From NCBI RefSeq assembly GCF_007679345.1, contig NZ_VEGH01000003.1:186001-250000 (forward strand): DNA of 64,000 nt. Reading direction: 5' to 3'. Below the pieces are notes generated by a model. It worked only from the letters and a program-made list of their open reading frames with translations, had not been told where the DNA came from and made no database searches. The translations under genes were made by a program, and so were the position numbers. Below, piece after piece: positions 1 to 64,000 of this stretch (positions are counted from its first letter, which is position 1; each line of letters begins with the position of its first letter). Origin of the DNA: Cellulosimicrobium cellulans (lineage in GTDB: Bacteria > Actinomycetota > Actinomycetes > Actinomycetales > Cellulomonadaceae).

Positions 1-465
1 CACGATCCGGGCCACCCGCTCGCGGAACGGCGTCACGGTCGCCTCGGGGTCGCCGTACGCGTTCCGCCACACCGCGAGGTGGCCCCCGGGCACCAGCGCG
101 CGGTGCACGTTCGGCAGGACCACGCCGAGGTCGAACCAGTGCACCGCGGTGGCTGCCACCGCCAGGTCGAACGAGGCGGGGGGCAGGTCCGCGTCCTCCG
201 CGGTGGCCACGAGGACCTCGGCCTGCGGCCACCGACGCCGCAGCCGCGCGACGAGCCGCTCCCCCGGCTCGACGGCCAGCACCGTCGCGCCCGCGTCGAG
301 CATCGGGCCGGTGGCCTGGCCGGTGCCCGCGCCGAGCTCGACGACGCGCACGCCGGGCCCGAGCAGCCGCAGCGCGCGCAGCCGCTCCCACAGTGCCGAC
401 GGGTACGGCGGCCGCCCGCGCTCGTCGGCGTCGGCGTGCGCGTCGAAGTGCGCGGGACCGGGCAT
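1..465 (-). CDS. Class I SAM-dependent methyltransferase, partial (C-terminus beyond window)
   Basis: The reading frame is open from an ATG at 465 to base 1, giving 155 codons without a stop, so the gene runs off the left edge. The protein begins MPGPAHFDAHADADERGRPP. It shows a Rossmann methyltransferase core: motif I VVELGAGTGQATG near residues 45-57, an acidic residue ending strand 2 (VLAVEPGERL), the DLAVAATAVHWFD motif IV and the ALVPGGHLAVW post-motif. This is the common small-molecule methyltransferase type with the AVHWFD signature. The substrate cannot be told. It is divergent from a MarR gene, and the two share an 80-bp intergenic region that contains a dyad. Confidence 0.8.
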   Translation of the reverse strand, partial: MPGPAHFDAHADADERGRPPYPSALWERLRALRLLGPGVRVVELGAGTGQATGPMLDAGATVLAVEPGERLVARLRRRWPQAEVLVATAEDADLPPASFDLAVAATAVHWFDLGVVLPNVHRALVPGGHLAVWRNAYGDPEATVTPFRERVARIV

Positions 466-515
466 GCGGGCGAGCGTAGGCGCCTCGCTCGCACCTCACG
501 CTTCGAGCATTGACA

Positions 516-529
516 GTTAGAGGCCTAAC
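516..529. promoter_or_regulatory. Dyad between methyltransferase and marR genes, candidate MarR operator
   Basis: A GTTAG half-site (516-520) and its inverted copy CTAAC (525-529) are separated by AGGC. They lie in a locally AT-rich stretch 17 bases before the MarR start codon at 546 and 51 bases before the divergent methyltransferase start. MarR proteins usually repress their own promoter through a dyad in this position. The assignment is inference. Confidence 0.4.
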
Positions 530-545
530 ACTTAGATTGCTCGTC

Positions 546-986
546 ATGGACGCACCCGACCCCACGACGATCCTCGACCTGGTGCGGTGGATCGGCTGGG
601 CCCAGCGGAAGGCCGGCGAGGACTGGGTCCGCTCGCGCGGGCTCACCCACGAGCAGGCCTTCGTCCTGGGCTACCTCGCGCAGAACCCGGGGTCGATCCA
701 GCGGGACGTCGCCGCGATCACCCGGACCAGCGCCGCGAGCGTCTCGAGCCTGCTCAAGGGCCTGGAGGCCCGCGGCCTCGTCGAGCGCCGCACCGAGCCG
801 GGCGACGAGCGCAGCAAGCGGGTGCACGCCACGCCGGAGGGCGCCGCGCTCGTCGCGGGCTTCGCATCGGCCGTGGCGGCCGCGGACGACGCGATCCTCG
901 CCCCCCTGACCCCCGACGAGCGCGAGACCCTGCGCGCCCTACTGACCAAGGCCGCGGCCGCGCTCCCCCGCCCCACGCGGGACTGA
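546..986 (+). CDS. MarR family transcriptional regulator
   Basis: A 146-residue winged-helix regulator. The reading frame extends upstream to 510, but the ATG at 546 (MDAPDPTTILDLVRW) gives the usual MarR length and leaves the upstream dyad outside the gene. The recognition part is QRDVAAITRTSAASVSSLLKG, followed by the wing with ERRTEPGDERSKRVHATPEG, which is the DxRxxxxxLTxxG pattern of the family. It precedes a MATE exporter on the same strand, so the likely role is ligand-relieved repression of that pump. The inducing compound is unknown. Confidence 0.85.
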   Translation: MDAPDPTTILDLVRWIGWAQRKAGEDWVRSRGLTHEQAFVLGYLAQNPGSIQRDVAAITRTSAASVSSLLKGLEARGLVERRTEPGDERSKRVHATPEGAALVAGFASAVAAADDAILAPLTPDERETLRALLTKAAAALPRPTRD

Positions 987-1007
987 CGCCCCCGGGACCT
1001 CACCCCA

Positions 1008-1028
1008 CCGCGCGGACGGTCCGCGCGG
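1008..1028. promoter_or_regulatory. Perfect 10-bp dyad in the marR-MATE gap
   Basis: CCGCGCGGAC (1008-1017) and GTCCGCGCGG (1019-1028) are perfect inverted copies around one base. They lie 22 bases after the marR stop and about 90 bases before the MATE start. The one-base centre suits a protein-binding dyad better than a tight hairpin, but a hairpin with a 5-base loop that reduces read-through is also possible. Confidence 0.35.
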
Positions 1029-1119
1029 CGGCACCCCGCGCCCACGCGCGCCCACCCCTCACCCCTGAGCACCCACGCGGCCCGCCGCGCGCTTCGCCCT
1101 GCCCAGAAACGGAGCAGCC

Positions 1120-2562
1120 ATGCGCACCACCACCTCCGCACCCGAACCGGCCGACGCCCCCGGCACCGACCGCTGGTTCCTGTCCACCGCGCCCGTCGTC
1201 AGCGCCCTCGTGCACCTGTGCGTGCCGATGGCGGCGGCGATGATCGTCGGCGCGATCTACAACGTCATCAACGCGGGCTTCATCGGCTCCCTGCACGACG
1301 ACGCCCTCCTCGCCGCCGTGACCCTGGGATCACCCGTCCTCGCGCTGGTCATGGCCATCGGCAACGTGTTCGGCGTCGGCGGGGGCGCGCTCGTCTCCCG
1401 GCTCCTGGGCGCGGCCGAGCGGGACGGCGCCCGCACCGGCGAGATCCGGCGGGTGTCGGCGTTCGCCCTGTGGGGCACCGTCGCGGTCGGCGTGCTCGTC
1501 GGCGGGGCCGGGCTGCTGCTGCTCGACCCGCTCGTCTCGCTGCTCGGGGCGGACCAGGCGGCCCGGCACGCCACCACGACGTTCGTCGGCGTCCTGCTGG
1601 CCGGTGTCCCCGTGCTGGCGGCGGCCGTCTGCCTCGAGCAGCTGGTGCGCGCGGAGGGCGCCGCGCGCCAGGTGATGACGGGGCTGATCGCCTCGACGAT
1701 CGCGAACGTCGTGCTCGACGTGCTGCTCATCCTCGTCCTGCACCAGGGCGTCGCGGGCGCGGCGCTCGCCGTCACCCTGGCGAACGCGGTGACCGTCACG
1801 TACTTCGCCGTGTGGCTCGCGCGGAACAGCGCGCACGTCAGCCTGGCGCCGCGCTGGTTCACGCTGTCGCCGTCCGTGCTGAAGCCGGTGCTGGGCGTCG
1901 GGATCGGCACGCTCCTGCAGTCGGCGTTCCTCATCGTCACCGCGCTGGTGCTCAACAACCTCGCCGCGGGCTACGGCGACGGCCCGCTCGCCGCCATGGG
2001 CGTCGCGGTGCGGATCGCCCAGGTGCCGGAGTTCCTGGTCATGGGTGTGACGCTCGGCGTGCTGCCCCTGCTCGCCTACGCGTATGGCAAGGGCGACCGG
2101 GCCCGGCTCGCCGCGGCGCTGCGCACGTCCGCGGTCGCCGTCGGCGGCGTGGCGGTGCTCTTCTCCGCCGTGGTGCTGCTGTTCCGGGACTCGCTGCTGG
2201 CGATCTTCCTCACCGACCGCGCGGTGCTCGCGCTCGGGGTCACGGTGCTCGCGGCCCAGCTCACGGCGATGATCGCGAACGGGTTCACCGGGCTGATCAC
2301 CTCGCTGTTCCAGGCCACCGGGCAGGCGCTCCCCGCGACGGTCATGTCCGTGACGCAGGGCGTGCTGTTCGTGCCGGTCGTGCTCCTGGGCAACCTCTGG
2401 TTCGGCCTGCCCGGGATCATCTGGGCGCTGACGGTCACCGAGGTGGCGGTGCTCGGCGCGGGAGCGGTGCTGCTGCTCACGACCCGGCGGGCGATCGACC
2501 GCGGCCTCGCGGACGGGAGCCCGGAGCGCGCCGAGGAGGCGCTGGCGATGGCCGAGGGCTGA
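1120..2562 (+). CDS. MATE family multidrug efflux transporter
   Basis: A 480-residue integral membrane protein, about the standard MATE length. It has roughly twelve hydrophobic segments arranged as two similar halves. The first half begins VSALVHLCVPMAAAMIVGAI and contains VFGVGGGALVSRLLGAA; the second half repeats the pattern around VLKPVLGVGIGTLLQSA. MATE proteins expel cationic or aromatic compounds in exchange for Na+ or H+. A GGAG sequence lies about 7 bases before the ATG. The upstream MarR gene on the same strand is the probable regulator. The substrate cannot be predicted from sequence. Confidence 0.9.
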   Translation: MRTTTSAPEPADAPGTDRWFLSTAPVVSALVHLCVPMAAAMIVGAIYNVINAGFIGSLHDDALLAAVTLGSPVLALVMAIGNVFGVGGGALVSRLLGAAERDGARTGEIRRVSAFALWGTVAVGVLVGGAGLLLLDPLVSLLGADQAARHATTTFVGVLLAGVPVLAAAVCLEQLVRAEGAARQVMTGLIASTIANVVLDVLLILVLHQGVAGAALAVTLANAVTVTYFAVWLARNSAHVSLAPRWFTLSPSVLKPVLGVGIGTLLQSAFLIVTALVLNNLAAGYGDGPLAAMGVAVRIAQVPEFLVMGVTLGVLPLLAYAYGKGDRARLAAALRTSAVAVGGVAVLFSAVVLLFRDSLLAIFLTDRAVLALGVTVLAAQLTAMIANGFTGLITSLFQATGQALPATVMSVTQGVLFVPVVLLGNLWFGLPGIIWALTVTEVAVLGAGAVLLLTTRRAIDRGLADGSPERAEEALAMAEG

Positions 2563-2586
2563 CCCGGCGCCGCCGCACCGACGCCC

Positions 2587-2626
2587 CCCGGCGCGCCCCA
2601 CGCGGATCCGCGGGGGGCGCGCCGGG
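2587..2626. terminator. Long GC-rich inverted repeat after the MATE gene
   Basis: Arms CCCGGCGCGCCCC (2587-2599) and GGGGCGCGCCGGG (2614-2626) enclose a second palindrome, CGCGGATCCGCG (2601-2612), so almost all 40 bases can pair. It starts 25 bases after the MATE stop. There is no T-run, which is common for actinobacterial terminators. Confidence 0.6.
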
Positions 2627-2695
2627 AGCGGTGGGCGACGTGGGCCCTCGGCCCGGCCGCGGGGAGCGTCTGCCCGGAATCGGCTGGAGGACCGC

Positions 2696-3493
2696 GTGCC
2701 GCCGCGCGAGCATGGTCGCGTGGACCCCACGACGCCGGCGCCCGCCGAGACCCGCCTCCCGGGCGGCGGCATGGGCGGCGCCGCCCGGGCCGGGGGCACC
2801 GTCCGCCGCGCGGCGGGGCCGTGGACCCCGACCGTGCAGCGCCTCCTCGCCCACCTGCGCGCGGCGGGCGTGGCCGGCGTCCCGGCCCCGCTCGGCGTCG
2901 ACGACCGCGGCCGCGACGTGACCGAGCACGTGCCGGGCGACGTCCCCCGCTACCCGCTGCCCGCGTGGGTCTGGCGCGACGAGGTGCTCGCCGACGCCGC
3001 GGCCCTGCTCCGTCGCGTGCACGACGCCTCGACGTCGTTCGACCGGGGCGGCGCCGTGTGGCGGCTGCCGCCGCGCGAGCCCGCCGAGGTGGTCTGCCAC
3101 AGCGACACGTCGCCGGACAACATGGTGTTCCGGGACGGCCGCCTGGTGGCCCTGATCGACTGGGACACCGCCGCGCCGGGGCCGCGCACCTGGGACCTGG
3201 CCTACCTCGCGTACCGGCTGGTCCCGCTCGGCCCGCGCGGCACCGACCCGGCCCCGGTCCCCGTGGCCGAGCGCCGGCGGCGCCTGGACCTGCTCTGCCG
3301 GTCCTACGGCGGCGTGCGCCCGGGCGACGTCCTCGCCGCGGTGCCGGTCCGGCTGCGCGCGCTCGCCCGGTTCACCCGGGACCGCGCCGGCGGCGACGCC
3401 CGGCTGCTCGGGCACGTCGGGATGTACCTCGACGACGCCGCGTGGGTGGAGTCCCGGGTCGCGGCGCTCGGTGCCGAGCCGGGCGCCGGCTGA
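2696..3493 (+). CDS. Aminoglycoside phosphotransferase (APH)-fold kinase
   Basis: A 265-residue member of the APH/choline-kinase fold. The GTG at 2696 is chosen because GGAGG lies 5 bases before it. The catalytic loop reads CHSDTSPDN (about residues 138-146), matching the HGDxxxxN kinase motif, and IDWDTAAPGP supplies the metal-binding DxD. The N-terminal glycine loop is short and atypical, and the first 40 residues are low-complexity. Many actinobacterial proteins of this size are uncharacterised and do not confer drug resistance, so the substrate is left open. It stands alone before a DinB-type gene. Confidence 0.8.
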   Translation: MPPREHGRVDPTTPAPAETRLPGGGMGGAARAGGTVRRAAGPWTPTVQRLLAHLRAAGVAGVPAPLGVDDRGRDVTEHVPGDVPRYPLPAWVWRDEVLADAAALLRRVHDASTSFDRGGAVWRLPPREPAEVVCHSDTSPDNMVFRDGRLVALIDWDTAAPGPRTWDLAYLAYRLVPLGPRGTDPAPVPVAERRRRLDLLCRSYGGVRPGDVLAAVPVRLRALARFTRDRAGGDARLLGHVGMYLDDAAWVESRVAALGAEPGAG

Positions 3494-3540
3494 GCACCCC
3501 GGCGGAAATCGGTGGCCGCCCGGACGACGGCGGGGCCACC

Positions 3541-4107
3541 ATGAACCGCATGGACCAGCCCACCCGGTGGACCAGGGCGACGGTGTACCCCGACATGTGG
3601 GTCGACCCCGCGGACGACCCGCGGAACAGCGAGGGCGTCAGCCCGGACGGCGAGCTGCCCACGCTGCTGGACTACCTCGGCCGGTACCGCGCGACGCTGC
3701 TGATGAAGTGCGACGACCTCGACCCCGAGCAGCTCGCCCGGCGGTCGGTGCCACCCTCCACCCTGTCGCTGCTCGGGCTCGTCCGGCACCTGGCCGAGGT
3801 CGAGCGGGACTGGCGCGGGTGGATCACACCGGACGGCCCGCCGGCGCCGCTCTACGGGCCGGGGGACGCGGCCTTCGAGGGCGCCGCGGCCGACCCGGAC
3901 CTGGTGTCCGCGGCGTTCGCCGACCTGGCGCGGGAGCAGGCCGCGACCGACGCCGTCGTCGCCGACCACCCCGACCTGGGCGAGCGCCTGGGTGCCGACG
4001 CGATCGCGGTCCGCGAGCTGCAGGTGCACCGGATCGAGGAGTACGCGCGGCACTGCGGGCACGCGGACCTGCTGCGGGAGTGCGTCGACGGGCGCGTCGG
4101 GCAGTGA
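3541..4107 (+). CDS. DinB / DUF664 family protein
   Basis: A 188-residue protein. The ATG at 3541 (MNRMDQPTRWTRATVYPDMW) follows the preceding stop by 47 bases; the frame is open much further upstream only as a shadow. DLDPEQLARRSVPPSTLSLLGLV, RHLAEVERDW and HRIEEYARHCGHADLLRE are the segments of the four-helix DinB fold, with the three histidines that usually bind a divalent metal. DUF664/DinB proteins include mycothiol- and bacillithiol-dependent enzymes. In a mycothiol-producing actinobacterium an S-transferase or detoxification role is plausible but not shown. Confidence 0.82.
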   Translation: MNRMDQPTRWTRATVYPDMWVDPADDPRNSEGVSPDGELPTLLDYLGRYRATLLMKCDDLDPEQLARRSVPPSTLSLLGLVRHLAEVERDWRGWITPDGPPAPLYGPGDAAFEGAAADPDLVSAAFADLAREQAATDAVVADHPDLGERLGADAIAVRELQVHRIEEYARHCGHADLLRECVDGRVGQ

Positions 4108-4183
4108 CGCCCGCGCCCGCCGAGCCCGGCCGGCGTGGCGCACGTCACGGAATCCGCCGCCGGCGGGCGGCGCTGCCCCCGGC

Positions 4184-5257
4184 GTGAAGATCTTCGACCC
4201 CAGCACCGTCGGCCGCGTCGCCCTGGCCAACCGCGTCGTCATGGCCCCGCTCACCCGGCTCCGCGCCGGGGAGGCCGGGGTCCCCGGCGAGCTCCTCGTC
4301 GAGCACTACCGGCAGCGCGCCGGGATGGGCCTCGTCCTCACCGAGGGCACCTACCCGGTGATCGAGGGCCGGACCTGGACCGGGCAGCCCGGCATCGAGA
4401 CGGACGAGCAGGCCGCGGGCTGGGCCCGGGTCGCCGACGCGGTGCACGCCGCCGGCGGCCGGATCGCGATGCAGATCATGCACGGCGGCCGGATCGCGCA
4501 CCCCGACATCACCGGCACCGGACGGGTCGTGTCCGCCAGCGGGGTCGCCGCACCGGGCGAGATCCGCACGCCGACCGGCAAGGCGGCGCACCCCGTCCCG
4601 CACGCCCTCGACGCCGCCGAGATCGCCGAGGCCGTCCGCGGCTTCGCCGCCGGTGCGCGCCGGGCCGTCGACGCGGGCCTGGACGCCGTGGAGGTGCACG
4701 GCGCGAACGGCTACCTGCTCCACCAGTTCCTCTCTCCCGCCAGCAACCTGCGGACCGACGGCTACGGGGTCACCCCCGAGGGCCGGGCGCGGCTCGCGAT
4801 CGAGGTCGTCACCGCGGTCGCGGCGGAGGTCGGCGCCGACCGGACCGGCATCCGGCTGTCGCCCGAGCACGACATCCAGGGCGCGGTGGAGACCGACCCG
4901 GAGGTCACCGCGGCGACGTACGCGGCGCTCGCGGACGGGCTCGCCCCGCTGGGGCTGGCGTTCGTCGACGTGCTGCACCGCGACCTGCGCGGCGCCCTGG
5001 TCCAGGACGTGCGGCGCCGGGTCGGCGCGCCGCTGATCGGCAACTCCGGCTTCGCCGTGAACACCACGCGCGACGAGGCGGTCGGCCTGATCGAGGAGGG
5101 CGTCGTCGACCTCGTGGCGGTCGGCCGCGCGGCGATCGCGAACCCGGACCTGGTCGCGCGCTGGGCCCACGACCTCGGCGAGAACGCGCCCGACCCGGCG
5201 ACGTTCTACGCCGCGGGGGCCGAGGGGTACACCGACTACCCCACCGCGGCGGCCTGA
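4184..5257 (+). CDS. Old yellow enzyme (NADH:flavin oxidoreductase / alkene reductase)
   Basis: A 357-residue FMN-dependent TIM barrel. The GTG at 4184 gives VKIFDPSTVGRVALANRVVM, the expected OYE N-terminus. Visible family motifs are MAPLTRLRA, QIMHGGRIAHP and the substrate-binding VEVHGANGYLLHQFLSP (near residues 169-185), where the His and Asn hydrogen-bond the enone carbonyl. GNSGF and VAVGRAAIANPDLV form the C-terminal FMN-phosphate site. It belongs to the NemA/xenobiotic-reductase branch, which reduces activated C=C bonds and nitro compounds with NAD(P)H. It is convergent with a MarR gene. Confidence 0.92.
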   Translation: MKIFDPSTVGRVALANRVVMAPLTRLRAGEAGVPGELLVEHYRQRAGMGLVLTEGTYPVIEGRTWTGQPGIETDEQAAGWARVADAVHAAGGRIAMQIMHGGRIAHPDITGTGRVVSASGVAAPGEIRTPTGKAAHPVPHALDAAEIAEAVRGFAAGARRAVDAGLDAVEVHGANGYLLHQFLSPASNLRTDGYGVTPEGRARLAIEVVTAVAAEVGADRTGIRLSPEHDIQGAVETDPEVTAATYAALADGLAPLGLAFVDVLHRDLRGALVQDVRRRVGAPLIGNSGFAVNTTRDEAVGLIEEGVVDLVAVGRAAIANPDLVARWAHDLGENAPDPATFYAAGAEGYTDYPTAAA

Positions 5258-5305
5258 CGCGGCCACGTCGCTCCCGCTCCGCGCGCGCTCGCCCCGGCCG
5301 GCGGC

Positions 5306-5337
5306 CCGGGCGGCCCGGTCACCCCCGGGCCGCCCGG
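5306..5337. terminator. Bidirectional hairpin between OYE and MarR genes
   Basis: A 13-bp stem (5306-5318 with 5325-5337) and a 6-base loop, core GGGCGGCCCGG / CCGGGCCGCCC. It lies between two convergent genes and overlaps the last codons of the MarR gene that ends at 5319, so it can serve both directions. Confidence 0.6.
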
Positions 5338-5831
5338 CCGCGGCGACGCGGCGCCGCCGACCGCGGCGGGTTCGCCCGCAGGTGGTCCCGGACGGTGCCG
5401 AGCACCCGCGCGAGCGCCTCGACGTCCTCGCGGGGCAGCGGGTCGACCAGCAGGTCCCGCACCACGCCGATGTGACCCGGGAACACCCGGGCGAGAACGC
5501 CGCGGCCGGCGTCCGTGATCGTCACCGTGACCCCGCGCTCGTCGTCGGGGGCCGGGGCGCGTGTCACGAGCCCCGCCTTCTCCAGCAGACCCGCCTGGTA
5601 GGTCAGCCCGCTGCGGCTGTACACGACGCCGTCCGCCAGGTCCGTCATGCGCCGGCTGCCCTCCGGCGCGTCGCCGAGCGTCGCGAGCAGCTGGAACTGG
5701 ACGTAGCTCAGCCCGCCCGCCTCCTGCAGCTGCTGCTCGACGGTGTGCCGCAGGAGGCTGCTCACCTCGATGAGCGCGAAGTACGCGCCGAGCTCGACGG
5801 GGTCCAGGCCGGGGGTCGCGGGATCGCTCAT
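5319..5831 (-). CDS. MarR family transcriptional regulator
   Basis: A 170-residue regulator starting at the ATG at 5831 (MSDPATPGLDPVELGAYFAL). RRMTDLADGVVYSRSGLTYQ is the helix-turn-helix and RAPAPDDERGVTVTITDAG the wing. The C-terminal basic tail (RRRGRAARG) is extra. The start is 7 bases after the stop of the upstream membrane protein gene. However, an AT-rich stretch with palindromes inside the end of that gene suggests a promoter of its own. It is convergent with the OYE gene; MarR repressors often control OYE-type genes, but nothing here proves the target. Confidence 0.85.
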   Translation of the reverse strand: MSDPATPGLDPVELGAYFALIEVSSLLRHTVEQQLQEAGGLSYVQFQLLATLGDAPEGSRRMTDLADGVVYSRSGLTYQAGLLEKAGLVTRAPAPDDERGVTVTITDAGRGVLARVFPGHIGVVRDLLVDPLPREDVEALARVLGTVRDHLRANPPRSAAPRRRGRAARG

Positions 5832-5837
5832 GCGGTC

Positions 5838-5858
5838 ATCATAGGTGTTTCGAATTCG
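5838..5858 (-). promoter_or_regulatory. Candidate promoter/operator of the MarR gene inside the preceding coding end
   Basis: On the minus strand CGAATTCGAAACACC is followed by TATGAT (5843-5838). The hexamer matches 5 of 6 bases of a -10 box, and overlapping palindromes CGAATTCG and TTCGAA lie just upstream. This AT-rich patch is unusual for the region. It overlaps the last codons of the membrane protein gene. Autoregulation by the MarR protein is inference. Confidence 0.35.
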
Positions 5859-6564
5859 CAGCCTCGGCGTGTCGCTCACGTGCGCGTCCACCGTGACCGG
5901 CCTCGGTGCAGTCGACCGTGGCATGCGCGGGCTCGGCGTCCGGCGGGTACGACAAGACGCCGCGCAGCACGAGCTCGCCCGTCTCGCCGACCCAGGTGAG
6001 GTCGTACGTGCCGAGGGAGACGGGAGCGTGGCCCGCCGCGCGGACCAGCTCCGCGGGCCTGGCCCGGAACGACCCTGCGGGGACCAGGAAGAGCGACACC
6101 CCGCTGTACGCGTGCTCGACCGCGACCACGCGGCACCCGGCGGGGCTGACGGGCTCCAGCACCCGTGCGTCGCCCGCCGCCGCACCGAGCAGGAACGCGA
6201 CGCCGGCGCCGAGCCACCCGGCACCGAGCAGCGCCGCCTTGCCCAGATTCACCGGCCACCGCACGATCCACCGCCGGCTGCCCGGCGCGGCACCGGCCTC
6301 GTGCGCCGCGAGGCCCGCGGCGGCGCCGCTGAGCGCGAGCACCGTCCCGAGCAGGGCGAGCACCGGGCCGACGAGTTCCGGGGCCACGACCGCCGACCCG
6401 ACGACGACCGGCTCCGGGACGCCCGCCGCCCACCGGGCGACGAGGACCGGGAGTGCCAAGGCCGTCGCCGCGGCCCACCGCAGCAATCGTGACCAGCGGC
6501 GCAGCAGCCGGGCGCGGTCCGGGTCGGCCGGCCGCCCCGGATCCAGCTCGACCAGGATCCCCAT
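5839..6564 (-). CDS. Hypothetical membrane protein
   Basis: A 241-residue protein of unknown function. The ATG at 6564 gives MGILVELDPGRPADPDRARL. Three or four hydrophobic segments follow: WAAATALALPVLVARWAAGV, a long segment VGPVLALLGTVLALSGAAAGLAA, and NLGKAALLGAGWLGAGVAFLLG. The C-terminal half is soluble and beta-rich (CRVVAVEHAYSGVSLFLVPA, YDLTWVGETGELVLRGVLS) and probably extracytoplasmic. The last residues (EAANSKHL) come from an AT-rich patch that may double as a promoter. No family is recognised. Confidence 0.7.
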   Translation of the reverse strand: MGILVELDPGRPADPDRARLLRRWSRLLRWAAATALALPVLVARWAAGVPEPVVVGSAVVAPELVGPVLALLGTVLALSGAAAGLAAHEAGAAPGSRRWIVRWPVNLGKAALLGAGWLGAGVAFLLGAAAGDARVLEPVSPAGCRVVAVEHAYSGVSLFLVPAGSFRARPAELVRAAGHAPVSLGTYDLTWVGETGELVLRGVLSYPPDAEPAHATVDCTEAGHGGRARERHAEAANSKHL

Positions 6565-6662
6565 GCGGCCGACGCTAGGACGCGCCTGTGAGGCGTCGCA
6601 GCCGTTCCGCAGGACGCACCGGGAAGGCGCACAGGACGTCCACCCGGCGGCCGAGGCGCGCG

Positions 6663-7430
6663 TCAGCGCAGCGTGAGGACCTCGACCCCGTCCTCCGTGA
6701 TCGCCACCGTGTGCTCGCTGTGCGCGGTCCGTGCCCCCGTCGCGCTGCGCAGCGTCCAGCCGTCGGCGTCCGTCACCAGCTCGTCCGTGTCGGCCATGAT
6801 CCACGGCTCGATCGCCAGCAGCAGCCCCGGTCGCAGGGTGTACCCGCGCCCGGCCCGGCCGGTGTTCGCGATGTGCGGGTCCTGGTGCATCGTCGACCCG
6901 ACACCGTGCCCGCCGAACTCCGTGTTCACGGTGTACCCGGCGTCGGTGAGGACGGTGCCGATCGCGTGCGACAGGTCGCCGATGCGGGCACCCGGCCCCG
7001 CGGCGGCGATGCCCGCGGCCAGCGCACGCTCGGTGACCTCGATCAGCGCCAGGCTCTCGGCCGGCCGGGTCCTCCCGACGACGAAGCTCACGGCTGAGTC
7101 GGCGACGATCCCGTCCAGCGACACCGCGAGGTCGAGCGTCAGCAGGTCGCCGTCGGCGAGCGTGTAGTCGTGCGGCTTGCCGTGCAGGACCGCGTCGTTG
7201 ACCGAGGTGCAGATGTAGTGCCCGAACGGCCCGCGGCCGAACGACGGCGCGTAGTCGACGTAGCAGGACTCCGCCCCGGCGTCCGCGATCATCGCCTGGG
7301 TCCACCGGTCGATCTCCAGCAGGTTCGTCCCGACGGTGCTGCGCTCCTGCATCGTGCGCAGGATCGACGCCACGAGGGCGCCGGTCGCGCGGGCGCGGTC
7401 CAGCTCGGCGGGGTTGAGGATCTCGATCAT
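6663..7430 (-). CDS. map: Methionine aminopeptidase type I
   Basis: A 255-residue M24A enzyme that removes the initiator methionine from nascent proteins. The ATG at 7430 (MIEILNPAELDRARATG) is chosen because GGAAGG lies 7-8 bases upstream; the frame extends to 7472 through the iteron region. The metal ligands are visible: D in LDLAVSLDG, D in VADSAV, H in GHGVGSTMHQDP, E in AIEPW and E in HSEHT. The length is typical. Its placement back to back with an XRE regulator, away from the secY/adk/infA neighbourhood, suggests a second, regulated copy; this is inference. Confidence 0.93.
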   Translation of the reverse strand: MIEILNPAELDRARATGALVASILRTMQERSTVGTNLLEIDRWTQAMIADAGAESCYVDYAPSFGRGPFGHYICTSVNDAVLHGKPHDYTLADGDLLTLDLAVSLDGIVADSAVSFVVGRTRPAESLALIEVTERALAAGIAAAGPGARIGDLSHAIGTVLTDAGYTVNTEFGGHGVGSTMHQDPHIANTGRAGRGYTLRPGLLLAIEPWIMADTDELVTDADGWTLRSATGARTAHSEHTVAITEDGVEVLTLR

Positions 7431-7460
7431 CGTGCGGCCTTCCAGCGCCGTGCGGATAAC

Positions 7461-7496
7461 TATCCCGGCCATGCTATCCCGGTACTAGAATCCCGG
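7461..7496. promoter_or_regulatory. Three direct repeats (TATCCCGG) spaced 14 bp between map and XRE gene
   Basis: TATCCCGG occurs at 7461-7468 and 7475-7482 and AATCCCGG at 7489-7496, an exact 14-bp period. The array fills the 68-bp gap between the divergent start codons at 7430 and 7499, with the last copy ending two bases before the XRE ATG. It is the natural binding array for that XRE protein. The binding itself is inference. Confidence 0.6.
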
Positions 7497-7498
7497 AC

Positions 7499-7789
7499 AT
7501 GGTCAGGCTCCCGCTCACCCCCGACGACGTCGCGCGCGGCCGCCGGCTCGGCGCCCTCCTGCGGCGGGCGCGCGGCGCGCGCACCGTGCTGGCGGTCGCC
7601 CTGGACGCCGGGGTCTCCCCCGAGACGCTCCGCAAGATCGAGTCCGGACGGGTCGCGACCCCCGCGTTCCCCACCGTCGCGGCCGTCGCCGAGGTGCTGG
7701 GGCTGTCGCTGGACGACGTCTGGGCGGAGATCCGGCGGACGGAGGCCCCGGCGCTCACCGGGGCCGGCGGCGTGCGCGTCGCGTCCTGA
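7499..7789 (+). CDS. XRE family helix-turn-helix regulator
   Basis: A 96-residue DNA-binding protein, MVRLPLTPDDVARGRRLGAL. The HTH covers about residues 20-73 (VLAVALDAGVSPETLRKIES, then AAVAEVLGLSLDDVWAEI), the Cro/C1 pattern. There is no ligand or toxin domain. The start codon directly abuts a three-copy iteron array shared with the divergent methionine aminopeptidase gene, and almost no room remains for a leader. The mRNA is therefore probably leaderless and the protein autoregulatory. A toxin-antitoxin role is unlikely because the partner is a housekeeping-type peptidase. Confidence 0.85.
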   Translation: MVRLPLTPDDVARGRRLGALLRRARGARTVLAVALDAGVSPETLRKIESGRVATPAFPTVAAVAEVLGLSLDDVWAEIRRTEAPALTGAGGVRVAS

Positions 7790-7801
7790 CGGGCACCGGC
7801 G

Positions 7802-8344
7802 TCACCAGGTCCGCCGCACGGCTGCCCTGCTGCCCGTGACGAGGCTCCGCTCCGGCACGTCCTCGACGACCACGGCCCCCGCCGCGACGACCGAGTCCCG
7901 GCCGATGGTCACCCCGGGCAGGATCGTCGCACCGGCGCCGATCCAGACGTTCTCGCCGACGTCGATCGGCCCACCGGTGAGCCAGACGCGCCGGTCCGCG
8001 GTGTCCACGGGGTGCCCGACGGTGATGAACGTGACCTTCGGCGCCACCAGCACCCGCGGACCGAGCCGGATGCCCGCGTAGTCGAGGAACGTGCAGTTCT
8101 GGTTCACGAACACCCGGTCCCCGAGGTCGAGGTTCAGGCCGTGGTCGGTGAAGAACGGTGGGTAGATCGTCACGCCGGCGGGCAGCGGCCGCCCCAGGAT
8201 CTGCTCCAGCAGCGCGGCGCGGCCCGCCTCGTCGTCGAACGGCAGGACGTTCAGCCGCGAGGTCAGCTCGGTGGCCCGCAGCACCCGCTCGGACATCGCC
8301 CGGAACTCGGGGCTCTGGATGCGCAGGAGGAGGTCGCCGGCCAT
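7802..8344 (-). CDS. Maltose/galactoside O-acetyltransferase-like hexapeptide-repeat protein
   Basis: A 180-residue left-handed beta-helix acyltransferase of the LacA/Maa type. The ATG at 8344 (MAGDLLLRIQSPEFRAMSER) is used; the frame begins 13 codons earlier. The N-terminal helix ends in LNVLPFDDEAGRAALLEQIL. Hexapeptide repeats follow in order: FVNQNCTFLDYAGIRLGP, VLVAPKVTFITVGHP (catalytic His), IDVGENVWIGAGATILPGV and IGRDSVVAAGAVVVEDVPE. It transfers acetyl from acetyl-CoA to a sugar hydroxyl. The acceptor is not identifiable. It is convergent with the XRE gene. Confidence 0.85.
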   Translation of the reverse strand: MAGDLLLRIQSPEFRAMSERVLRATELTSRLNVLPFDDEAGRAALLEQILGRPLPAGVTIYPPFFTDHGLNLDLGDRVFVNQNCTFLDYAGIRLGPRVLVAPKVTFITVGHPVDTADRRVWLTGGPIDVGENVWIGAGATILPGVTIGRDSVVAAGAVVVEDVPERSLVTGSRAAVRRTW

Positions 8345-8423
8345 GCGGCGATCCTCTCGCGCGCCGCCCGGCGGCCGACGCAACCCATCCGCGCGCCGCT
8401 GCGTCTTCTACGGTGTGACCACC

Positions 8424-9092
8424 ATGAGCAGCGCGGACGGCGTGGACTTCCTGCGCGAGCGGTTCGAGGCAGCCGGGCACGCGCCCCCCGCCCGACCGGC
8501 GGCCGACCCGCCCGGTGCCGACGAGGTCGCCCCCGTCGCGGTCGACCGCGACCGCCAGTTCACCGAGTTCGTCCGCCTCCACCAGGGCGACCTGCTCCGC
8601 ACCGCCTGGCTGCTCTGCGGCGACCGGCACCAGGCCGAGGAGCTCGTCCAGCAGGCGCTCGTGCGGACCTACAGCCGGTGGGGGCACGTCCGGCAGCGCG
8701 ACCCGCTCGGCTACACCCGCCGCGTGCTGGCCAACCTGCGCGTCGACCACTGGCGCCGCCGGCGGCGCGAGGTGCTGGTGCCGCCCGAGGACGTCGGGCC
8801 CGACAGCACGCCGCTGCACGGGCGGCCGCCGGGAGACCGCACCGGCGACCGGGACCAGCTCGTCCGGGCGCTCGCGACCCTGACCCCGCGGCAGCGCCGC
8901 GTCGTGGTCCTGCGGCACTTCCTCGACCTGTCCGAGGCCGAGGTGGCTGAGGACCTCGGCGTCAGCGCCGGGACCGTGAAGTCGACCGCCTCCCGGGCGA
9001 TGGCCGCGCTCCGCGCCGTGCTCGCCCCCGACGACACCGACGACACCGACGACACCGACACGGGCTCCGCCCGGGACGGGAGCCACCGATGA
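8424..9092 (+). CDS. SigE-family ECF RNA polymerase sigma factor
   Basis: A 222-residue sigma factor starting at the ATG at 8424 (MSSADGVDFLRERFEAAGHA). A non-conserved 45-residue N-terminus precedes region 2 (FTEFVRLHQGDLLRTAWLLC, AEELVQQALVRTYSRW, YTRRVLANLRVDHWRRRRRE). Region 4 lies near residues 150-200 (LTPRQRRVVVLRHFLDLSEA, EDLGVSAGTVKSTASRAM). The phrase RTAWLLCGD and the region 4 sequence are typical of the actinobacterial SigE family. The C-terminal tail is a short DDT repeat from a 9-bp tandem. The stop overlaps the next gene by 4 bases, so it is co-translated with a membrane partner. Confidence 0.9.
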   Translation: MSSADGVDFLRERFEAAGHAPPARPAADPPGADEVAPVAVDRDRQFTEFVRLHQGDLLRTAWLLCGDRHQAEELVQQALVRTYSRWGHVRQRDPLGYTRRVLANLRVDHWRRRRREVLVPPEDVGPDSTPLHGRPPGDRTGDRDQLVRALATLTPRQRRVVVLRHFLDLSEAEVAEDLGVSAGTVKSTASRAMAALRAVLAPDDTDDTDDTDTGSARDGSHR

Positions 9093-10075
9093 GCGCCCCC
9101 GACGACGACCTCGCCCGCCGCCTCCGCGCCCGAGCGGACGCCGAGGCGCCCGCCATGTCCGTCGACCTCGCCGCGGTCGTGCGCGGCGGCCGGCGGCGGC
9201 GCCTGGCCCGCGGTGGCGCCGCGCTCGCCGTGGCGGCGCTGGCGGTCGCCGGCACCTGGTCCGGGGTGCGCGCGCTCGACACTGCACCCCACGAGGTCCA
9301 GCCCGCGGGCACCTCCTCCCCCGCACCGACCCTGACGGAGGCGGACCTGCACGCCGAGGTCGACCCGGTGGCCGGCACGATCACCTTCCCGCTGGCCCGG
9401 TACGACCTGACCGAGGACGAGTGGTCCGTCGTCTGGCGCGCTCGCACCTGGGCGGGCTGGCGCTGCGCCGAGGAGGCGATCGGCCGCCCGATCGCGTGGC
9501 AGACGCCCGTACCGGGCGATCCGCCGAGCGACAGGACGTACGGGGTGTGGAACCTCGCCGAGGCGCAGCAGTACGGCTACGCCATGCCGGTCGAGGGCGG
9601 TCGGAGCGGAGGACCTGTCGACCCCGACGTGCCGATGTCCGTGTGGGACGCCTGCAACGCGTCGGCCGCCGTGCAGGCGATGAGCCCCGAGGTCGACGCC
9701 AGCGACGAGCTCGCCGCCGCTCTCCGGACCGCCTCCGAGGCGGCCGACGCCTCGGAGGCGAGCCGCGCCGCCGTCGCGGACTGGACCGCGTGCCTCGCCG
9801 AGCACGGGCTCGAGCCGGCCGGAGGCGATAGCGGGTACGCCGTCGCCGGGGCCTCGTCGAACCGGTGGGACCGGGACTCGGTCGCGCTCGCCGTGACGGA
9901 CGTGCAGTGCAAGACGGCCGTGGACTTCGTGCAGCGGATGGCCGACGCGGACGCCGCGGCGCAGGCGCCGGTGCTCGTGGCGTTCCGCGACGAGCTGGAG
10001 GCGCGGCTGGCGCACCAGCGGGCGGCCGTCGAGGCGGCGGAGGCGTACCTCGCGGCGCATCCCGAGATCCCCTAG
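9089..10075 (+). CDS. Single-pass membrane protein, putative anti-sigma partner
   Basis: A 328-residue protein whose ATG overlaps the sigma-factor stop (ATGA). The N-terminus is short and cytoplasmic (MSAPDDDLARRLRARADAEA, then RGGRRRRLARG), followed by one membrane segment (ALAVAALAVAGTWSGVRAL, about residues 47-65) and a long extracytoplasmic domain with several cysteines (GWRCAEEAIG, VWDACNASAA, WTACLAEHG, VQCKTAVDF) and a helical C-terminus. This is the layout of anti-sigma factors encoded with SigE-type sigma factors, but no zinc HxxxCxxC motif is present. Its role is inferred only from position and topology. Confidence 0.7.
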   Translation: MSAPDDDLARRLRARADAEAPAMSVDLAAVVRGGRRRRLARGGAALAVAALAVAGTWSGVRALDTAPHEVQPAGTSSPAPTLTEADLHAEVDPVAGTITFPLARYDLTEDEWSVVWRARTWAGWRCAEEAIGRPIAWQTPVPGDPPSDRTYGVWNLAEAQQYGYAMPVEGGRSGGPVDPDVPMSVWDACNASAAVQAMSPEVDASDELAAALRTASEAADASEASRAAVADWTACLAEHGLEPAGGDSGYAVAGASSNRWDRDSVALAVTDVQCKTAVDFVQRMADADAAAQAPVLVAFRDELEARLAHQRAAVEAAEAYLAAHPEIP

Positions 10076-10162
10076 CCCGGGCGTGCCGCACCACGTCGTG
10101 GTCGAGCGCGGCCAGCGAGCGGGCGACGTCGCCGCGCAGGGCGGCCGCGCCGGCGGCGCCTG

Positions 10163-10195
10163 CATCAACATCGCGTTGACAACACTGCGTTGATG
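10163..10195. promoter_or_regulatory. Three-half-site operator upstream of the phosphohistidine cassette
   Basis: CATCAAC (10163-10169), GTTGAC (10175-10180) and GTTGATG (10189-10195) lie within 33 bp. The first and third are perfect inverted copies. The first and second form a dyad TCAAC-N5-GTTGA. The second and third are direct copies 14 bp apart. The TTGACA here also resembles a -35 box. The site ends 7 bases before the cassette's first ATG, as expected for autoregulation. Confidence 0.5.
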
Positions 10196-10202
10196 TCCTG
10201 TC

Positions 10203-10580
10203 ATGGGTGCCATGCCCGACGACCGGACCCGCGCCGCGGACCTCGACTCCCACCGCACCGTCCTCCTGCGCGCCGGGGGCGCCGCCCTGCCCGCGCGCCC
10301 CTGGCAGCACGGCGCGCAGCCGCCGAGCGACGGCGACCTCGTCAGGCTGGGGGCCTGGCTCGCTGCCGACCCCGCTGTCGGACCCGACGTCGTGACCGCC
10401 GGGCTCGGCCTGCTCACGGCGGCCCGCGCCGAGCTCGACCAGATCGAGGCCGCGCTGCTGTTCGCCGCGCGCGGAGCGGGGATGACGTTCCAGGAGATCG
10501 CGACGGCCCTCGGTCTCGGGTCCGGCCAGGCCGCCCAGCAACGCATGGCGCGCGTGCTCTCCCGGGCGGACCGGGCGTGA
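10203..10580 (+). CDS. Small helix-turn-helix protein, first gene of phosphohistidine cassette
   Basis: A 125-residue protein, MGAMPDDRTRAADLDSHRTV. An internal ATG at 10212 is an alternative start. A helical N-terminal half (SDGDLVRLGAWLAADPAVGP) leads to a C-terminal HTH, ELDQIEAALLFAARGAGMTF followed by QEIATALGLGSGQAAQQRMA, which resembles sigma region 4-like DNA-binding proteins. The stop overlaps the next GTG by 4 bases. A compact dyad/direct-repeat site lies directly upstream, so it is probably the local regulator. No effector is evident. Confidence 0.78.
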   Translation: MGAMPDDRTRAADLDSHRTVLLRAGGAALPARPWQHGAQPPSDGDLVRLGAWLAADPAVGPDVVTAGLGLLTAARAELDQIEAALLFAARGAGMTFQEIATALGLGSGQAAQQRMARVLSRADRA

Positions 10581-11650
10581 CCGGTGTCGTCCCGCTCCGG
10601 GCCGCCGGCGCGCGGTGCGGCACCAAGGCCCGCACCCTCGGGCGTCTGCTCCGGGCGGGTCTCGCCGTCCCCGACGGCGTGGTGATCCCCCGCGCGCTCG
10701 ACACCGGGTGGCGGCACGACCTGGCTCGGCACCTGGGCGACGTCGGGGCGGACACCTTCGCGGTCCGGTCGTCCTCGTGGGCGGAGGATGGTGCGCACGC
10801 CTCGTACGCGGGGCAGCTCCGCACGGTGCTGCACGTCCCCCGGGCCGAGGTCGAGGACGCGGTGCGCGAGGTCGCGTCGGCGACGGCCGCGGACTACGAG
10901 GCCGCGCTGGACCTGCCGGTCGGTGGTGGCGTCGCGGTGCTCGTGCAGCCCATGCTCGCGCCGGTGGCGGCGGGCGTCGCCGTCACCCGGCACCCCGTCA
11001 CCGGCGCGGTCACGACGGTCGTCGAGGCCGTGCCCGGGCTGGGCGGGCCGCTCGTCTCCGGCCGCGCCGACCCCGAGCGCTGGCAGGTCGACCGCGGCGG
11101 CCGCGCCCGCGTCGACCGCGCCCGCGACGTCCTCTCCCCGCCCCGGGCGGAAGCCGTCGCCGGCCTGGCCGAGAGCGTCGAGCGCCTGCTGGGCGGCCCG
11201 CAGGACGTCGAGTGGGCGCTCGACGCCGGGGGCACCGTGTGGACCCTTCAGGCCCGGCCCGTGACGACGAGAGCGGCGGCCCGGCCGGGCCCCGGGGTGC
11301 ACGACGCCGGCACCGCGGGGGGTGCGCTCCTCGGCACCGGTACACCGGCAGGGCCCGGGACGGCGCGCGGGCGGGTGCGCGTCCTGCGCGGCCTCGACGA
11401 CCTGCCCGCGTTCCTGCCGGGCGAGGTGCTGGTCTGCCGCGCCACCTCCCCCGCCTGGACCCCCGCGCTCGCCCGCGCCGCCGCGGTGGTGACCGAGGCC
11501 GGCGGCGTGCTCTCGCACGCCGCGATCGTGGCACGCGAGCTGGGGGTCCCGGCCGTCACCGGCCTGGCGAGGGCACGGGACCTGCCGGACGGTGCACTGG
11601 TGCGGGTCGACGGCTCGGCGGGGACCGTGCACACGGTGGTGACGTCGTGA
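10577..11650 (+). CDS. PEP synthase/PPDK-like phosphotransferase lacking an acceptor domain
   Basis: A 357-residue enzyme starting at the GTG overlapping the previous stop. The N-terminal two-thirds is a PPDK_N ATP-grasp domain: GTKARTLGRLLRAGLAVPDG, FAVRSSSWAEDGAHASYAGQ, VAVLVQPMLAPVAAGVAVTR, VEAVPGLGGPLVSGR and VEWALDAGGTVWTLQARP. The C-terminal 90 residues are the swivelling PEP-utiliser domain, with the phosphohistidine motif TEAGGVLSHAAIVARELGVP. It has the two end domains of rifampicin phosphotransferase joined directly, without the roughly 400-residue middle domain, and lacks the PEP-binding barrel of PpsA. ATP use and phosphorylation of that histidine are likely; the phosphate acceptor is unknown. 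Confidence 0.85.
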   Translation: MTGVVPLRAAGARCGTKARTLGRLLRAGLAVPDGVVIPRALDTGWRHDLARHLGDVGADTFAVRSSSWAEDGAHASYAGQLRTVLHVPRAEVEDAVREVASATAADYEAALDLPVGGGVAVLVQPMLAPVAAGVAVTRHPVTGAVTTVVEAVPGLGGPLVSGRADPERWQVDRGGRARVDRARDVLSPPRAEAVAGLAESVERLLGGPQDVEWALDAGGTVWTLQARPVTTRAAARPGPGVHDAGTAGGALLGTGTPAGPGTARGRVRVLRGLDDLPAFLPGEVLVCRATSPAWTPALARAAAVVTEAGGVLSHAAIVARELGVPAVTGLARARDLPDGALVRVDGSAGTVHTVVTS

Positions 11651-12243
11651 CCGCGGCACCCGCGCTGCTGCCGGTGCTGCACGCGCTGCGCGTGCGGGGC
11701 GTCGCCGACGCGGGCGCCGTCGCGGCCCGCGCGCTGCTGCCCCGCGCCGCCGTCGAGGCCCTGCTCCTGGACGCGGAGGCGGCGGGGCTGGTCGCGCGCG
11801 TGCCGTTCGCCGGCCCGCAGGACTGGTCGCTGACCGAGCACGGGACCACCCACGGCGAGGCGCTGCTCGCGGCGGAGCTCGACGCCCTCGGCGCGAGGAC
11901 CGTCGTCCGGGACGTCCTCGACGCGTTCGGGCCGCTGAACGACCTGGTGACCGGGGCCTGCACGCGCTGGCAGCTCACCGAGCTGGGACTCGGTGGACCA
12001 CCTGCTGCCGTGGCGGACGTCCTGCGGGATCTCACCCGGGCCGCGGGGGGACTCGCCGTGACGGAGGCACGGCTGGCCGACCGGCTGCCCCGGTTCGCGG
12101 GCTACCACGCCCGGTTCGTCACGGCCCTGGACCTGGCCCGGGACGACGCGGCGTGGATCGCCGGCATCGACCGCGACTCCGCGCACCGGGTCTGGTTCGA
12201 GCTGCACGAGGACCTGCTGGCGACGCTCGGGACGCGCCGCTGA
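11647..12243 (+). CDS. Winged-helix protein partner of the phosphotransferase
   Basis: A 198-residue protein with a GTG that overlaps the phosphotransferase stop by 4 bases. The N-terminal 80 residues form a winged helix (LLPRAAVEALLLDAEAAGLV, DWSLTEHGTTHGEALLAAEL). The C-terminal part is helical and has the conserved tail HRVWFELHEDLLATLGTRR that I recall in proteins encoded beside PEP-utilising enzymes in actinobacteria. The middle segment RWQLTELGLGG looks like a second wing. It may be a regulator that senses a product of the enzyme, or an acceptor or adaptor protein. Neither is shown. Confidence 0.72.
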   Translation: MTAAPALLPVLHALRVRGVADAGAVAARALLPRAAVEALLLDAEAAGLVARVPFAGPQDWSLTEHGTTHGEALLAAELDALGARTVVRDVLDAFGPLNDLVTGACTRWQLTELGLGGPPAAVADVLRDLTRAAGGLAVTEARLADRLPRFAGYHARFVTALDLARDDAAWIAGIDRDSAHRVWFELHEDLLATLGTRR

Positions 12244-12318
12244 CCCCGCGGACCCGGGCCGGTGGGTGGGAGTGCCTACGCTCGGTGCAGCGAACGGATC
12301 CGACGAGGAGGCCCGGCG

Positions 12319-12945
12319 ATGCGGGTGACGACCACGACGCACGTCTCGCTCGACGGCGTGCTGCAGGGCATGGGCGCCGCCGACGAGGACACCCGGGGCG
12401 GGTTCGTGCGCGGCGGGTGGGCGCTCGGCTCGGGAGACCCCGCGGTCGGCGACCTGGTCGCGGCGGAGTACGCCGGCGCGGCGGCGTTCCTGCTCGGGCG
12501 GCGCACGTACGAGATCTTCGCGGGGTACTGGGGCACGTTCCCGGACCCCGCGGCGCACCCGGTCGCGGCCGCGCTGCACGACAGGCCGAGGTACGTCGCG
12601 TCCCGCACGCTGACCGACCCGGCGTGGTCCGGCACGACGGTGCTCGCGGGCGACCTGGCCGCCGCGGTGGGCCGGCTCCGGGCGACGGGCGACGGCGACC
12701 TGCTGGTGCCCGGCAGCGGCGCTCTGGTCCGCTGGCTGCTGGCGCACGGCCTGGTCGACCGCATGACGCTGCTGGTCTACCCGGTCGTCGTCGGGCAGGG
12801 GACGCGGCTGTTCCCGCAGGACGGCCCGGACCTGCGCCTCACGCCGGTGTCGTCCACGACGACGCCCGGCGGCGTGACGGTGCAGACCTACGAGCCCGCG
12901 GGACGGCCGGTGTACGCCGGGACGGGACCGCACCCCGACGCGTGA
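12319..12945 (+). CDS. Dihydrofolate reductase-like (RibD C-terminal domain) protein
   Basis: A 208-residue protein starting at the ATG at 12319, 7 bases after GAGGAG. MRVTTTTHVSLDGVLQGMG is the usual opening of the DfrA/RibD-C family. FLLGRRTYEIFAGYW, KYVASRTL-type PRYVASRTLTDP, LLVPGSGALVRWLL and LLVYPVVVGQGTRLFP mark the NADPH-binding fold. These stand-alone proteins are NADPH-dependent reductases of unknown substrate; the true folate and riboflavin enzymes are usually elsewhere. It stands alone downstream of the three-gene cassette. Confidence 0.88.
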   Translation: MRVTTTTHVSLDGVLQGMGAADEDTRGGFVRGGWALGSGDPAVGDLVAAEYAGAAAFLLGRRTYEIFAGYWGTFPDPAAHPVAAALHDRPRYVASRTLTDPAWSGTTVLAGDLAAAVGRLRATGDGDLLVPGSGALVRWLLAHGLVDRMTLLVYPVVVGQGTRLFPQDGPDLRLTPVSSTTTPGGVTVQTYEPAGRPVYAGTGPHPDA

Positions 12946-13024
12946 CGCCGGATGCCGCCGAGGCGGCGGGGGCCGAGGGTCGCGCGCGCCCCGGACCGCG
13001 GCAGAACCGGTGACGCGGTGCCGC

Positions 13025-13508
13025 TCAGACCCCGGACGCCCCGAGCACCAGCGCGTGCCAGGCACCGGGGCGCTCGGCGCCGTACCCGGAGACGCCGACG
13101 CCCAGCACGCCGGTCGCGTCCAGCGCCTCGTCCCGCGCCTCCGGCCCGCACGGCACGTCGCGGAACGCGAGCACCTCCGTCCGCGTGCCGCCCGCGGCTG
13201 CCTCGGTCGTGACCGACACGTCGAAGTCGAGCGTCCCCTCCCCCTGGCACGACAGCCGCACGCCGTCGAGGCGCGCCGTCGCCGCGAAGTCGAGCGAGAT
13301 CTGCGCCGGGGCCCGTCGGCGCGGGCTCTCCGGCGTCCACCCGCCCGGTCGCGGAGCCGAGCAGCCCGCCGGGCGGCGGGGCGTCGTCCTGGTCGGCCAT
13401 CCAGGCGCTGACCTCCTCGGGGGTCGGCCCGGTCGGCGCGGTGCACGCCGCGGCCAGCAGGGCGAGGACGGCCGCGGCGGCGGAGCGCGCGACGGGTGCC
13501 GGGGTCAT
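13025..13508 (-). pseudogene. Lipoprotein gene with an apparent -/+1 frameshift
   Basis: From the ATG at 13508 one frame encodes a signal peptide with a C after LLAAA (MTPAPVARSAAAAVLALLAAA), then PTPEEVSAWMADQDDAPPPG. Past about base 13335 this frame turns arginine-rich and unlike a protein. The neighbouring minus-strand frame instead continues as a plausible secreted domain (APAQISLDFAATARLDG, LSCQGEGTLDFDVSV, VLAFRDVPCGPEARDEALD) down to a stop at 13025. Together they make one normal lipoprotein of about 160 residues with a single frame change near 13300-13345. It could be a real pseudogene or an assembly or base-call error. Confidence 0.6.
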
Positions 13509-13542
13509 GCGACCACGCTAGCCGCCGGACGCCGACCGCGAC

Positions 13543-13617
13543 GGCGGTTCGCGGGGTCGGCTGGGCGGTTCGCGGGGTCGGCTGGGCGGTTCGCGGGGTC
13601 GGCCCGGCGGTTCGCGC
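13543..13617. repeat. 21-bp tandem repeat, 3.5 copies
   Basis: The unit GGCGGTTCGCGGGGTCGGCTG occurs at 13543-13563, 13564-13584 and 13585-13605 (the last ending CCC instead of CTG), then a partial copy follows. It fills the gap between the divergent lipoprotein (13508) and HNH (13740) genes. No gene is supported on either strand here. Confidence 0.85.
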
Positions 13618-13739
13618 TGCGCCTGCGGCGCGGGGTGGTCGCACCGCCGCCTCGCGGCCGGCGCAGGGGCGGGAGCTCTGGCGGGGTACCAGCGCCGGGC
13701 AGGCGCGCCGGCGTGCGGTGCCCGACGTAGCGTCGGCCC

Positions 13740-14120
13740 ATGTCCACCACCGGCCCCCGACGCTCTCCGCGCGCGGAGCGGCTGCGCCTCGCCGTCGAAC
13801 GGGACGGCGCCCGCTGCGTCTGGTGCGGGCGGGCGTTCGGCCCGCTCGTCCCGCCGACGCGCGAGCACTTGGTGCCGCGCGCCAAGGGCGGGCCGTCGTG
13901 GCTCGAGAACGAGGTGCCCGCGTGCCGCCGGTGCAACGCCGAGCGCGGCCACCGCGGCGTCGTCGAGTGGCTCGAGGAGTGCGCACGCCGCGGCTGGGCC
14001 CCGGACGGCGACGCCGTCGCGCGCTCCCTCGACGCCCTCGCCGCGGCCATCGGCGCGCGCGGGGGTCAGCGCCGGGCGCGGTCGTACGTCACGGCCCAGC
14101 TGCGCCGGCTGCGGCGCTGA
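13740..14120 (+). CDS. HNH endonuclease family protein
   Basis: A 126-residue protein, [20 protein letters not shown]. It carries the zinc-stabilised HNH fold: CVWCG (first Cys pair, near residues 27-31), REHLVPRAKGG with the catalytic His, and LENEVPACRRCNAERGHRG, which contains the Asn and the second Cys pair. The C-terminal helices (SLDALAAAIGARGG, RSYVTAQLRRLRR) are a common companion of small actinobacterial HNH proteins. It may nick or cleave DNA; no phage or restriction genes are nearby to suggest a pathway. Confidence 0.88.
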   Translation: MSTTGPRRSPRAERLRLAVERDGARCVWCGRAFGPLVPPTREHLVPRAKGGPSWLENEVPACRRCNAERGHRGVVEWLEECARRGWAPDGDAVARSLDALAAAIGARGGQRRARSYVTAQLRRLRR

Positions 14121-14300
14121 CCACGGCCACCCGGCGCTCGCCCCCGCGCCCCTCGCGACAACCCCGTCGGGCGAGCACCCGCCGGATGCTCCCTCGACGC
14201 GTCGAGCACCCGCTCGGCGCGGGTGGCTGCGCGCCGGTGCCCCGAACGGCGGCGCCCCGAACCGCCGCGCCCGGAACCGCCCCCGTGCCAGGGTGGTCCG

Positions 14301-14951
14301 GTGACGTCGTCGCTGATCCGCTGGCTGGACCGCGTGAACGCCGCGCACCCGTGGAGCCACAACGAGGCGTACCGCCCGTGGGTGCTCCGCCGGGTGCCGC
14401 GCGGCGCCGTGCGGGTCCTCGACGTCGGCTGCGGTACCGGCGGGCTCGTGCGGGCCCTCGCCGCGCGGGGCGCGGAGGCGCACGGGGTCGACGTGGACGC
14501 CCCGACGATCGCCACCGCCCGTGCGCTCTCGGCGGGGCACCCGCGCGCCTCGTTCGCCGTCGCGGACACGCTGGGTGCGACCACCGGGTCCCCGGCCTAC
14601 GACGCGGTGACGGCGGTGGCAGTCCTGCACCACCTGCCGCTCGACGAGGCCCTGACCCGGTGGTGCGCGCTGCTCCGGCCGGGCGGGGTGCTGGTGGTCG
14701 TCGGCTGCTACCGCGAGGCGACCCGGCGGGACCGGGCCGTGTCCGCGCTCGCGATCCCCCTGAACGTCGTCATGGGGCTCGTCCTCGCGCGGAGGGCCGA
14801 CGCCGCCCGGGTCGCGATGGCGGCTCCCGCCCGGCCGCCGGACACCACGTTGGCGGACGTCCGGCGGGCGGCGGCCCGGCTGCTGCCCGGGGCACGCGTG
14901 CGCAGACGGCTGTTCTGGCGGTACACGCTGGTGCACCGCGTACCCGGCTGA
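14301..14951 (+). CDS. Class I SAM-dependent methyltransferase
   Basis: A 216-residue methyltransferase starting at the GTG at 14301 (VTSSLIRWLDRVNAAHPWSH). The earlier in-frame codons encode only a low-complexity stretch. Motif I is VRVLDVGCGTGGLVRAL (about residues 39-55), then HGVDVDAPTI, a typical ribose-binding acidic loop, and AVAVLHHLPLDEAL with LLRPGGVLVVVGCY. The N-terminus NAAHPWSHNEAYRPWVLRRV is shared by uncharacterised actinobacterial small-molecule methyltransferases. The C-terminal part includes a hydrophobic stretch (VSALAIPLNVVMGLVLARRA). The substrate is unknown. Confidence 0.85.
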   Translation: MTSSLIRWLDRVNAAHPWSHNEAYRPWVLRRVPRGAVRVLDVGCGTGGLVRALAARGAEAHGVDVDAPTIATARALSAGHPRASFAVADTLGATTGSPAYDAVTAVAVLHHLPLDEALTRWCALLRPGGVLVVVGCYREATRRDRAVSALAIPLNVVMGLVLARRADAARVAMAAPARPPDTTLADVRRAAARLLPGARVRRRLFWRYTLVHRVPG

Positions 14952-15015
14952 GCGGCCTCCGGGTGCCGGACACCCCGGTCCACCCGCCGCGCCGCCGGCG
15001 GCCCGGACGCGGCGC

Positions 15016-15660
15016 TCACCGCCGAGGCCAGGCCGCCCATCCGTCGACGACCGAGGCCAGCCGCTCGCGGACGGCACGCACGCGCCGACGGTCCGCCCGG
15101 TCGCTCGCCGGCCCGCCGCCTCCCCCGCCGCGACCGTCGCCGTCCAGCTGGCACCCCGCGCCGGACCCGGTCGCCCACTCCCGGTACCCGCCGCTGACGA
15201 CCACCCCGACGTGCCACTCCAGGTCGTCGGCGACCGCTCGGCAGGACTCGTCGCAGGCGTCGCACCCGCACACCGGGAACGGGAAGTCGTGCAGCAGCCC
15301 GGCGTGCACCACCACGCCGGGGTACGCCGTCCAGACGACCGTCAGGGGCGCCGCGGTCTCCCGGCGCGGCACCACCCGCACGGCTCGCACGGCGTGCACG
15401 GTCGATCCCACCGGGTGCCGCAGGTCGGCGACGCACGCCAGGTCGTCCGTGACCGCCACGTCGTACCGTGCGGCGAGGTGGTGCACCAGCGCGTCGGCCA
15501 CGTCGTGCAGCGGGGCGAACCGCTCCGGGTGGCTGTCGACGCCGTAGGTGTCCTCCGGAGGCCCGTCGGGCCACCGGCCGCCGTAGCGCACCGGGTGCCC
15601 GTCGGCGTCGAGCAGCACGGGCTCGCGGACCGCCGGGCGCGCGTAGCCGGTCAGCAGCAC
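15016..15660 (-). CDS. Uncharacterised protein, resembles DUF6226
   Basis: A 214-residue protein. Two GTG codons are possible (15666, 15660). GGGAGG lies 5 bases before 15660 and nearly abuts 15666, so 15660 is preferred. Residues include YGGRWPDGPPEDTYGVDSHP, a hydrophobic beta-rich middle (TVVWTAYPGVVVHAGLLHDF) and the cysteine cluster CGCDACDESC, which may bind a metal. The C-terminus is glycine/arginine rich. I associate this layout with the DUF6226 family of actinobacteria, whose function is not known. Confidence 0.7.
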   Translation of the reverse strand: MLLTGYARPAVREPVLLDADGHPVRYGGRWPDGPPEDTYGVDSHPERFAPLHDVADALVHHLAARYDVAVTDDLACVADLRHPVGSTVHAVRAVRVVPRRETAAPLTVVWTAYPGVVVHAGLLHDFPFPVCGCDACDESCRAVADDLEWHVGVVVSGGYREWATGSGAGCQLDGDGRGGGGGGPASDRADRRRVRAVRERLASVVDGWAAWPRR

Positions 15661-15714
15661 GGCCACCTCCCACCGGGGCGTCCCGGCGCGGGGTGCGCCG
15701 GCGTCGCTCGCAGG

Positions 15715-16107
15715 CTACCCGTGCGCGCCGTCGCCGGACTCGGCCCGGTCGGCGGCCCGCACCAGGTCGACGTGGTCCTGCCGTACCCGGAGCAGGTCAC
15801 CCGGGCACAGGTCGTCCTGGAGCACGAGCTCGCGCGCGTCGGCGTAGGTGACCACGACCGGCGGGCCGTAGCACTCGGTCACGTCGAGGAGCAGCGCCCC
15901 GCCGCCGTCGCCCACCTCGGTGCGGTCCTCGGCGCCGAGCCGGACGGTGACGTCGTCGTCGGCCTGGTTCGCGATCTCGATGTCCGCACCCGCGGCGCAC
16001 CCGGCGACCGCGAGCAGCACCGCCCCGACGACCGCGAGCAGCACCGCCCCGACGACCGCGAGCAGCACCGCCCCGACGACCGCACCGGCCAGCACGTCCC
16101 TGCGCAT
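15715..16107 (-). CDS. Small secreted protein with a repeat-expanded signal peptide
   Basis: A 130-residue protein starting at the ATG at 16107 (MRRDVLAGAVVGAVLLAVVG). The hydrophobic core is an exact threefold 8-residue repeat, VGAVLLAV, ending in AGC, which is a possible lipobox. The mature part (ADIEIANQADDDVTVRLGAE, ECYGPPVVVTYADARELVLQ, DDLCPGDLLRVRQDHVDLVR) has two cysteines and looks like a small beta-sandwich. The segment NQADDDVTVRL is reminiscent of cell-surface domains that follow lipoprotein anchors. No family is recognised. Its 5' end faces a 345-bp region holding a long inverted repeat. Confidence 0.72.
   Translation of the reverse strand: MRRDVLAGAVVGAVLLAVVGAVLLAVVGAVLLAVAGCAAGADIEIANQADDDVTVRLGAEDRTEVGDGGGALLLDVTECYGPPVVVTYADARELVLQDDLCPGDLLRVRQDHVDLVRAADRAESGDGAHG
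16006..16077. repeat. 24-bp in-frame tandem repeat (3 copies) in a signal peptide
   Basis: Three identical 24-bp units at 16006-16029, 16030-16053 and 16054-16077 encode VGAVLLAV three times on the minus strand. Exact identity suggests recent slippage. Each copy adds or removes 8 hydrophobic residues without changing frame. Confidence 0.9.
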
Positions 16108-16452
16108 CACACCCCCCGTCCCGCGCCCCGCGCGGGGCGACCACCTCGACCGTAGGGGCGCACCCGGCCGCGCGGGCCGTCGCGCTGTGCGGATCCTGTG
16201 CGGGAACGGGAACGGCACGCGGGACGGGCGGCATCCCGGAGGCCCGAGCGCGCCGGGCCGGGCCCGCGTCCCCAGCGGCGGAACCGTCAGCCCCCGGGGT
16301 GTGAGGCACCCCACACCCCGGGGTGACGAACGACCCGCCCGCGCGCGGCCCCCGGGGAGCAGCATCGGGAACGGGCGGCAACGGCGCCGCTCCGGCCGAC
16401 GGCTTCCCGGGCTCCCCGGCGCCGGCCGCAACCCTCGTCGTGAGGAGACGCG
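16108..16452. other. 345-bp divergent intergenic region
   Basis: No protein gene is supported here. The only notable structure is the 44-bp inverted repeat at 16285-16328. The 3' end carries the ribosome binding site GAGGAG for the small gene starting at 16453. The rest is featureless GC-rich sequence. Confidence 0.6.
16285..16328. promoter_or_regulatory. 44-bp inverted repeat in divergent region
   Basis: Outer arms CGTCA (16285-16289) and TGACG (16324-16328) and inner arms CCCCGGGGTGTG (16292-16303) and CACACCCCGGGG (16312-16323) make a 17-bp interrupted dyad around an 8-base centre. It sits between divergent genes, far from either stop codon, so an operator is more natural than a terminator. 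The binding protein is unknown. Confidence 0.45.
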
Positions 16453-16692
16453 ATGCGTACGGAGCACACCGACCCGCGGTACGCCGTCGAGGTCGACGAC
16501 CGCCCGACCTACCGGGTGGACTTCGTCGGCGCCTACGGTGCCACCGAGGAGTTCCGGATCTTCGCCGCGCCGGACCTGCCCGCGGTCCAGCGGTGGGTCG
16601 GCGACCAGGCCGCCGGGCGCGCGTACACGGTGTGGGTCGAGTACCCCGGCCGCTCCGGGGTCGGGCTCGCGCAGGTGCTGTCCTCGCGCTGA
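16453..16692 (+). CDS. Small hypothetical protein
   Basis: A 79-residue soluble protein, MRTEHTDPRYAVEVDDRPTY. GAGGAG lies 6 bases before the ATG, which supports real translation. The sequence alternates charged and aromatic beta-strand segments (YRVDFVGAYGATEEFRIFAA, VWVEYPGRSGVGLAQVL). No family is recognised. It is convergent with a DUF2945-like gene. Confidence 0.65.
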   Translation: MRTEHTDPRYAVEVDDRPTYRVDFVGAYGATEEFRIFAAPDLPAVQRWVGDQAAGRAYTVWVEYPGRSGVGLAQVLSSR

Positions 16693-16741
16693 TGCCGGGC
16701 GCCGGCAGGCGTGCCGACCCGGGCGTGCCGACCCCGGCGCG

Positions 16742-16960
16742 TCAGCCGGACGCGAGCCGACGCAGCGCCGAGCGCTTGTGCGCGGCCCGGGCCCCGGTCT
16801 TCTCGGACTCGACCAGGTACGCCGGCTCGTCCTCGGAGGCGGTGAACGTCTGGCCGTCGTGCTGGAAGTCCGCGGTCCGCCGCTCGACGACCCGCCCCCG
16901 CGTGCGGCCCTGGGACGTGTTCCAGGACACCCGGTCCCCGACGTGGATCGGCTCGGCCAT
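16742..16960 (-). CDS. DUF2945 (TUDOR-like) small protein
   Basis: A 72-residue protein, MAEPIHVGDRVSWNTSQGRT, with RGRVVERRTADFQ, AYLVESEKTGARAAHKRSAL and a basic tail. This is the compact DUF2945 / HVA1-TUDOR domain, a small SH3-like barrel. It is widespread in bacteria as a free-standing protein. The function is unknown; nucleic acid or peptide binding is often supposed. The length is typical and the ATG is clear. Confidence 0.85.
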   Translation of the reverse strand: MAEPIHVGDRVSWNTSQGRTRGRVVERRTADFQHDGQTFTASEDEPAYLVESEKTGARAAHKRSALRRLASG

Positions 16961-17038
16961 GGTGCGGTCCTCCCGTGCGGCTGACGTGCGGTCGGGGCCA
17001 GTCGACCACGCGCGGCACCGCGCGGCACGGCGGCCCGG

Positions 17039-17581
17039 CTACCCGGCCCAGCCCACCGCCCGCAGCACCGCCGCGGCCACCTCCGCCGGCGCGAGCCCCT
17101 CGACGTCGACCACGTGGTCCTCCACGCGCGCGGCCTCGAGGATCGCGTGCAGCTCCCCCGCGCGGTGCCGGTGCCACGCGAGCACCGACGCGTGCCCGGC
17201 GTGCCGGACGTCGAGCCGGTCGCGCACCGCGGGGACGGCGAGGCGGAGCCGGCACACGGTGAGCGGCATCCCGACCGCGTCGGCGTAGGCCGCGCGCGAG
17301 TCCCGGTCCTCGAGCACGCCGGCGAGGACCAGCCGCGCGGCGCCGCGCCGCCGGTAGACGGCCGCGACCGCCCGGAGGTTCTCCAGCTCGAGGTCCTGCT
17401 GGAACGGGTCGCCCGGCGGTGCCGGCCAGGACCGCCGGAGCTCGTCGAGGTCGACGACCGCGTGCGGGACGCCGCGCTCGGCGAGCAGCTCGCCCACGTG
17501 GTCGGCGGTGGTGCTCTTGCCCGCGCCGACCGTGCCGGTCAGCAGCAGGGCGGCGGGGGCGGGCGCCGGTGCGGAGATCAC
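17039..17581 (-). CDS. P-loop NTPase, probable small-molecule kinase
   Basis: A 180-residue protein, MISAPAPAPAALLLTGTVGA. The Walker A motif is GTVGAGKST (about residues 16-24). HAVVDLDELRRSWP follows, the place where APS-kinase- and gluconate-kinase-like folds carry the DxD. RRGAARLVLAGVLEDRDSR and CRLRLAVPAVRDRLDVRHAG supply the Walker B-like strand and arginine lid. It resembles AAA-type nucleotide kinases of unknown substrate. It is downstream of a lipoprotein gene on the same strand, with a 33-base gap. Confidence 0.8.
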   Translation of the reverse strand: MISAPAPAPAALLLTGTVGAGKSTTADHVGELLAERGVPHAVVDLDELRRSWPAPPGDPFQQDLELENLRAVAAVYRRRGAARLVLAGVLEDRDSRAAYADAVGMPLTVCRLRLAVPAVRDRLDVRHAGHASVLAWHRHRAGELHAILEAARVEDHVVDVEGLAPAEVAAAVLRAVGWAG

Positions 17582-17614
17582 GGCCTCACGCTACGGCTCC
17601 CGCCCCGGCCGGCG

Positions 17615-18316
17615 TCAGCGCCAGGTGACGGGCGCCGGGAAGTACGGGTTGTCCGACGACGCGATGAACGACTGGTACGACTCGCTGTTGTACTCCGCCG
17701 AGGTGACCACGGCGCCGTCCTTGGCCAGCGCGACGAAGCAGGACACCAGCACCCGGGCGTCCTCGTCGTACTCGGGCAGGAGCAGGCCGCAGGAGTCGCC
17801 GGGCGAGTTGAGCGAGAAGCCGCTGGTCAGGTACTCCGTGTCGGCGCCGGTCGCGTCGAGCGGGAACAGGTCGACGGTGGTCGGGTCGTAGCCCTCGGGG
17901 GTGTCGTACAGCCACTGGTGCTGCGTGATCACGGCGTACGGCGTGTACCCCTCGAACTCCTCGGCGTTGCTGAACTGGTCGAAGAGCGAGGTGTCGAGCT
18001 CGCTCACCTGGAGCACCGCGACGCCGACGCCACCGCTCACCTCCTGGTCGCCGTAGGTCTCGGTCTGGTTCAGCCACGCGGGCTGGCCGAGCCCGAGCGC
18101 GGTGCCGGGCGCCGTGACCGCGCCGGGAGCGCCGAAGTCGACGGCGTCGACCTCGTAGTCCACCGCGAGCGGGCCCGTCTGCTCGGGCGCGGGCGCCGCC
18201 GAGGCGCCCGCGGACCGGTCCTTGTCCTTGCTCTTCGGCTCGTCCGAGGAGCAGCCGGCGAGGCCGAGCGCGAGGACGAGGGCGGCGGCGGGCACGGCGA
18301 GGGGCGACAGGCGCAC
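17615..18316 (-). CDS. Lipoprotein of unknown function
   Basis: A 233-residue lipoprotein starting at the GTG at 18316 (VRLSPLAVPAAALVLALG) with lipobox LAGC followed by SSDEPKSKDKDRS. A 30-residue low-complexity linker leads to an extracytoplasmic domain (AVDYEVDAVDFGAPGAV, WLNQTETYGDQEVSGGVG, QHQWLYDTPEGYDP, DSCGLLLPEYDEDARVLVSC) with a probable Cys pair. This looks like the DUF4352-type lipoprotein fold, with low certainty. It is divergent from helR; the rifamycin-element-like palindrome lies in the shared 183-bp gap. Confidence 0.8.
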   Translation of the reverse strand: MRLSPLAVPAAALVLALGLAGCSSDEPKSKDKDRSAGASAAPAPEQTGPLAVDYEVDAVDFGAPGAVTAPGTALGLGQPAWLNQTETYGDQEVSGGVGVAVLQVSELDTSLFDQFSNAEEFEGYTPYAVITQHQWLYDTPEGYDPTTVDLFPLDATGADTEYLTSGFSLNSPGDSCGLLLPEYDEDARVLVSCFVALAKDGAVVTSAEYNSESYQSFIASSDNPYFPAPVTWR

Positions 18317-18424
18317 GGGGAGGACCTTCCGGGAGGGGAGCTGCCTGGTGGATGCACAGGCCAGACCCAGGAACGGTAGGCCACGCCGCGCGCGGGCGCC
18401 TCCGGCACTCTCAACGTATAGCGC

Positions 18425-18453
18425 GGTGGGGGTCTTGCCGCAAGGCCCCCACC
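18425..18453. promoter_or_regulatory. Rifamycin-associated-element (RAE)-like palindrome upstream of helR
   Basis: A 29-bp inverted repeat: arms GGTGGGGG (18425-18432) and CCCCCACC (18446-18453) enclose T-CTTG-CCG-CAAG-G. The GGGG...CTTGC-GCAAG...CCCC core is the pattern described for RAE sites that make rif-resistance genes inducible by rifamycins. TATAGC at 18417-18422 is a plausible -10 box just upstream. The identification is from memory of the consensus and was not computed. Confidence 0.7.
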
Positions 18454-18499
18454 GGGGCCCAGAATCCTCGGCGCACCACCCCTGCGCCCGAGGAGCCCG

Positions 18500-20680
18500 A
18501 TGACCGCGACCGCCGCCTCCGCCTTCGCCCTGCCCGACCGCCTGGCCGCCAAGGCCGCCCCCGCCCTGATCGCCGCCGACGAGCGCCGGTTCGCCGCGGT
18601 CGCCGAGGCGCTGGAGGCCACGACCGCCGACCTGGCGGGGCGGCTCGACGCCGTGCGCCGGCAGCCGGCCGGCCGCGGCCAGGAGACCCTCGACCGCGAT
18701 GCGGAGGTGCGCCGGCTGTCGACGCGGCTGCGCGCGCTGCGCCGGTTCGGGCTGGACCTGTGCCTGGGCCGGATCACGCCCGACGACGGCGGCGAGCCGG
18801 TGTACGTCGGCCGGCTCGGGCTGACGGACGCCGACGGCCGCCGGCTGCTGGTCGACTGGCGCTCCCCCGCCGCGGAGCCGTTCTTCGGCGCGACGCGCGC
18901 GCGGCCGCTCGGCCTCGCGGCACGCCGCCGGTACCGGTGGACCGGCGGGCGCGTCACCGACTACTGGGACGAGGTGTTCACCGCCGACGGGTCGGGCGCC
19001 GTCGCGGCGCAGGCCGCGCTGGACGACGAGTCCGCCTTCATCGCCAGCCTCGGCACCAGCCGCACCGCGCGGATGCGAGACGTGCTCGGGACCATCCAGG
19101 CCGACCAGGACGCGGTCGTGCGGGCGGGGTCCCGCGGGACCCTGGTGGTCGACGGCGGCCCGGGCACCGGGAAGACCGTGGTCGCCCTGCACCGCGCCGC
19201 CTACCTGCTGTACGCCGACCCGCTGGTGGAGCCCCGCCGCGGCGGGGTGCTCGTGGTCGGACCGAGCCGCCCGTACCTCGACTACGTCGCGGACGTGCTG
19301 CCGAACCTGGGCGAGGACGGCGCCCGCACCTGCGTGCTGCGCGACCTGGTCCCCGAGGGCGCGGTGGCCGTCCCGGAGCACGACCCCGAGGTCGCCCGGC
19401 TCAAGGGCACCCTCGACATGGTCCGTGCCATCGAGCCGGCGGTGCGGTTCTCCGAGCGCCCGCCGACCGAGGGGCTGCTGGTCGAGACCCCGTGGGCCGA
19501 CCTCTGGCTCGGGCCCGAGGACTGGGCGGAGGCGTTCGGCGCCCCCGACCCCGGCACCCCGCACAACGAGGCCCGCGAGGTGATCTGGGAGGCGCTGCTG
19601 GACCTGCTGGCCGAGAAGGCGCGGGAGGAGGACGAGGAGATCCCCGCCGACCTGCTCCGCCGCGCCCTGCGGCGCGACGGCGACCTGAGCACCGCCGTCG
19701 ACCGGGCCTGGCCGGTGCTCGACGCCGGCGAGCTCGTCGCCGACCTGTGGTCCGTCCCGGCCTACCTGCGGCTCAGCGCCCCCTGGCTGACGCCCGAGCA
19801 GGTGCGCCTGCTGCAGCGGGCGGACCCCCGCGCGTGGACCGACGCCGACCTGCCCCTGCTCGACGCGGCCCGGCAGCGCCTCGGCGACCCGGGGGCGTCG
19901 CGGCGCCGGCACCTCCGGCAGGCCGAGGTCGCGGCGGAGCGGGAGTACCGCGCGCGGGTGGCCGACGACCTGATCGCCGCCGACCACGAGGGCGAGCAGG
20001 AGGGCATGCTCGACATGCTGCGCGGGGCGGACCTGGAGCACGCGCTGCTCGGCGGCCCGCAGGACGCGCGGACCGACACCGACCGCCTGGCCGGTCCGTT
20101 CGCGCACGTCGTCGTCGACGAGGCGCAGGAGCTGTCCGACGCGGAGTGGCAGATGCTGCTGCGCCGGTCGCCGTCCCGGAGCCTCACCGTGGTCGGCGAC
20201 CGGGCGCAGGCCCGGCACGGCTTCCCCGAGTCCTGGGCGGACCGGCTCGGTCGGGTCGGGCTCGGCGCGCCCACGGTCGCGTCGCTGACGATCAACTACC
20301 GCACGCCCGCCGAGGTGATGAGCGCGGCGGAGCCGGTGATCCGCGCGGCGCTGCCCGACGCGAACGTCCCGACCTCGGTCCGCAGCACGGGCGTCCCGGT
20401 CGGCCACGGGTCCGTGGCGGAGCTCGACGGGCTGCTCGCGTCCTGGCTCGCCGACCACCCCGAGGGCGTCGCCTGCGTGATCGGCGCCGACCGGGAGGCC
20501 CCCGGGGCGCCGCGGGTCCGGTCGCTGTCACCCGCCGGGGCCAAGGGGCTCGAGTTCGACCTCGTGGTGCTGGTGGACCCGGAGCGCTGGGGCGGCGGCG
20601 TCACCGGGGCGGTCGACCGGTACGTCGCGATGACCCGGGCGACCCAGCGGCTGGTCGTGCTGACCGGCACGCGCGGCTGA
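18500..20680 (+). CDS. helR: HelR/HelD-type RNA polymerase-recycling ATPase
   Basis: A 726-residue superfamily 1 helicase-like protein, MTATAASAFALPDRLAAKAA. The N-terminal coiled region (EALEATTADLAGRLDAVRRQ) precedes the 1A domain with LVDWRSPAAEPFF, typical of HelD. Walker A is GGPGTGKTVVALHRAAYLLY (about residues 217-236), Walker B is VVVDEAQELSDAEW, and the C-terminus carries LTINYRTPAEVMS and YVAMTRATQRLVVL. HelD proteins pull stalled or drug-bound RNA polymerase off DNA; HelR members displace rifamycins. The RAE-like palindrome 50 bases upstream supports the HelR branch. The length fits. Confidence 0.88.
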   Translation: MTATAASAFALPDRLAAKAAPALIAADERRFAAVAEALEATTADLAGRLDAVRRQPAGRGQETLDRDAEVRRLSTRLRALRRFGLDLCLGRITPDDGGEPVYVGRLGLTDADGRRLLVDWRSPAAEPFFGATRARPLGLAARRRYRWTGGRVTDYWDEVFTADGSGAVAAQAALDDESAFIASLGTSRTARMRDVLGTIQADQDAVVRAGSRGTLVVDGGPGTGKTVVALHRAAYLLYADPLVEPRRGGVLVVGPSRPYLDYVADVLPNLGEDGARTCVLRDLVPEGAVAVPEHDPEVARLKGTLDMVRAIEPAVRFSERPPTEGLLVETPWADLWLGPEDWAEAFGAPDPGTPHNEAREVIWEALLDLLAEKAREEDEEIPADLLRRALRRDGDLSTAVDRAWPVLDAGELVADLWSVPAYLRLSAPWLTPEQVRLLQRADPRAWTDADLPLLDAARQRLGDPGASRRRHLRQAEVAAEREYRARVADDLIAADHEGEQEGMLDMLRGADLEHALLGGPQDARTDTDRLAGPFAHVVVDEAQELSDAEWQMLLRRSPSRSLTVVGDRAQARHGFPESWADRLGRVGLGAPTVASLTINYRTPAEVMSAAEPVIRAALPDANVPTSVRSTGVPVGHGSVAELDGLLASWLADHPEGVACVIGADREAPGAPRVRSLSPAGAKGLEFDLVVLVDPERWGGGVTGAVDRYVAMTRATQRLVVLTGTRG

Positions 20681-20690
20681 GGCAGGCGTC

Positions 20691-21098
20691 GTGCCGGACT
20701 GGGCCTGGGCGCTGGCCGGCGTCGTCGGGGGCGTCGTGCTGCTGTGGCTCGCCCTCGTCGCCGCGCTGTGGGCGACCCACCCCGACGAGCTGCGGCTGCG
20801 GGAGCTGCTCCGCCTGCTCCCCGACGTCGTGCGGCTGGTGCGCCGACTGGCGGCGGACCCGACGCTCCCGCGGGGGGTGCGGGTCCGGCTGTGGCTGCTG
20901 CTGGGCTACCTGGCGCTGCCGTTCGACCTGGTCCCCGACATGATCCCGGTGGTCGGCTGGGCCGACGACGCGATCGTCGTCGCGCGGGTGCTGCGGTCGG
21001 TGGTGCGACGCGCGGGCCCGGACGCGCTGGCGCGGCACTGGCCCGGCTCGCCGGAGGGGCTCGCGGCCGTCCGGCGGCTGGCGCGGCTGCCGGGATGA
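20691..21098 (+). CDS. YkvA family (DUF1232) membrane protein
   Basis: A 135-residue protein starting at the GTG at 20691, 10 bases after helR. One N-terminal membrane segment (WALAGVVGGVVLLWLALVAA) is followed by a helical region and the DUF1232 core: LWLLLGYLALPFDLVPDMI then PVVGWADDAIVV. The P-D-x-I-P-D/V-x-G-x-x-D-D pattern defines the family. The function is unknown. Close spacing suggests co-transcription with helR. A strong terminator follows 17 bases after the stop. Confidence 0.85.
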   Translation: MPDWAWALAGVVGGVVLLWLALVAALWATHPDELRLRELLRLLPDVVRLVRRLAADPTLPRGVRVRLWLLLGYLALPFDLVPDMIPVVGWADDAIVVARVLRSVVRRAGPDALARHWPGSPEGLAAVRRLARLPG

Positions 21099-21115
21099 CC
21101 TCCCCGGGGAACGAC

Positions 21116-21149
21116 GAAGCCCTGGTGGGATCTCTCCCACCAGGGCTTC
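21116..21149. terminator. Strong 15-bp stem terminator, bidirectional
   Basis: GAAGCCCTGGTGGGA (21116-21130) pairs perfectly with TCCCACCAGGGCTTC (21135-21149) around TCTC. It follows the YkvA gene on the plus strand and, 5 bases away, the 3' end of tRNA-Pro on the minus strand. Confidence 0.85.
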
Positions 21150-21153
21150 CACG

Positions 21154-21227
<74 letters not shown>

Positions 21228-21275
21228 ATGGTCCCCGCAGGGACCTCGGCGGCCCCCGCAGGAGCCTCGGAAACT

Positions 21276-22559
21276 CTACCGTATCCGGACGGTCCCGCCG
21301 TCCCCCGCCGGCAGATGGGCGCGCCACGCGGTGGCGACCACGACCAGGCAGACCGCCGCGACCCCGAGCCCGGCGAGGAACATCTCCGGGTACGCCCACC
21401 GGGTCGACAGCCAGGCGAGCACCGCCGGCACGAAGAACCCGAGGTACGCGGCCGAGTAGTACACCGCCGTCAGCCCCGCGAGGTCGTCGGGGGTGGCGAT
21501 CCGCTGCACCTCGGACAACCCGGCGACCAGCGCCAGCCCGTAGCCCGCGCCGAGCACCGCCGCGGCGAGCAGCACGACGGGGAGCGCCAGCGTCGCCGCG
21601 GCCCACGCGGCCAGCGCCATCCCGACGACCAGGATCGCCAGCGCGACCACCGACGCCCGGGCGCTGTGCCGGGTGTCGATCAGCCGCGCCACCGACTGCA
21701 CGCCGAACCCGACGGCCAGCGTGACGACCGTCAGCAGCGCGGAGAACGCGATCGGCACCCCGCCCGCGTGCTCCCGCATCAGCCCGGGCAGCACCGCGTA
21801 CGCCGAGCCCACCGCGCCGAACACCCAGGGCGCCAGCGGCAGCACCACCCGGAGGAACCGGCGGTGGCCGACGGCCGGGACCCGCAGGTCGTCGCGCAGC
21901 CGGACGCGGTCCTCGGCGGGGCGCGCCGCGTGCGTCTCCGGGACCGCCAGCACGGCGAGCCCGGCGACGACGGTCACGGCCGCGTGCAGGAGGTACGGCG
22001 TGCCCGTCCGCCAGGGCCCCCACTGCGCCAGGGCGCCGGCCACGCCCGCGCCCAGCAGGAAGCCCAGGGTCAGCGCGAGCGACGCCCGGCGCGCGCCGGC
22101 CTGCGGCGACCCGGTGGCCGCGCACAGCTCCGCGACCCAGGTGGTGCCGACCGCCATCACGAGGCCGAGCGCGAGCCCGGACAGCACCCGCCCGGCCGCG
22201 AGGGCCGGCACCGACGCGGGGCCGAGGGCGAGCACGAGCGACCCGACGATGCCGAGCGGCACCGCGGGCAGCAGCAGGGGGCGCCGGCCGTACCGGTCGG
22301 ACAGCGGCCCGCCGACCAGCAGCGCCGGGACGATGCCGAGCACGTAGGCCCCGAGCAGGACGTTCACGGTGACCGCCGACAGGTGGCTCACCTCGCGGTA
22401 CATGACCAGCAGCGGGGTGAACTCGTTGCCGCCCCAGGCGACCGCGAACATCAGGGCGCCGACGCGCAGCCAGGCGCGCGGGTCCGGCGTCGCCGCCCGG
22501 GGCGTGGCGGCCGCCCGGCTGCCGGTCTCCGCCGCGGTCCCGGCCTCCGTCGCCGTCAC
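21276..22559 (-). CDS. MFS transporter
   Basis: A 427-residue, twelve-segment major facilitator protein. Its GTG at 22559 overlaps the GntR stop by 4 bases. The first loop carries the MFS signature GGPLSDRYGRRPLLLPAVPL (near residues 83-102), and the second half has a matching loop QSVARLIDTRHSARAS. The N-terminal 28 residues are soluble and alanine-rich. The arrangement suggests export of a compound recognised by the co-encoded GntR regulator. The substrate is unknown. Confidence 0.9.
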   Translation of the reverse strand: MTATEAGTAAETGSRAAATPRAATPDPRAWLRVGALMFAVAWGGNEFTPLLVMYREVSHLSAVTVNVLLGAYVLGIVPALLVGGPLSDRYGRRPLLLPAVPLGIVGSLVLALGPASVPALAAGRVLSGLALGLVMAVGTTWVAELCAATGSPQAGARRASLALTLGFLLGAGVAGALAQWGPWRTGTPYLLHAAVTVVAGLAVLAVPETHAARPAEDRVRLRDDLRVPAVGHRRFLRVVLPLAPWVFGAVGSAYAVLPGLMREHAGGVPIAFSALLTVVTLAVGFGVQSVARLIDTRHSARASVVALAILVVGMALAAWAAATLALPVVLLAAAVLGAGYGLALVAGLSEVQRIATPDDLAGLTAVYYSAAYLGFFVPAVLAWLSTRWAYPEMFLAGLGVAAVCLVVVATAWRAHLPAGDGGTVRIR

Positions 22560-23215
22560 CGCGCGCCGCCGTCCCGGTCGAGGTGCGCCCCGTGCAGGTG
22601 CCCGCGCAGCCGCTCGCGGAACGCCGCGGGGTCGCCGTCCTCGATCGCCGCCACCAGCGCCTCGTGCCCCTCGACGAACCCGGGGGCGCGCTCCCCCGCC
22701 GCGCCCACCGACAGCGCCACCATCCGGCGCTGCCGCTCGCGCAGGGTGACCGAGAACCCGGTGAGCAGGTCGTTCCCGCCGGCCGCGACGATCGCGAGGT
22801 GGAAGGCGGCGTCGTGCTCGGCGTAGGCCTCCAGGTCGCCCGCGGCGACGGCCTCCCGCTGCCGGTCGACCAGGGCGCGCAGCGCGGTGGCCAGCGCCTG
22901 CCTGGCGGGCACCGACCCCACGACGACGTCGACGGCGTGCGACTCGAGCAGCAGCCTCGCGTCGACGACCGCCTCGGCCTCCCCCGGCGCCACCGGGACG
23001 ACCAGGGCGCCGCGCTTCGGGAACAGCCGCAGCCAGCCCTCGCTCGCGAGCCGGAGGAACGCCTCGCGGACCGGGGTGCGGCTCATCGCGAGCTCGGCCG
23101 CGACATCGCCCTCGCTGAGCATCTCCCCCGCGGGCAGCCGGCCGGACAGCAGCGCGTCCTTGACGTGCCGGTAGGCGGCCTCGGCGGCGGGTGGTGCGGG
23201 CGTGGAGGACTTCAT
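22556..23215 (-). CDS. GntR/FadR-type transcriptional regulator
   Basis: A 219-residue regulator, MKSSTPAPPAAEAAYRHVKD. The winged helix is LLSGRLPAGEMLSEGDVAAE then LAMSRTPVREAFLRLASEGW (residues 23-62), followed by an FCD effector domain (ARLLLESHAVDVVVG, DAAFHLAIVAAGGNDLLTGF, EGHEALVAAIEDGDPAAFRE) with the metal-binding Asp/His residues. It is the first gene of a two-gene operon with an MFS transporter. A dyad 10 bases upstream is the likely autoregulatory operator. Confidence 0.9.
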   Translation of the reverse strand: MKSSTPAPPAAEAAYRHVKDALLSGRLPAGEMLSEGDVAAELAMSRTPVREAFLRLASEGWLRLFPKRGALVVPVAPGEAEAVVDARLLLESHAVDVVVGSVPARQALATALRALVDRQREAVAAGDLEAYAEHDAAFHLAIVAAGGNDLLTGFSVTLRERQRRMVALSVGAAGERAPGFVEGHEALVAAIEDGDPAAFRERLRGHLHGAHLDRDGGAR

Positions 23216-23224
23216 GGGTACTAC

Positions 23225-23241
23225 ATGTATCTCAGATGCAT
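23225..23241. promoter_or_regulatory. Candidate GntR operator
   Basis: ATGTATCT (23225-23232) and AGATGCAT (23234-23241) are inverted copies with one mismatch around a single C. They lie 10 bases upstream of the GntR start codon in an AT-rich patch. Confidence 0.5.
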
Positions 23242-23287
23242 CCCAGGTCCAAATCGCACCGGGGCCGGCCGCGCCCCGGCCCGCCGT

Positions 23288-24406
23288 TCAGTGCGCCGGC
23301 GCCGTCTCCTCCGCCGCGTCGCGGGCCACGTCGTCGTCCCCCGAGCGGCCGCGGAGCACGTCGAGCTCCGCCGCCACCACGCCCAGCAGCAGCAGGTCGA
23401 CCACCAGTCCGGTGACCGCGCCCCACTGGTCGATCCGGAACAGGAAGATCTGGCTGAGCAGCAGGTTGACCAGCACGGCGCGCCGGAACCACTCGTAGCC
23501 CCGCCGACGGTCCTCGCCGACGAGCCGCAGCCCCACCGCCGAGCACGCGAGCGACGCGGCGCCGCTGGCGAGCAGCCCCACCATCGCCCACCACGGCAGG
23601 TCCGCCCCGGTCGACACGAGGACGACGCCGCGCACCACGGTGTACAGCGTGACGAGCGCGAGCACGCCCACCGTGAGGCGCGGCAGCCAGCGCACGCGCA
23701 CGAGCCGGCGGGACGCGGTCACGACGGCGCGGGACACCGCGCTGATCGGGTCCGGCAGCTCGCGGGCGTCGTCCTCGACCACGTCGAGCAGCGCCCGCAC
23801 CTCGGCGGCTCCCCGGACGTCGCCGGCGCCGGCCACGAGCTCGCGGGCCTGCCGCCGGGCACGCGGCGAGAACCCGCCCGCCAGGCCGGCCACCGCGAGG
23901 TCCGCGGCCGCGGCGAGCGTCTCGTGCGGGTCGCGCCGCCGGCCGTGGATCACCTCGCCGACCAGGACCAGCACGACCACGACGACGTAGATCAGCGACG
24001 CCGTCGGCTCGTAGAAGTAGTCGTTGTCCGACGTGACGAACTTGCCGATCTCGTCGATGAACAGCCCGAACCCGATGCCGCCGACCAGGGCGGCGAGCGG
24101 CCGAACGACCGGCCCGGCCCAGGACAGCACCGCGACGACCGCGACCGCCATCAGCAGCCCGCCCCACAGGACGTGCGCGATGTGCAGGCCGTCGCCGCCG
24201 AGCTGCGGGAACCCGGTCAGCGCGAGCAGCCCGCGGGTGACCAGGACCGTCAGCACGGTGACCGCCAGGAACCCGGCGACGTGCCGGGGTCCCGCGGGGT
24301 CGCGGGGCAGGCCGAGGACGAGCACCGGCGAGCGGCGCCGCACGTGGTGCCGATCCGCCTCGACCGCCCGGTCGCCGGCCCGCTCGACCTCCGCCCCGCG
24401 GGTCAC
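23288..24406 (-). CDS. Multi-pass membrane protein, last gene of the der operon
   Basis: A 372-residue protein starting at a GTG that overlaps the der stop by 4 bases. The N-terminal domain has four or five membrane segments ([78 protein letters not shown]). A cytoplasmic helical region ([11 protein letters not shown]-like) and three or four further segments follow. [20 protein letters not shown] recalls uncharacterised DUF2254-like or integral membrane proteins; no family is certain. The function is unknown. Confidence 0.75.
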
Positions 24407-25971
24407 CGCTTGCGCTTCTCCCGGACGCGGACCGAGATCGAGATCGGCGAGCCCTCGAACCCGAAGGTCTCGCGCAGCCGGCGCTCGATGAACCGGCGGT
24501 ACCCGGCCTCCAGGAAGCCGGTCGCGAACACGACGAAACGCGGCGGGCGGGTCGACGCCTGCGTGGCGAACAGGATGCGCGGCTGCTTGCCGCCCCGCAG
24601 CGGGTGCGGGTGCGCCGCGACGAGCTCGCCGAGGAACGCGTTGAGCCTGCCGGTCGGGATCCGGGTGTCCCACGACTCGAGCGACCGGGTCAGCGCCGGG
24701 ACGAGCCGGTCGGTGTGCCAGCCGGTGCGCGCGGAGATGTTCACCCGCGGCGCCCACTGGATCTGCACGAGCTCCTTCTCGATCTCGCGCTCGAGGTACG
24801 GGCGGCGGTCCTCGTCCATGAGGTCCCACTTGTTGTACGCGATGACCAGGGCGCGGCCGGCGTCGATGACCTGCTGGATGACGCGGGTGTCCTGCTCGGT
24901 GAGCGGCTGCGAGGCGTCGAGGAGCACGACGGCGACCTCGGCCTTCTCGATCGCGGCCTGCGTGCGCAGGGAGGCGTAGAAGTCGGCGCCGGAGGTCTGG
25001 TGCACGCGACGGCGGATGCCGGCGGTGTCCACGAACCACCACGGCACGCCCTTGAGCTCGACGAGCTCGTCGACCGGGTCGCGGGTGGTGCCGGCGGTGT
25101 CGTCGACGACCACGCGGTCGGTGCCCAGCACCTTGTTCAGCAGCGACGACTTGCCCACGTTCGGGCGGCCGACCAGCGCGACGCGGCGCGGGCCGCCGGG
25201 ACGGGCCGTGGCGTGCTGCGAGACGGTCGGCAGCGCGGCCATCGCCGCGTCCAGCAGGTCGCCGGTGCCGCGACCGTGCAGGGCCGAGACGGGGTGCGGC
25301 TCGCCCAGGCCGAGGCTCCACAGCTCGGCGGCGTCGGCCTCGACCCGCGGGCCGTCGACCTTGTTGGCGCACAGCACGACCGGCTTGCCGGACTTCCGGA
25401 GCAGGCGCACGACGCGCTCGTCGGTGGCCGTCGGGCCGACCGTGGCGTCCACGACGAACAGCACGGCGTCGGCCAGCGAGATCGCGACCTCGGCCTGCTC
25501 GGCCACGCGCGCCTCGATGCCGGCGACGTCGACCTCCCAGCCGCCGGTGTCGACCAGCGTGAACCGGCGGCCGGCCCACTCGGCGGGGTACGACACGCGG
25601 TCGCGGGTCACGCCCGGCTTGTCCTCGACGACCGCCTCGCGGCGGCCGAGGATGCGGTTGACCAGCGTCGACTTGCCGACGTTCGGGCGGCCGACGACGG
25701 CGAGCACGGGCAGCGCCTGGTTCGAGCCGTCCTCGTCGAGGTCGTCCACGTCGCCGGACAGCAGCGCGACGTCCTCGTCCTCGAGCTCGTAGTCGTCGAG
25801 GCCGGCCCGCAGGGCGCGCTCGCGCGCCTCGTCGTCCTCCGCCTCCGCGGTCACGTCGGTGCCGTCGAACGGCTCGGCCTCGGCGGGGCCGCCCCCGAGG
25901 TCGTCGGACTCCGCGGCGGACCCGTCGAGGTCCTCGGAGGTGGTCGGCTGGGCCGGCTCGCTGTCACGCAT
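24403..25971 (-). CDS. der: Ribosome-assembly GTPase Der (EngA)
   Basis: A 522-residue tandem GTPase for 50S subunit maturation. The ATG at 25971 ([17 protein letters not shown]) is preferred over one at 25980, which would sit on the ribosome binding site. An acidic extension of about 85 residues precedes the first G domain ([17 protein letters not shown] near residue 92, DTGGWE, NKVDG). The second has [19 protein letters not shown] near residue 268, DTAGIRRR and NKWDLM. The KH-like C-terminal domain ([34 protein letters not shown]) is intact. The acidic tail is typical of actinobacterial Der. Confidence 0.96.
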
Positions 25972-26055
25972 GGGCACCATTCTCCCTGACCGAGCGGCCG
26001 GGGACGAACCGCGCCCCGGCCGGGGTCGCCCGGCGGCCCGGCGCCGGCGCGCGCG

Positions 26056-26757
26056 TCAGTCGGTCGGCAGCGCCGCGCCCGTGCGCGCCGCGGCGTCCCG
26101 CACCAGCGCGGACAGCGCCGCCCGCACGCTCTCCGTGCCCGCCCCGATCGCCTCGCGGCGCGACTGCCCCGCGGCGGGTGACAGGTCCAGGGGGGCGCCC
26201 AGCTCGACGTGTAGCCGCCGCCGGGGCCCCGGGATGTGGCCGACCGACTCGCCCGTGCGCCGCGTGCCCAGGATCGCGACCGGGACGACCGGCGCGCCGC
26301 CGTGCACCGCGAGCCACGCGACCCCCGCCCGCGCGGACGCCGCGTCCCCGCGCCCGCGGTTGCCCTCCGGGAACACGCCGACCGCGTCGCCGCGCTGCAG
26401 CACCGCGAGGGCGGCGACCAGCGCGGCGCGCCCGCCGGACCGGTCGACCGGGATCTGCTGCGCGGCCCGCAGCACGGCGCCCAGCGGGCCGCGGAACATC
26501 TCGTGCTTGACCAGGATGTGCACGGGGCGCGGCGTGACGCCCTGCAGCAGCGGTCCGTCGATGACGCTGGTGTGGTTGGCGGCGAACACCACCGGCCCCG
26601 ACGCCGGCACGTGCTCCGCGCCGACGACCCGCGCGTCCCAGACGCCGTGCGCGAGGAACGTGCCGATGCCGCGCGCCCACCCGGGCACCGGCCGGGAGGC
26701 GGGCACCGCGGCCGCCGCACGGGACGCCGACGCCGCCACGTCCGCGCCGCCGGTCAC
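26056..26757 (-). CDS. 1-acyl-sn-glycerol-3-phosphate acyltransferase (PlsC family)
   Basis: A 233-residue acyltransferase whose GTG overlaps the cmk stop by 4 bases. The HxxxxD motif is NHTSVID (near residues 60-66). The second block is VFPEGNRGRGDAA in place of the usual FPEGTRS, followed by VPVAILGTRRTG. It transfers acyl chains to lysophosphatidate in phospholipid synthesis. The R-to-N-R shift in the FPEG block is a common variant of the actinobacterial cmk-linked copies. The gene lies between cmk and der. Confidence 0.9.
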   Translation of the reverse strand: MTGGADVAASASRAAAAVPASRPVPGWARGIGTFLAHGVWDARVVGAEHVPASGPVVFAANHTSVIDGPLLQGVTPRPVHILVKHEMFRGPLGAVLRAAQQIPVDRSGGRAALVAALAVLQRGDAVGVFPEGNRGRGDAASARAGVAWLAVHGGAPVVPVAILGTRRTGESVGHIPGPRRRLHVELGAPLDLSPAAGQSRREAIGAGTESVRAALSALVRDAAARTGAALPTD

Positions 26758-27479
26758 GCGTGCAGGTCCGCGGTGCGCGCCACCACGTCGAGCACCGCCT
26801 GGACGGTCTGATCCAGGTCGAGCTCCGAGGAGTCGACCGTGACCACGCCGTCGGCCGCGACGAGGAACTGCGACACCGTCGAGTCGTCCGCGTCCCGGCG
26901 CACCACCTGGTCCCGGGTCGCCTCGACCGCGTCGGCGTCGTCGGACCCGTGCACCTCGCGGGCGCGCCGGGCCAGCCGGGCCTCCTCGCTGGCGGTGAGC
27001 AGCAGCCGCACGTCGGCGTCGGGGGCGATCACGGTGGTGATGTCCCGGCCCTCGGCCACGATGCCGCGCCCCTGCGAGAAGGCCGACGACGCCGCCTGCG
27101 CCGCGATCTCCGCGCGCTGCCGGCGGCCGAGCTCGGCCCGCACCTCCAGGTTGGTGGCCACGGCGCTCACCGCCGCGGAGATCGCCGTCTCGCGGATCGC
27201 CTCGCCGACGTCGTGCCCGTCGACGTGCACGCCGGGCTCGCGCGGGTCGACGCCCATGACCAGCGGCATCTCGCGGACCAGCTGCGCCACGGCGTCGGCG
27301 TCCGCGAGCGGGACCCCGCGGTGCAGTGCCCACCAGGTCGCGGCGCGGTACATCGCGCCCGTGTCCAGGTAGGCCAGGCCGAGCCGCTCGGCGACCCGCC
27401 GGGACACCGTGGACTTGCCCGAGCCGGACGGCCCGTCGATCGCCACCACCACGGGTCGGCGCACCTCGTGCGTCGTCAC
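26754..27479 (-). CDS. cmk: Cytidylate kinase
   Basis: A 241-residue CMP/dCMP kinase; the GTG at 27479 overlaps the tyrA stop. The P-loop is AIDGPSGSGKSTVSRRVAER (about residues 13-32), then YLDTGAMYRAATWWALHRGV, the CMP-binding region with DGHDVGEAIRETAISAAVSA, and the lid GRGIVAEGRDITTVIAPDAD. RLLLTASEEARLARRAREV and RRDADDSTVS complete the fold. It recycles CMP and dCMP to diphosphates. The length is normal. Confidence 0.96.
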   Translation of the reverse strand: MTTHEVRRPVVVAIDGPSGSGKSTVSRRVAERLGLAYLDTGAMYRAATWWALHRGVPLADADAVAQLVREMPLVMGVDPREPGVHVDGHDVGEAIRETAISAAVSAVATNLEVRAELGRRQRAEIAAQAASSAFSQGRGIVAEGRDITTVIAPDADVRLLLTASEEARLARRAREVHGSDDADAVEATRDQVVRRDADDSTVSQFLVAADGVVTVDSSELDLDQTVQAVLDVVARTADLHA

Positions 27480-28603
27480 CGGACCAACCTCCAACCGCGG
27501 GCCGTCAGCTCCGCCTCCAGGTGCGCCGAGCGCGCGGGGTCGACCGACACCGCCGCCATGCCGACGGGCCGTCCCGCCGCGTGCTCGAGCCGCAGATCCT
27601 CCAGGTTCACGCCGGCCGCGCCGACGTCGGCGAGCAGCCGTGCGAGCTCGCCCGGCCGGTCCGGCACCAGCGCCGTCACGACCGCGTACGTGCGCGGCGC
27701 GCCGCCGTGCTTGCCGGGCACCAGCGCCACGCCGGCGTTGCCGTCGGCGATCAGCCGCGCCACCCGGGCCAGGGCGCCGAGCTCGACGTCCTCCGGCCCG
27801 CTGGCCCGGGCCGCGCTGTCCAGCGCCCCGAGCACCTCGTCCAGGTCGTCGCGCAACCCGGCCAGGACCGCGCGCACGGCGCCGGCGTTGGCCGCGAGGA
27901 TCGACGTCCACAGCGCCGGGTCGGACGAGGCGATCCGGGTGACGTCGCGCAGCCCCTGGCCCGCGAGCCCGAGCGCGTCCGGGTCGGCCCCGCGCAGCCG
28001 CGCCGCCACCAGGCTGGCGGCGACCTGCGGCACGTGCGACACCACGGCCACCGCGGCGTCGTGCTCGGCGGCGTCCATGGTCACCGGCAGGCTGCCGAGG
28101 TCCGTCGCCAGCGCCCGGACCGCGAGCAGCGCGTCCGGCCGGGACTCCCCCGAGCCGACGACGACCCACGGCCGCCCGACGAACAGGTCCGGCACCGCGG
28201 CGGCGGGGCCGGAGCGCTCCCGCCCGGCCATCGGGTGCGACCCGACGTACCGGGTCAGGTCCGCGCCGGCGGCCCGCAGCTCGTTCAGCACGTAACCCTT
28301 GACGCTCGCCACGTCCGTGACGACCGCCCCGGGGTGCGCGGCGAGCTCGGCCCGCACCACGTCCGCCGTCACGTCCGGCGGCGCGGCGACCACGACGAGC
28401 GCGGGCTCCGGGTCGCCCTCCGCCGCCGGCCGCCCCGCGCCCACGTCGCGGGCCAGCGCCAGCGCCGTGCGGGACGGGTCGTGCAGCGTCACCTCGACGC
28501 CGCGCGCGGTCAGCGCCAGGCCCACCGAGGCGCCCAGCAGCCCGGTGCCGACCACGCGGACGGGGCCGCGGGTCACCACCGCGGCCGTGCCGTTCGTGCT
28601 CAC
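27476..28603 (-). CDS. tyrA: Prephenate dehydrogenase
   Basis: A 375-residue NAD(P)-dependent enzyme of tyrosine synthesis. The GTG at 28603 overlaps the rluB stop by 4 bases. The Rossmann motif VRVVGTGLLGASVGLALTAR is near residues 15-34. VTDVASVKGYVLNEL and VGSHPMAGRERSGP hold the catalytic His, and AVVSHVPQVAAS is also present. A C-terminal ACT domain (VVTALVPDRPGELARLLADV, GVNLEDLRLEHAAGRPVG) suggests allosteric control by tyrosine. Standing between rluB and cmk is a known actinobacterial arrangement. Confidence 0.94.
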   Translation of the reverse strand: MSTNGTAAVVTRGPVRVVGTGLLGASVGLALTARGVEVTLHDPSRTALALARDVGAGRPAAEGDPEPALVVVAAPPDVTADVVRAELAAHPGAVVTDVASVKGYVLNELRAAGADLTRYVGSHPMAGRERSGPAAAVPDLFVGRPWVVVGSGESRPDALLAVRALATDLGSLPVTMDAAEHDAAVAVVSHVPQVAASLVAARLRGADPDALGLAGQGLRDVTRIASSDPALWTSILAANAGAVRAVLAGLRDDLDEVLGALDSAARASGPEDVELGALARVARLIADGNAGVALVPGKHGGAPRTYAVVTALVPDRPGELARLLADVGAAGVNLEDLRLEHAAGRPVGMAAVSVDPARSAHLEAELTARGWRLVR

Positions 28604-29943
28604 ATGCCCACCGACGTCATCAGCGAGCCGACCTCCGCCTTCCCGAGCACGCGGGTGCGCCCCGGGCGCAGGTCGCCGAGCTTGATCGGGCCGATCTGGG
28701 TGCGCAGCAGGCGGGTCACCGGGTGGCCCACCTCCTCCAGCAGCCGGCGGACGACGCGGTTGCGGCCCTCGTGGATCACGATCTCGACCATGCTCGCCTG
28801 CGGCGTGGCGTCCACGACGCGGAACGCGTCGACCGCCACGACGCCGTCCTCGAGCTCGACGCCCTTCTTCAGCCGCGCGCCGACACCGGCCGGGACCCGG
28901 CCCTCGACGGTCGCCAGGTACGTCTTGGACACGCCGTGCGACGGGTGCGACAGCCGGTTGGCGAGCTCCCCGTCGTTGGTGAGCAGGATCAGGCCCTCCG
29001 AGTCGGCGTCCAGCCGGCCGACGTGGAACAGGCGCTCCTCGCGGTTCTGGACGAACTGCTCGAGCGACGGGCGACCCTCGGGGTCGTGCATGGTCGACAC
29101 GACGCCCAGCGGCTTGTTCAGCGCCAGCGTGATGACGTCCTTGTCGAGCTGCAGCCGCAGGCCGTCGACGTGGATGACCGCGGTGCGCGGGTCGACGCGG
29201 ACGCCGAGCTCCAGCACGACCTGCTCGTCGACCGTCACGCGGCCGGCCGCGATCAGCTCCTCGCACGCGCGGCGCGAGCCGAGACCGGCCTGCGCGAGCA
29301 CCTTCTGCAGGCGCACGCCCTCGGGGTCGTGCACGTCGATGTCCGTCGGGCGCGGACCGCGCGGGGGCGTCCGGCGCTGCTGCGGCGGGCGGGACGGCCA
29401 GGCCGAGCCCGGACGGCCGGTGTCGGCACCGCGGGGGGCGCCGGTACGGGGGCCGCCGGTGCCGGAGCGCGCGGCGCCCGGACGGGACGCACCCGCGACG
29501 CGACCGGACGAGGCGCCGCCGGGGCGACCGGACGACGACGCGCCCGGGCGACCGGCGCCGGGGCGCCCGGAGCCGCCGCCGTAGCCGCCACCCGAGGACG
29601 GACGACCCGCGCCGCCGGCGTAGCCGCCACCCGACGAGGGTCGACCCGCGCCGCCGCCGTAGCCGCCACCCGACGACGGACGACCCGCGCCGCCGCCGTA
29701 GCCGCCACCCGAGGACGGATGGCCGGAGCCGCCGCCCTGGCCGCCCGAGCCGGACCGCCCGCCGCCGTACCCGGCGCCGCCACCAGGGCGACCACCGCCC
29801 TGGCCCGCGCCGCCGCCCGAGCGGCCCGCGCCACCCGCGCCGCCGCGTCCGGCACCCCCGGACCGACCGCCGGAGCCACCGGCCCCGCGGGCACCGCCGC
29901 CCGCGCCACCGCGGCCGCGACCGCCCTGTCCTGCTGCACTCAT
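28600..29943 (-). CDS. rluB: 23S rRNA pseudouridine synthase RluB family, with long glycine-rich N-terminus
   Basis: A 447-residue protein from the ATG at 29943 (AGGAG 7 bases upstream; TGATG overlap with scpB). The last 245 residues are a complete enzyme: S4 RNA-binding domain (VRLQKVLAQAGLGSRRACEE), then the catalytic Asp in GRLDADSEGLILLTNDG and the conserved LVEVIHEGRNRVVRR-like segment. The first 200 residues are Gly/Ser/Arg/Pro low complexity, including four 13-residue repeats. Such RGG-like tails may bind RNA; whether the tail matters here is unknown. Confidence 0.93.
   Translation of the reverse strand: MSAAGQGGRGRGGAGGGARGAGGSGGRSGGAGRGGAGGAGRSGGGAGQGGGRPGGGAGYGGGRSGSGGQGGGSGHPSSGGGYGGGAGRPSSGGGYGGGAGRPSSGGGYAGGAGRPSSGGGYGGGSGRPGAGRPGASSSGRPGGASSGRVAGASRPGAARSGTGGPRTGAPRGADTGRPGSAWPSRPPQQRRTPPRGPRPTDIDVHDPEGVRLQKVLAQAGLGSRRACEELIAAGRVTVDEQVVLELGVRVDPRTAVIHVDGLRLQLDKDVITLALNKPLGVVSTMHDPEGRPSLEQFVQNREERLFHVGRLDADSEGLILLTNDGELANRLSHPSHGVSKTYLATVEGRVPAGVGARLKKGVELEDGVVAVDAFRVVDATPQASMVEIVIHEGRNRVVRRLLEEVGHPVTRLLRTQIGPIKLGDLRPGRTRVLGKAEVGSLMTSVGM
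29569..29724. repeat. 39-bp tandem repeat (4 copies) in the rluB N-terminus
   Basis: Four units of 13 codons lie end to end at 29686-29724, 29647-29685, 29608-29646 and 29569-29607. They encode GRPSSGGGYGGGA, with His replacing Arg in the first, Ala replacing Gly in the third and Ser ending the fourth. Confidence 0.85.
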
Positions 29944-30617
29944 CACACGTCTCCTGTCGTCACTGCGGCCCCGTCCAGCCCGTCGAACGCGTCGATGTCG
30001 GGCAGGTACGGGGCGAGCGGGGGCAGCTCGTCGAGGCTCGTGAGGCCCATCCGCTCGAGGAAGTATCCCGTGGTCCGGTACAGCAGCGCACCCGAGCCCG
30101 GGTCGGTGCCCGCCTCGGCGACCAGCCCGCGGGCCGTCAGCGTCCGCACCACGCCGTCCACGTTGACCCCGCGCACCCCCGAGACCTGCCCGCGGGTGAC
30201 CGGCTGCCGGTAGGCGATCACGGCCAGGGTCTCCAGCGCGGCCTGGGTCAGCCGGGCGGTCTGCCCGTCCAGCACGAACTGGCCGACCACCTGGTGGAAC
30301 GCCGGCGCCGAGTAGATCCGCCAGCCCTCGCCGGCCTGGCGCAGCTCGAAGCCGCGGGGGCGGCCGCCGTGCTCGCCGCGGTACTCCTCGGCGAGGGTGC
30401 GGAGCAGGTCGACGACCTCGCCGGTCGGCAGGCCGAGCACGGTGGCGAGGCGCACAGCCGGGATCGGCTCGTCGGCGACCATGAGCACCGCCTCCAGCGC
30501 CGCGAGGGCGCCGCCGGGCAGGTCGTGCACGTCGGGCGCGGGCGCCTGGGGCTCCGGGGGCAGCTCGCCCTCGCCCAGCCCGTCCGCCGGCACCGCCGCG
30601 GTCACGTCGTCCGTCAT
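29943..30617 (-). CDS. scpB: Segregation and condensation protein B
   Basis: A 224-residue kleisin-interacting protein starting at the ATG at 30617, overlapping the scpA stop (ATGA). Two winged-helix domains are visible: GALAALEAVLMVADEPIPAV to RGFELRQAGEGWRIYSAPAF, then LTQAALETLAVIAYRQPVTR, GQVSGVRGVNVDGVVRTLTA and LLYRTTGYFLERMGL. It acts with ScpA and SMC in chromosome condensation. The acidic/proline tails at both ends are ordinary for actinobacteria. Confidence 0.95.
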   Translation of the reverse strand: MTDDVTAAVPADGLGEGELPPEPQAPAPDVHDLPGGALAALEAVLMVADEPIPAVRLATVLGLPTGEVVDLLRTLAEEYRGEHGGRPRGFELRQAGEGWRIYSAPAFHQVVGQFVLDGQTARLTQAALETLAVIAYRQPVTRGQVSGVRGVNVDGVVRTLTARGLVAEAGTDPGSGALLYRTTGYFLERMGLTSLDELPPLAPYLPDIDAFDGLDGAAVTTGDV

Positions 30618-31582
30618 GCGTCCTCCCCCACCCGGTCCGACCCCTCGGTCGCCGCAGCCGTCGCCGGCACGTCGCCCTCCACGTCGAGCACCCCGTCGTC
30701 CGCCTCGTCGAAGTCCGACGCCACGGCCACGTCGCCGTCCTCGGCCCCGGTCCACCGCACGGTCAGCTCGCCCAGCGGCGTCACCTGGTCGAACGCCACG
30801 GCGCCCTCCCGGAACAGCTCCAGCAGCGCGAGGAACCGCGCCACCACGAGCAGGGTCGTGTCGGCGTCGGCGGTCAGCGCCCGGAACGACGCGGCCCCGC
30901 CGTGCCGCAGCCGGTCGGCGAGCACCGCGGCCTGCTCCCGGACGCTGACCGCCGGCGCGTGCAGGTGGCTGATGTCCACGCCGGGCGGCGGGGGTGGCGG
31001 CGCGAGCGCCTTCGCGGCCAGCGCGGCGAGCTCCTCCGGCCCGATCTGCCAGATCAGCTCCGGCAGCATCGCGGCCAGGTGCGGTTCCAGCTGCACCGTC
31101 CGCGGCAGCCGCCGCCCCTGCTCCGTGAGCCGGGTGCCGATGTCCGCGGCCACCACCTTGTACGCCCGGTACTGCAGGAGCCGGGCGAACAGCAGGTCCC
31201 GCGCCTCCAGCAGCTCCAGGTCCTCCGCGTCCTCGACCTCGCCCGCGGGCAGCAGCCGCGCGGCCTTGAGATCCAGCAGCGTGGCCGCGACCAGCAGGAA
31301 CTCCGACGCCTGCCCGAGGTCCCACGGGCGTCCACCCTCGGCCTCGGCCCGCTCGGCCGCCCGGATGTACGCGATGAACTCGTCCGTGACCGCGGCGAGG
31401 GCGACCTCGGTGATGTCGAGCTTGTGCTTGGAGATCAGCCCCAGCAGCAGGTCGAACGGCCCGGAGAAGTTCTCCAGGTGCACCTCGAAGGCGCCGGACC
31501 CGGGCCGCGGCGCGTCGTCGGGGGCACCGGGGACGGCGGCAGCGGCCTCGGCGGTCGGCGCCGTCTCAGGCGGCGTCGCCAC
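30614..31582 (-). CDS. scpA: Segregation and condensation protein A
   Basis: A 322-residue kleisin subunit of the SMC complex. The GTG at 31582 overlaps the parA end by 17 bases. FEVHLENFSGPFDLLLGLIS, KHKLDITEVALAAVTDEFIA and ASEFLLVAATLLDLKAARLL are the diagnostic N-terminal helices that bind the SMC neck; the C-terminal winged helix ends near LLELFREGAVAFDQVTPLGE. A proline run (APPPPPPGVD) marks the central linker. The C-terminal 40 residues are acidic and variable. Confidence 0.95.
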   Translation of the reverse strand: MATPPETAPTAEAAAAVPGAPDDAPRPGSGAFEVHLENFSGPFDLLLGLISKHKLDITEVALAAVTDEFIAYIRAAERAEAEGGRPWDLGQASEFLLVAATLLDLKAARLLPAGEVEDAEDLELLEARDLLFARLLQYRAYKVVAADIGTRLTEQGRRLPRTVQLEPHLAAMLPELIWQIGPEELAALAAKALAPPPPPPGVDISHLHAPAVSVREQAAVLADRLRHGGAASFRALTADADTTLLVVARFLALLELFREGAVAFDQVTPLGELTVRWTGAEDGDVAVASDFDEADDGVLDVEGDVPATAAATEGSDRVGEDA

Positions 31583-32438
31583 GCGCGACGAGCTCCCGCG
31601 CGAGCTGCCGGTACGCGTGCGCCCCGGCGTGCGTCGGCGCGTACGTCGTGATCGGCTCCGCCGCGACCGACGCGTCCGGGAACTTCACCGTGCGGCCGAT
31701 GACGGTGTGCAGCAGCGTGTCGCCGAACGCCTCGTACACCCGGGCGACGACCTCGCGGGCGTGCAGGGTGCGCGGGTCGTACATCGTGGCGAGGATGCCG
31801 TCGACCTCGAGTCGCGGGTTCAGCCGGTCGCGGACCTTCTCGATCGTCTCGACCAGCAGCGCGACGCCGCGCAGCGCGAAGAACTCGCACTCCAGCGGGA
31901 TCAGCACGCCGTGCGCCGCGGTGAGCGCGTTGACGGTGAGCAGGCCGAGAGACGGCTGGCAGTCGACCAGCACCACGTCGTAGTCGTCCAGCACGGGCCG
32001 CAGCACGCGGGACAGGATCGACTCGCGGGCGACCTCGCTGACCAGCTGCACCTCGGCGGCCGACAGGTCGATGTTCGCCGGCAGCAGGTCCAGCCCGGGG
32101 ATCTCCGTCGGGCGGATCAGGTCCTGGACGCGGGCGTGCCGGTCGACCAGCAGGTCGTAGACCGTGCGGTCGAGCTCGTGCGGGTTGGCGCCCAGGCCGA
32201 CCGACGCCGCGCCCTGCGGGTCGAAGTCGACGATGAGCACGCGGCGGCCGTACTCGGCCAGCGCCGCGGCGAGGTTGATCGTGGTGGTCGTCTTGCCGAC
32301 GCCGCCCTTCTGGTTGCACATCGCGATGACGCGGGCGGGACCGTGGGCGGCGAGCGGCGCGGGGACGGGGAAGTCGGGCAGGGGCCTGCCCACCGGGTCG
32401 GTTGCGATCTCGGTCGTCTCCTCGCGTGCCACCCGCAC
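31566..32438 (-). CDS. ParA/Soj-type ATPase of the scpAB operon
   Basis: A 290-residue ParA-family ATPase, MRVAREETTEIATDPVGRPL. The deviant Walker A is CNQKGGVGKTTTTINLAAAL (near residues 42-61), followed by VLIVDFDPQGAASVGLG and the Walker B VVLVDCQPSLGLLTVNAL. In actinobacteria this second ParA commonly sits directly before scpA, separate from the parAB pair at oriC. Its cargo is not settled. It is preceded closely by xerD on the same strand. Confidence 0.93.
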   Translation of the reverse strand: MRVAREETTEIATDPVGRPLPDFPVPAPLAAHGPARVIAMCNQKGGVGKTTTTINLAAALAEYGRRVLIVDFDPQGAASVGLGANPHELDRTVYDLLVDRHARVQDLIRPTEIPGLDLLPANIDLSAAEVQLVSEVARESILSRVLRPVLDDYDVVLVDCQPSLGLLTVNALTAAHGVLIPLECEFFALRGVALLVETIEKVRDRLNPRLEVDGILATMYDPRTLHAREVVARVYEAFGDTLLHTVIGRTVKFPDASVAAEPITTYAPTHAGAHAYRQLARELVARGDAA

Positions 32439-32461
32439 AACCTACCGGAGCACCCGGCCGG

Positions 32462-33472
32462 TCAGCCGTCTCCCGCGCCGGTGCGCGCGGCGCCCGCGGC
32501 GACCCGTGCGGCGCTGTCCCGCCTGGCGCGCGGGTGGCTGGTCGCGTACACCTCGCGCAGCGTGTCCGGCGTCACCTTCGTGTAGATCTGCGTGGTGGTC
32601 ACCGAGGCGTGGCCCAGCAGCTCCTGGACCACCCGGACGTCGGCGCCGCCGGCCAGCAGGTGCGTCGCGAACGAGTGCCGCAGGGTGTGGGGGGACACGT
32701 GGTCGGCGCGCGGCAGCCCGGCGCGCTCGGCGGCCGTGCGCAGCACCGCCCAGGCGCTCTGCCGCGACAGCCGCGCCCCGCGGGTGTTGAGGAACACCGC
32801 TGCTCCCCCGCGCCCGGCGGCGGCCAGCGCGGGCCGGGCCCGCACCAGGTACGCCTCCAGCGCCTCGACGGCGTACGCGCCCACCGGGACGACCCGCTCC
32901 TTGCTGCCCTTGCCGAACAGCCGGACCGCCGCGCGGCCCTCGGTGAGGTCCAGGTCGTCGACGTCGAGCCCCACGGCCTCCGAGATGCGCGCGCCGGTCG
33001 AGTACACGAGCTCCAGCAGCGCCCGGTCCCGCAGCGGCACCGGCCCGTCGCCCAGGGACGCGGCCTCCAGCAGCCGCAGCACCTCGTCGGTGCCGATGGC
33101 CTTGGGCAGCACCTGCGCCTGCTTGGGCGGCCGCACCGCGCGCGCGGGGTCGGCGGCGGTCAGCCCCTCCAGGACCGAGAACCGGTGCCAGCCCCGCACG
33201 GCCACCACGGCGCGCTTCGCGGACGACGCCGACAGCACGGCCCGGCCGTCGGAGCCGGTCCGCACGGCGGTGAGGAAGTCCTCGACGTCGGACTCCGCCA
33301 CCTCCGCGACGGACGCGCGGCCCGCGGCGGCGAGGTGGTCGACGTACCGGGTGAGGTCGCGCCGGTACGCGGCCAGCGTGTTCGCCGACAGCCCGCGCTC
33401 GACGGTGAGGTGCGCGAGGTAGCCGTCCAGGGCGGCGCGGAGCGCGGGGGCGGACGGCTGCTCGTCCGTCAT
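32462..33472 (-). CDS. xerD: Site-specific tyrosine recombinase XerD
   Basis: A 336-residue tyrosine recombinase, [20 protein letters not shown]. It has an N-terminal SAM-like core-binding domain ([20 protein letters not shown]) and a catalytic domain with R in [12 protein letters not shown] (near residue 160), K in [11 protein letters not shown], HxxR in [13 protein letters not shown] (near 264), H in [12 protein letters not shown], and the nucleophile Y of IYTKV. It resolves chromosome dimers at dif with XerC. The C-terminal 30 residues are an alanine/arginine extension. It is the first gene of the parA-scpAB operon. Confidence 0.94.
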
Positions 33473-33503
33473 GCCGGTGCCTCCCCGCGGTCCCTCCGGT
33501 GGG

Positions 33504-34457
33504 TCAGAGCGGGAGGAACACGTCGACCGCCACCGCGACCGACAGCAGCGACAGGTACGTGATCGACCCGTGGAACACCGACATCGCGCGGAGCTTGCCG
33601 CGACTCGGGTCCTGGGCGCGACGGTACAGCGCGATGTTCGACCAGAGGAACCACACGCCGAGGACGGTCGCGACGACCGCGTACACCCAGGTCATCCCGG
33701 CGACCGGGACCAGCAGCAGCGAGCAGGCGATCATCGCGACGGTGTACGCGATCATCTCCTTCGCGACCTTCGACTCGGCGGCGACGACCGGCAGCATCGG
33801 CACACCGGCGGCCGCGTAGTCCTTGCGGAACTTCATCGACAGCGGCCAGTAGTGCGGCGGCGTCCAGAAGAAGATCACGCCGAACAGCAGCACCGCGGCC
33901 CAGGACAGCCCGCCGGTCACCGACGACCAGCCGATCAGCACCGGCATGCAGCCGGCGGCGCCGCCCCAGACGATGTTCTGCGGCGTGCGCCGCTTGAGGA
34001 TCATCGTGTAGCCGACGACGTAGATGAGGATCGCGCCGCCGGTGAGCAGCGCGGACGGCACGTTGACCAGCAGCGCGAGCCACAGCAGCGAGCCGACGCC
34101 CAGGGCCAGGCCGAACAGCAGCGCGGCGCGCGGGGTGATCTCCCCCGTGACCAGCGGACGACGCTTGGTGCGGTTCATCACCTGGTCGATGTCGCGGTCG
34201 ATGTAGCAGTTGAGCACGTTCGCCGCGCCGGCCGCGGCGGCCCCGCCGACCAGCGTCGCCAGCACGAGCCCGATGGGCGGGAACCCGCCCTGCGCCAGGA
34301 TCATCGTCGGCAGCGTGGTGACGAGCAGCAGCTCGATGACCCGCGGCTTCGTGAGGGCCACGTAGGCGGCCACGCGGCGCCGCAGCGCGCTCCGGCCGTC
34401 CTGGGCCTGCGCGCCGGGGGCCCGCGACGAGGCCCCGGCGGGAGCGGCTGGGCTCAT
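33504..34457 (-). CDS. ctaB: Protoheme IX farnesyltransferase (heme O synthase)
   Basis: A 317-residue UbiA-family membrane enzyme that farnesylates heme B for cytochrome oxidase. The ATG at 34457 has GGAG 10 bases upstream; a GTG at 34466 nearly abuts that site. About nine membrane segments follow a cytoplasmic N-terminus. The prenyl-diphosphate/Mg motif is [19 protein letters not shown]; the second conserved block is [19 protein letters not shown]. It is divergent from the pentose-phosphate genes. In many actinobacteria a transketolase gene stands between ctaB and tal; here it does not. Confidence 0.95.
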
Positions 34458-34787
34458 CGTGCGCACGCTCCGGTCCTCCGCCCGTCGCTGGACCGCGCCG
34501 GCCGACGGCCCCGCGGATGATCCCGACCATCGTACGGCCCTCCCGGCAGCAGATGCGGCCGTGAACCGCCTGGGACCAGGGTCCCGGTCGTGTGACGTCC
34601 GTCGCCCCGGGCCCCCACGGCGGTGGACCGGACGGCGGACCCCCGCCCGGCGGGTCTAGGCTCGAAACGCACGCCCGGCCCCGGGGGAATCAGGACCGGG
34701 CGTGAGCGGCGCCCGGCCTGGTCAGGACGGGCCCGACCGTCGACGCCCCGGCCCGGAGTCCGGGGCGAGAAGTGAGGTGGCACGACG
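34458..34787. other. 330-bp ctaB-tal intergenic region with leader hairpins
   Basis: There is no gene. TAGGCT at 34657-34662 is a plausible -10 box for tal. Two hairpins follow in the tal leader: CACGCCCGG (34670-34678) with CCGGGCGTG (34696-34704), and CCCCGG with CCGGGG near 34744-34764. No remnant of a transketolase gene is recognisable. The ribosome binding site GTGAGG is about 12 bases before the tal ATG. Confidence 0.5.
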
Positions 34788-35902
34788 ATGACAGAGGGCA
34801 TCACGCCGCTCGACCGGGTGGCCGACGCGGGCGTCGCGGTCTGGCTGGACGACCTGTCCCGGGAGCGGCTGCGCACCGGGAACCTGAAGGACCTCGTGGC
34901 CGAGCGCCGCGTCGTCGGGGTCACGACCAACCCGACGATCTTCGCGAGCGCGCTGGCCAAGGGCGAGTCCTACGACGAGCAGCTGAAGCAGCTGCGGGCG
35001 CAGGGCACCGACGTGGACGGCGCCGTCTTCGCGATCACGACCGACGACGTGCGCGAGGCGGCCGACGTGCTGCGCCCCGTCTACGACGCCACCGACGGCG
35101 TGGACGGCCGCGTGTCGATCGAGGTCGACCCGCGCCTCGCGCACGACGCCCAGGCGACCGTCGACTCGGCCCGCGCGCTGTGGTCGACCGTCGACCGGCC
35201 GAACCTGTTCATCAAGATCCCCGCGACGCTCGACGGGCTGAGGGCGATCACCGAGGTGCTCGCCGACGGCATCAGCGTCAACGTGACGCTGATCTTCTCC
35301 CTGGAGCGGTACCGCGCCGTGCTCGACGCGTTCCTCGAGGGCCTGGAGCGGGCGAAGGCCAACGGGCACGACCTCGCGCCGATCGCCTCCGTCGCGTCGT
35401 TCTTCGTGTCCCGCGTGGACGCGGCGATCGACCCCCGCCTCGACGAGATCGGCTCCCCCGAGGCCGCCGACCTCCGCGGGAAGGCCGCCATCGCGAACGC
35501 CCGCCTCGCCTACGGCGTGTACGAGGAGGTCGTCGCCGGCGAGCGCTGGCAGGCCCTCGCCGCGGCCGGCGCGAAGCCGCAGCGGCCGCTGTGGGCGTCC
35601 ACGGGCGTCAAGGACAAGGCGTACCCCGACACCCGGTACGTCGACGAGCTCGTCGTCGCCGGCGTCGTCAACACCATGCCCGAGGCCACGCTCCAGGCCG
35701 TGTTCGACCACGGCGACTTCCGGGGCGACACCGTCACCGGCACCCAGGCCGAGGCGCACGACGTCATCGACCGGCTCGCCGGCCTCGGCATCGCGATCGA
35801 CGAGGTCACCGACCAGCTCGAGCGCGAGGGCGTCGACAAGTTCGAGAAGTCCTGGGCCGAGCTGCTCGACACCGTCCGCGGCGGCCTGGAGCAGGTGGCC
35901 GA

Positions 35903-35906
<4 letters not shown>
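34788..35906 (+). CDS. tal: Transaldolase
   Basis: A 372-residue transaldolase of the actinobacterial subfamily, [20 protein letters not shown]. The Schiff-base lysine is in [13 protein letters not shown] (near residue 142). [17 protein letters not shown] and [20 protein letters not shown] are the family signatures, and [20 protein letters not shown] follows. It moves dihydroxyacetone units between sugar phosphates in the non-oxidative pentose-phosphate branch. It begins a four-gene run with overlapping stops and starts: tal, zwf, opcA, pgl. Confidence 0.96.
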
Positions 35907-37440
<1,534 letters not shown>

Positions 37441-37444
<4 letters not shown>

Positions 37445-38361
37445 TCATCGACCTGCCCAAGACGACCACCCGCGACATCAACAAGCGGCTGGTGCAGGAG
37501 CGCGAGGAGGGCGGCGCCGTCGCCCTCGGGCGCGTGCTGACGCTCCTCATCGACGTCGGCGCGAACGACCCCGAGGCCGCCATCGCGGCCGCCAACGACG
37601 CGAGCCGCGAGCACCCCTGCCGCGTCATCGTGCTCACCGAGTCCGGCCCCGAGGGCGACGACTCCGAGCTCGACGCGCAGATCCGGCTCGGCGGCGACGC
37701 CGGCGCCTCCGAGGTCGTCCTGCTGCACCCGTCCGCCGCGCAGGCCCGGCACCTGGACACCCTCGTGCTCCCCCTGCTGCTGCCCGACGCGCCGATCGTC
37801 GCCTGGTGGCCCTACCAGGTGCCCGACGACCCGGCCCAGCACCCGCTCGGCCAGCTCGCCCGGCGCCGGATCACCGACTCCACCGAGTGCACCGACCCGT
37901 CCGACGCGCTGCACCGGCTGGCCGGCGGCTACACCGAGGGCGACACCGACCTCGCGTGGACCCGCACCACCCTGTGGCGCGGGCTCATCGCGGCGACGCT
38001 GGACCAGCCGCCGTTCGAGCCCGTCACCCGCGCGGTCGTGGCCGGCGAGAGCACCCACCCCTCCGTCGACCTCATGGCGGCGTGGCTGGGCTGGGCGCTG
38101 AACTGCCCGGTCGACATCGAGCGCCAGGCGGACGCCCCGGCCATCACCCAGGTGCGGCTCGAGCGGAGGTCCGGCCCGATCGTGCTCGACCGGCCCGACG
38201 GCAAGACCGCCGCGCTGCGCCAGCCCGACCAGCCCGAGCACCGGATCGCCCTGCCGATCCGCCAGCTCCGGGAGTGCCTCGCCGAGGAGCTCCGCCGGCT
38301 CGACGCCGACGAGGTCTACGGCGAGGTGCTGCGCAAGGGCCTGGCGAAGGTGGGCGCATGA
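37441..38361 (+). CDS. opcA: Glucose-6-phosphate dehydrogenase assembly protein OpcA
   Basis: A 306-residue protein, MIIDLPKTTTRDINKRLVQE, from a GTG that overlaps the zwf stop. RVIVLTESGPEGDDSELDAQ, LDTLVLPLLLPDAPIVAWWP and RRITDSTECTDPSDALHRLA are the OpcA/DUF family blocks. In Corynebacterium and cyanobacteria OpcA allosterically activates or assembles G6PDH. It is conserved directly between zwf and pgl. Confidence 0.94.
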
Positions 38362-39155
38362 CGGCCGCCGCGGGGACGGGCGCCCCGCGCACGGTGCTCG
38401 TGCACCCGGACGCGGACACCCTGGCCGAGGCGACCGCCGCACGGCTCATCACGCGGCTCGTCGACCTGCAGTCGGCCGCCGCACCCGTGCACGTCGTGCT
38501 CACCGGCGGCACCGTCGGGATCAAGACGCTCGCCGCGGTGGCCGCCTCGCCGGCCCGCGCGGCCGTCGACTGGTCCGGCGTGCACCTGTGGTGGGGCGAC
38601 GAGCGGTTCCTCGCGGACGGCGACGCCGACCGGAACGAGACCCAGGCGCGCTCCGCGCTGATCGACGGGCTCGGCGACGCCCTCCCGGCGGCGAACGTGC
38701 ACCCGATGCGACCGCTCGACGCGGGAGCCGGCATCGCGACCCCGGAGGACTCGGCCGCGGCCTACGCCGCCGAGCTCGCGGCGTTCGCGCCCGAGGGCGC
38801 CGACGTGCCGACGTTCGACGTGCTCATGCTCGGCATGGGGCCCGACGGCCACGTGGCGTCGCTGTTCCCGGGGCACGAGGGCGTGGACGTCACCGGCGTC
38901 CCGACGGTCGGCGTCCACGGCTCCCCGAAGCCGCCGCCGGAGCGCGTCTCGCTGACGTTCGAGTCCATCCGCGCGGCTCGCGAGGTGTGGGTCGTGGCGG
39001 CGGGCGCCGAGAAGGCGGCGGCCGTGGCGTCGGCGCTGTCCGACGCCCCGGTGGCGACGACCCCGGCCGCGGGCGCCCGCGGCACGGAGGCGACGCTGTG
39101 GCTGGTCGACGCGGCCGCGGTCGCCGAGGTCGGCGCGACGCAGGGCGCCGCGTAG
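38358..39155 (+). CDS. pgl: 6-phosphogluconolactonase
   Basis: A 265-residue enzyme of the NagB/RpiA fold starting at the ATG overlapping the opcA stop. TVLVHPDADTLAEATAARLI is the N-terminal strand-helix, HVVLTGGTVGIKTLAAVA the phosphate loop, VHLWWGDERFLADGDADRNE the conserved WGDER block with active-site residues, and MLGMGPDGHVASLFPGH the C-terminal signature. It hydrolyses the lactone made by Zwf. A strong terminator follows after 21 bases. Confidence 0.95.
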   Translation: MTAAAGTGAPRTVLVHPDADTLAEATAARLITRLVDLQSAAAPVHVVLTGGTVGIKTLAAVAASPARAAVDWSGVHLWWGDERFLADGDADRNETQARSALIDGLGDALPAANVHPMRPLDAGAGIATPEDSAAAYAAELAAFAPEGADVPTFDVLMLGMGPDGHVASLFPGHEGVDVTGVPTVGVHGSPKPPPERVSLTFESIRAAREVWVVAAGAEKAAAVASALSDAPVATTPAAGARGTEATLWLVDAAAVAEVGATQGAA

Positions 39156-39176
39156 CCGCCCCACTCCCCCGCACGG

Positions 39177-39214
39177 GCGAGGGCCCCGCAGCCGGGTGGC
39201 TGCGGGGCCCTCGC
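39177..39214. terminator. Terminator after pgl
   Basis: A 17-bp perfect stem (39177-39193 with 39198-39214) around GGGT, core GAGGGCCCCGCAGCC. It follows the pgl stop at 39155 and ends the tal-zwf-opcA-pgl operon. Confidence 0.85.
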
Positions 39215-39232
39215 ACGTGCGGCGAACCCGGC

Positions 39233-39298
39233 GAGGTCGAGGGTTTGCCGGTTCACGGCGGCCCGAAACGCTCGACCTCGGCGGAAGCGCTCGACCTC
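39233..39298. repeat. CTCGACCTC motif: two direct and one inverted copy
   Basis: CTCGACCTC occurs at 39271-39279 and 39290-39298, within a 19-bp direct repeat that extends into CGGCGG, and inverted as GAGGTCGAG at 39233-39241. It lies between the pgl terminator and the convergent rbpA end at 39348. The function is unknown. Confidence 0.6.
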
Positions 39299-39347
39299 GG
39301 CGGGGATCCCCGCTCCCCTCGGCCGGGTGCTGCGTGCGGGTGCCGGG

Positions 39348-39704
39348 TCAGCGCACCCCGCCGCGACGGCGGGCACGGAGCGCCGCCAGGGCCTCGTCCA
39401 GGATCGCCTCGCCGTCCTCGGCGGACCGGCGCTCCTTCACGTAGGCCAGGTGGGTCTTGTACGGCTCGTTGCGCACGGGGGACGGGGGGTTGGCCTCGTC
39501 CTGGCCGGCGGGGAACCCGCAGCGCGGGCAGTCCCACATCTCGGGGGCCTCGGCCGCCGCCTCCTCCGCGAAGGACGGGCGGGTCTCGTGGCCGTTCGCG
39601 CACCAGTAGGAGATCCAGACGCGGGGGGCGGCGTCGCCGCGCTCGGCCTCGCCCATGGGGCCCGCACCGACGCGGGACCCGCGGATCGCACTTCCGCTCG
39701 CCAT
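39348..39704 (-). CDS. rbpA: RNA polymerase-binding protein RbpA
   Basis: A 118-residue actinobacterial transcription factor, MASGSAIRGSRVGAGPMGEA. The zinc-binding core is YWCANGHETRPSFA and WDCPRCGFPAGQ. The basic linker and sigma-interaction domain follow (RNEPYKTHLAYVKERRSAED, ILDEALAALRARRR). RbpA stabilises open complexes with the principal sigma factor and raises rifampicin tolerance. Its place next to secG and tpiA is conserved. Confidence 0.96.
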   Translation of the reverse strand: MASGSAIRGSRVGAGPMGEAERGDAAPRVWISYWCANGHETRPSFAEEAAAEAPEMWDCPRCGFPAGQDEANPPSPVRNEPYKTHLAYVKERRSAEDGEAILDEALAALRARRRGGVR

Positions 39705-39717
39705 TGGGTCGTCTCCC

Positions 39718-39960
39718 TCAGCTCACGCGCTCGATGAGACCGAGCAGCACGATCACGACCGCCCACACGAGGCTGACGCCCACGGTGATGCGGTTGAGGT
39801 TGCGCTCGGCCACGCCGGAGGACCCGGCGCTGCTGGTGATGCCGCCGCCGAACATGTCGGACAGGCCGCCGCCCTTGCCCTTGTGCAGCAGGACGAGCGG
39901 GACGAGCAGCAGGCTCGTGACCACCAGGAGGACCTGGAGGGCGATGGTGAGGGCTGTCAC
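39718..39960 (-). CDS. secG: Preprotein translocase subunit SecG
   Basis: An 80-residue two-segment membrane protein from a GTG at 39960. Segment one is ALQVLLVVTSLLLVPLVLLH; the cytoplasmic loop KGKGGGLSDMFGGGITSSAG holds the SecG signature; segment two is VGVSLVWAVVIVLLGLI. It assists SecYE in protein export. It is followed after 13 bases by rbpA on the same strand. Confidence 0.95.
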   Translation of the reverse strand: MTALTIALQVLLVVTSLLLVPLVLLHKGKGGGLSDMFGGGITSSAGSSGVAERNLNRITVGVSLVWAVVIVLLGLIERVS

Positions 39961-40091
39961 GGCGGGTCTGGCTCTTCTCGCTGTCGGGGACCCCGGACGG
40001 GGTCGGTCGGGTGGACCGCGGTCCAGGGTAGGCGACGCGCGGCGCAGGAATCCAGCACGACAGGCCGGATCGGGCCGCAGGTCGCCCGGTC

Positions 40092-40135
40092 GGCCGGGGC
40101 GCGCGGCGGCGTGCTGCCGCCGCGCGACCCCGGCC
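40092..40135. terminator. Terminator after tpiA
   Basis: Stem GGCCGGGG-C-GCGCGGCGGC (40092-40110) pairs with GCCGCCGCGC-GA-CCCCGGCC (40116-40135) around GTGCT. It lies 8 bases downstream of the tpiA stop on the minus strand, ahead of secG. Confidence 0.8.
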
Positions 40136-40143
40136 GGGGTGGC

Positions 40144-40932
<789 letters not shown>

Positions 40933-40937
40933 GTGGA

Positions 40938-42128
40938 TCAGTCCTCCAGGACCGCGATGCCGGGGAGGGTCTTGCCCTCGAGGAGCTCCAGCGACGCGCC
41001 GCCGCCGGTCGAGATGTGGCCGAAGCCGGCCTCGTCGAAGCCGAGGCGACGGACGGCCGCGGCCGAGTCGCCGCCGCCGACGATCGAGAAGCCGTCGGTG
41101 TCGACGAGCGCCTGCGCGACGGCCTTGGTGCCCTCGGCGAACGCCGGGAACTCGAACACGCCCATCGGGCCGTTCCAGGCGATGGTCTTCGCGCCGAGGA
41201 TGGCCTCGCGGAACAGCTCGCCCGACTTCGGGCCGATGTCCAGGCCCATCTTGCCGGCGGGGATCTTGTCCGCGTCGACGGTCTCGTGCGGGGCGTCGGC
41301 CGCGAAGCCGTCGGCCGCGACGATGTCGACGGGCAGCACGATCTCGACGCCGGACTCCTGCGCCTGCGCGAGGTAGCCCTTCACCGTCTCGACCTGGTCC
41401 TCCTCGAGCAGCGAGGAGCCGACCTCGTGGCCCTGGGCCTTGAGGAACGTGAAGACCATGCCGCCGCCGATGAGCAGCTTGTCGGCCTTGGTCAGCAGGT
41501 TGGCGATGACGCCGAGCTTGTCGGAGACCTTCGAGCCGCCGAGCACGACCACGTAGGGGCGCTCGGGGTCCTCGACGGCCTTGCGCAGCGCCTCGACCTC
41601 GGCCAGCACGAGGGTGCCGGCCGCGTGCGGCAGGCGCAGCGCGACGTCGTAGACCGACGCCTGCTTGCGGTGCACGACGCCGAAGCCGTCGGACACGAAC
41701 GCGTCGGCCAGCTGGGCCAGCTCGTCCGCGAGCTCGCCGCGCACGGCGTCGTCCTTGGAGGTCTCGCGCGCGTCGAACCGGATGTTCTCGAGCAGCGCGA
41801 TCTGGCCGTCCTCGAGCGCCGCGACCGTGGCCTTGGCCGAGTCGCCCACGACGTCCTCCGCGAGGGCGACCGGCTGGCCGAGCAGCTCGCCCAGGCGGGC
41901 GGCGACGGGGGCCAGCGAGTACTTCGCGTCCGGCTCGCCCTTCGGGCGGCCGAGGTGCGCGGTGACGACCACGCGGGCGCCGGCGTCGAGCAGGCCCTTC
42001 AGCGTGGGCAGCGCGGCGCGGATGCGGCCGTCGTCGGTGATGGTCGTGCCGTCGAGCGGCACGTTGAAGTCGGAACGGACGAGCACGCGCTTGCCGCGCA
42101 GGTCGCCGAGGTCCTCGATGGTCTTCAT
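40938..42128 (-). CDS. pgk: Phosphoglycerate kinase
   Basis: A 396-residue two-domain kinase, [20 protein letters not shown]. The signature [44 protein letters not shown] and the C-terminal [20 protein letters not shown] segment are all present. It makes ATP from 1,3-bisphosphoglycerate. It is separated from gap by a long two-tier hairpin, so read-through from gap may be limited. Confidence 0.97.
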
Positions 42129-42186
42129 GCTTGCCTACCTTGCTCCGCGGGGCCGTCGGGACCGACGACCGGGGCTGTCCATGACG

Positions 42187-42236
42187 GCGCCCGCGACACG
42201 CCGGGGTCGGAGGCCGACCCCGGCGTGCGCGGGCGC
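42187..42236. terminator. Two-tier hairpin between gap and pgk
   Basis: Outer arms GCGCCCGCG (42187-42195) and CGCGGGCGC (42228-42236) and inner arms CACGCCGGGGTCGG (42197-42210) and CCGACCCCGGCGTG (42214-42227) pair perfectly apart from one bulged A at 42196. This makes a 23-bp stem. It lies 27 bases past the gap stop. Confidence 0.8.
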
Positions 42237-42263
42237 ATGTGCGTCGCTACCGACGGCTGAGGG

Positions 42264-43408
<1,145 letters not shown>

Positions 43409-43453
43409 CCCGCACGCGGGGTGGCGCAGGGACCTAGGTCTGGCCGGCGGGAC

Positions 43454-43476
43454 GGCCGTCCGTGGTGCGGACGGCC
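43454..43476. terminator. Hairpin after whiA
   Basis: GGCCGTCCG (43454-43462) pairs with CGGACGGCC (43468-43476) around TGGTG, 25 bases past the whiA stop on the minus strand. A TTTC tail follows on the plus strand only. Confidence 0.5.
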
Positions 43477-43500
43477 TTTCACCCGCTGCCCCGTGGCCTG

Positions 43501-44481
43501 CTAGAGGTCCAGCAGGTCGGGGCTCAGCCCGGACTCGGTGTCCGGGATGCCGAGGTCGGCCGCGCGCTTGTCGGCCGTCGCCAGCAGGCGGCGGATCCGG
43601 CCCGCCACCGCGTCCTTGGTGAGCACGGGGTCGGCGAGCTTGCCGAGCTCCTCCAGCGAGGCCTCCTTGTGGGCGAGCCGCAGCTCCCCCGCCTCGCGCA
43701 GGTGCTCGGGCACGTCGGCGCCCAGGATCTCGAACGCGCGCTCCACGCGCGCGCCCGCCGCGACCGCGGCCCGCGCCGAGCGGCGCAGGTTCGCGTCGTC
43801 GAAGTTCGCCAGGCGGTTCGCCGTGCCGCGGACCTCGCGGCGCACCCGGCGCTCCTCCCAGACCAGCAGCGTGTCGTGCGCCCCGAGCCGGGCCAGCATG
43901 GCGGCGATCGCGTCACCGTCCCGGATGACCACCCGGTCGACGCCCCGGACCTCGCGGGCCTTCGCGGGGATCTGCAGCCGGCGAGCGGCGCCGACGAGCG
44001 CCAGCGCGGCCTCCGGGCCGGGGCAGGTGACCTCCAGCGCCGAGGACCGGCCGGGCTCGGTCAGCGAGCCGTGCGCGAGGAACGCCCCGCGCCACGCCGC
44101 CTCGGCCTCCTGCACCCCCGCGGACACGATCTGGGGCGGCAGCCCGCGCACCGGGCGCCCGCGGTTGTCCAGCAGCCCGGTCTGCCGGGCGAGGGACTCG
44201 CCGTCCTTCACCACGCGCACCACGTACCGGTTGCCGCGGCGCAACCCGCCGCCGGACACGACGATCACGTCGGACTGGTGGCCGTACACCTCGGCGATGG
44301 CGGTGCGCAGCCGGCGCGCCGCCATCCCGGTGTCGAGCTCGGCCTCGATCACGATCCGCCCCGAGATGATGTGCAGCCCGCCCGCGAACCGGAGCGTCGC
44401 CGACACCTCCGCCTTCCGGCACGACGTCTTGTCGACCTGGAGCCGCGCAAGCTCGTCCTTCACCTGTGCCGTCAGAGCCAT
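43501..44481 (-). CDS. whiA: DNA-binding regulator WhiA
   Basis: A 326-residue protein, [20 protein letters not shown], the standard WhiA length. The N-terminal part is a degenerate LAGLIDADG homing-endonuclease fold ([40 protein letters not shown]). The C-terminal sigma-region-4-like HTH is [20 protein letters not shown] followed by [20 protein letters not shown]. In Streptomyces it switches on cell-division genes with WhiB. It starts 4 bases after yvcK. Confidence 0.96.
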
Positions 44482-44485
44482 GCGG

Positions 44486-45466
44486 TCATCCTGCCATTCC
44501 CTGGGGTGCGCCGACGTCGCCGAGGTAGCCCTCGACCACGTCGCTGATCGCCGCGGCCAGCCGCAGCGCGTCGTGCCGGGGCGTGCCGTCGCCGCGCCGC
44601 ACCTGCCGCAGCAGGAGCCGGCCGCCCTGGGCGCGGGTGCGCTCCTCGAGCTCGTCGACGTCCTCCACCGACCCGGGGTCGGCGATGACCGCGTCGAGCC
44701 GGAGGTCCGGGGCGTGCTGCCGCAGCGCGTCGAGGTGCTCGCACGGGCCCATGCCCGCCGTCTCCGCGTCCGGGCTGAGGTTGAGCAGCACGATCTTGCG
44801 GGCCCGGGTCCGGTGCAGCGCGTCCGCCAGGTCCGGCACGAGCAGGTGCGGGATCACGGAGGTGTACCAGGACCCGGGTCCGAGGACGACCCAGTCGGCC
44901 TCCTCGACCGCCGTCACGGCCTCGGGGAGCGCCGGGGGCCGGTCCGGCAGCAGCCGCACGGCCTCGATCGGGTCCCGGGCGACGGCCACGTGGCTCTGGC
45001 CGGTGACCACCTCGAGCGACCCGTCGGCGCGCCGCACGTCCGCCTCGATCGCCAGCGGCACCGCGGCCATCGGCAGCACGCGGCCGCGCGCGCCCAGCAG
45101 CCGGCCGACCCAGTCGAGGCCGTCCACGGTGTCGCCGAGCAGCTCCCAGAGCGCCACGATCAGCAGGTTGCCGACCGCGTGCTTGTCCAGGTCGCCGGCC
45201 GAGGTGAACCGGTGCTGCAGGACGTCGCGCCAGGTGCGGCCCCAGTCGGAGTCGTCGCACAGCGCGGACAGCGCCATGCGCAGGTCGCCGGGCGGCAGCA
45301 CGTCGAGCTCGTCGCGCAGCCGCCCGGAGGAGCCGCCGTCGTCCGCGACCGTCACGACCGCCGTCAGCCGGTCCGTGACGCGACGCAGCGCCGAGAGGGA
45401 CGCGGACAGCCCGTGCCCGCCGCCCAGGGCGACGAACGCGGGCTGCCCGTCGCGGGACGGGCTCAT
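44486..45466 (-). CDS. yvcK: YvcK/CofD-like gluconeogenesis factor
   Basis: A 326-residue protein starting at the ATG at 45466, which overlaps the rapZ stop. [20 protein letters not shown] is the nucleotide-binding loop of the CofD fold; [20 protein letters not shown] and [19 protein letters not shown] follow, and [20 protein letters not shown] is the second signature. YvcK binds UDP-sugars and affects peptidoglycan precursor supply and growth on gluconeogenic carbon in other bacteria. Confidence 0.95.
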
Positions 45467-46410
45467 TCCTTGCCGAGGTCGCGCGCGGCCACGGTGACGC
45501 GCTGGCCCCGGTGGCGCAGCCGCTCGGCGATGGCCTCGCTGATCGCGACCGAGCGGTGTTTGCCGCCCGTGCAGCCCACCGCGATCGTCACGTAGCGCTT
45601 CTCCTCCGCCAGGTACCCGGCGAGCACCGGCTCCAGTGCGTCGACGTACCGGTCCACGAAGTCGACCGCGCCCGGCAGGCCGAGCACGTAGTCGCGCACG
45701 GGGGCGTCCCGGCCGGACATGTGCCGCAGCTCGGTGATCCAGTACGGGTTGGCCAGGAACCGGACGTCGACGACGTGGTCCGCGTCCAGCGGGATGCCGT
45801 ACTTGAAGCCGAAGGACAGCACGTTGACCCGCAGCGCGTCCTCCTCCTGCTCCGAGGACACCGCGCCGCGCACGATGCGGCCCAGCTCGTGCACGTTCGT
45901 CTCCGAGGAGTCGATCAGCACGTCCGCGCGCTCCCGGATGTCCTGCAGCAGGCTGCGCTCGGCGGTGATGCCGTCGAGGATCCGGCCCTCGCCCTGCAGC
46001 GGGTGCGGGCGGCGCACCTGCTCGTACCGGCGCACCAGCACCTCGTCCGAGGCGTCGAGGAACAGGATCCGGTAGTCGATGCCGGACTCGCGGAGCTGGG
46101 CGAGCACGGCGAGCAGGTCGGCGAAGAACTCCCGGCCCCGTACGTCCACCACGGCCGCGATCCGCAGGTCCGCGCTCGGCGGCCCGCCGTGGGTCAGCAT
46201 GCCGACCAGGTGCGTGAGCATCTGCGCCGGCAGGTTGTCCACGACGTACCAGCCCATGTCCTCCAGGACCGCGCCGGCGCGGGTGCGGCCGGCGCCGGAC
46301 ATGCCGGTGATGATCAGGACGTGCGGCTGCCGGACGCGGGGCGCCTCGGTCGCCGCCTCGATCGCGGGGATGCCGTGCGGGACGGTGATCGGCGAGGTCT
46401 CGTCGCTCAT
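45463..46410 (-). CDS. rapZ: RNase adapter RapZ / nucleotide-binding protein
   Basis: A 315-residue P-loop protein starting at the ATG at 46410, overlapping the uvrC stop. Its P-loop is [20 protein letters not shown]; the Arg in place of Lys is usual in actinobacteria. [11 protein letters not shown] follows. The C-terminal part includes [40 protein letters not shown] and [20 protein letters not shown]. In E. coli RapZ controls the GlmZ small RNA; the role in Gram-positives is less clear and linked to YvcK. Confidence 0.94.
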
Positions 46411-48491
46411 GCGCCCAGCATGCCAGGCGCACCGCCGGTCGGGGTCGCCGGGTCCGTGGCCGGCGCCGGGACCCCGGCGGGCTCGGCGGCCCCGGCGAGC
46501 GCCGCCACCACCGCCGCCGCCGTGCGCGCGCCCATGCCGGGCACGGTGGCGATCTCCTCCGCCGTCGCCGCCCGGAGCCGCTTGAGCGAGCCGAAGTGCT
46601 TGAGCAGCGCCGCCGACCGCGCGGGGCCGAGGCCCGGCACGGTGTCGAGTGCCGACACGGTCATGCCCTTGCTGCGCTTCTTGCGGTGCGCGGTGATCGC
46701 GAACCGGTGCGCCTCGTCCCGGACGCGCTGCAGCAGGTACAGCCCCTCCGAGGAGCGCTGCAGGATCACGGGGTAGTCCTCCCCCGGCAGCCAGACCTCC
46801 TCCAGGCGCTTGGCCAGGCCGCAGAGCGCGACGTCGTCGACGCCGAGCTCCGCGAGGGCCGCCGCGGCGGCGGCGACCTGCGGCGGGCCGCCGTCGACCA
46901 CGACCAGGTTCGGCGGGTAGGCGAACCGCTGCGGGCGCCCGGTCGTCTCGTCGATCGGCCCGGACCGCACCGGCCCGGCGTCGGCGTCGGCCAGCGCCTC
47001 GGCGACCTGGTCCTCCCCCAGGCCGAGCTCGAGGTCGCCCGCCTGCTCGCGCTCGGCGAGGTAGCGACGGAACCGGCGGGTGATCACCTCGTGCATCGCC
47101 GCGGTGTCGTCGCGCGCGCCGGTGCCCTCGGGGCCGCGGATGCCGAACGTCCGGTACTCGCTCTTGCGGGGCAGCCCGTCCTCGAACACGACCATCGACG
47201 CGACCTGGAACGTGCCCTGGTTGTGCGACACGTCGTAGCACTCGATGCGCAGCGGCGCGGAGTCCAGCCCCAGCGCCTCCTGGATCTCCTGCAGCGCCTG
47301 GCTGCGGGTGGTGAGGTCGCCGGCCCGGCGGGTCCGGTGCAGCGCGAGCGCGTGCTCGGCGTTCTTGCGCACCGTCTCGGCCAGCTCGTGCTTGTCGCCG
47401 CGCTGCGGGACGCGGACGTGCACCCGGCTCCCGCGCAGGCCGGACAGCCACGCCTGCACCTGCTCCAGGTCGTCCGGCAGCACCGGGACCAGGACCTCGC
47501 GCGGGACCGAGCCCGCCGCCGCGCCCGCGGCCGCGCCGCCTGCGTCCCCGCCCGGCGCGTCGCCGTACACCTGCTGGAGCAGGTGCTCGACGAGCTGCGC
47601 GTCGGTGACGTCCTCGACCTTCTCCACCACCCAGCCGCGCTGGCCGCGGATGCGGCCGTCCCGGACGTGGAACACCTGCACCGCGGCCTCGAGCTCGTCA
47701 CCGGCCAGCGCGAAGATGTCCGCGTCGGTCCCGTCGGACAGCACCACGGCGTTCTTCTCGGTCGCGCGCTTCAGGGCGCCGATGTCGTCGCGCAGCCGGG
47801 CCGCGCGCTCGTAGTCCATCTCCGCCGCGGCCTCCTGCATCCGCGCCGTGAGCCGCTTGGTGAACCGTGCGGTGTCACCGGCCATGAAGTCGGCGAACTC
47901 CTCCGCGAGGACGTGGTGGTCCTCCTGGGAGATCTTCCCGACGCACGGGGCGGAGCACTTGTCGATGTAGCCGAGCAGGCACGGCCTGCCCTGCTGCTTC
48001 GCGCGCTTGAACACGCCCGCCGAGCACGTCCGCACCGGGAACACCCGGAGCAGCAGGTCGACGGTCTCCCGGATCGCCCAGGCGTGCGCGTACGGGCCGA
48101 AGTACCGGGTGCCGGGGCGCTTCGCGCCGCGCATGACCTGCACCCGCGGGAACTGGTCGGCCAGCGTCACGGCCAGGTACGGGTACGACTTGTCGTCGCG
48201 GTACTTCACGTTGAACCGCGGGTCGAACTCCTTGATCCAGGAGTACTCCAGCGCCAGCGCCTCGACCTCGGTGCCGACGACGGTCCACTGCACGGACGCG
48301 GCCGTGGTGACCATCTGCTGCGTGCGGGGGTGCAGGCCGGCGACGTCCTGGAAGTACGAGTTCAGCCGGGACCGCAGGCTCTTGGCCTTGCCGACGTAGA
48401 TGACCCGGCCGTCCTTGTCGCGGAACCGGTAGACGCCGGGCTGGTCCGGGATCTCCCCCGGGGCGGGGCGGTAGGTGGCGGGGTCAGCCAT
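46407..48491 (-). CDS. uvrC: Excinuclease ABC subunit C
   Basis: A 694-residue endonuclease from the ATG at 48491 ([20 protein letters not shown]). Order: GIY-YIG domain ([20 protein letters not shown]), cysteine cluster ([16 protein letters not shown]), UVR motif ([20 protein letters not shown]), RNase H-like domain ([40 protein letters not shown]) and helix-hairpin-helix ([20 protein letters not shown]). It makes both incisions in nucleotide excision repair. It is the first gene of a uvrC-rapZ-yvcK-whiA overlapping set. Confidence 0.97.
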
Positions 48492-48547
48492 GCAGGCCAC
48501 CGTAGTTCGCCGCACCGACGGCCGGGCGCGCCGGTACCGTCGGGCGC

Positions 48548-49069
48548 ATGGGACTCCTGCACGAGTACGCCGCCGACGTCGTCTGGACGGGCGCGGGCGC
48601 CACGGGCACCACCGGGTACGCGGCGTACAGCCGGGACCACGAGGTGCGGGTCGCGGGCAAGCCGACCGTGCTCGCCTCGGCCGACCCGGCCTTCCGGGGC
48701 GACCCGGCGCGGCACAACCCCGAGGAGCTGCTCGTCGCGGCGCTGGCCGAGTGCCACATGCTCTGGTTCCTCCACTTCGCCGCCACGTCGGGCGTGACGG
48801 TCGTCGGGTACTGCGACCGGGCCACCGGGACCATGCGGGTCGAGGCGGCCGGCCACGGCCAGTTCACCGGGGTCGTGCTCCGGCCGCAGGTCACGGTGCG
48901 TCCCGGCGGCTCGGCGGCGGACGACGGCGCCGGGCTGGACGCCCAGCTCGCCGACCTGCACCGCCGGGCGCACGAGCACTGCTTCATCGCCCGGTCGGTG
49001 ACCTTCCCGGTGCTGACCGAGCCGGCGCCCGCGGTGCTGGAGTCCGCGGGGGCCGACCCGGTCGGCTGA
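48548..49069 (+). CDS. OsmC family protein
   Basis: A 173-residue protein, [40 protein letters not shown] holds the first redox Cys (residue 69), and [20 protein letters not shown] the second (residue 145). This is the OsmC/YhfA layout, related to organic hydroperoxide resistance proteins. The family reduces peroxides with a Cys pair, though YhfA-type members remain uncharacterised. It stands alone between uvrC and uvrA, divergent from the former. Confidence 0.88.
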
Positions 49070-49084
49070 GCCCCGGCCGGCGCC

Positions 49085-51958
<2,874 letters not shown>

Positions 51959-51979
51959 GCTACGGCGGACCACCGACAT

Positions 51980-51995
51980 GCGCACATGTGTTCGA
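51980..51995 (-). promoter_or_regulatory. LexA (SOS) box-like site upstream of uvrA
   Basis: GCGCAC-ATGT-GTTCGA matches 10 of 12 bases of the actinobacterial SOS box TCGAAC-N4-GTTCGA, with one perfect half. It ends 22 bases before the preferred uvrA start. uvrA is a usual SOS gene. Confidence 0.55.
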
Positions 51996-52051
51996 ACCGT
52001 AAAGGCGGGTCGACCTGCGGTGTCGTGGCAGGCCGGGAGCATGATGGGAGG

Positions 52052-53926
52052 GTGCCCGATCCCGTCGCCGTGACCGACCCCACCCCCGCGCCGACCCCGA
52101 TCGGCGACTACGCCGTGCTGGGCGACGGCCGCACCGCCGCCCTCGTGTCCCGCGCCGGGTCCGTCGACTGGCTCTGCCCGCCGCGGTTCGACTCCCCCGC
52201 CTGCTTCGCGGCGCTGCTCGGCGGGCCGGAGCACGGCCGCTGGCTGCTGACCGCGCCGGACGCGACCCGGGTGACGCGCCGCTACCTCGACGACTCGTTC
52301 GTGCTCGAGACGACCTTCGAGACGCCGACCGGCACCGCCGTGCTCCTCGACGCGATGCCGCTCGGGGACGGCCGCTGCGACCTCGTCCGGCGGGTGACCG
52401 TCGTGCGCGGGTCCGTGCGGCTGCGGCACGAGTGGGTCGTGCGGTTCGGCTACGGCGCGGTCGTGCCCTGGGTGCACCGCGTGCCCGACGCCGACGGCCG
52501 GGGCGAGGTGATCCGCGCCGTCGCCGGCCCGGACAGCCTGGTGCTGCGCGGCGACCGGCTCCCGCGTCCCGGCGGCGGCCCGCACCGCGGGCACGTGGAC
52601 GAGTTCGTCCTCGGCGAGGGCGGCAGCGTCACGCTCTCGCTCACCTGGGTCCCGTCCTGGCAGCCGGTGCCCCGGGCGCCGCGGCTCGCGCACCGCGTCG
52701 AGGCCACCGAGCACCAGTGGGCGCACTGGGCCCGGTCCGCCCGGTACCGGGGCACCTACCGGGACGCCGTCGTCCGGTCCCTGCTCGTGCTCCGGCTGCT
52801 CACCGACTCCGAGACCGGCGGGATCGTGGCCGCCGCGACCACCTCGCTCCCCGAGGACCCCGGCGGCGAGCGGAACTGGGACTACCGGTACTGCTGGTTG
52901 CGCGACGCCGCCATGACCCTCGAGGCCCTGCTCGAGCACGGGTACCGGCACGAGGCGCAGGCCTGGCGGCAGTGGCTGCTGCGCGCCGTCGCGGGCGACC
53001 CCGCCCAGGTGCAGATCATGTACGGCGTCGACGGCTCGCGGGAGCTGACCGAGCGCACCCTCGACCACCTGCCGGGCTACGCCGGGTCGCGACCCGTGCG
53101 CGTCGGCAACGCCGCCGTCGGCCAGGTGCAGAACGACGTGCTCGGCGAGGTGATGGCGGCGCTGCACCTCGCGCGCGCCTCCGGCGTGGCCGAGGGCGAC
53201 GACTCCTGGTCGCTGCAGACCCACCTCGTCGACCACCTGTGCCGCACCTGGCGCCGTCCCGACAACGGGATCTGGGAGGTCCGGGGCGTGCCGCGGCACT
53301 TCACGCACTCCAAGGTCATGGCCTGGGTCGCCCTCGACCGGGCCGTCCGCGGCGTCGAGGAGCACGGCCTGCCCGGGCCCGTCGACCGCTGGCGGCGCGA
53401 GCGGGACGCGGTGCACGCCGACGTCCTGGCCCACGCCTGGGACGCGGAGCGCGGCACCTTCGTGCAGCACTACGGCGCCACGCACACCGACGCCGCCCTG
53501 CTCCAGCTGGTGCTCGTCGGCTTCCTGCCGCCCGACGACCCGCGGCTGCTCGGGACGGTCGCCGCGATCCGCGCCGAGCTCGAGGTCGCGCCCGGTCTGC
53601 TGCTGCGGTACCGGACCGAGCGCACCGACGACGGCCTGCGCGGCTCCGAGCACCCGTTCCTCGCCTGCTCCGGCTGGCTCGCGGACGCGCTGGCGCGGCA
53701 GGGCGACGTCCCCGGGGCGACCGCCGTCCTCGACGTGCTCGACGGCCTGCGCACCGACGTCGGGCTGCTCGCCGAGGAGTACGACCCGGCGACGCGCCGG
53801 ATGATCGGGAACGTGCCGCAGGCGCTGTCGCACCTCGCGCTCGTGCGGGCGGTGCACAGCCACGACGAGGCGCTCGGGCGGGGCGGGACGCCGGAGCCCC
53901 GGCGCGAGGCGGTGGGGCGGCCGTGA
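52052..53926 (+). CDS. Glycoside hydrolase family 15 protein
   Basis: A 624-residue protein, from a GTG at 52052 that directly follows GGGAGG (a tight spacing; a GTG at 52070 is the alternative). The N-terminal beta domain contains [20 protein letters not shown] and [20 protein letters not shown]. The (alpha/alpha)6 barrel contains [20 protein letters not shown], the catalytic-region block, and [19 protein letters not shown]. Actinobacterial homologues act as alpha,alpha-trehalases or glucoamylases. No signal peptide is seen, so it is cytoplasmic; trehalose or maltodextrin turnover is likely. Confidence 0.9.
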
Positions 53927-54699
53927 GCCGGGCCGACGGCTCCGGCGCGACGGCGGCGGCCGGCTACACCGGCGACGTCGAGCCGGGCGGCCCGGCCGCG
54001 GTGCGGGTGCTCGACGAGGTGGTGCTCCGCAAGGTGTCCGTCGGGCCGATGGACAACGCGGCCTACGTGCTGGCCTGCCGGCGCACCGGGGAGCGGCTGC
54101 TCGTCGACGCCGCCGCGGAGCCCGACCGGCTGCTGGCGCTGGTGGGCGCGGGCGCGCCCGGTGGCGCGCCGGGCGCCGACGCCGACGCGGTGCCGCCCGG
54201 CCCTCTGGCCCTCGTCGTCACGACCCACCGGCACCGCGACCACCTCGGCGCGCTCGCCGCCGTGCTCGCCGCCACCGGCGCCCCGCACGCCGCCGGCGCC
54301 GACGACGCCGCGGCGGTCGGCGAGGCCGCGGGGACCACGGAGCCCCGCGCGCTGGCCCACGGCGACGTCCTCACCGTCGGGGCGCTGCGGCTGGACGTCG
54401 TCGCCCTGCGCGGGCACACCCCGGGCGCGGTGGCGCTCGCCTACCGGGAGCCCGACGACGCCCGCGCCCCCGGGGCCGTCCCGGGCCGGGTGCACCTGCT
54501 GACCGGCGACTCGTTGTTCCCCGGCGGCCCCGGCCGCACCATTGACCCGGTCGCGTTCGACTCCCTGATGGCCGACCTGGAGGCGCGCGTGTTCCGGCGG
54601 TTCCGCGACGACACCTGGGTGTACCCGGGGCACGGCCGCGACACCACGCTCGGGGCGGAGCGGCCGCACCTGCCCGGGTGGCGCGCCCGCGGCTGGTGA
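53923..54699 (+). CDS. MBL-fold metallohydrolase
   Basis: A 258-residue protein from a GTG overlapping the GH15 stop. [20 protein letters not shown] opens the fold; the metal motif is [20 protein letters not shown] (HxHxDH), with later ligands in [33 protein letters not shown] and [17 protein letters not shown]. This is the glyoxalase-II-like group. The middle loop is GA-rich. Coupling with a GH15 gene is probably by overlap only; the substrate is unknown. Confidence 0.88.
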
Positions 54700-54854
54700 G
54701 GCCGCCGGCCCGGGCCCCCACCGGTGGAGCTCGACCACCCGTCACCCCGCCGCCGGGTGAACGCGACATGTCGGGCGTGGACGGCGTCGTCGCAGGCCGC
54801 ACCCCGTCTGCCATAGTGACGCACAGGACCGCCACAGGAAGCGAGAGGACGTCC

Positions 54855-56321
54855 ATGTCGAACGACGGCAGCGCCACGCCGGAACCCGGGCAGCAGCCCG
54901 AGCAGCAGCCCGGCAGCAGCGCCTGGCCCACCCCGGGCTCCGGCACCGAGCGCCCGACGGCGCCGGCGCCGTCGGGCTACGAGGCCTCGTCGGCCTCCGG
55001 CCCCGCGCCCTCCGGCTACGAGGCGCCGTCCTGGCCGACCCCGCCCGCGTCGGGCTCGGACGCGCCGACCGCCGCGTACCCGACCACACCGACCGCCGCG
55101 TACCCGACGTCCTCGCCGTACGGTGCGCCCGGCTCCGACGCGCCGACCGCCGCCTACCCCACGTCGTCGCCCTACGGTGCGCCCGGCGGCGACGCGCCGA
55201 CCGCCGCCTACCCGACCTCCTCCCCCTACGCCGCACCCGGCGCCGGCGCGACGGGCGAGCAGCCCGCCGCGGCGCCGTACGGCACCGCGTCCGGCCCGGA
55301 CGGCTCGTCCGGCCAGCCGGGCGCCGACCCGACCGCACCGGGCGCCGGGTACCCGGCCCCCGGCGGCTACCCGCAGCCGGGCGGTGGCTACCCCGCGCCC
55401 GGGGGCGGCCAGCCGGGCTCGCCGTACCCCCAGCCCGGCGCCGGCTACCCCGGTGGCGGGTACCCGGGCGGCGGCTACCCGCAGGCCCCGTACAGCCCGA
55501 ACCAGTACCAGGCCGCGCCGCGGACCGACGGCGTGTCCATCGCGGCGCTGGTCACCGGCATCCTCGGCACCGGCGTCGTCGCCCTGATCCTGGGGATCAT
55601 CGGCCTGCGGCGGACCAAGAAGAACGGCACGCAGGGCCGCGGGTTCGCGATCGCCGGCGTCGTGCTCGGCGGCCTGGGCGTGCTCAGCTGGATCGTCGTC
55701 GGCGTCCTCATCGGCACCGCGGTCGTCGCGCACAACAACGAGATGGCCGACCTGCGCTCGTCCTGCGAGTCCGGCGACATGCAGGCGTGCGACGACCTCT
55801 TCTACGCGGCGCCGTCCGGCTCCGACGACGAGGAGTTCGGCGACACCTGCGGCGGGCGGACCGACGGCAGCACGCTGTGCACCTCCGTCGACCCGACCCG
55901 CTGGGCCTACGGCGACGACGCCGAGCTCGACGGCCTGTGGGACGCCTGCGCGGCCGGCGACCTCGCCGCCTGCGACACCCTCTACACGAGCGCCCCGTCC
56001 GGCTCCGAGTACGAGGAGTTCGGGAGCACCTGCGGCGGCACCACCGACGGCAGCACGTACTGCGACTCCGGCGTGACCGACGACGGCACGGACCTCGGCA
56101 CCGACGAGGGCACCGACCTCGGCACCGGCACCGGTGCGCAGAGCTACGGCGACGACCCGGAGCTCGACGCCCTGTGGGACGCCTGCGAGGCCGGGAGCGG
56201 CGCCGCCTGCGACAGCCTGTACTGGGAGTCCGAGTTCGGCAGCGCCTACGAGGACTTCGGCTCGACCTGCGGCAACCGCGTCGAGTACGCGGCGAGCTGC
56301 GAGTCCGAGATCGGCGGCTGA
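54855..56321 (+). CDS. DUF4190 membrane protein with Pro/Tyr-rich N-terminus and Cys repeats
   Basis: A 488-residue protein from the ATG at 54855. Residues 1-215 are Pro/Gly/Tyr/Ala low complexity and include three copies of SDAPTAAYPTSSPYGAPG. A DUF4190 pair of membrane segments follows (VSIAALVTGILGTGVVALIL, FAIAGVVLGGLGVLSWIVVG). The extracytoplasmic C-terminus has three repeats of about 45 residues: LWDACAAGDLAACDTLYTSA then PSGSEYEEFGSTCGG. Each carries conserved Cys, Asp and Tyr. This repeat occurs in other actinobacterial surface proteins; its ligand is unknown. An envelope role is inferred. Confidence 0.85.
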   Translation: MSNDGSATPEPGQQPEQQPGSSAWPTPGSGTERPTAPAPSGYEASSASGPAPSGYEAPSWPTPPASGSDAPTAAYPTTPTAAYPTSSPYGAPGSDAPTAAYPTSSPYGAPGGDAPTAAYPTSSPYAAPGAGATGEQPAAAPYGTASGPDGSSGQPGADPTAPGAGYPAPGGYPQPGGGYPAPGGGQPGSPYPQPGAGYPGGGYPGGGYPQAPYSPNQYQAAPRTDGVSIAALVTGILGTGVVALILGIIGLRRTKKNGTQGRGFAIAGVVLGGLGVLSWIVVGVLIGTAVVAHNNEMADLRSSCESGDMQACDDLFYAAPSGSDDEEFGDTCGGRTDGSTLCTSVDPTRWAYGDDAELDGLWDACAAGDLAACDTLYTSAPSGSEYEEFGSTCGGTTDGSTYCDSGVTDDGTDLGTDEGTDLGTGTGAQSYGDDPELDALWDACEAGSGAACDSLYWESEFGSAYEDFGSTCGNRVEYAASCESEIGG

Positions 56322-56332
56322 CGCCGACGCAC

Positions 56333-56379
56333 GACGCACGACGGCCCCGGGGCGGTTGGCCCCGGGGCCGTCGTGCGTC
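56333..56379. terminator. Perfect 21-bp stem between convergent genes
   Basis: Arms 56333-56353 and 56359-56379 are perfect inverted copies with loop GGTTG; the core is GGCCCCGGGGC. It starts 12 bases after the DUF4190 stop and ends 28 bases from the stop of the convergent acyl-CoA dehydrogenase. Confidence 0.9.
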
Positions 56380-56406
56380 CGCGCTCCGGCGTCCGCGCTC
56401 CCGGTG

Positions 56407-57579
56407 TCAGCGCTCGACCGGTCCCAGCCACGCCGTCGCGACCGTGCTGTGGGCCGACTCGTCGTCGGACGGGTGGAACAGCCCCGCCAGCACGTCGCGG
56501 TACAGCCGGCCCAGCTCGGCGCCCGAGAAGTACGACCCGCCGCCCGACACCCGGATCGCGCGGTCCACCACCTCGCGGGCGGTCTCCGTGGCGCGGACCT
56601 TCAGCCCCACGACCTTGGCGAACCACCGCGCACCGTGGTCCACCGCCTCGTCCACGTCCCGGGCCAGCGCCCACACCTGCGGCTCGATGCCGTCCTGCGC
56701 GATCGCGGCGTCCGCGACCCGCCACCGGATGTCCGGGTCCTGCGCGTACGTCCGGCCGTCGTTCTTCATCGACGTCCGCCGGTGCGCCGCGGCCACCGCC
56801 AGCTCGAGCGCACGGCGCCCGATCCCCGTGTAGACCGCCGCCAGCAGGATCTCGAACACCTGGAACAGCGCCAGCACGTACGGGTCCCCGCTCGGTCCCG
56901 GCGGCAGCGCCCGGAACACCCGCTCCGGCGCGGCGTACGCGCCGGCGAGGACCGTGGTGCAGCTCTGCGTCGCCCGCATGCCCAGCGTGTCCCAGTCGTC
57001 CTTCGTCTCGATCCCGCCGTCCGCCCGGGCCACCACGCCGTGGACCAGGCGCGGGCCGTCCGGGTGGTCCGCGTCCAGCCCGAACGTCGCCAGCCGGGTC
57101 CACACCGGGGACAGCGACGTGAAGATCTTCGTGCCGTGGAACCGGTAGCCGCCGTCCGGCTGGCGCTCCGCGCGGGTGCGGGAGGCGAACATGACCAGGT
57201 CGTTGCCCGCCTCCGAGTTCCCGAACGCGAACACCTCCCCCGCCGCCGCCTCGCGCAGCACGAACTCCAGCGAGTCGTCGCCGCGGGCCGCCAGCACCGC
57301 CGCCATCCCCGTCACCACCAGGTGCATGTTCACCGACAGCGCCGTCGCGGGCGCCGCGCCGGCCAGCCGGGCCTGCTCGCGGGCGACCTCCTCCAGCGTG
57401 AGTCCCGCGCCGCCCAGCGCCTCCGGCACGAGCGCCCGCAGGTACCCGGCGGCGCGCAGCTCGTCCAGGTCGGCGTGCGGGAACGTGTTCTCCCGGTCGT
57501 GCACCGGCGCCCGCTCCGCCACCCGGGCCAGCAGATCGTCGGTGAGCAGGGTGCGCGGGGCGGTCGAGCCAGAGGTCAT
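56407..57579 (-). CDS. Acyl-CoA dehydrogenase family protein
   Basis: A 390-residue FAD enzyme from the ATG at 57579 (MTSGSTAPRTLLTDDLLARV). It has the three-domain ACAD layout: N-terminal helices with GYLRALVPEALGGAGLTLEE, the beta domain with FAFGNSEAGND, GYRFHGTKIFTSLSPVW, DDWDTLGMRATQSCTTVLAG, and a C-terminal helical domain with YTGIGRRALELAVAAAHRRT and RDVLAGLFHPSDDE. The FGNSEAGND and no clear acyl-CoA Glu site resemble the hydroxylase-like branch. The substrate cannot be assigned. Confidence 0.88.
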   Translation of the reverse strand: MTSGSTAPRTLLTDDLLARVAERAPVHDRENTFPHADLDELRAAGYLRALVPEALGGAGLTLEEVAREQARLAGAAPATALSVNMHLVVTGMAAVLAARGDDSLEFVLREAAAGEVFAFGNSEAGNDLVMFASRTRAERQPDGGYRFHGTKIFTSLSPVWTRLATFGLDADHPDGPRLVHGVVARADGGIETKDDWDTLGMRATQSCTTVLAGAYAAPERVFRALPPGPSGDPYVLALFQVFEILLAAVYTGIGRRALELAVAAAHRRTSMKNDGRTYAQDPDIRWRVADAAIAQDGIEPQVWALARDVDEAVDHGARWFAKVVGLKVRATETAREVVDRAIRVSGGGSYFSGAELGRLYRDVLAGLFHPSDDESAHSTVATAWLGPVER

Positions 57580-57584
57580 GCTGC

Positions 57585-58007
57585 TCACTCTGCCACCGCC
57601 GCGCGGGCCGGCGGGTCCGCGGGACCAGCGGGGTCGGCACCCAGCACGGCGACGTGGTGCTCGACGACGGGGCGCGGGTCGTCGAACCGGTGCAGCAGCT
57701 CCCGCCACCGCCCGTACGCGGTCGACCCGCGGAAGCCCTCCTCGTGCGCCGCCACCGACTCCCAGCCCACCAGCAGCAGGTACGTCTCCGGGCTCTCGAC
57801 GCTGCGCGACACCCGCGCCCCGCGGAACCCCGGCGCCGCGGCGATCAGCGGCAACGCCTCCCGCATCGCCGCCTCGAACGCGGCCGTGCGGCCCGGGCGG
57901 ACCCGGAGCGGGGCGTGCTCGAGCACGGGAGCGGCGAGGAGCGCCGCGCCGTCCGGGGCGCTCGGCGACGGGGCGGGCGACGGTCCGGGCGGTGGGGAGG
58001 CGGTCAC
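57585..58007 (-). CDS. Antibiotic biosynthesis monooxygenase (ABM) domain protein
   Basis: A 140-residue protein, GTG start at 58007. After a proline-rich N-terminus it has the ferredoxin-like ABM fold: LEHAPLRVRPGRTAAFEAAM, GFRGARVSRSVESPETYLLL and VGWESVAAHEEGFRGSTAYG. The WESVAAHEEGFR block is a family signature of cofactor-free monooxygenases, many uncharacterised. It ends 5 bases before the acyl-CoA dehydrogenase start, so both are likely one operon. The start could be another upstream GTG. Confidence 0.8.
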   Translation of the reverse strand: MTASPPPGPSPAPSPSAPDGAALLAAPVLEHAPLRVRPGRTAAFEAAMREALPLIAAAPGFRGARVSRSVESPETYLLLVGWESVAAHEEGFRGSTAYGRWRELLHRFDDPRPVVEHHVAVLGADPAGPADPPARAAVAE

Positions 58008-58112
58008 CGGGGCATCGCCGCGCCCGCCCGACCCCCACCGGCAGCCCGGACCCGCGGCGCTCGCCGGCGCAGGCCCGCGCGGACGCGGCACGACGTGCGG
58101 CAGGATGGCGGC

Positions 58113-58403
58113 ATGGCCACCTTCGCCGTCCGGTACACCTACGACCAGCGCGCCGACCTGCAGGACGAGGTCCGCCCCGAGCACCGCGCCTACCTGCGGG
58201 GGCTCGCCGACCGCGGGCTGCTCCGCGGCTCCGGTCCGTTCACGGACGGCGCCCCGGGCGCCCTGCTCGTGTTCGAGACCACCGACGCGGCCGCCCTCGA
58301 GGTGCTGCTCGCGGACGACCCCTTCGCGCGGGCGGGCGTCATCGCCGACGTCGATATCCGGGCCTGGAACCTCGTCCTCGGTCCCTGGGCCGCCGGCGCC
58401 TGA
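58113..58403 (+). CDS. YciI family protein
   Basis: A 96-residue protein, MATFAVRYTYDQRADLQDEV. RPEHRAYLRGLADRGLLRGS, DGAPGALLVFETTDAAALEV, LLADDPFARAGVIADVDIRA are the YciI/DUF-dimeric ferredoxin-fold blocks, including the His-Arg pair and the DDPFxxAG signature. The function is unknown; some members are chlorination-related. It is divergent from the ABM gene and convergent with terC. Confidence 0.88.
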   Translation: MATFAVRYTYDQRADLQDEVRPEHRAYLRGLADRGLLRGSGPFTDGAPGALLVFETTDAAALEVLLADDPFARAGVIADVDIRAWNLVLGPWAAGA

Positions 58404-58451
58404 CCCGGCCCCCCGCCCTCGGGATCGCGCCGCGCGCGACCGCCGGGCAGC

Positions 58452-59486
58452 TCAGGCGTCGCGGTCGGCGTCCCCGGTCGGCGCCGCCGCCTCGACCCGC
58501 CGCTCGTCCCGGCGCGACGCCGCGACGCTCGTCACCGCCGTGAGGCCCAGCGTCACGACGATCACCGCGAGCGACACCCACGAGGGCAGCTCCGGCGCCC
58601 ACCCGACCGGCTCGCCCCCGTTCACGAACGGCAGCGTGTTCTCGTGCAGCGCCTGCAGCACGAGCTTCACGCCGATGAACCCGAGCAGCACGCCCAGGCC
58701 GATGTTGAGGTAGCGCAGCCGGGTCAGCAGCCCGCCGAGCAGGAAGTACAGCTGGCGCAGGCCCATCAGCGCGAACACGTTCGCCATCAGGACGAGGTAC
58801 GGCTCCTGCGTCAGGCCGAACACGGCGGGGATCGAGTCGAACGCGAACAGCAGGTCCGTCGCCCCGATCGCCACCAGCACCAGCAGCATCGGCGTCACGT
58901 GCCGGCGGCCGTCCACCTTCGCGGTCAGCCGGACGCCGTCGTAGCCGTCCGTGGTCGGCAGGAACCGCTGCACCACGCGCACCAGCGCCGGCGCCCTGTA
59001 GTCCTCCGCGGCCTCGTCCGCGTCCTCCCCCACGCCCTCGCGGGCGACCTTCACGGCCGTCCACACCAGGAACGCGCCGAACAGGTAGAACACCCAGGAG
59101 AACGACGCGATCGCCGCCGCGCCGATCCCGATGAACACCCCGCGGAACACCAGCGCCAGGATGATGCCGATCAGCAGGGCCGTCTGCTGGTACTGCCGCG
59201 GTACCGCGAACCGGCTCATGATCAGCAGGAACACGAACAGGTTGTCGACCGACAGCGAGTACTCCGTCAGCCAGCCGGCGACGAACTCGCCCGCCGGGCC
59301 GCCGCCCCACACGAGGGCGACGACCACGGCGAACACGAGCGCGAGCCCGACATACATCCCGAGGTACCGGAGGCACTCCGCCGTCGTCGGGATGTGCGGT
59401 CGCCGGCCCACCACCGCGACGTCCACGATCAGGACGGCGGCAGCGAGGCCGAGCGACACGGCCCAGACGAGCGGGGAGACGTCCAT
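58452..59486 (-). CDS. terC: TerC family membrane protein (second copy)
   Basis: A 344-residue protein, MDVSPLVWAVSLGLAAAVLI, starting 7 bases after the upstream terC paralogue. It has about nine membrane segments, with the conserved acidic sites EYSLSVDNLFVFLLIMSRFA and GATDLLFAFDSIPAVFGLTQ. TerC/Alx proteins export Mn2+ or load it into secreted proteins. It shares the paralogue's transcript and hence its riboswitch-like leader. The central cytoplasmic loop is shorter than in the paralogue and ends differently. Confidence 0.92.
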   Translation of the reverse strand: MDVSPLVWAVSLGLAAAVLIVDVAVVGRRPHIPTTAECLRYLGMYVGLALVFAVVVALVWGGGPAGEFVAGWLTEYSLSVDNLFVFLLIMSRFAVPRQYQQTALLIGIILALVFRGVFIGIGAAAIASFSWVFYLFGAFLVWTAVKVAREGVGEDADEAAEDYRAPALVRVVQRFLPTTDGYDGVRLTAKVDGRRHVTPMLLVLVAIGATDLLFAFDSIPAVFGLTQEPYLVLMANVFALMGLRQLYFLLGGLLTRLRYLNIGLGVLLGFIGVKLVLQALHENTLPFVNGGEPVGWAPELPSWVSLAVIVVTLGLTAVTSVAASRRDERRVEAAAPTGDADRDA

Positions 59487-59493
59487 GCGCGGG

Positions 59494-60534
59494 TCAGTGC
59501 TCCTTGCTGGTGGCGGGCTCCTCGTCCGCGGTCAGGGCGGGAGCGGCGTCCCGGTCGCGCCGGGTCTTGGCCAGGCTCGCGACGGTCGCGACGGTGAGCG
59601 TACCGAGGATCACGAGCAGCGACAGCCACGTCGGGATCTCCGGGGCCCACTCGATGTGCTTGCCGCCGTTGATGAAGGGCAGCTCGTTCACGTGCATCGC
59701 GTGGAAGACCAGCTTCAGGCCGATGAAGGCGAGGATGAACGCCAGACCCTTGTTCAGGTACACCAGGCGCTCGAGCAGGCCACCGATGAGGAAGTACAGC
59801 TGACGCAGGCCGAGCAGCGCGAACGCGTTCGCCGTGAACACGATGTACGGCTCCTGCGTCAGGCCGTAGATCGCCGGGATCGAGTCCAGCGCGAACAGCA
59901 CGTCCGTGGCACCGATCGCGACCATCACCACGAGCATCGGCGTGATGAACCGCTTGCCGTCGATCTTCGTGGTCAGGCGGTCGCCGTGGTACTCGTCCGT
60001 CGACGGCACGACCCGCTTGAGCAGCCGGACCGCGAGGCCGTCCTTCTGCTCGTCCGCGTGCGACAGCTCGTCGTCGTCGTGCTTCTCCTTCGCCAGCTTG
60101 GCGCCGGTGTACACGAGGAACGCGCCGAAGATGTAGAACACCCAGGACCACTGCTCGATCGCCGCGGCGCCGAGCAGGATGAACACCGTGCGCAGCACCA
60201 GCGCGATCACGACGCCGACCAGCAGCACCTTCTGCTGGAACTCCCGGGGCACCGCGAACTTCGTCATGATGATGAGGAACACGAAGAGGTTGTCGACCGA
60301 GAGGCTCTTCTCGGTCACGTACCCCGCGAAGTACTCCGTGCCGTGGTCCCAGCCCCAGACGAAACCGAGCCCCACGCCGAACACGATCGCCAGGCCGACG
60401 TAGACCGCCGACCAGATGGCCGCCTCACGGAACGACGGCGCGTGCGGCGTGCGCACGTGCGCGAAGAAGTCGAACAGGATCATCCCGACGATCGCGACGC
60501 CGGTCGCGATCCAGACCCACAGGTCCACGGACAT
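59494..60534 (-). CDS. terC: TerC family membrane protein (first copy)
   Basis: A 346-residue protein from the ATG at 60534, with GGAGGA 8 bases upstream; the frame extends to 60594 through the leader only by chance. It shows the same family motifs as its neighbour: TEKSLSVDNLFVFLIIMTKF and IGATDVLFALDSIPAIYGLT. The loop KEKHDDDELSHADEQKDG is His/Asp-rich. Predicted role: manganese efflux or loading. Its mRNA leader resembles the actinobacterial yybP-ykoY riboswitch, with the ribosome binding site sequestered in one fold. Confidence 0.94.
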   Translation of the reverse strand: MSVDLWVWIATGVAIVGMILFDFFAHVRTPHAPSFREAAIWSAVYVGLAIVFGVGLGFVWGWDHGTEYFAGYVTEKSLSVDNLFVFLIIMTKFAVPREFQQKVLLVGVVIALVLRTVFILLGAAAIEQWSWVFYIFGAFLVYTGAKLAKEKHDDDELSHADEQKDGLAVRLLKRVVPSTDEYHGDRLTTKIDGKRFITPMLVVMVAIGATDVLFALDSIPAIYGLTQEPYIVFTANAFALLGLRQLYFLIGGLLERLVYLNKGLAFILAFIGLKLVFHAMHVNELPFINGGKHIEWAPEIPTWLSLLVILGTLTVATVASLAKTRRDRDAAPALTADEEPATSKEH

Positions 60535-60542
60535 AGAGCATT

Positions 60543-60674
60543 CCTCCGGTACAGACGGCTGAAGATACGGCTGAGTACCGGAGGTCTCTCCCACCCGTCG
60601 ACCGGGCCGACGTCCCGGGTCGGCGTCGTCGACGACCGTGATGACGGGGGCGTCGTGTCGGGATACTCCCCTCC
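60543..60674 (-). promoter_or_regulatory. yybP-ykoY (Mn2+) riboswitch-like leader of the terC operon
   Basis: On the minus strand GGAGGGGAGTATCC (60674-60661) is followed about 70 bases later by GGGAGAGACCTCCGGTACTC (60592-60573). These are the two conserved blocks known from actinobacterial terC leaders. CCTCCGGTAC (60584-60575) can pair perfectly with GTACCGGAGG (60552-60543), which contains the ribosome binding site of the terC gene at 60534. Alternative pairing of GGAGG and GAGTA in the first block with the same segment would free it. This is a translational on-switch by inference. Confidence 0.8.
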
Positions 60675-60769
60675 ACTGCGTGCGCCAGCATAGGTCATCG
60701 GTCCCATGCGCACCGCACGACCTCGGGCGATGGACGTGTGATCCGCGCCATGTCCGGCGGGGCCGGGGG

Positions 60770-61216
60770 TCAGGTCACGCAGAACTCGTTGCCCTCGGGG
60801 TCCGCCATCACGATCCAGGCGCCCTCCCGCGGGTCGTCGACCTCGCGCAGCACCGCACCGCCGGCCGCCACCAGGGCCGCCGCGTGCTCCCGGGCCGCGG
60901 CGAGCTTCGCAGCCCGGTCCTCGCGGTCCACCCCCTGCCCCGCGGAGTAGCGGACGTCCAGGTGAACCCGGTTCTTCACGGTCTTGCCCTCGGGCACCCG
61001 CTGGAAGAACACCCGTGGCCCCACGCCGCCGGGGTCGACGACGGCGTAGGCCATGTCGCGGTCCTCCGGCCCGATACCCCACGCGTCGAGCGCCGCGTCC
61101 CACGTGTCGAAGCCGGCCGGCGGTGGCTCCTCCACGTAGCCGAGGGCAGTCGCCCAGAACGTGCCCAGGGCGCGGGGCGACCGCGCGTCCATCACGACCT
61201 GCACCTCGAGCGCCAT
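60770..61216 (-). CDS. VOC family (glyoxalase/dioxygenase fold) protein
   Basis: A 148-residue protein, MALEVQVVMDARSPRALGTF, from the ATG at 61216. The two beta-alpha-beta-beta-beta modules contain FWATALGYVEEPPPAGFDTW and RVHLDVRYSAGQGVDRED, ending in WIVMADPEGNEFCV. The first metal-ligand His is replaced in the first strand (VVMDARS). Free-standing VOC proteins are uncharacterised; some bind antibiotics or act as isomerases. Confidence 0.86.
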   Translation of the reverse strand: MALEVQVVMDARSPRALGTFWATALGYVEEPPPAGFDTWDAALDAWGIGPEDRDMAYAVVDPGGVGPRVFFQRVPEGKTVKNRVHLDVRYSAGQGVDREDRAAKLAAAREHAAALVAAGGAVLREVDDPREGAWIVMADPEGNEFCVT

Positions 61217-61287
61217 CCGTGCCTCCGATCGTCGTCGTGGACCGTGTGCCGTAGGTGGTGCGCCGAGCGTCGTGCGTCGTGCGCGGG

Positions 61288-63393
<2,106 letters not shown>

Positions 63394-63654
63394 GCGTCAA
63401 CCGTACGACGCGGGTCTGACACTCGCGCCGGGCGCGGGCCCGGGTTCGCCGAGGGCGTGGCGGAGCGGGGGCGTCGGCGCGCGGCGGGAGGTGCGCGGGT
63501 GGTCGCCCCGGTGGTGCGCGGGCGGTCGCCGGGTGGGGCGCGGGCGCTCTACGGGCGGGCGCCGAGTCCTCCACAGGTGTGAGGCCGTGCGTCGTCCCCA
63601 GGGCGGTGTCCGTGGCCCGGTCCCGGGTCGGTGCTCGTCCCTAGCGTGGTCGTA
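63394..63654. other. Divergent uvrB-DUF222 intergenic region
   Basis: 261 bases without a gene. It holds a GTGCGCGGG-GGTCGCC direct repeat pair about 23 bases apart (63491 and 63514) and a short CTCCACAGG run near 63570 that resembles sequences often seen before DUF222 genes. No promoter could be assigned. Confidence 0.4.
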
Positions 63655-64000
63655 TGCCCGACGACGTGCTCCAACGCACCGCACCCGACCCCCACGACCG
63701 CGGCCCTCGTGCTGCGCCGGTCGCGGGTGCGCCGGCCGCGCGCGACGCACTCGGCGAGCGGCTGGATGCGATGCCGGCGGGGCCGGGTCTCCTCGCTGAG
63801 CTGGAAGCCCTCGACCTGGGCGCGCTGCCCTCGTACGACCTGCCCGAGGTCGTCGTGCAGGCCCGGCGGATCGCCGCGCGCGCCCACGCCCTCGAGGCCG
63901 CCGCAGCCGCGGCCCTGGCCAGGCACCCCGACCTGCGCCACCCGGATCTGGCCGCGGTGTGCCGGTCCCTGCCCGAGGGCACCGCCTTCGTGCACGCCGA
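63655..64000 (+). CDS. DUF222 protein (13E12-repeat/HNH type), partial
   Basis: The frame is open from the ATG at 63655 to the window end (115 codons), MPDDVLQRTAPDPHDRGPRA. LLAELEALDLGALPSYDLPE and VVVQARRIAARAHALEAAAA are the start of a DUF222 domain. These proteins usually end in an HNH nuclease motif and are multicopy in actinobacteria. The C-terminal domain lies outside the window, so the nuclease part cannot be checked. Confidence 0.7.

Follow-up and report, generated by a model that had tools for sequence, protein, structure and literature searches.

A very probable alx-type yybP-ykoY riboswitch in the leader of two tandem terC genes of Cellulosimicrobium cellulans

In the stretch of Cellulosimicrobium cellulans DNA analysed here (64,000 nucleotides, hereafter the window), a conserved leader precedes two tandem terC genes, and the question that this locus raises is what kind of RNA element the leader is and how it may control both genes. 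The whole feature, leader and both genes, lies on the minus strand. terC1 (60534-59494, with its ATG at 60534) encodes a protein of 346 aa and terC2 (59486-58452) one of 344 aa; since terC1 ends at 59494 and terC2 begins at 59486, the 7-base gap of the original prediction is there, and a Shine-Dalgarno-like AAGGAG is found within the last codons of terC1. Both proteins belong to the TerC/Alx family, as profile searches placed them above the curated cut-offs of PF03741 (174.9 bits for terC1 and 168.4 bits for terC2, cut-off 27.8) and of TIGR03718 'R_switched_Alx' (390.6 and 345.7 bits, respectively, cut-off 246.4). Homologues of terC1 (E <= 1e-30) are present in 60 of the 61 genomes of the window's family. 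Adjacent TerC genes on the same strand were observed in 23 of these 61 genomes, 20 of the 23 pairs being 15-74 nt apart by match ends (88 of 100 homologue rows were used in this count, and the remaining 12 form no such pair by eye). The 5' neighbours on the minus strand (60770-61216 and 61288-63393) encode a glyoxalase-like protein (PF18029) and UvrB.

The two conserved blocks described upstream of the first terC gene were located in the minus-strand sequence, block 1 (GGAGGGGAGTATCC) at 60674-60661 and block 2 (GAGAGACCTCCGGTACTC) at 60590-60573. Part of block 2 forms a perfect 10-bp pairing, CCTCCGGTAC (60584-60575) with GTACCGGAGG (60552-60543), which covers the Shine-Dalgarno sequence GGAGG (60547-60543), 8 nt upstream of the ATG. 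With block 1, the block 2 strand can form a competing helix of 5 bp, GGAGG (60674-60670) with CCTCC (60584-60580). This switch strand (CCUCCGGUAC, 60575-60584) is thus shared between two helices: it is the 3' strand of helix P1.1, in the proposed ON state, and the anti-Shine-Dalgarno strand, in the proposed OFF state, its partner there (GUACCGGAGG, 60543-60552) holding both the Shine-Dalgarno sequence and the complement of the switch strand. The blocks, pairings and gene gap of the original prediction therefore stand, while the strand and the elements P1.2, P3, L3 and P4 were missing from it.

We aligned the leaders of the best 30 of 60 terC matches (alignment A1, the window's leader included; 29 distinct rows), and the conserved blocks are present in all 30. 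Helix P1.1 (5' strand GGAGG, 60670-60674, paired with 60584-60580) is 99.3% paired, with two of its five pairs changed on both sides. Next to it is the L1 core GGGAGUA (60664-60670), whose first G also closes P1.1, followed by P1.2, formed by UCCC (60660-60663) and GGGA (60592-60589), a helix supported by covariation (99.1% paired, 4/4 pairs changed on both sides, the first pair occurring as UA, CG and GC across the leaders). The 5' strand of P3 (60646-60655) pairs with 60616-60607 (92.0% paired, 7/10 changed on both sides), and in the window itself this helix is imperfect and contains mismatches. The 5' strand of loop L3 (GUCAUCAC, 60638-60645) and, distal to it, the P3.2 hairpin (60618-60637; 94.3% paired, 5/6 pairs changed on both sides) are followed by P4, a hairpin CCCG-GTCGA-CGGG (60594-60606) recognised in the sequence, which varies in length among relatives and is present in the window's fold once the closing helices are forced. 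GAGAC (60584-60588) forms the L1' strand and the junction with P1.1. No P2 or four-way junction is evident in the window, where only a 4-nt linker (60659-60656) separates P1.2 from P3.

Across P1.1, P1.2, P3 and P3.2, 95.1% of the cells of the 30 leaders are paired. Changes on both sides are seen in 18 of the 25 pairs, whereas shuffles give 10.6 such pairs on average and none of 500 reaches 18. Sliding the partners by 1-3 columns lowers the pairing to 34-52%, a control that is favoured, since the structure was drawn by eye from the same sequences. In a wider alignment of 61 rows (61 of 62 loci, L033 being below threshold), which was fitted to the model, 20 of the 25 pairs changed on both sides, again reached by 0/500 shuffles. 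The Shine-Dalgarno helix is 96.5% paired in the 30 leaders and has 4/10 pairs changed on both sides, which one of 500 shuffles reaches; its covariation is weaker than that of the aptamer, because its number of further pair types is equalled or exceeded in 32/500 shuffles. In two leaders (L018 and L020) the P1.1 pair 7-149 changed to C-G and the matching Shine-Dalgarno pair is broken in both, a pattern that would fit a strand bound to satisfy both partners while the Shine-Dalgarno sequence stays GGAGG for the ribosome. In another (L022), the paired strand lies 33 nt from the start. As the leader does not stand out by folding energy alone (z -0.46), the support for this structure is comparative.

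The residues that build the metal core in solved Mn2+ riboswitches were then compared with those of the leader, at equivalences that we placed by sequence. According to the passages of PMC6754395 drawn on here, L3 reads UCA41AUUC in Lactococcus lactis and ACA48UACU in Xanthomonas oryzae, with N7 of the adenosine contacting Mn2+, and A10 of L1 makes an A-minor contact, accompanied by G9-G93 and G8-A94 pairs. The two riboswitches and the window's leader would be alike in an L1 with A10, in an invariant L3 adenosine within UCA or ACA, in G93-A94 opposite L1 and in P1.1 as the switch helix, a role described for the L. lactis member in the passages cited from PMC11087558. The L1 sequence GGGGAGUA is present at 60671-60664 (first G in 58/61 rows of the wider alignment, the others in 61/61), with A60667 at the A10 place. 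L3 of the window is UCAUCAC, in which the invariant adenosine follows (U/A)C as UCA (60644-60642), C60643 and A60642 being each kept in 60/60 lettered rows; we propose A60642 as the equivalent of A41 in L. lactis and A48 in X. oryzae, and thus as the putative Mn2+-contacting adenosine. The G-A-C-C that closes P1.1 opposite L1 is found at 60586-60583 (G, A and first C in 61/61 rows, second C in 58/61), with G60586-A60585 at the place of G93-A94. All seven positions of GGGAGUA (60670-60664) and all four of AGAC (A60587, G60586, A60585 and C60584) are kept in 61/61 rows. By these equivalences, the metal-core positions compared are present in the leader. The L. lactis and X. oryzae structures differ from it in having a four-way junction and in being described, in the parts of the source used, as transcriptional, whereas the window has no evident P2 and its expression platform looks translational.

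The check proposed for the leader, a search with the Rfam covariance model RF00080, came out negative at any threshold tried: the window has no match at the gathering threshold, none at E <= 5 (60300-62800) and none at E <= 10 (60530-60700), and the whole genome gave two weak matches, both outside the window (E 2.8 and 9.1). Weak matches to Cis8_sRNA, ASdes, mir-4677 and rpfG in the window score far under the respective cut-offs, and we took them for chance hits. To read the negative result, we looked at how RF00080 behaves on related leaders. In the 30 family genomes with the best 30 of 60 terC matches, its cut-off was never passed, and only two of 36 weak matches fell on the leader of a best terC match, namely the orthologous leader in G020, of the window's genus (31.7 bits, E 1.2e-6 per genome, under the cut-off, and matched at the same place in a second search), and that of G001 (15.5 bits, E 0.04). 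Among 148 genomes of the class, none passed the cut-off and 14 had a match at E <= 0.1. The model matches the E. coli control genome (neither the position nor the standing against the cut-off being given) and, only at a permissive setting, C. glutamicum; on 11 loci, it matched L047, L034, L009 and L038 and gave no match to L048 (E up to 1), L003, L012, L019, L049 (the window), L079 and L056.

One of these is the leader of E. coli alx (L048, 1378-1498), which we take to be a member of the yybP-ykoY class and for which an Mn2+ riboswitch was reportedly described by Dambach and co-workers in 2015. A 291-base search with RF00080 gave no match to it at E up to 10, and the E. coli mntP leader scored 41.6 bits, below the cut-off of 45. 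Since the same model misses the fetched alx leader and scores mntP under the cut-off, we dropped RF00080 as a membership test and regard its miss in the window as weak evidence; the current model seems to miss alx-type members.

We built two covariance models of our own, R1, built from A1 with the window in the training set, and R2, built from 26 leaders outside the window's genus, their E-values being rough because calibrations were short. R1 gave the window, as a member of its training set, 101.2 bits, and R2 gave it 91.5 bits (E 4.8e-19). Nothing else in the genome matched R2 strongly; the next match is a fragment (E 0.4), and the idea of a second copy was discarded. The E. coli alx leader was found by both models, with 43.5 bits by R1 and 43.4 bits by R2 (E 4.2e-9 in 7 kb), and the E. 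coli mntP leader by neither, so that the link to the yybP-ykoY class runs through alx-type members. R1 also found, with 25.9-52.8 bits, all seven RF00080-found class leaders that it was given (L033-L038 and L040) out of 14 such loci; the others (L039 and L041-L046) had been left out as chance-like, and one of them, L044, is real by R1, which matched its place (G097:C68) with 45.2 bits. The window's leader is like the E. coli alx leader in having GGGGAGUA, a GAGACCU end, no P2 by eye, an L3 of CGUCAUCACG against CGUCAUUACG in E. coli, and a position upstream of a TerC/Alx-family gene, which in E. coli is alx, named as an Mn2+ exporter; it differs in being GC-rich, in its shorter P4 and in that the strand hiding the Shine-Dalgarno sequence is the P1.1 3' strand itself. 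As the E. coli alx leader has no P2 by eye, and as the passages cited from PMC9495176 describe as canonical a streptococcal member whose junction is three-way, the absence of P2 is not taken as class-defining.

Taken with the covariation and the structural core, these results raise the leader from the riboswitch-like element first proposed to a member of the yybP-ykoY class: with high confidence, we assign it as an alx-type yybP-ykoY (Mn2+) riboswitch, predicted to switch translation ON, with the 3' strand of P1.1 doubling as the anti-Shine-Dalgarno strand, and to serve the terC-terC operon.

We also looked at how widely the element occurs and in front of which genes. R1 found a match at E <= 0.1 in 96 of the 148 class genomes, and the best match was at E <= 1e-4 in 88 of them, the window's genome included; in the other eight the best match lies at E 1e-4 to 0.1, in several cases as a fragment, and these are left out of the strong matches. 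Among 296 genomes of the phylum, 63 were matched at E <= 0.01; both the class and the phylum searches used strict filters, by which weak matches were lost. Downstream of 54 fetched matches (the best ones rather than a random sample, with the window included as L049) we identified TerC in 43, a P-type cation ATPase in eight and a Na/Ca exchanger in one; of the remaining two, L055 ends at a contig edge and L071 (1501-1616), a 59.9-bit match, shows neither TerC nor another Pfam family in the downstream frame that we scanned, and may represent either a new regulated gene or a remnant. The same leader type was seen in other members of the phylum before P-type cation ATPases, at L056, L061, L063, L065, L067, L068, L075 (1501 to about 1660) and L078 (1208-1325), and before Na/Ca exchangers at L034 and L076. 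Downstream of the RF00080-found loci (six scanned of seven, L033 being left out) are four GDT1-family genes, one MntP-family gene and one Na/Ca exchanger.

An aptamer of the same class might respond mainly to an input other than Mn2+, such as alkaline pH or Ca2+. Alkaline pH has been proposed as an input for alx, and alx is the closest named relative found; genes for P-type cation ATPases or Na/Ca exchangers lie downstream of some of the related leaders, and Ca2+ is reported for streptococcal mgtA in the passages of PMC9495176 considered here. However, 60/60 lettered rows retain the L3 adenosine whose counterpart in the solved structures contacts Mn2+, and related leaders precede one MntP-family gene and four GDT1-family genes. 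We consider this alternative, which is partly compatible with our assignment, improbable; the probabilities given here to alternative readings overlap with that of the preferred one and are not intended to sum to one. In the preferred reading, Mn2+ would be the ligand of the leader, and the two TerC proteins would export it.

A TANNNT motif is found 11-15 nt upstream of the aligned aptamer start in 30/30 leaders, against 141 of 17044 20-nt windows in the same loci, and in the window it is the -10-like hexamer TATGCT (60687-60692); the search for a complete sigma-70 promoter at the leader gave no match. From the position of this motif, the transcript probably begins just before P1.1, a few bases past TATGCT (60692-60687). 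The aptamer would then fold in the order P1.1, loop L1, P1.2, P3 with the metal loop L3, and P4, no P2 being evident. At high Mn2+, L1 and L3 would dock around the ion through A60642 and hold P1.1 (60674-60670 with 60584-60580), leaving GGAGG free for the translation of terC1; at low Mn2+, the released 3' strand of P1.1 would form the 10 bp with the Shine-Dalgarno region and block terC1. terC2 may follow by translational coupling, through the Shine-Dalgarno-like sequence in the last codons of terC1. According to the passages cited from PMC9294342, bound Mn2+ acts in one of two ways in this class, by exposing the ribosome site or by the formation of an antiterminator, and the window appears to fit the former mode. 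The translational switch model of the original prediction gains support from the covariation and from the structural core, as judged from sequence.

Control could instead, or in addition, act on transcription, by termination or by Rho access, a reading partly compatible with the preferred one: termination is the mode of action of the L. lactis member (PMC11087558, in the passages cited), and Rho effects are invisible in sequence. Yet a simple scan found no terminator-like site in 60300-60900, so that a transcriptional terminator was rejected as a candidate, and the alternative helix covers the Shine-Dalgarno sequence exactly and covaries, which leaves transcription control with a small probability. 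Another alternative, a static hairpin that reduces terC translation and senses no ligand, we consider highly improbable. The Shine-Dalgarno helix does dominate the ensemble predicted for the window's leader (P = 1.00), but a static hairpin would need that helix alone, whereas P1.1, P1.2, P3, P3.2, L1 and L3 are all kept, with covarying helices.

For the translational switch that we favour, the folding energies suggest when the choice between the two helices would be made. In RNA cut before the Shine-Dalgarno sequence, the window's leader can hold P1.1 and P1.2 at 0.4 kcal/mol above the lowest-energy fold, and the probability of P1.1 is 0.25 in the window and above 0.5 in 21/30 leaders. With the Shine-Dalgarno sequence present, P1.1 has a probability of 0.00 in 30/30 leaders by secondary-structure energy alone, which ignores Mn2+ docking; the switch strand holds the Shine-Dalgarno sequence in 27 of the 30 lowest-energy folds and not in the other three, and forcing P1.1 costs 3.5-20.6 kcal/mol (14.2 kcal/mol in the window). 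Since the Shine-Dalgarno helix is, on paper, far more stable than P1.1, the decision is probably kinetic and taken during transcription.

The class is already known, as are its ligand, its switch logic and its association with terC. The leader of C. glutamicum cg2157 (terC) is given as RF00080 with an observed transcript in Table 2 of PMC3890552, the part of that paper used here, where it scored 49.13 bits with the then-current Rfam model; it is alike by this listing alone, as a leader of the RF00080 class upstream of a gene named terC, and differs from the window's leader, which has no match to RF00080 of Rfam 15. In the passages cited, PMC8164766 credits RNA surveys of Corynebacterium and Streptomyces with the detection of yybP-ykoY riboswitches, and PMC3766115 counts yybP-ykoY among the motifs that occur in more than 75% of the taxonomic groups of that study. 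In the open-licence literature, we found no paper that brings yybP-ykoY together with Cellulomonas and, in the open-licence papers searched, no statement of the size of the Rfam-model gap for these bacteria. What may be new, and to which we give an even chance of holding, is a large alx-type branch of the Mn2+ riboswitches, common in this bacterial class and nearly unseen by Rfam, in which the P1.1 3' strand is itself the anti-Shine-Dalgarno strand, so that switching would be a direct, kinetic three-strand exchange, here serving two paralogous exporters.

For these bacteria, the lack of an RF00080 match should not be read as the absence of such a riboswitch, and many metal exporters could be re-annotated if the Rfam family were extended by alx-type leaders. 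For C. cellulans, the terC-terC operon is assigned a likely control by Mn2+.
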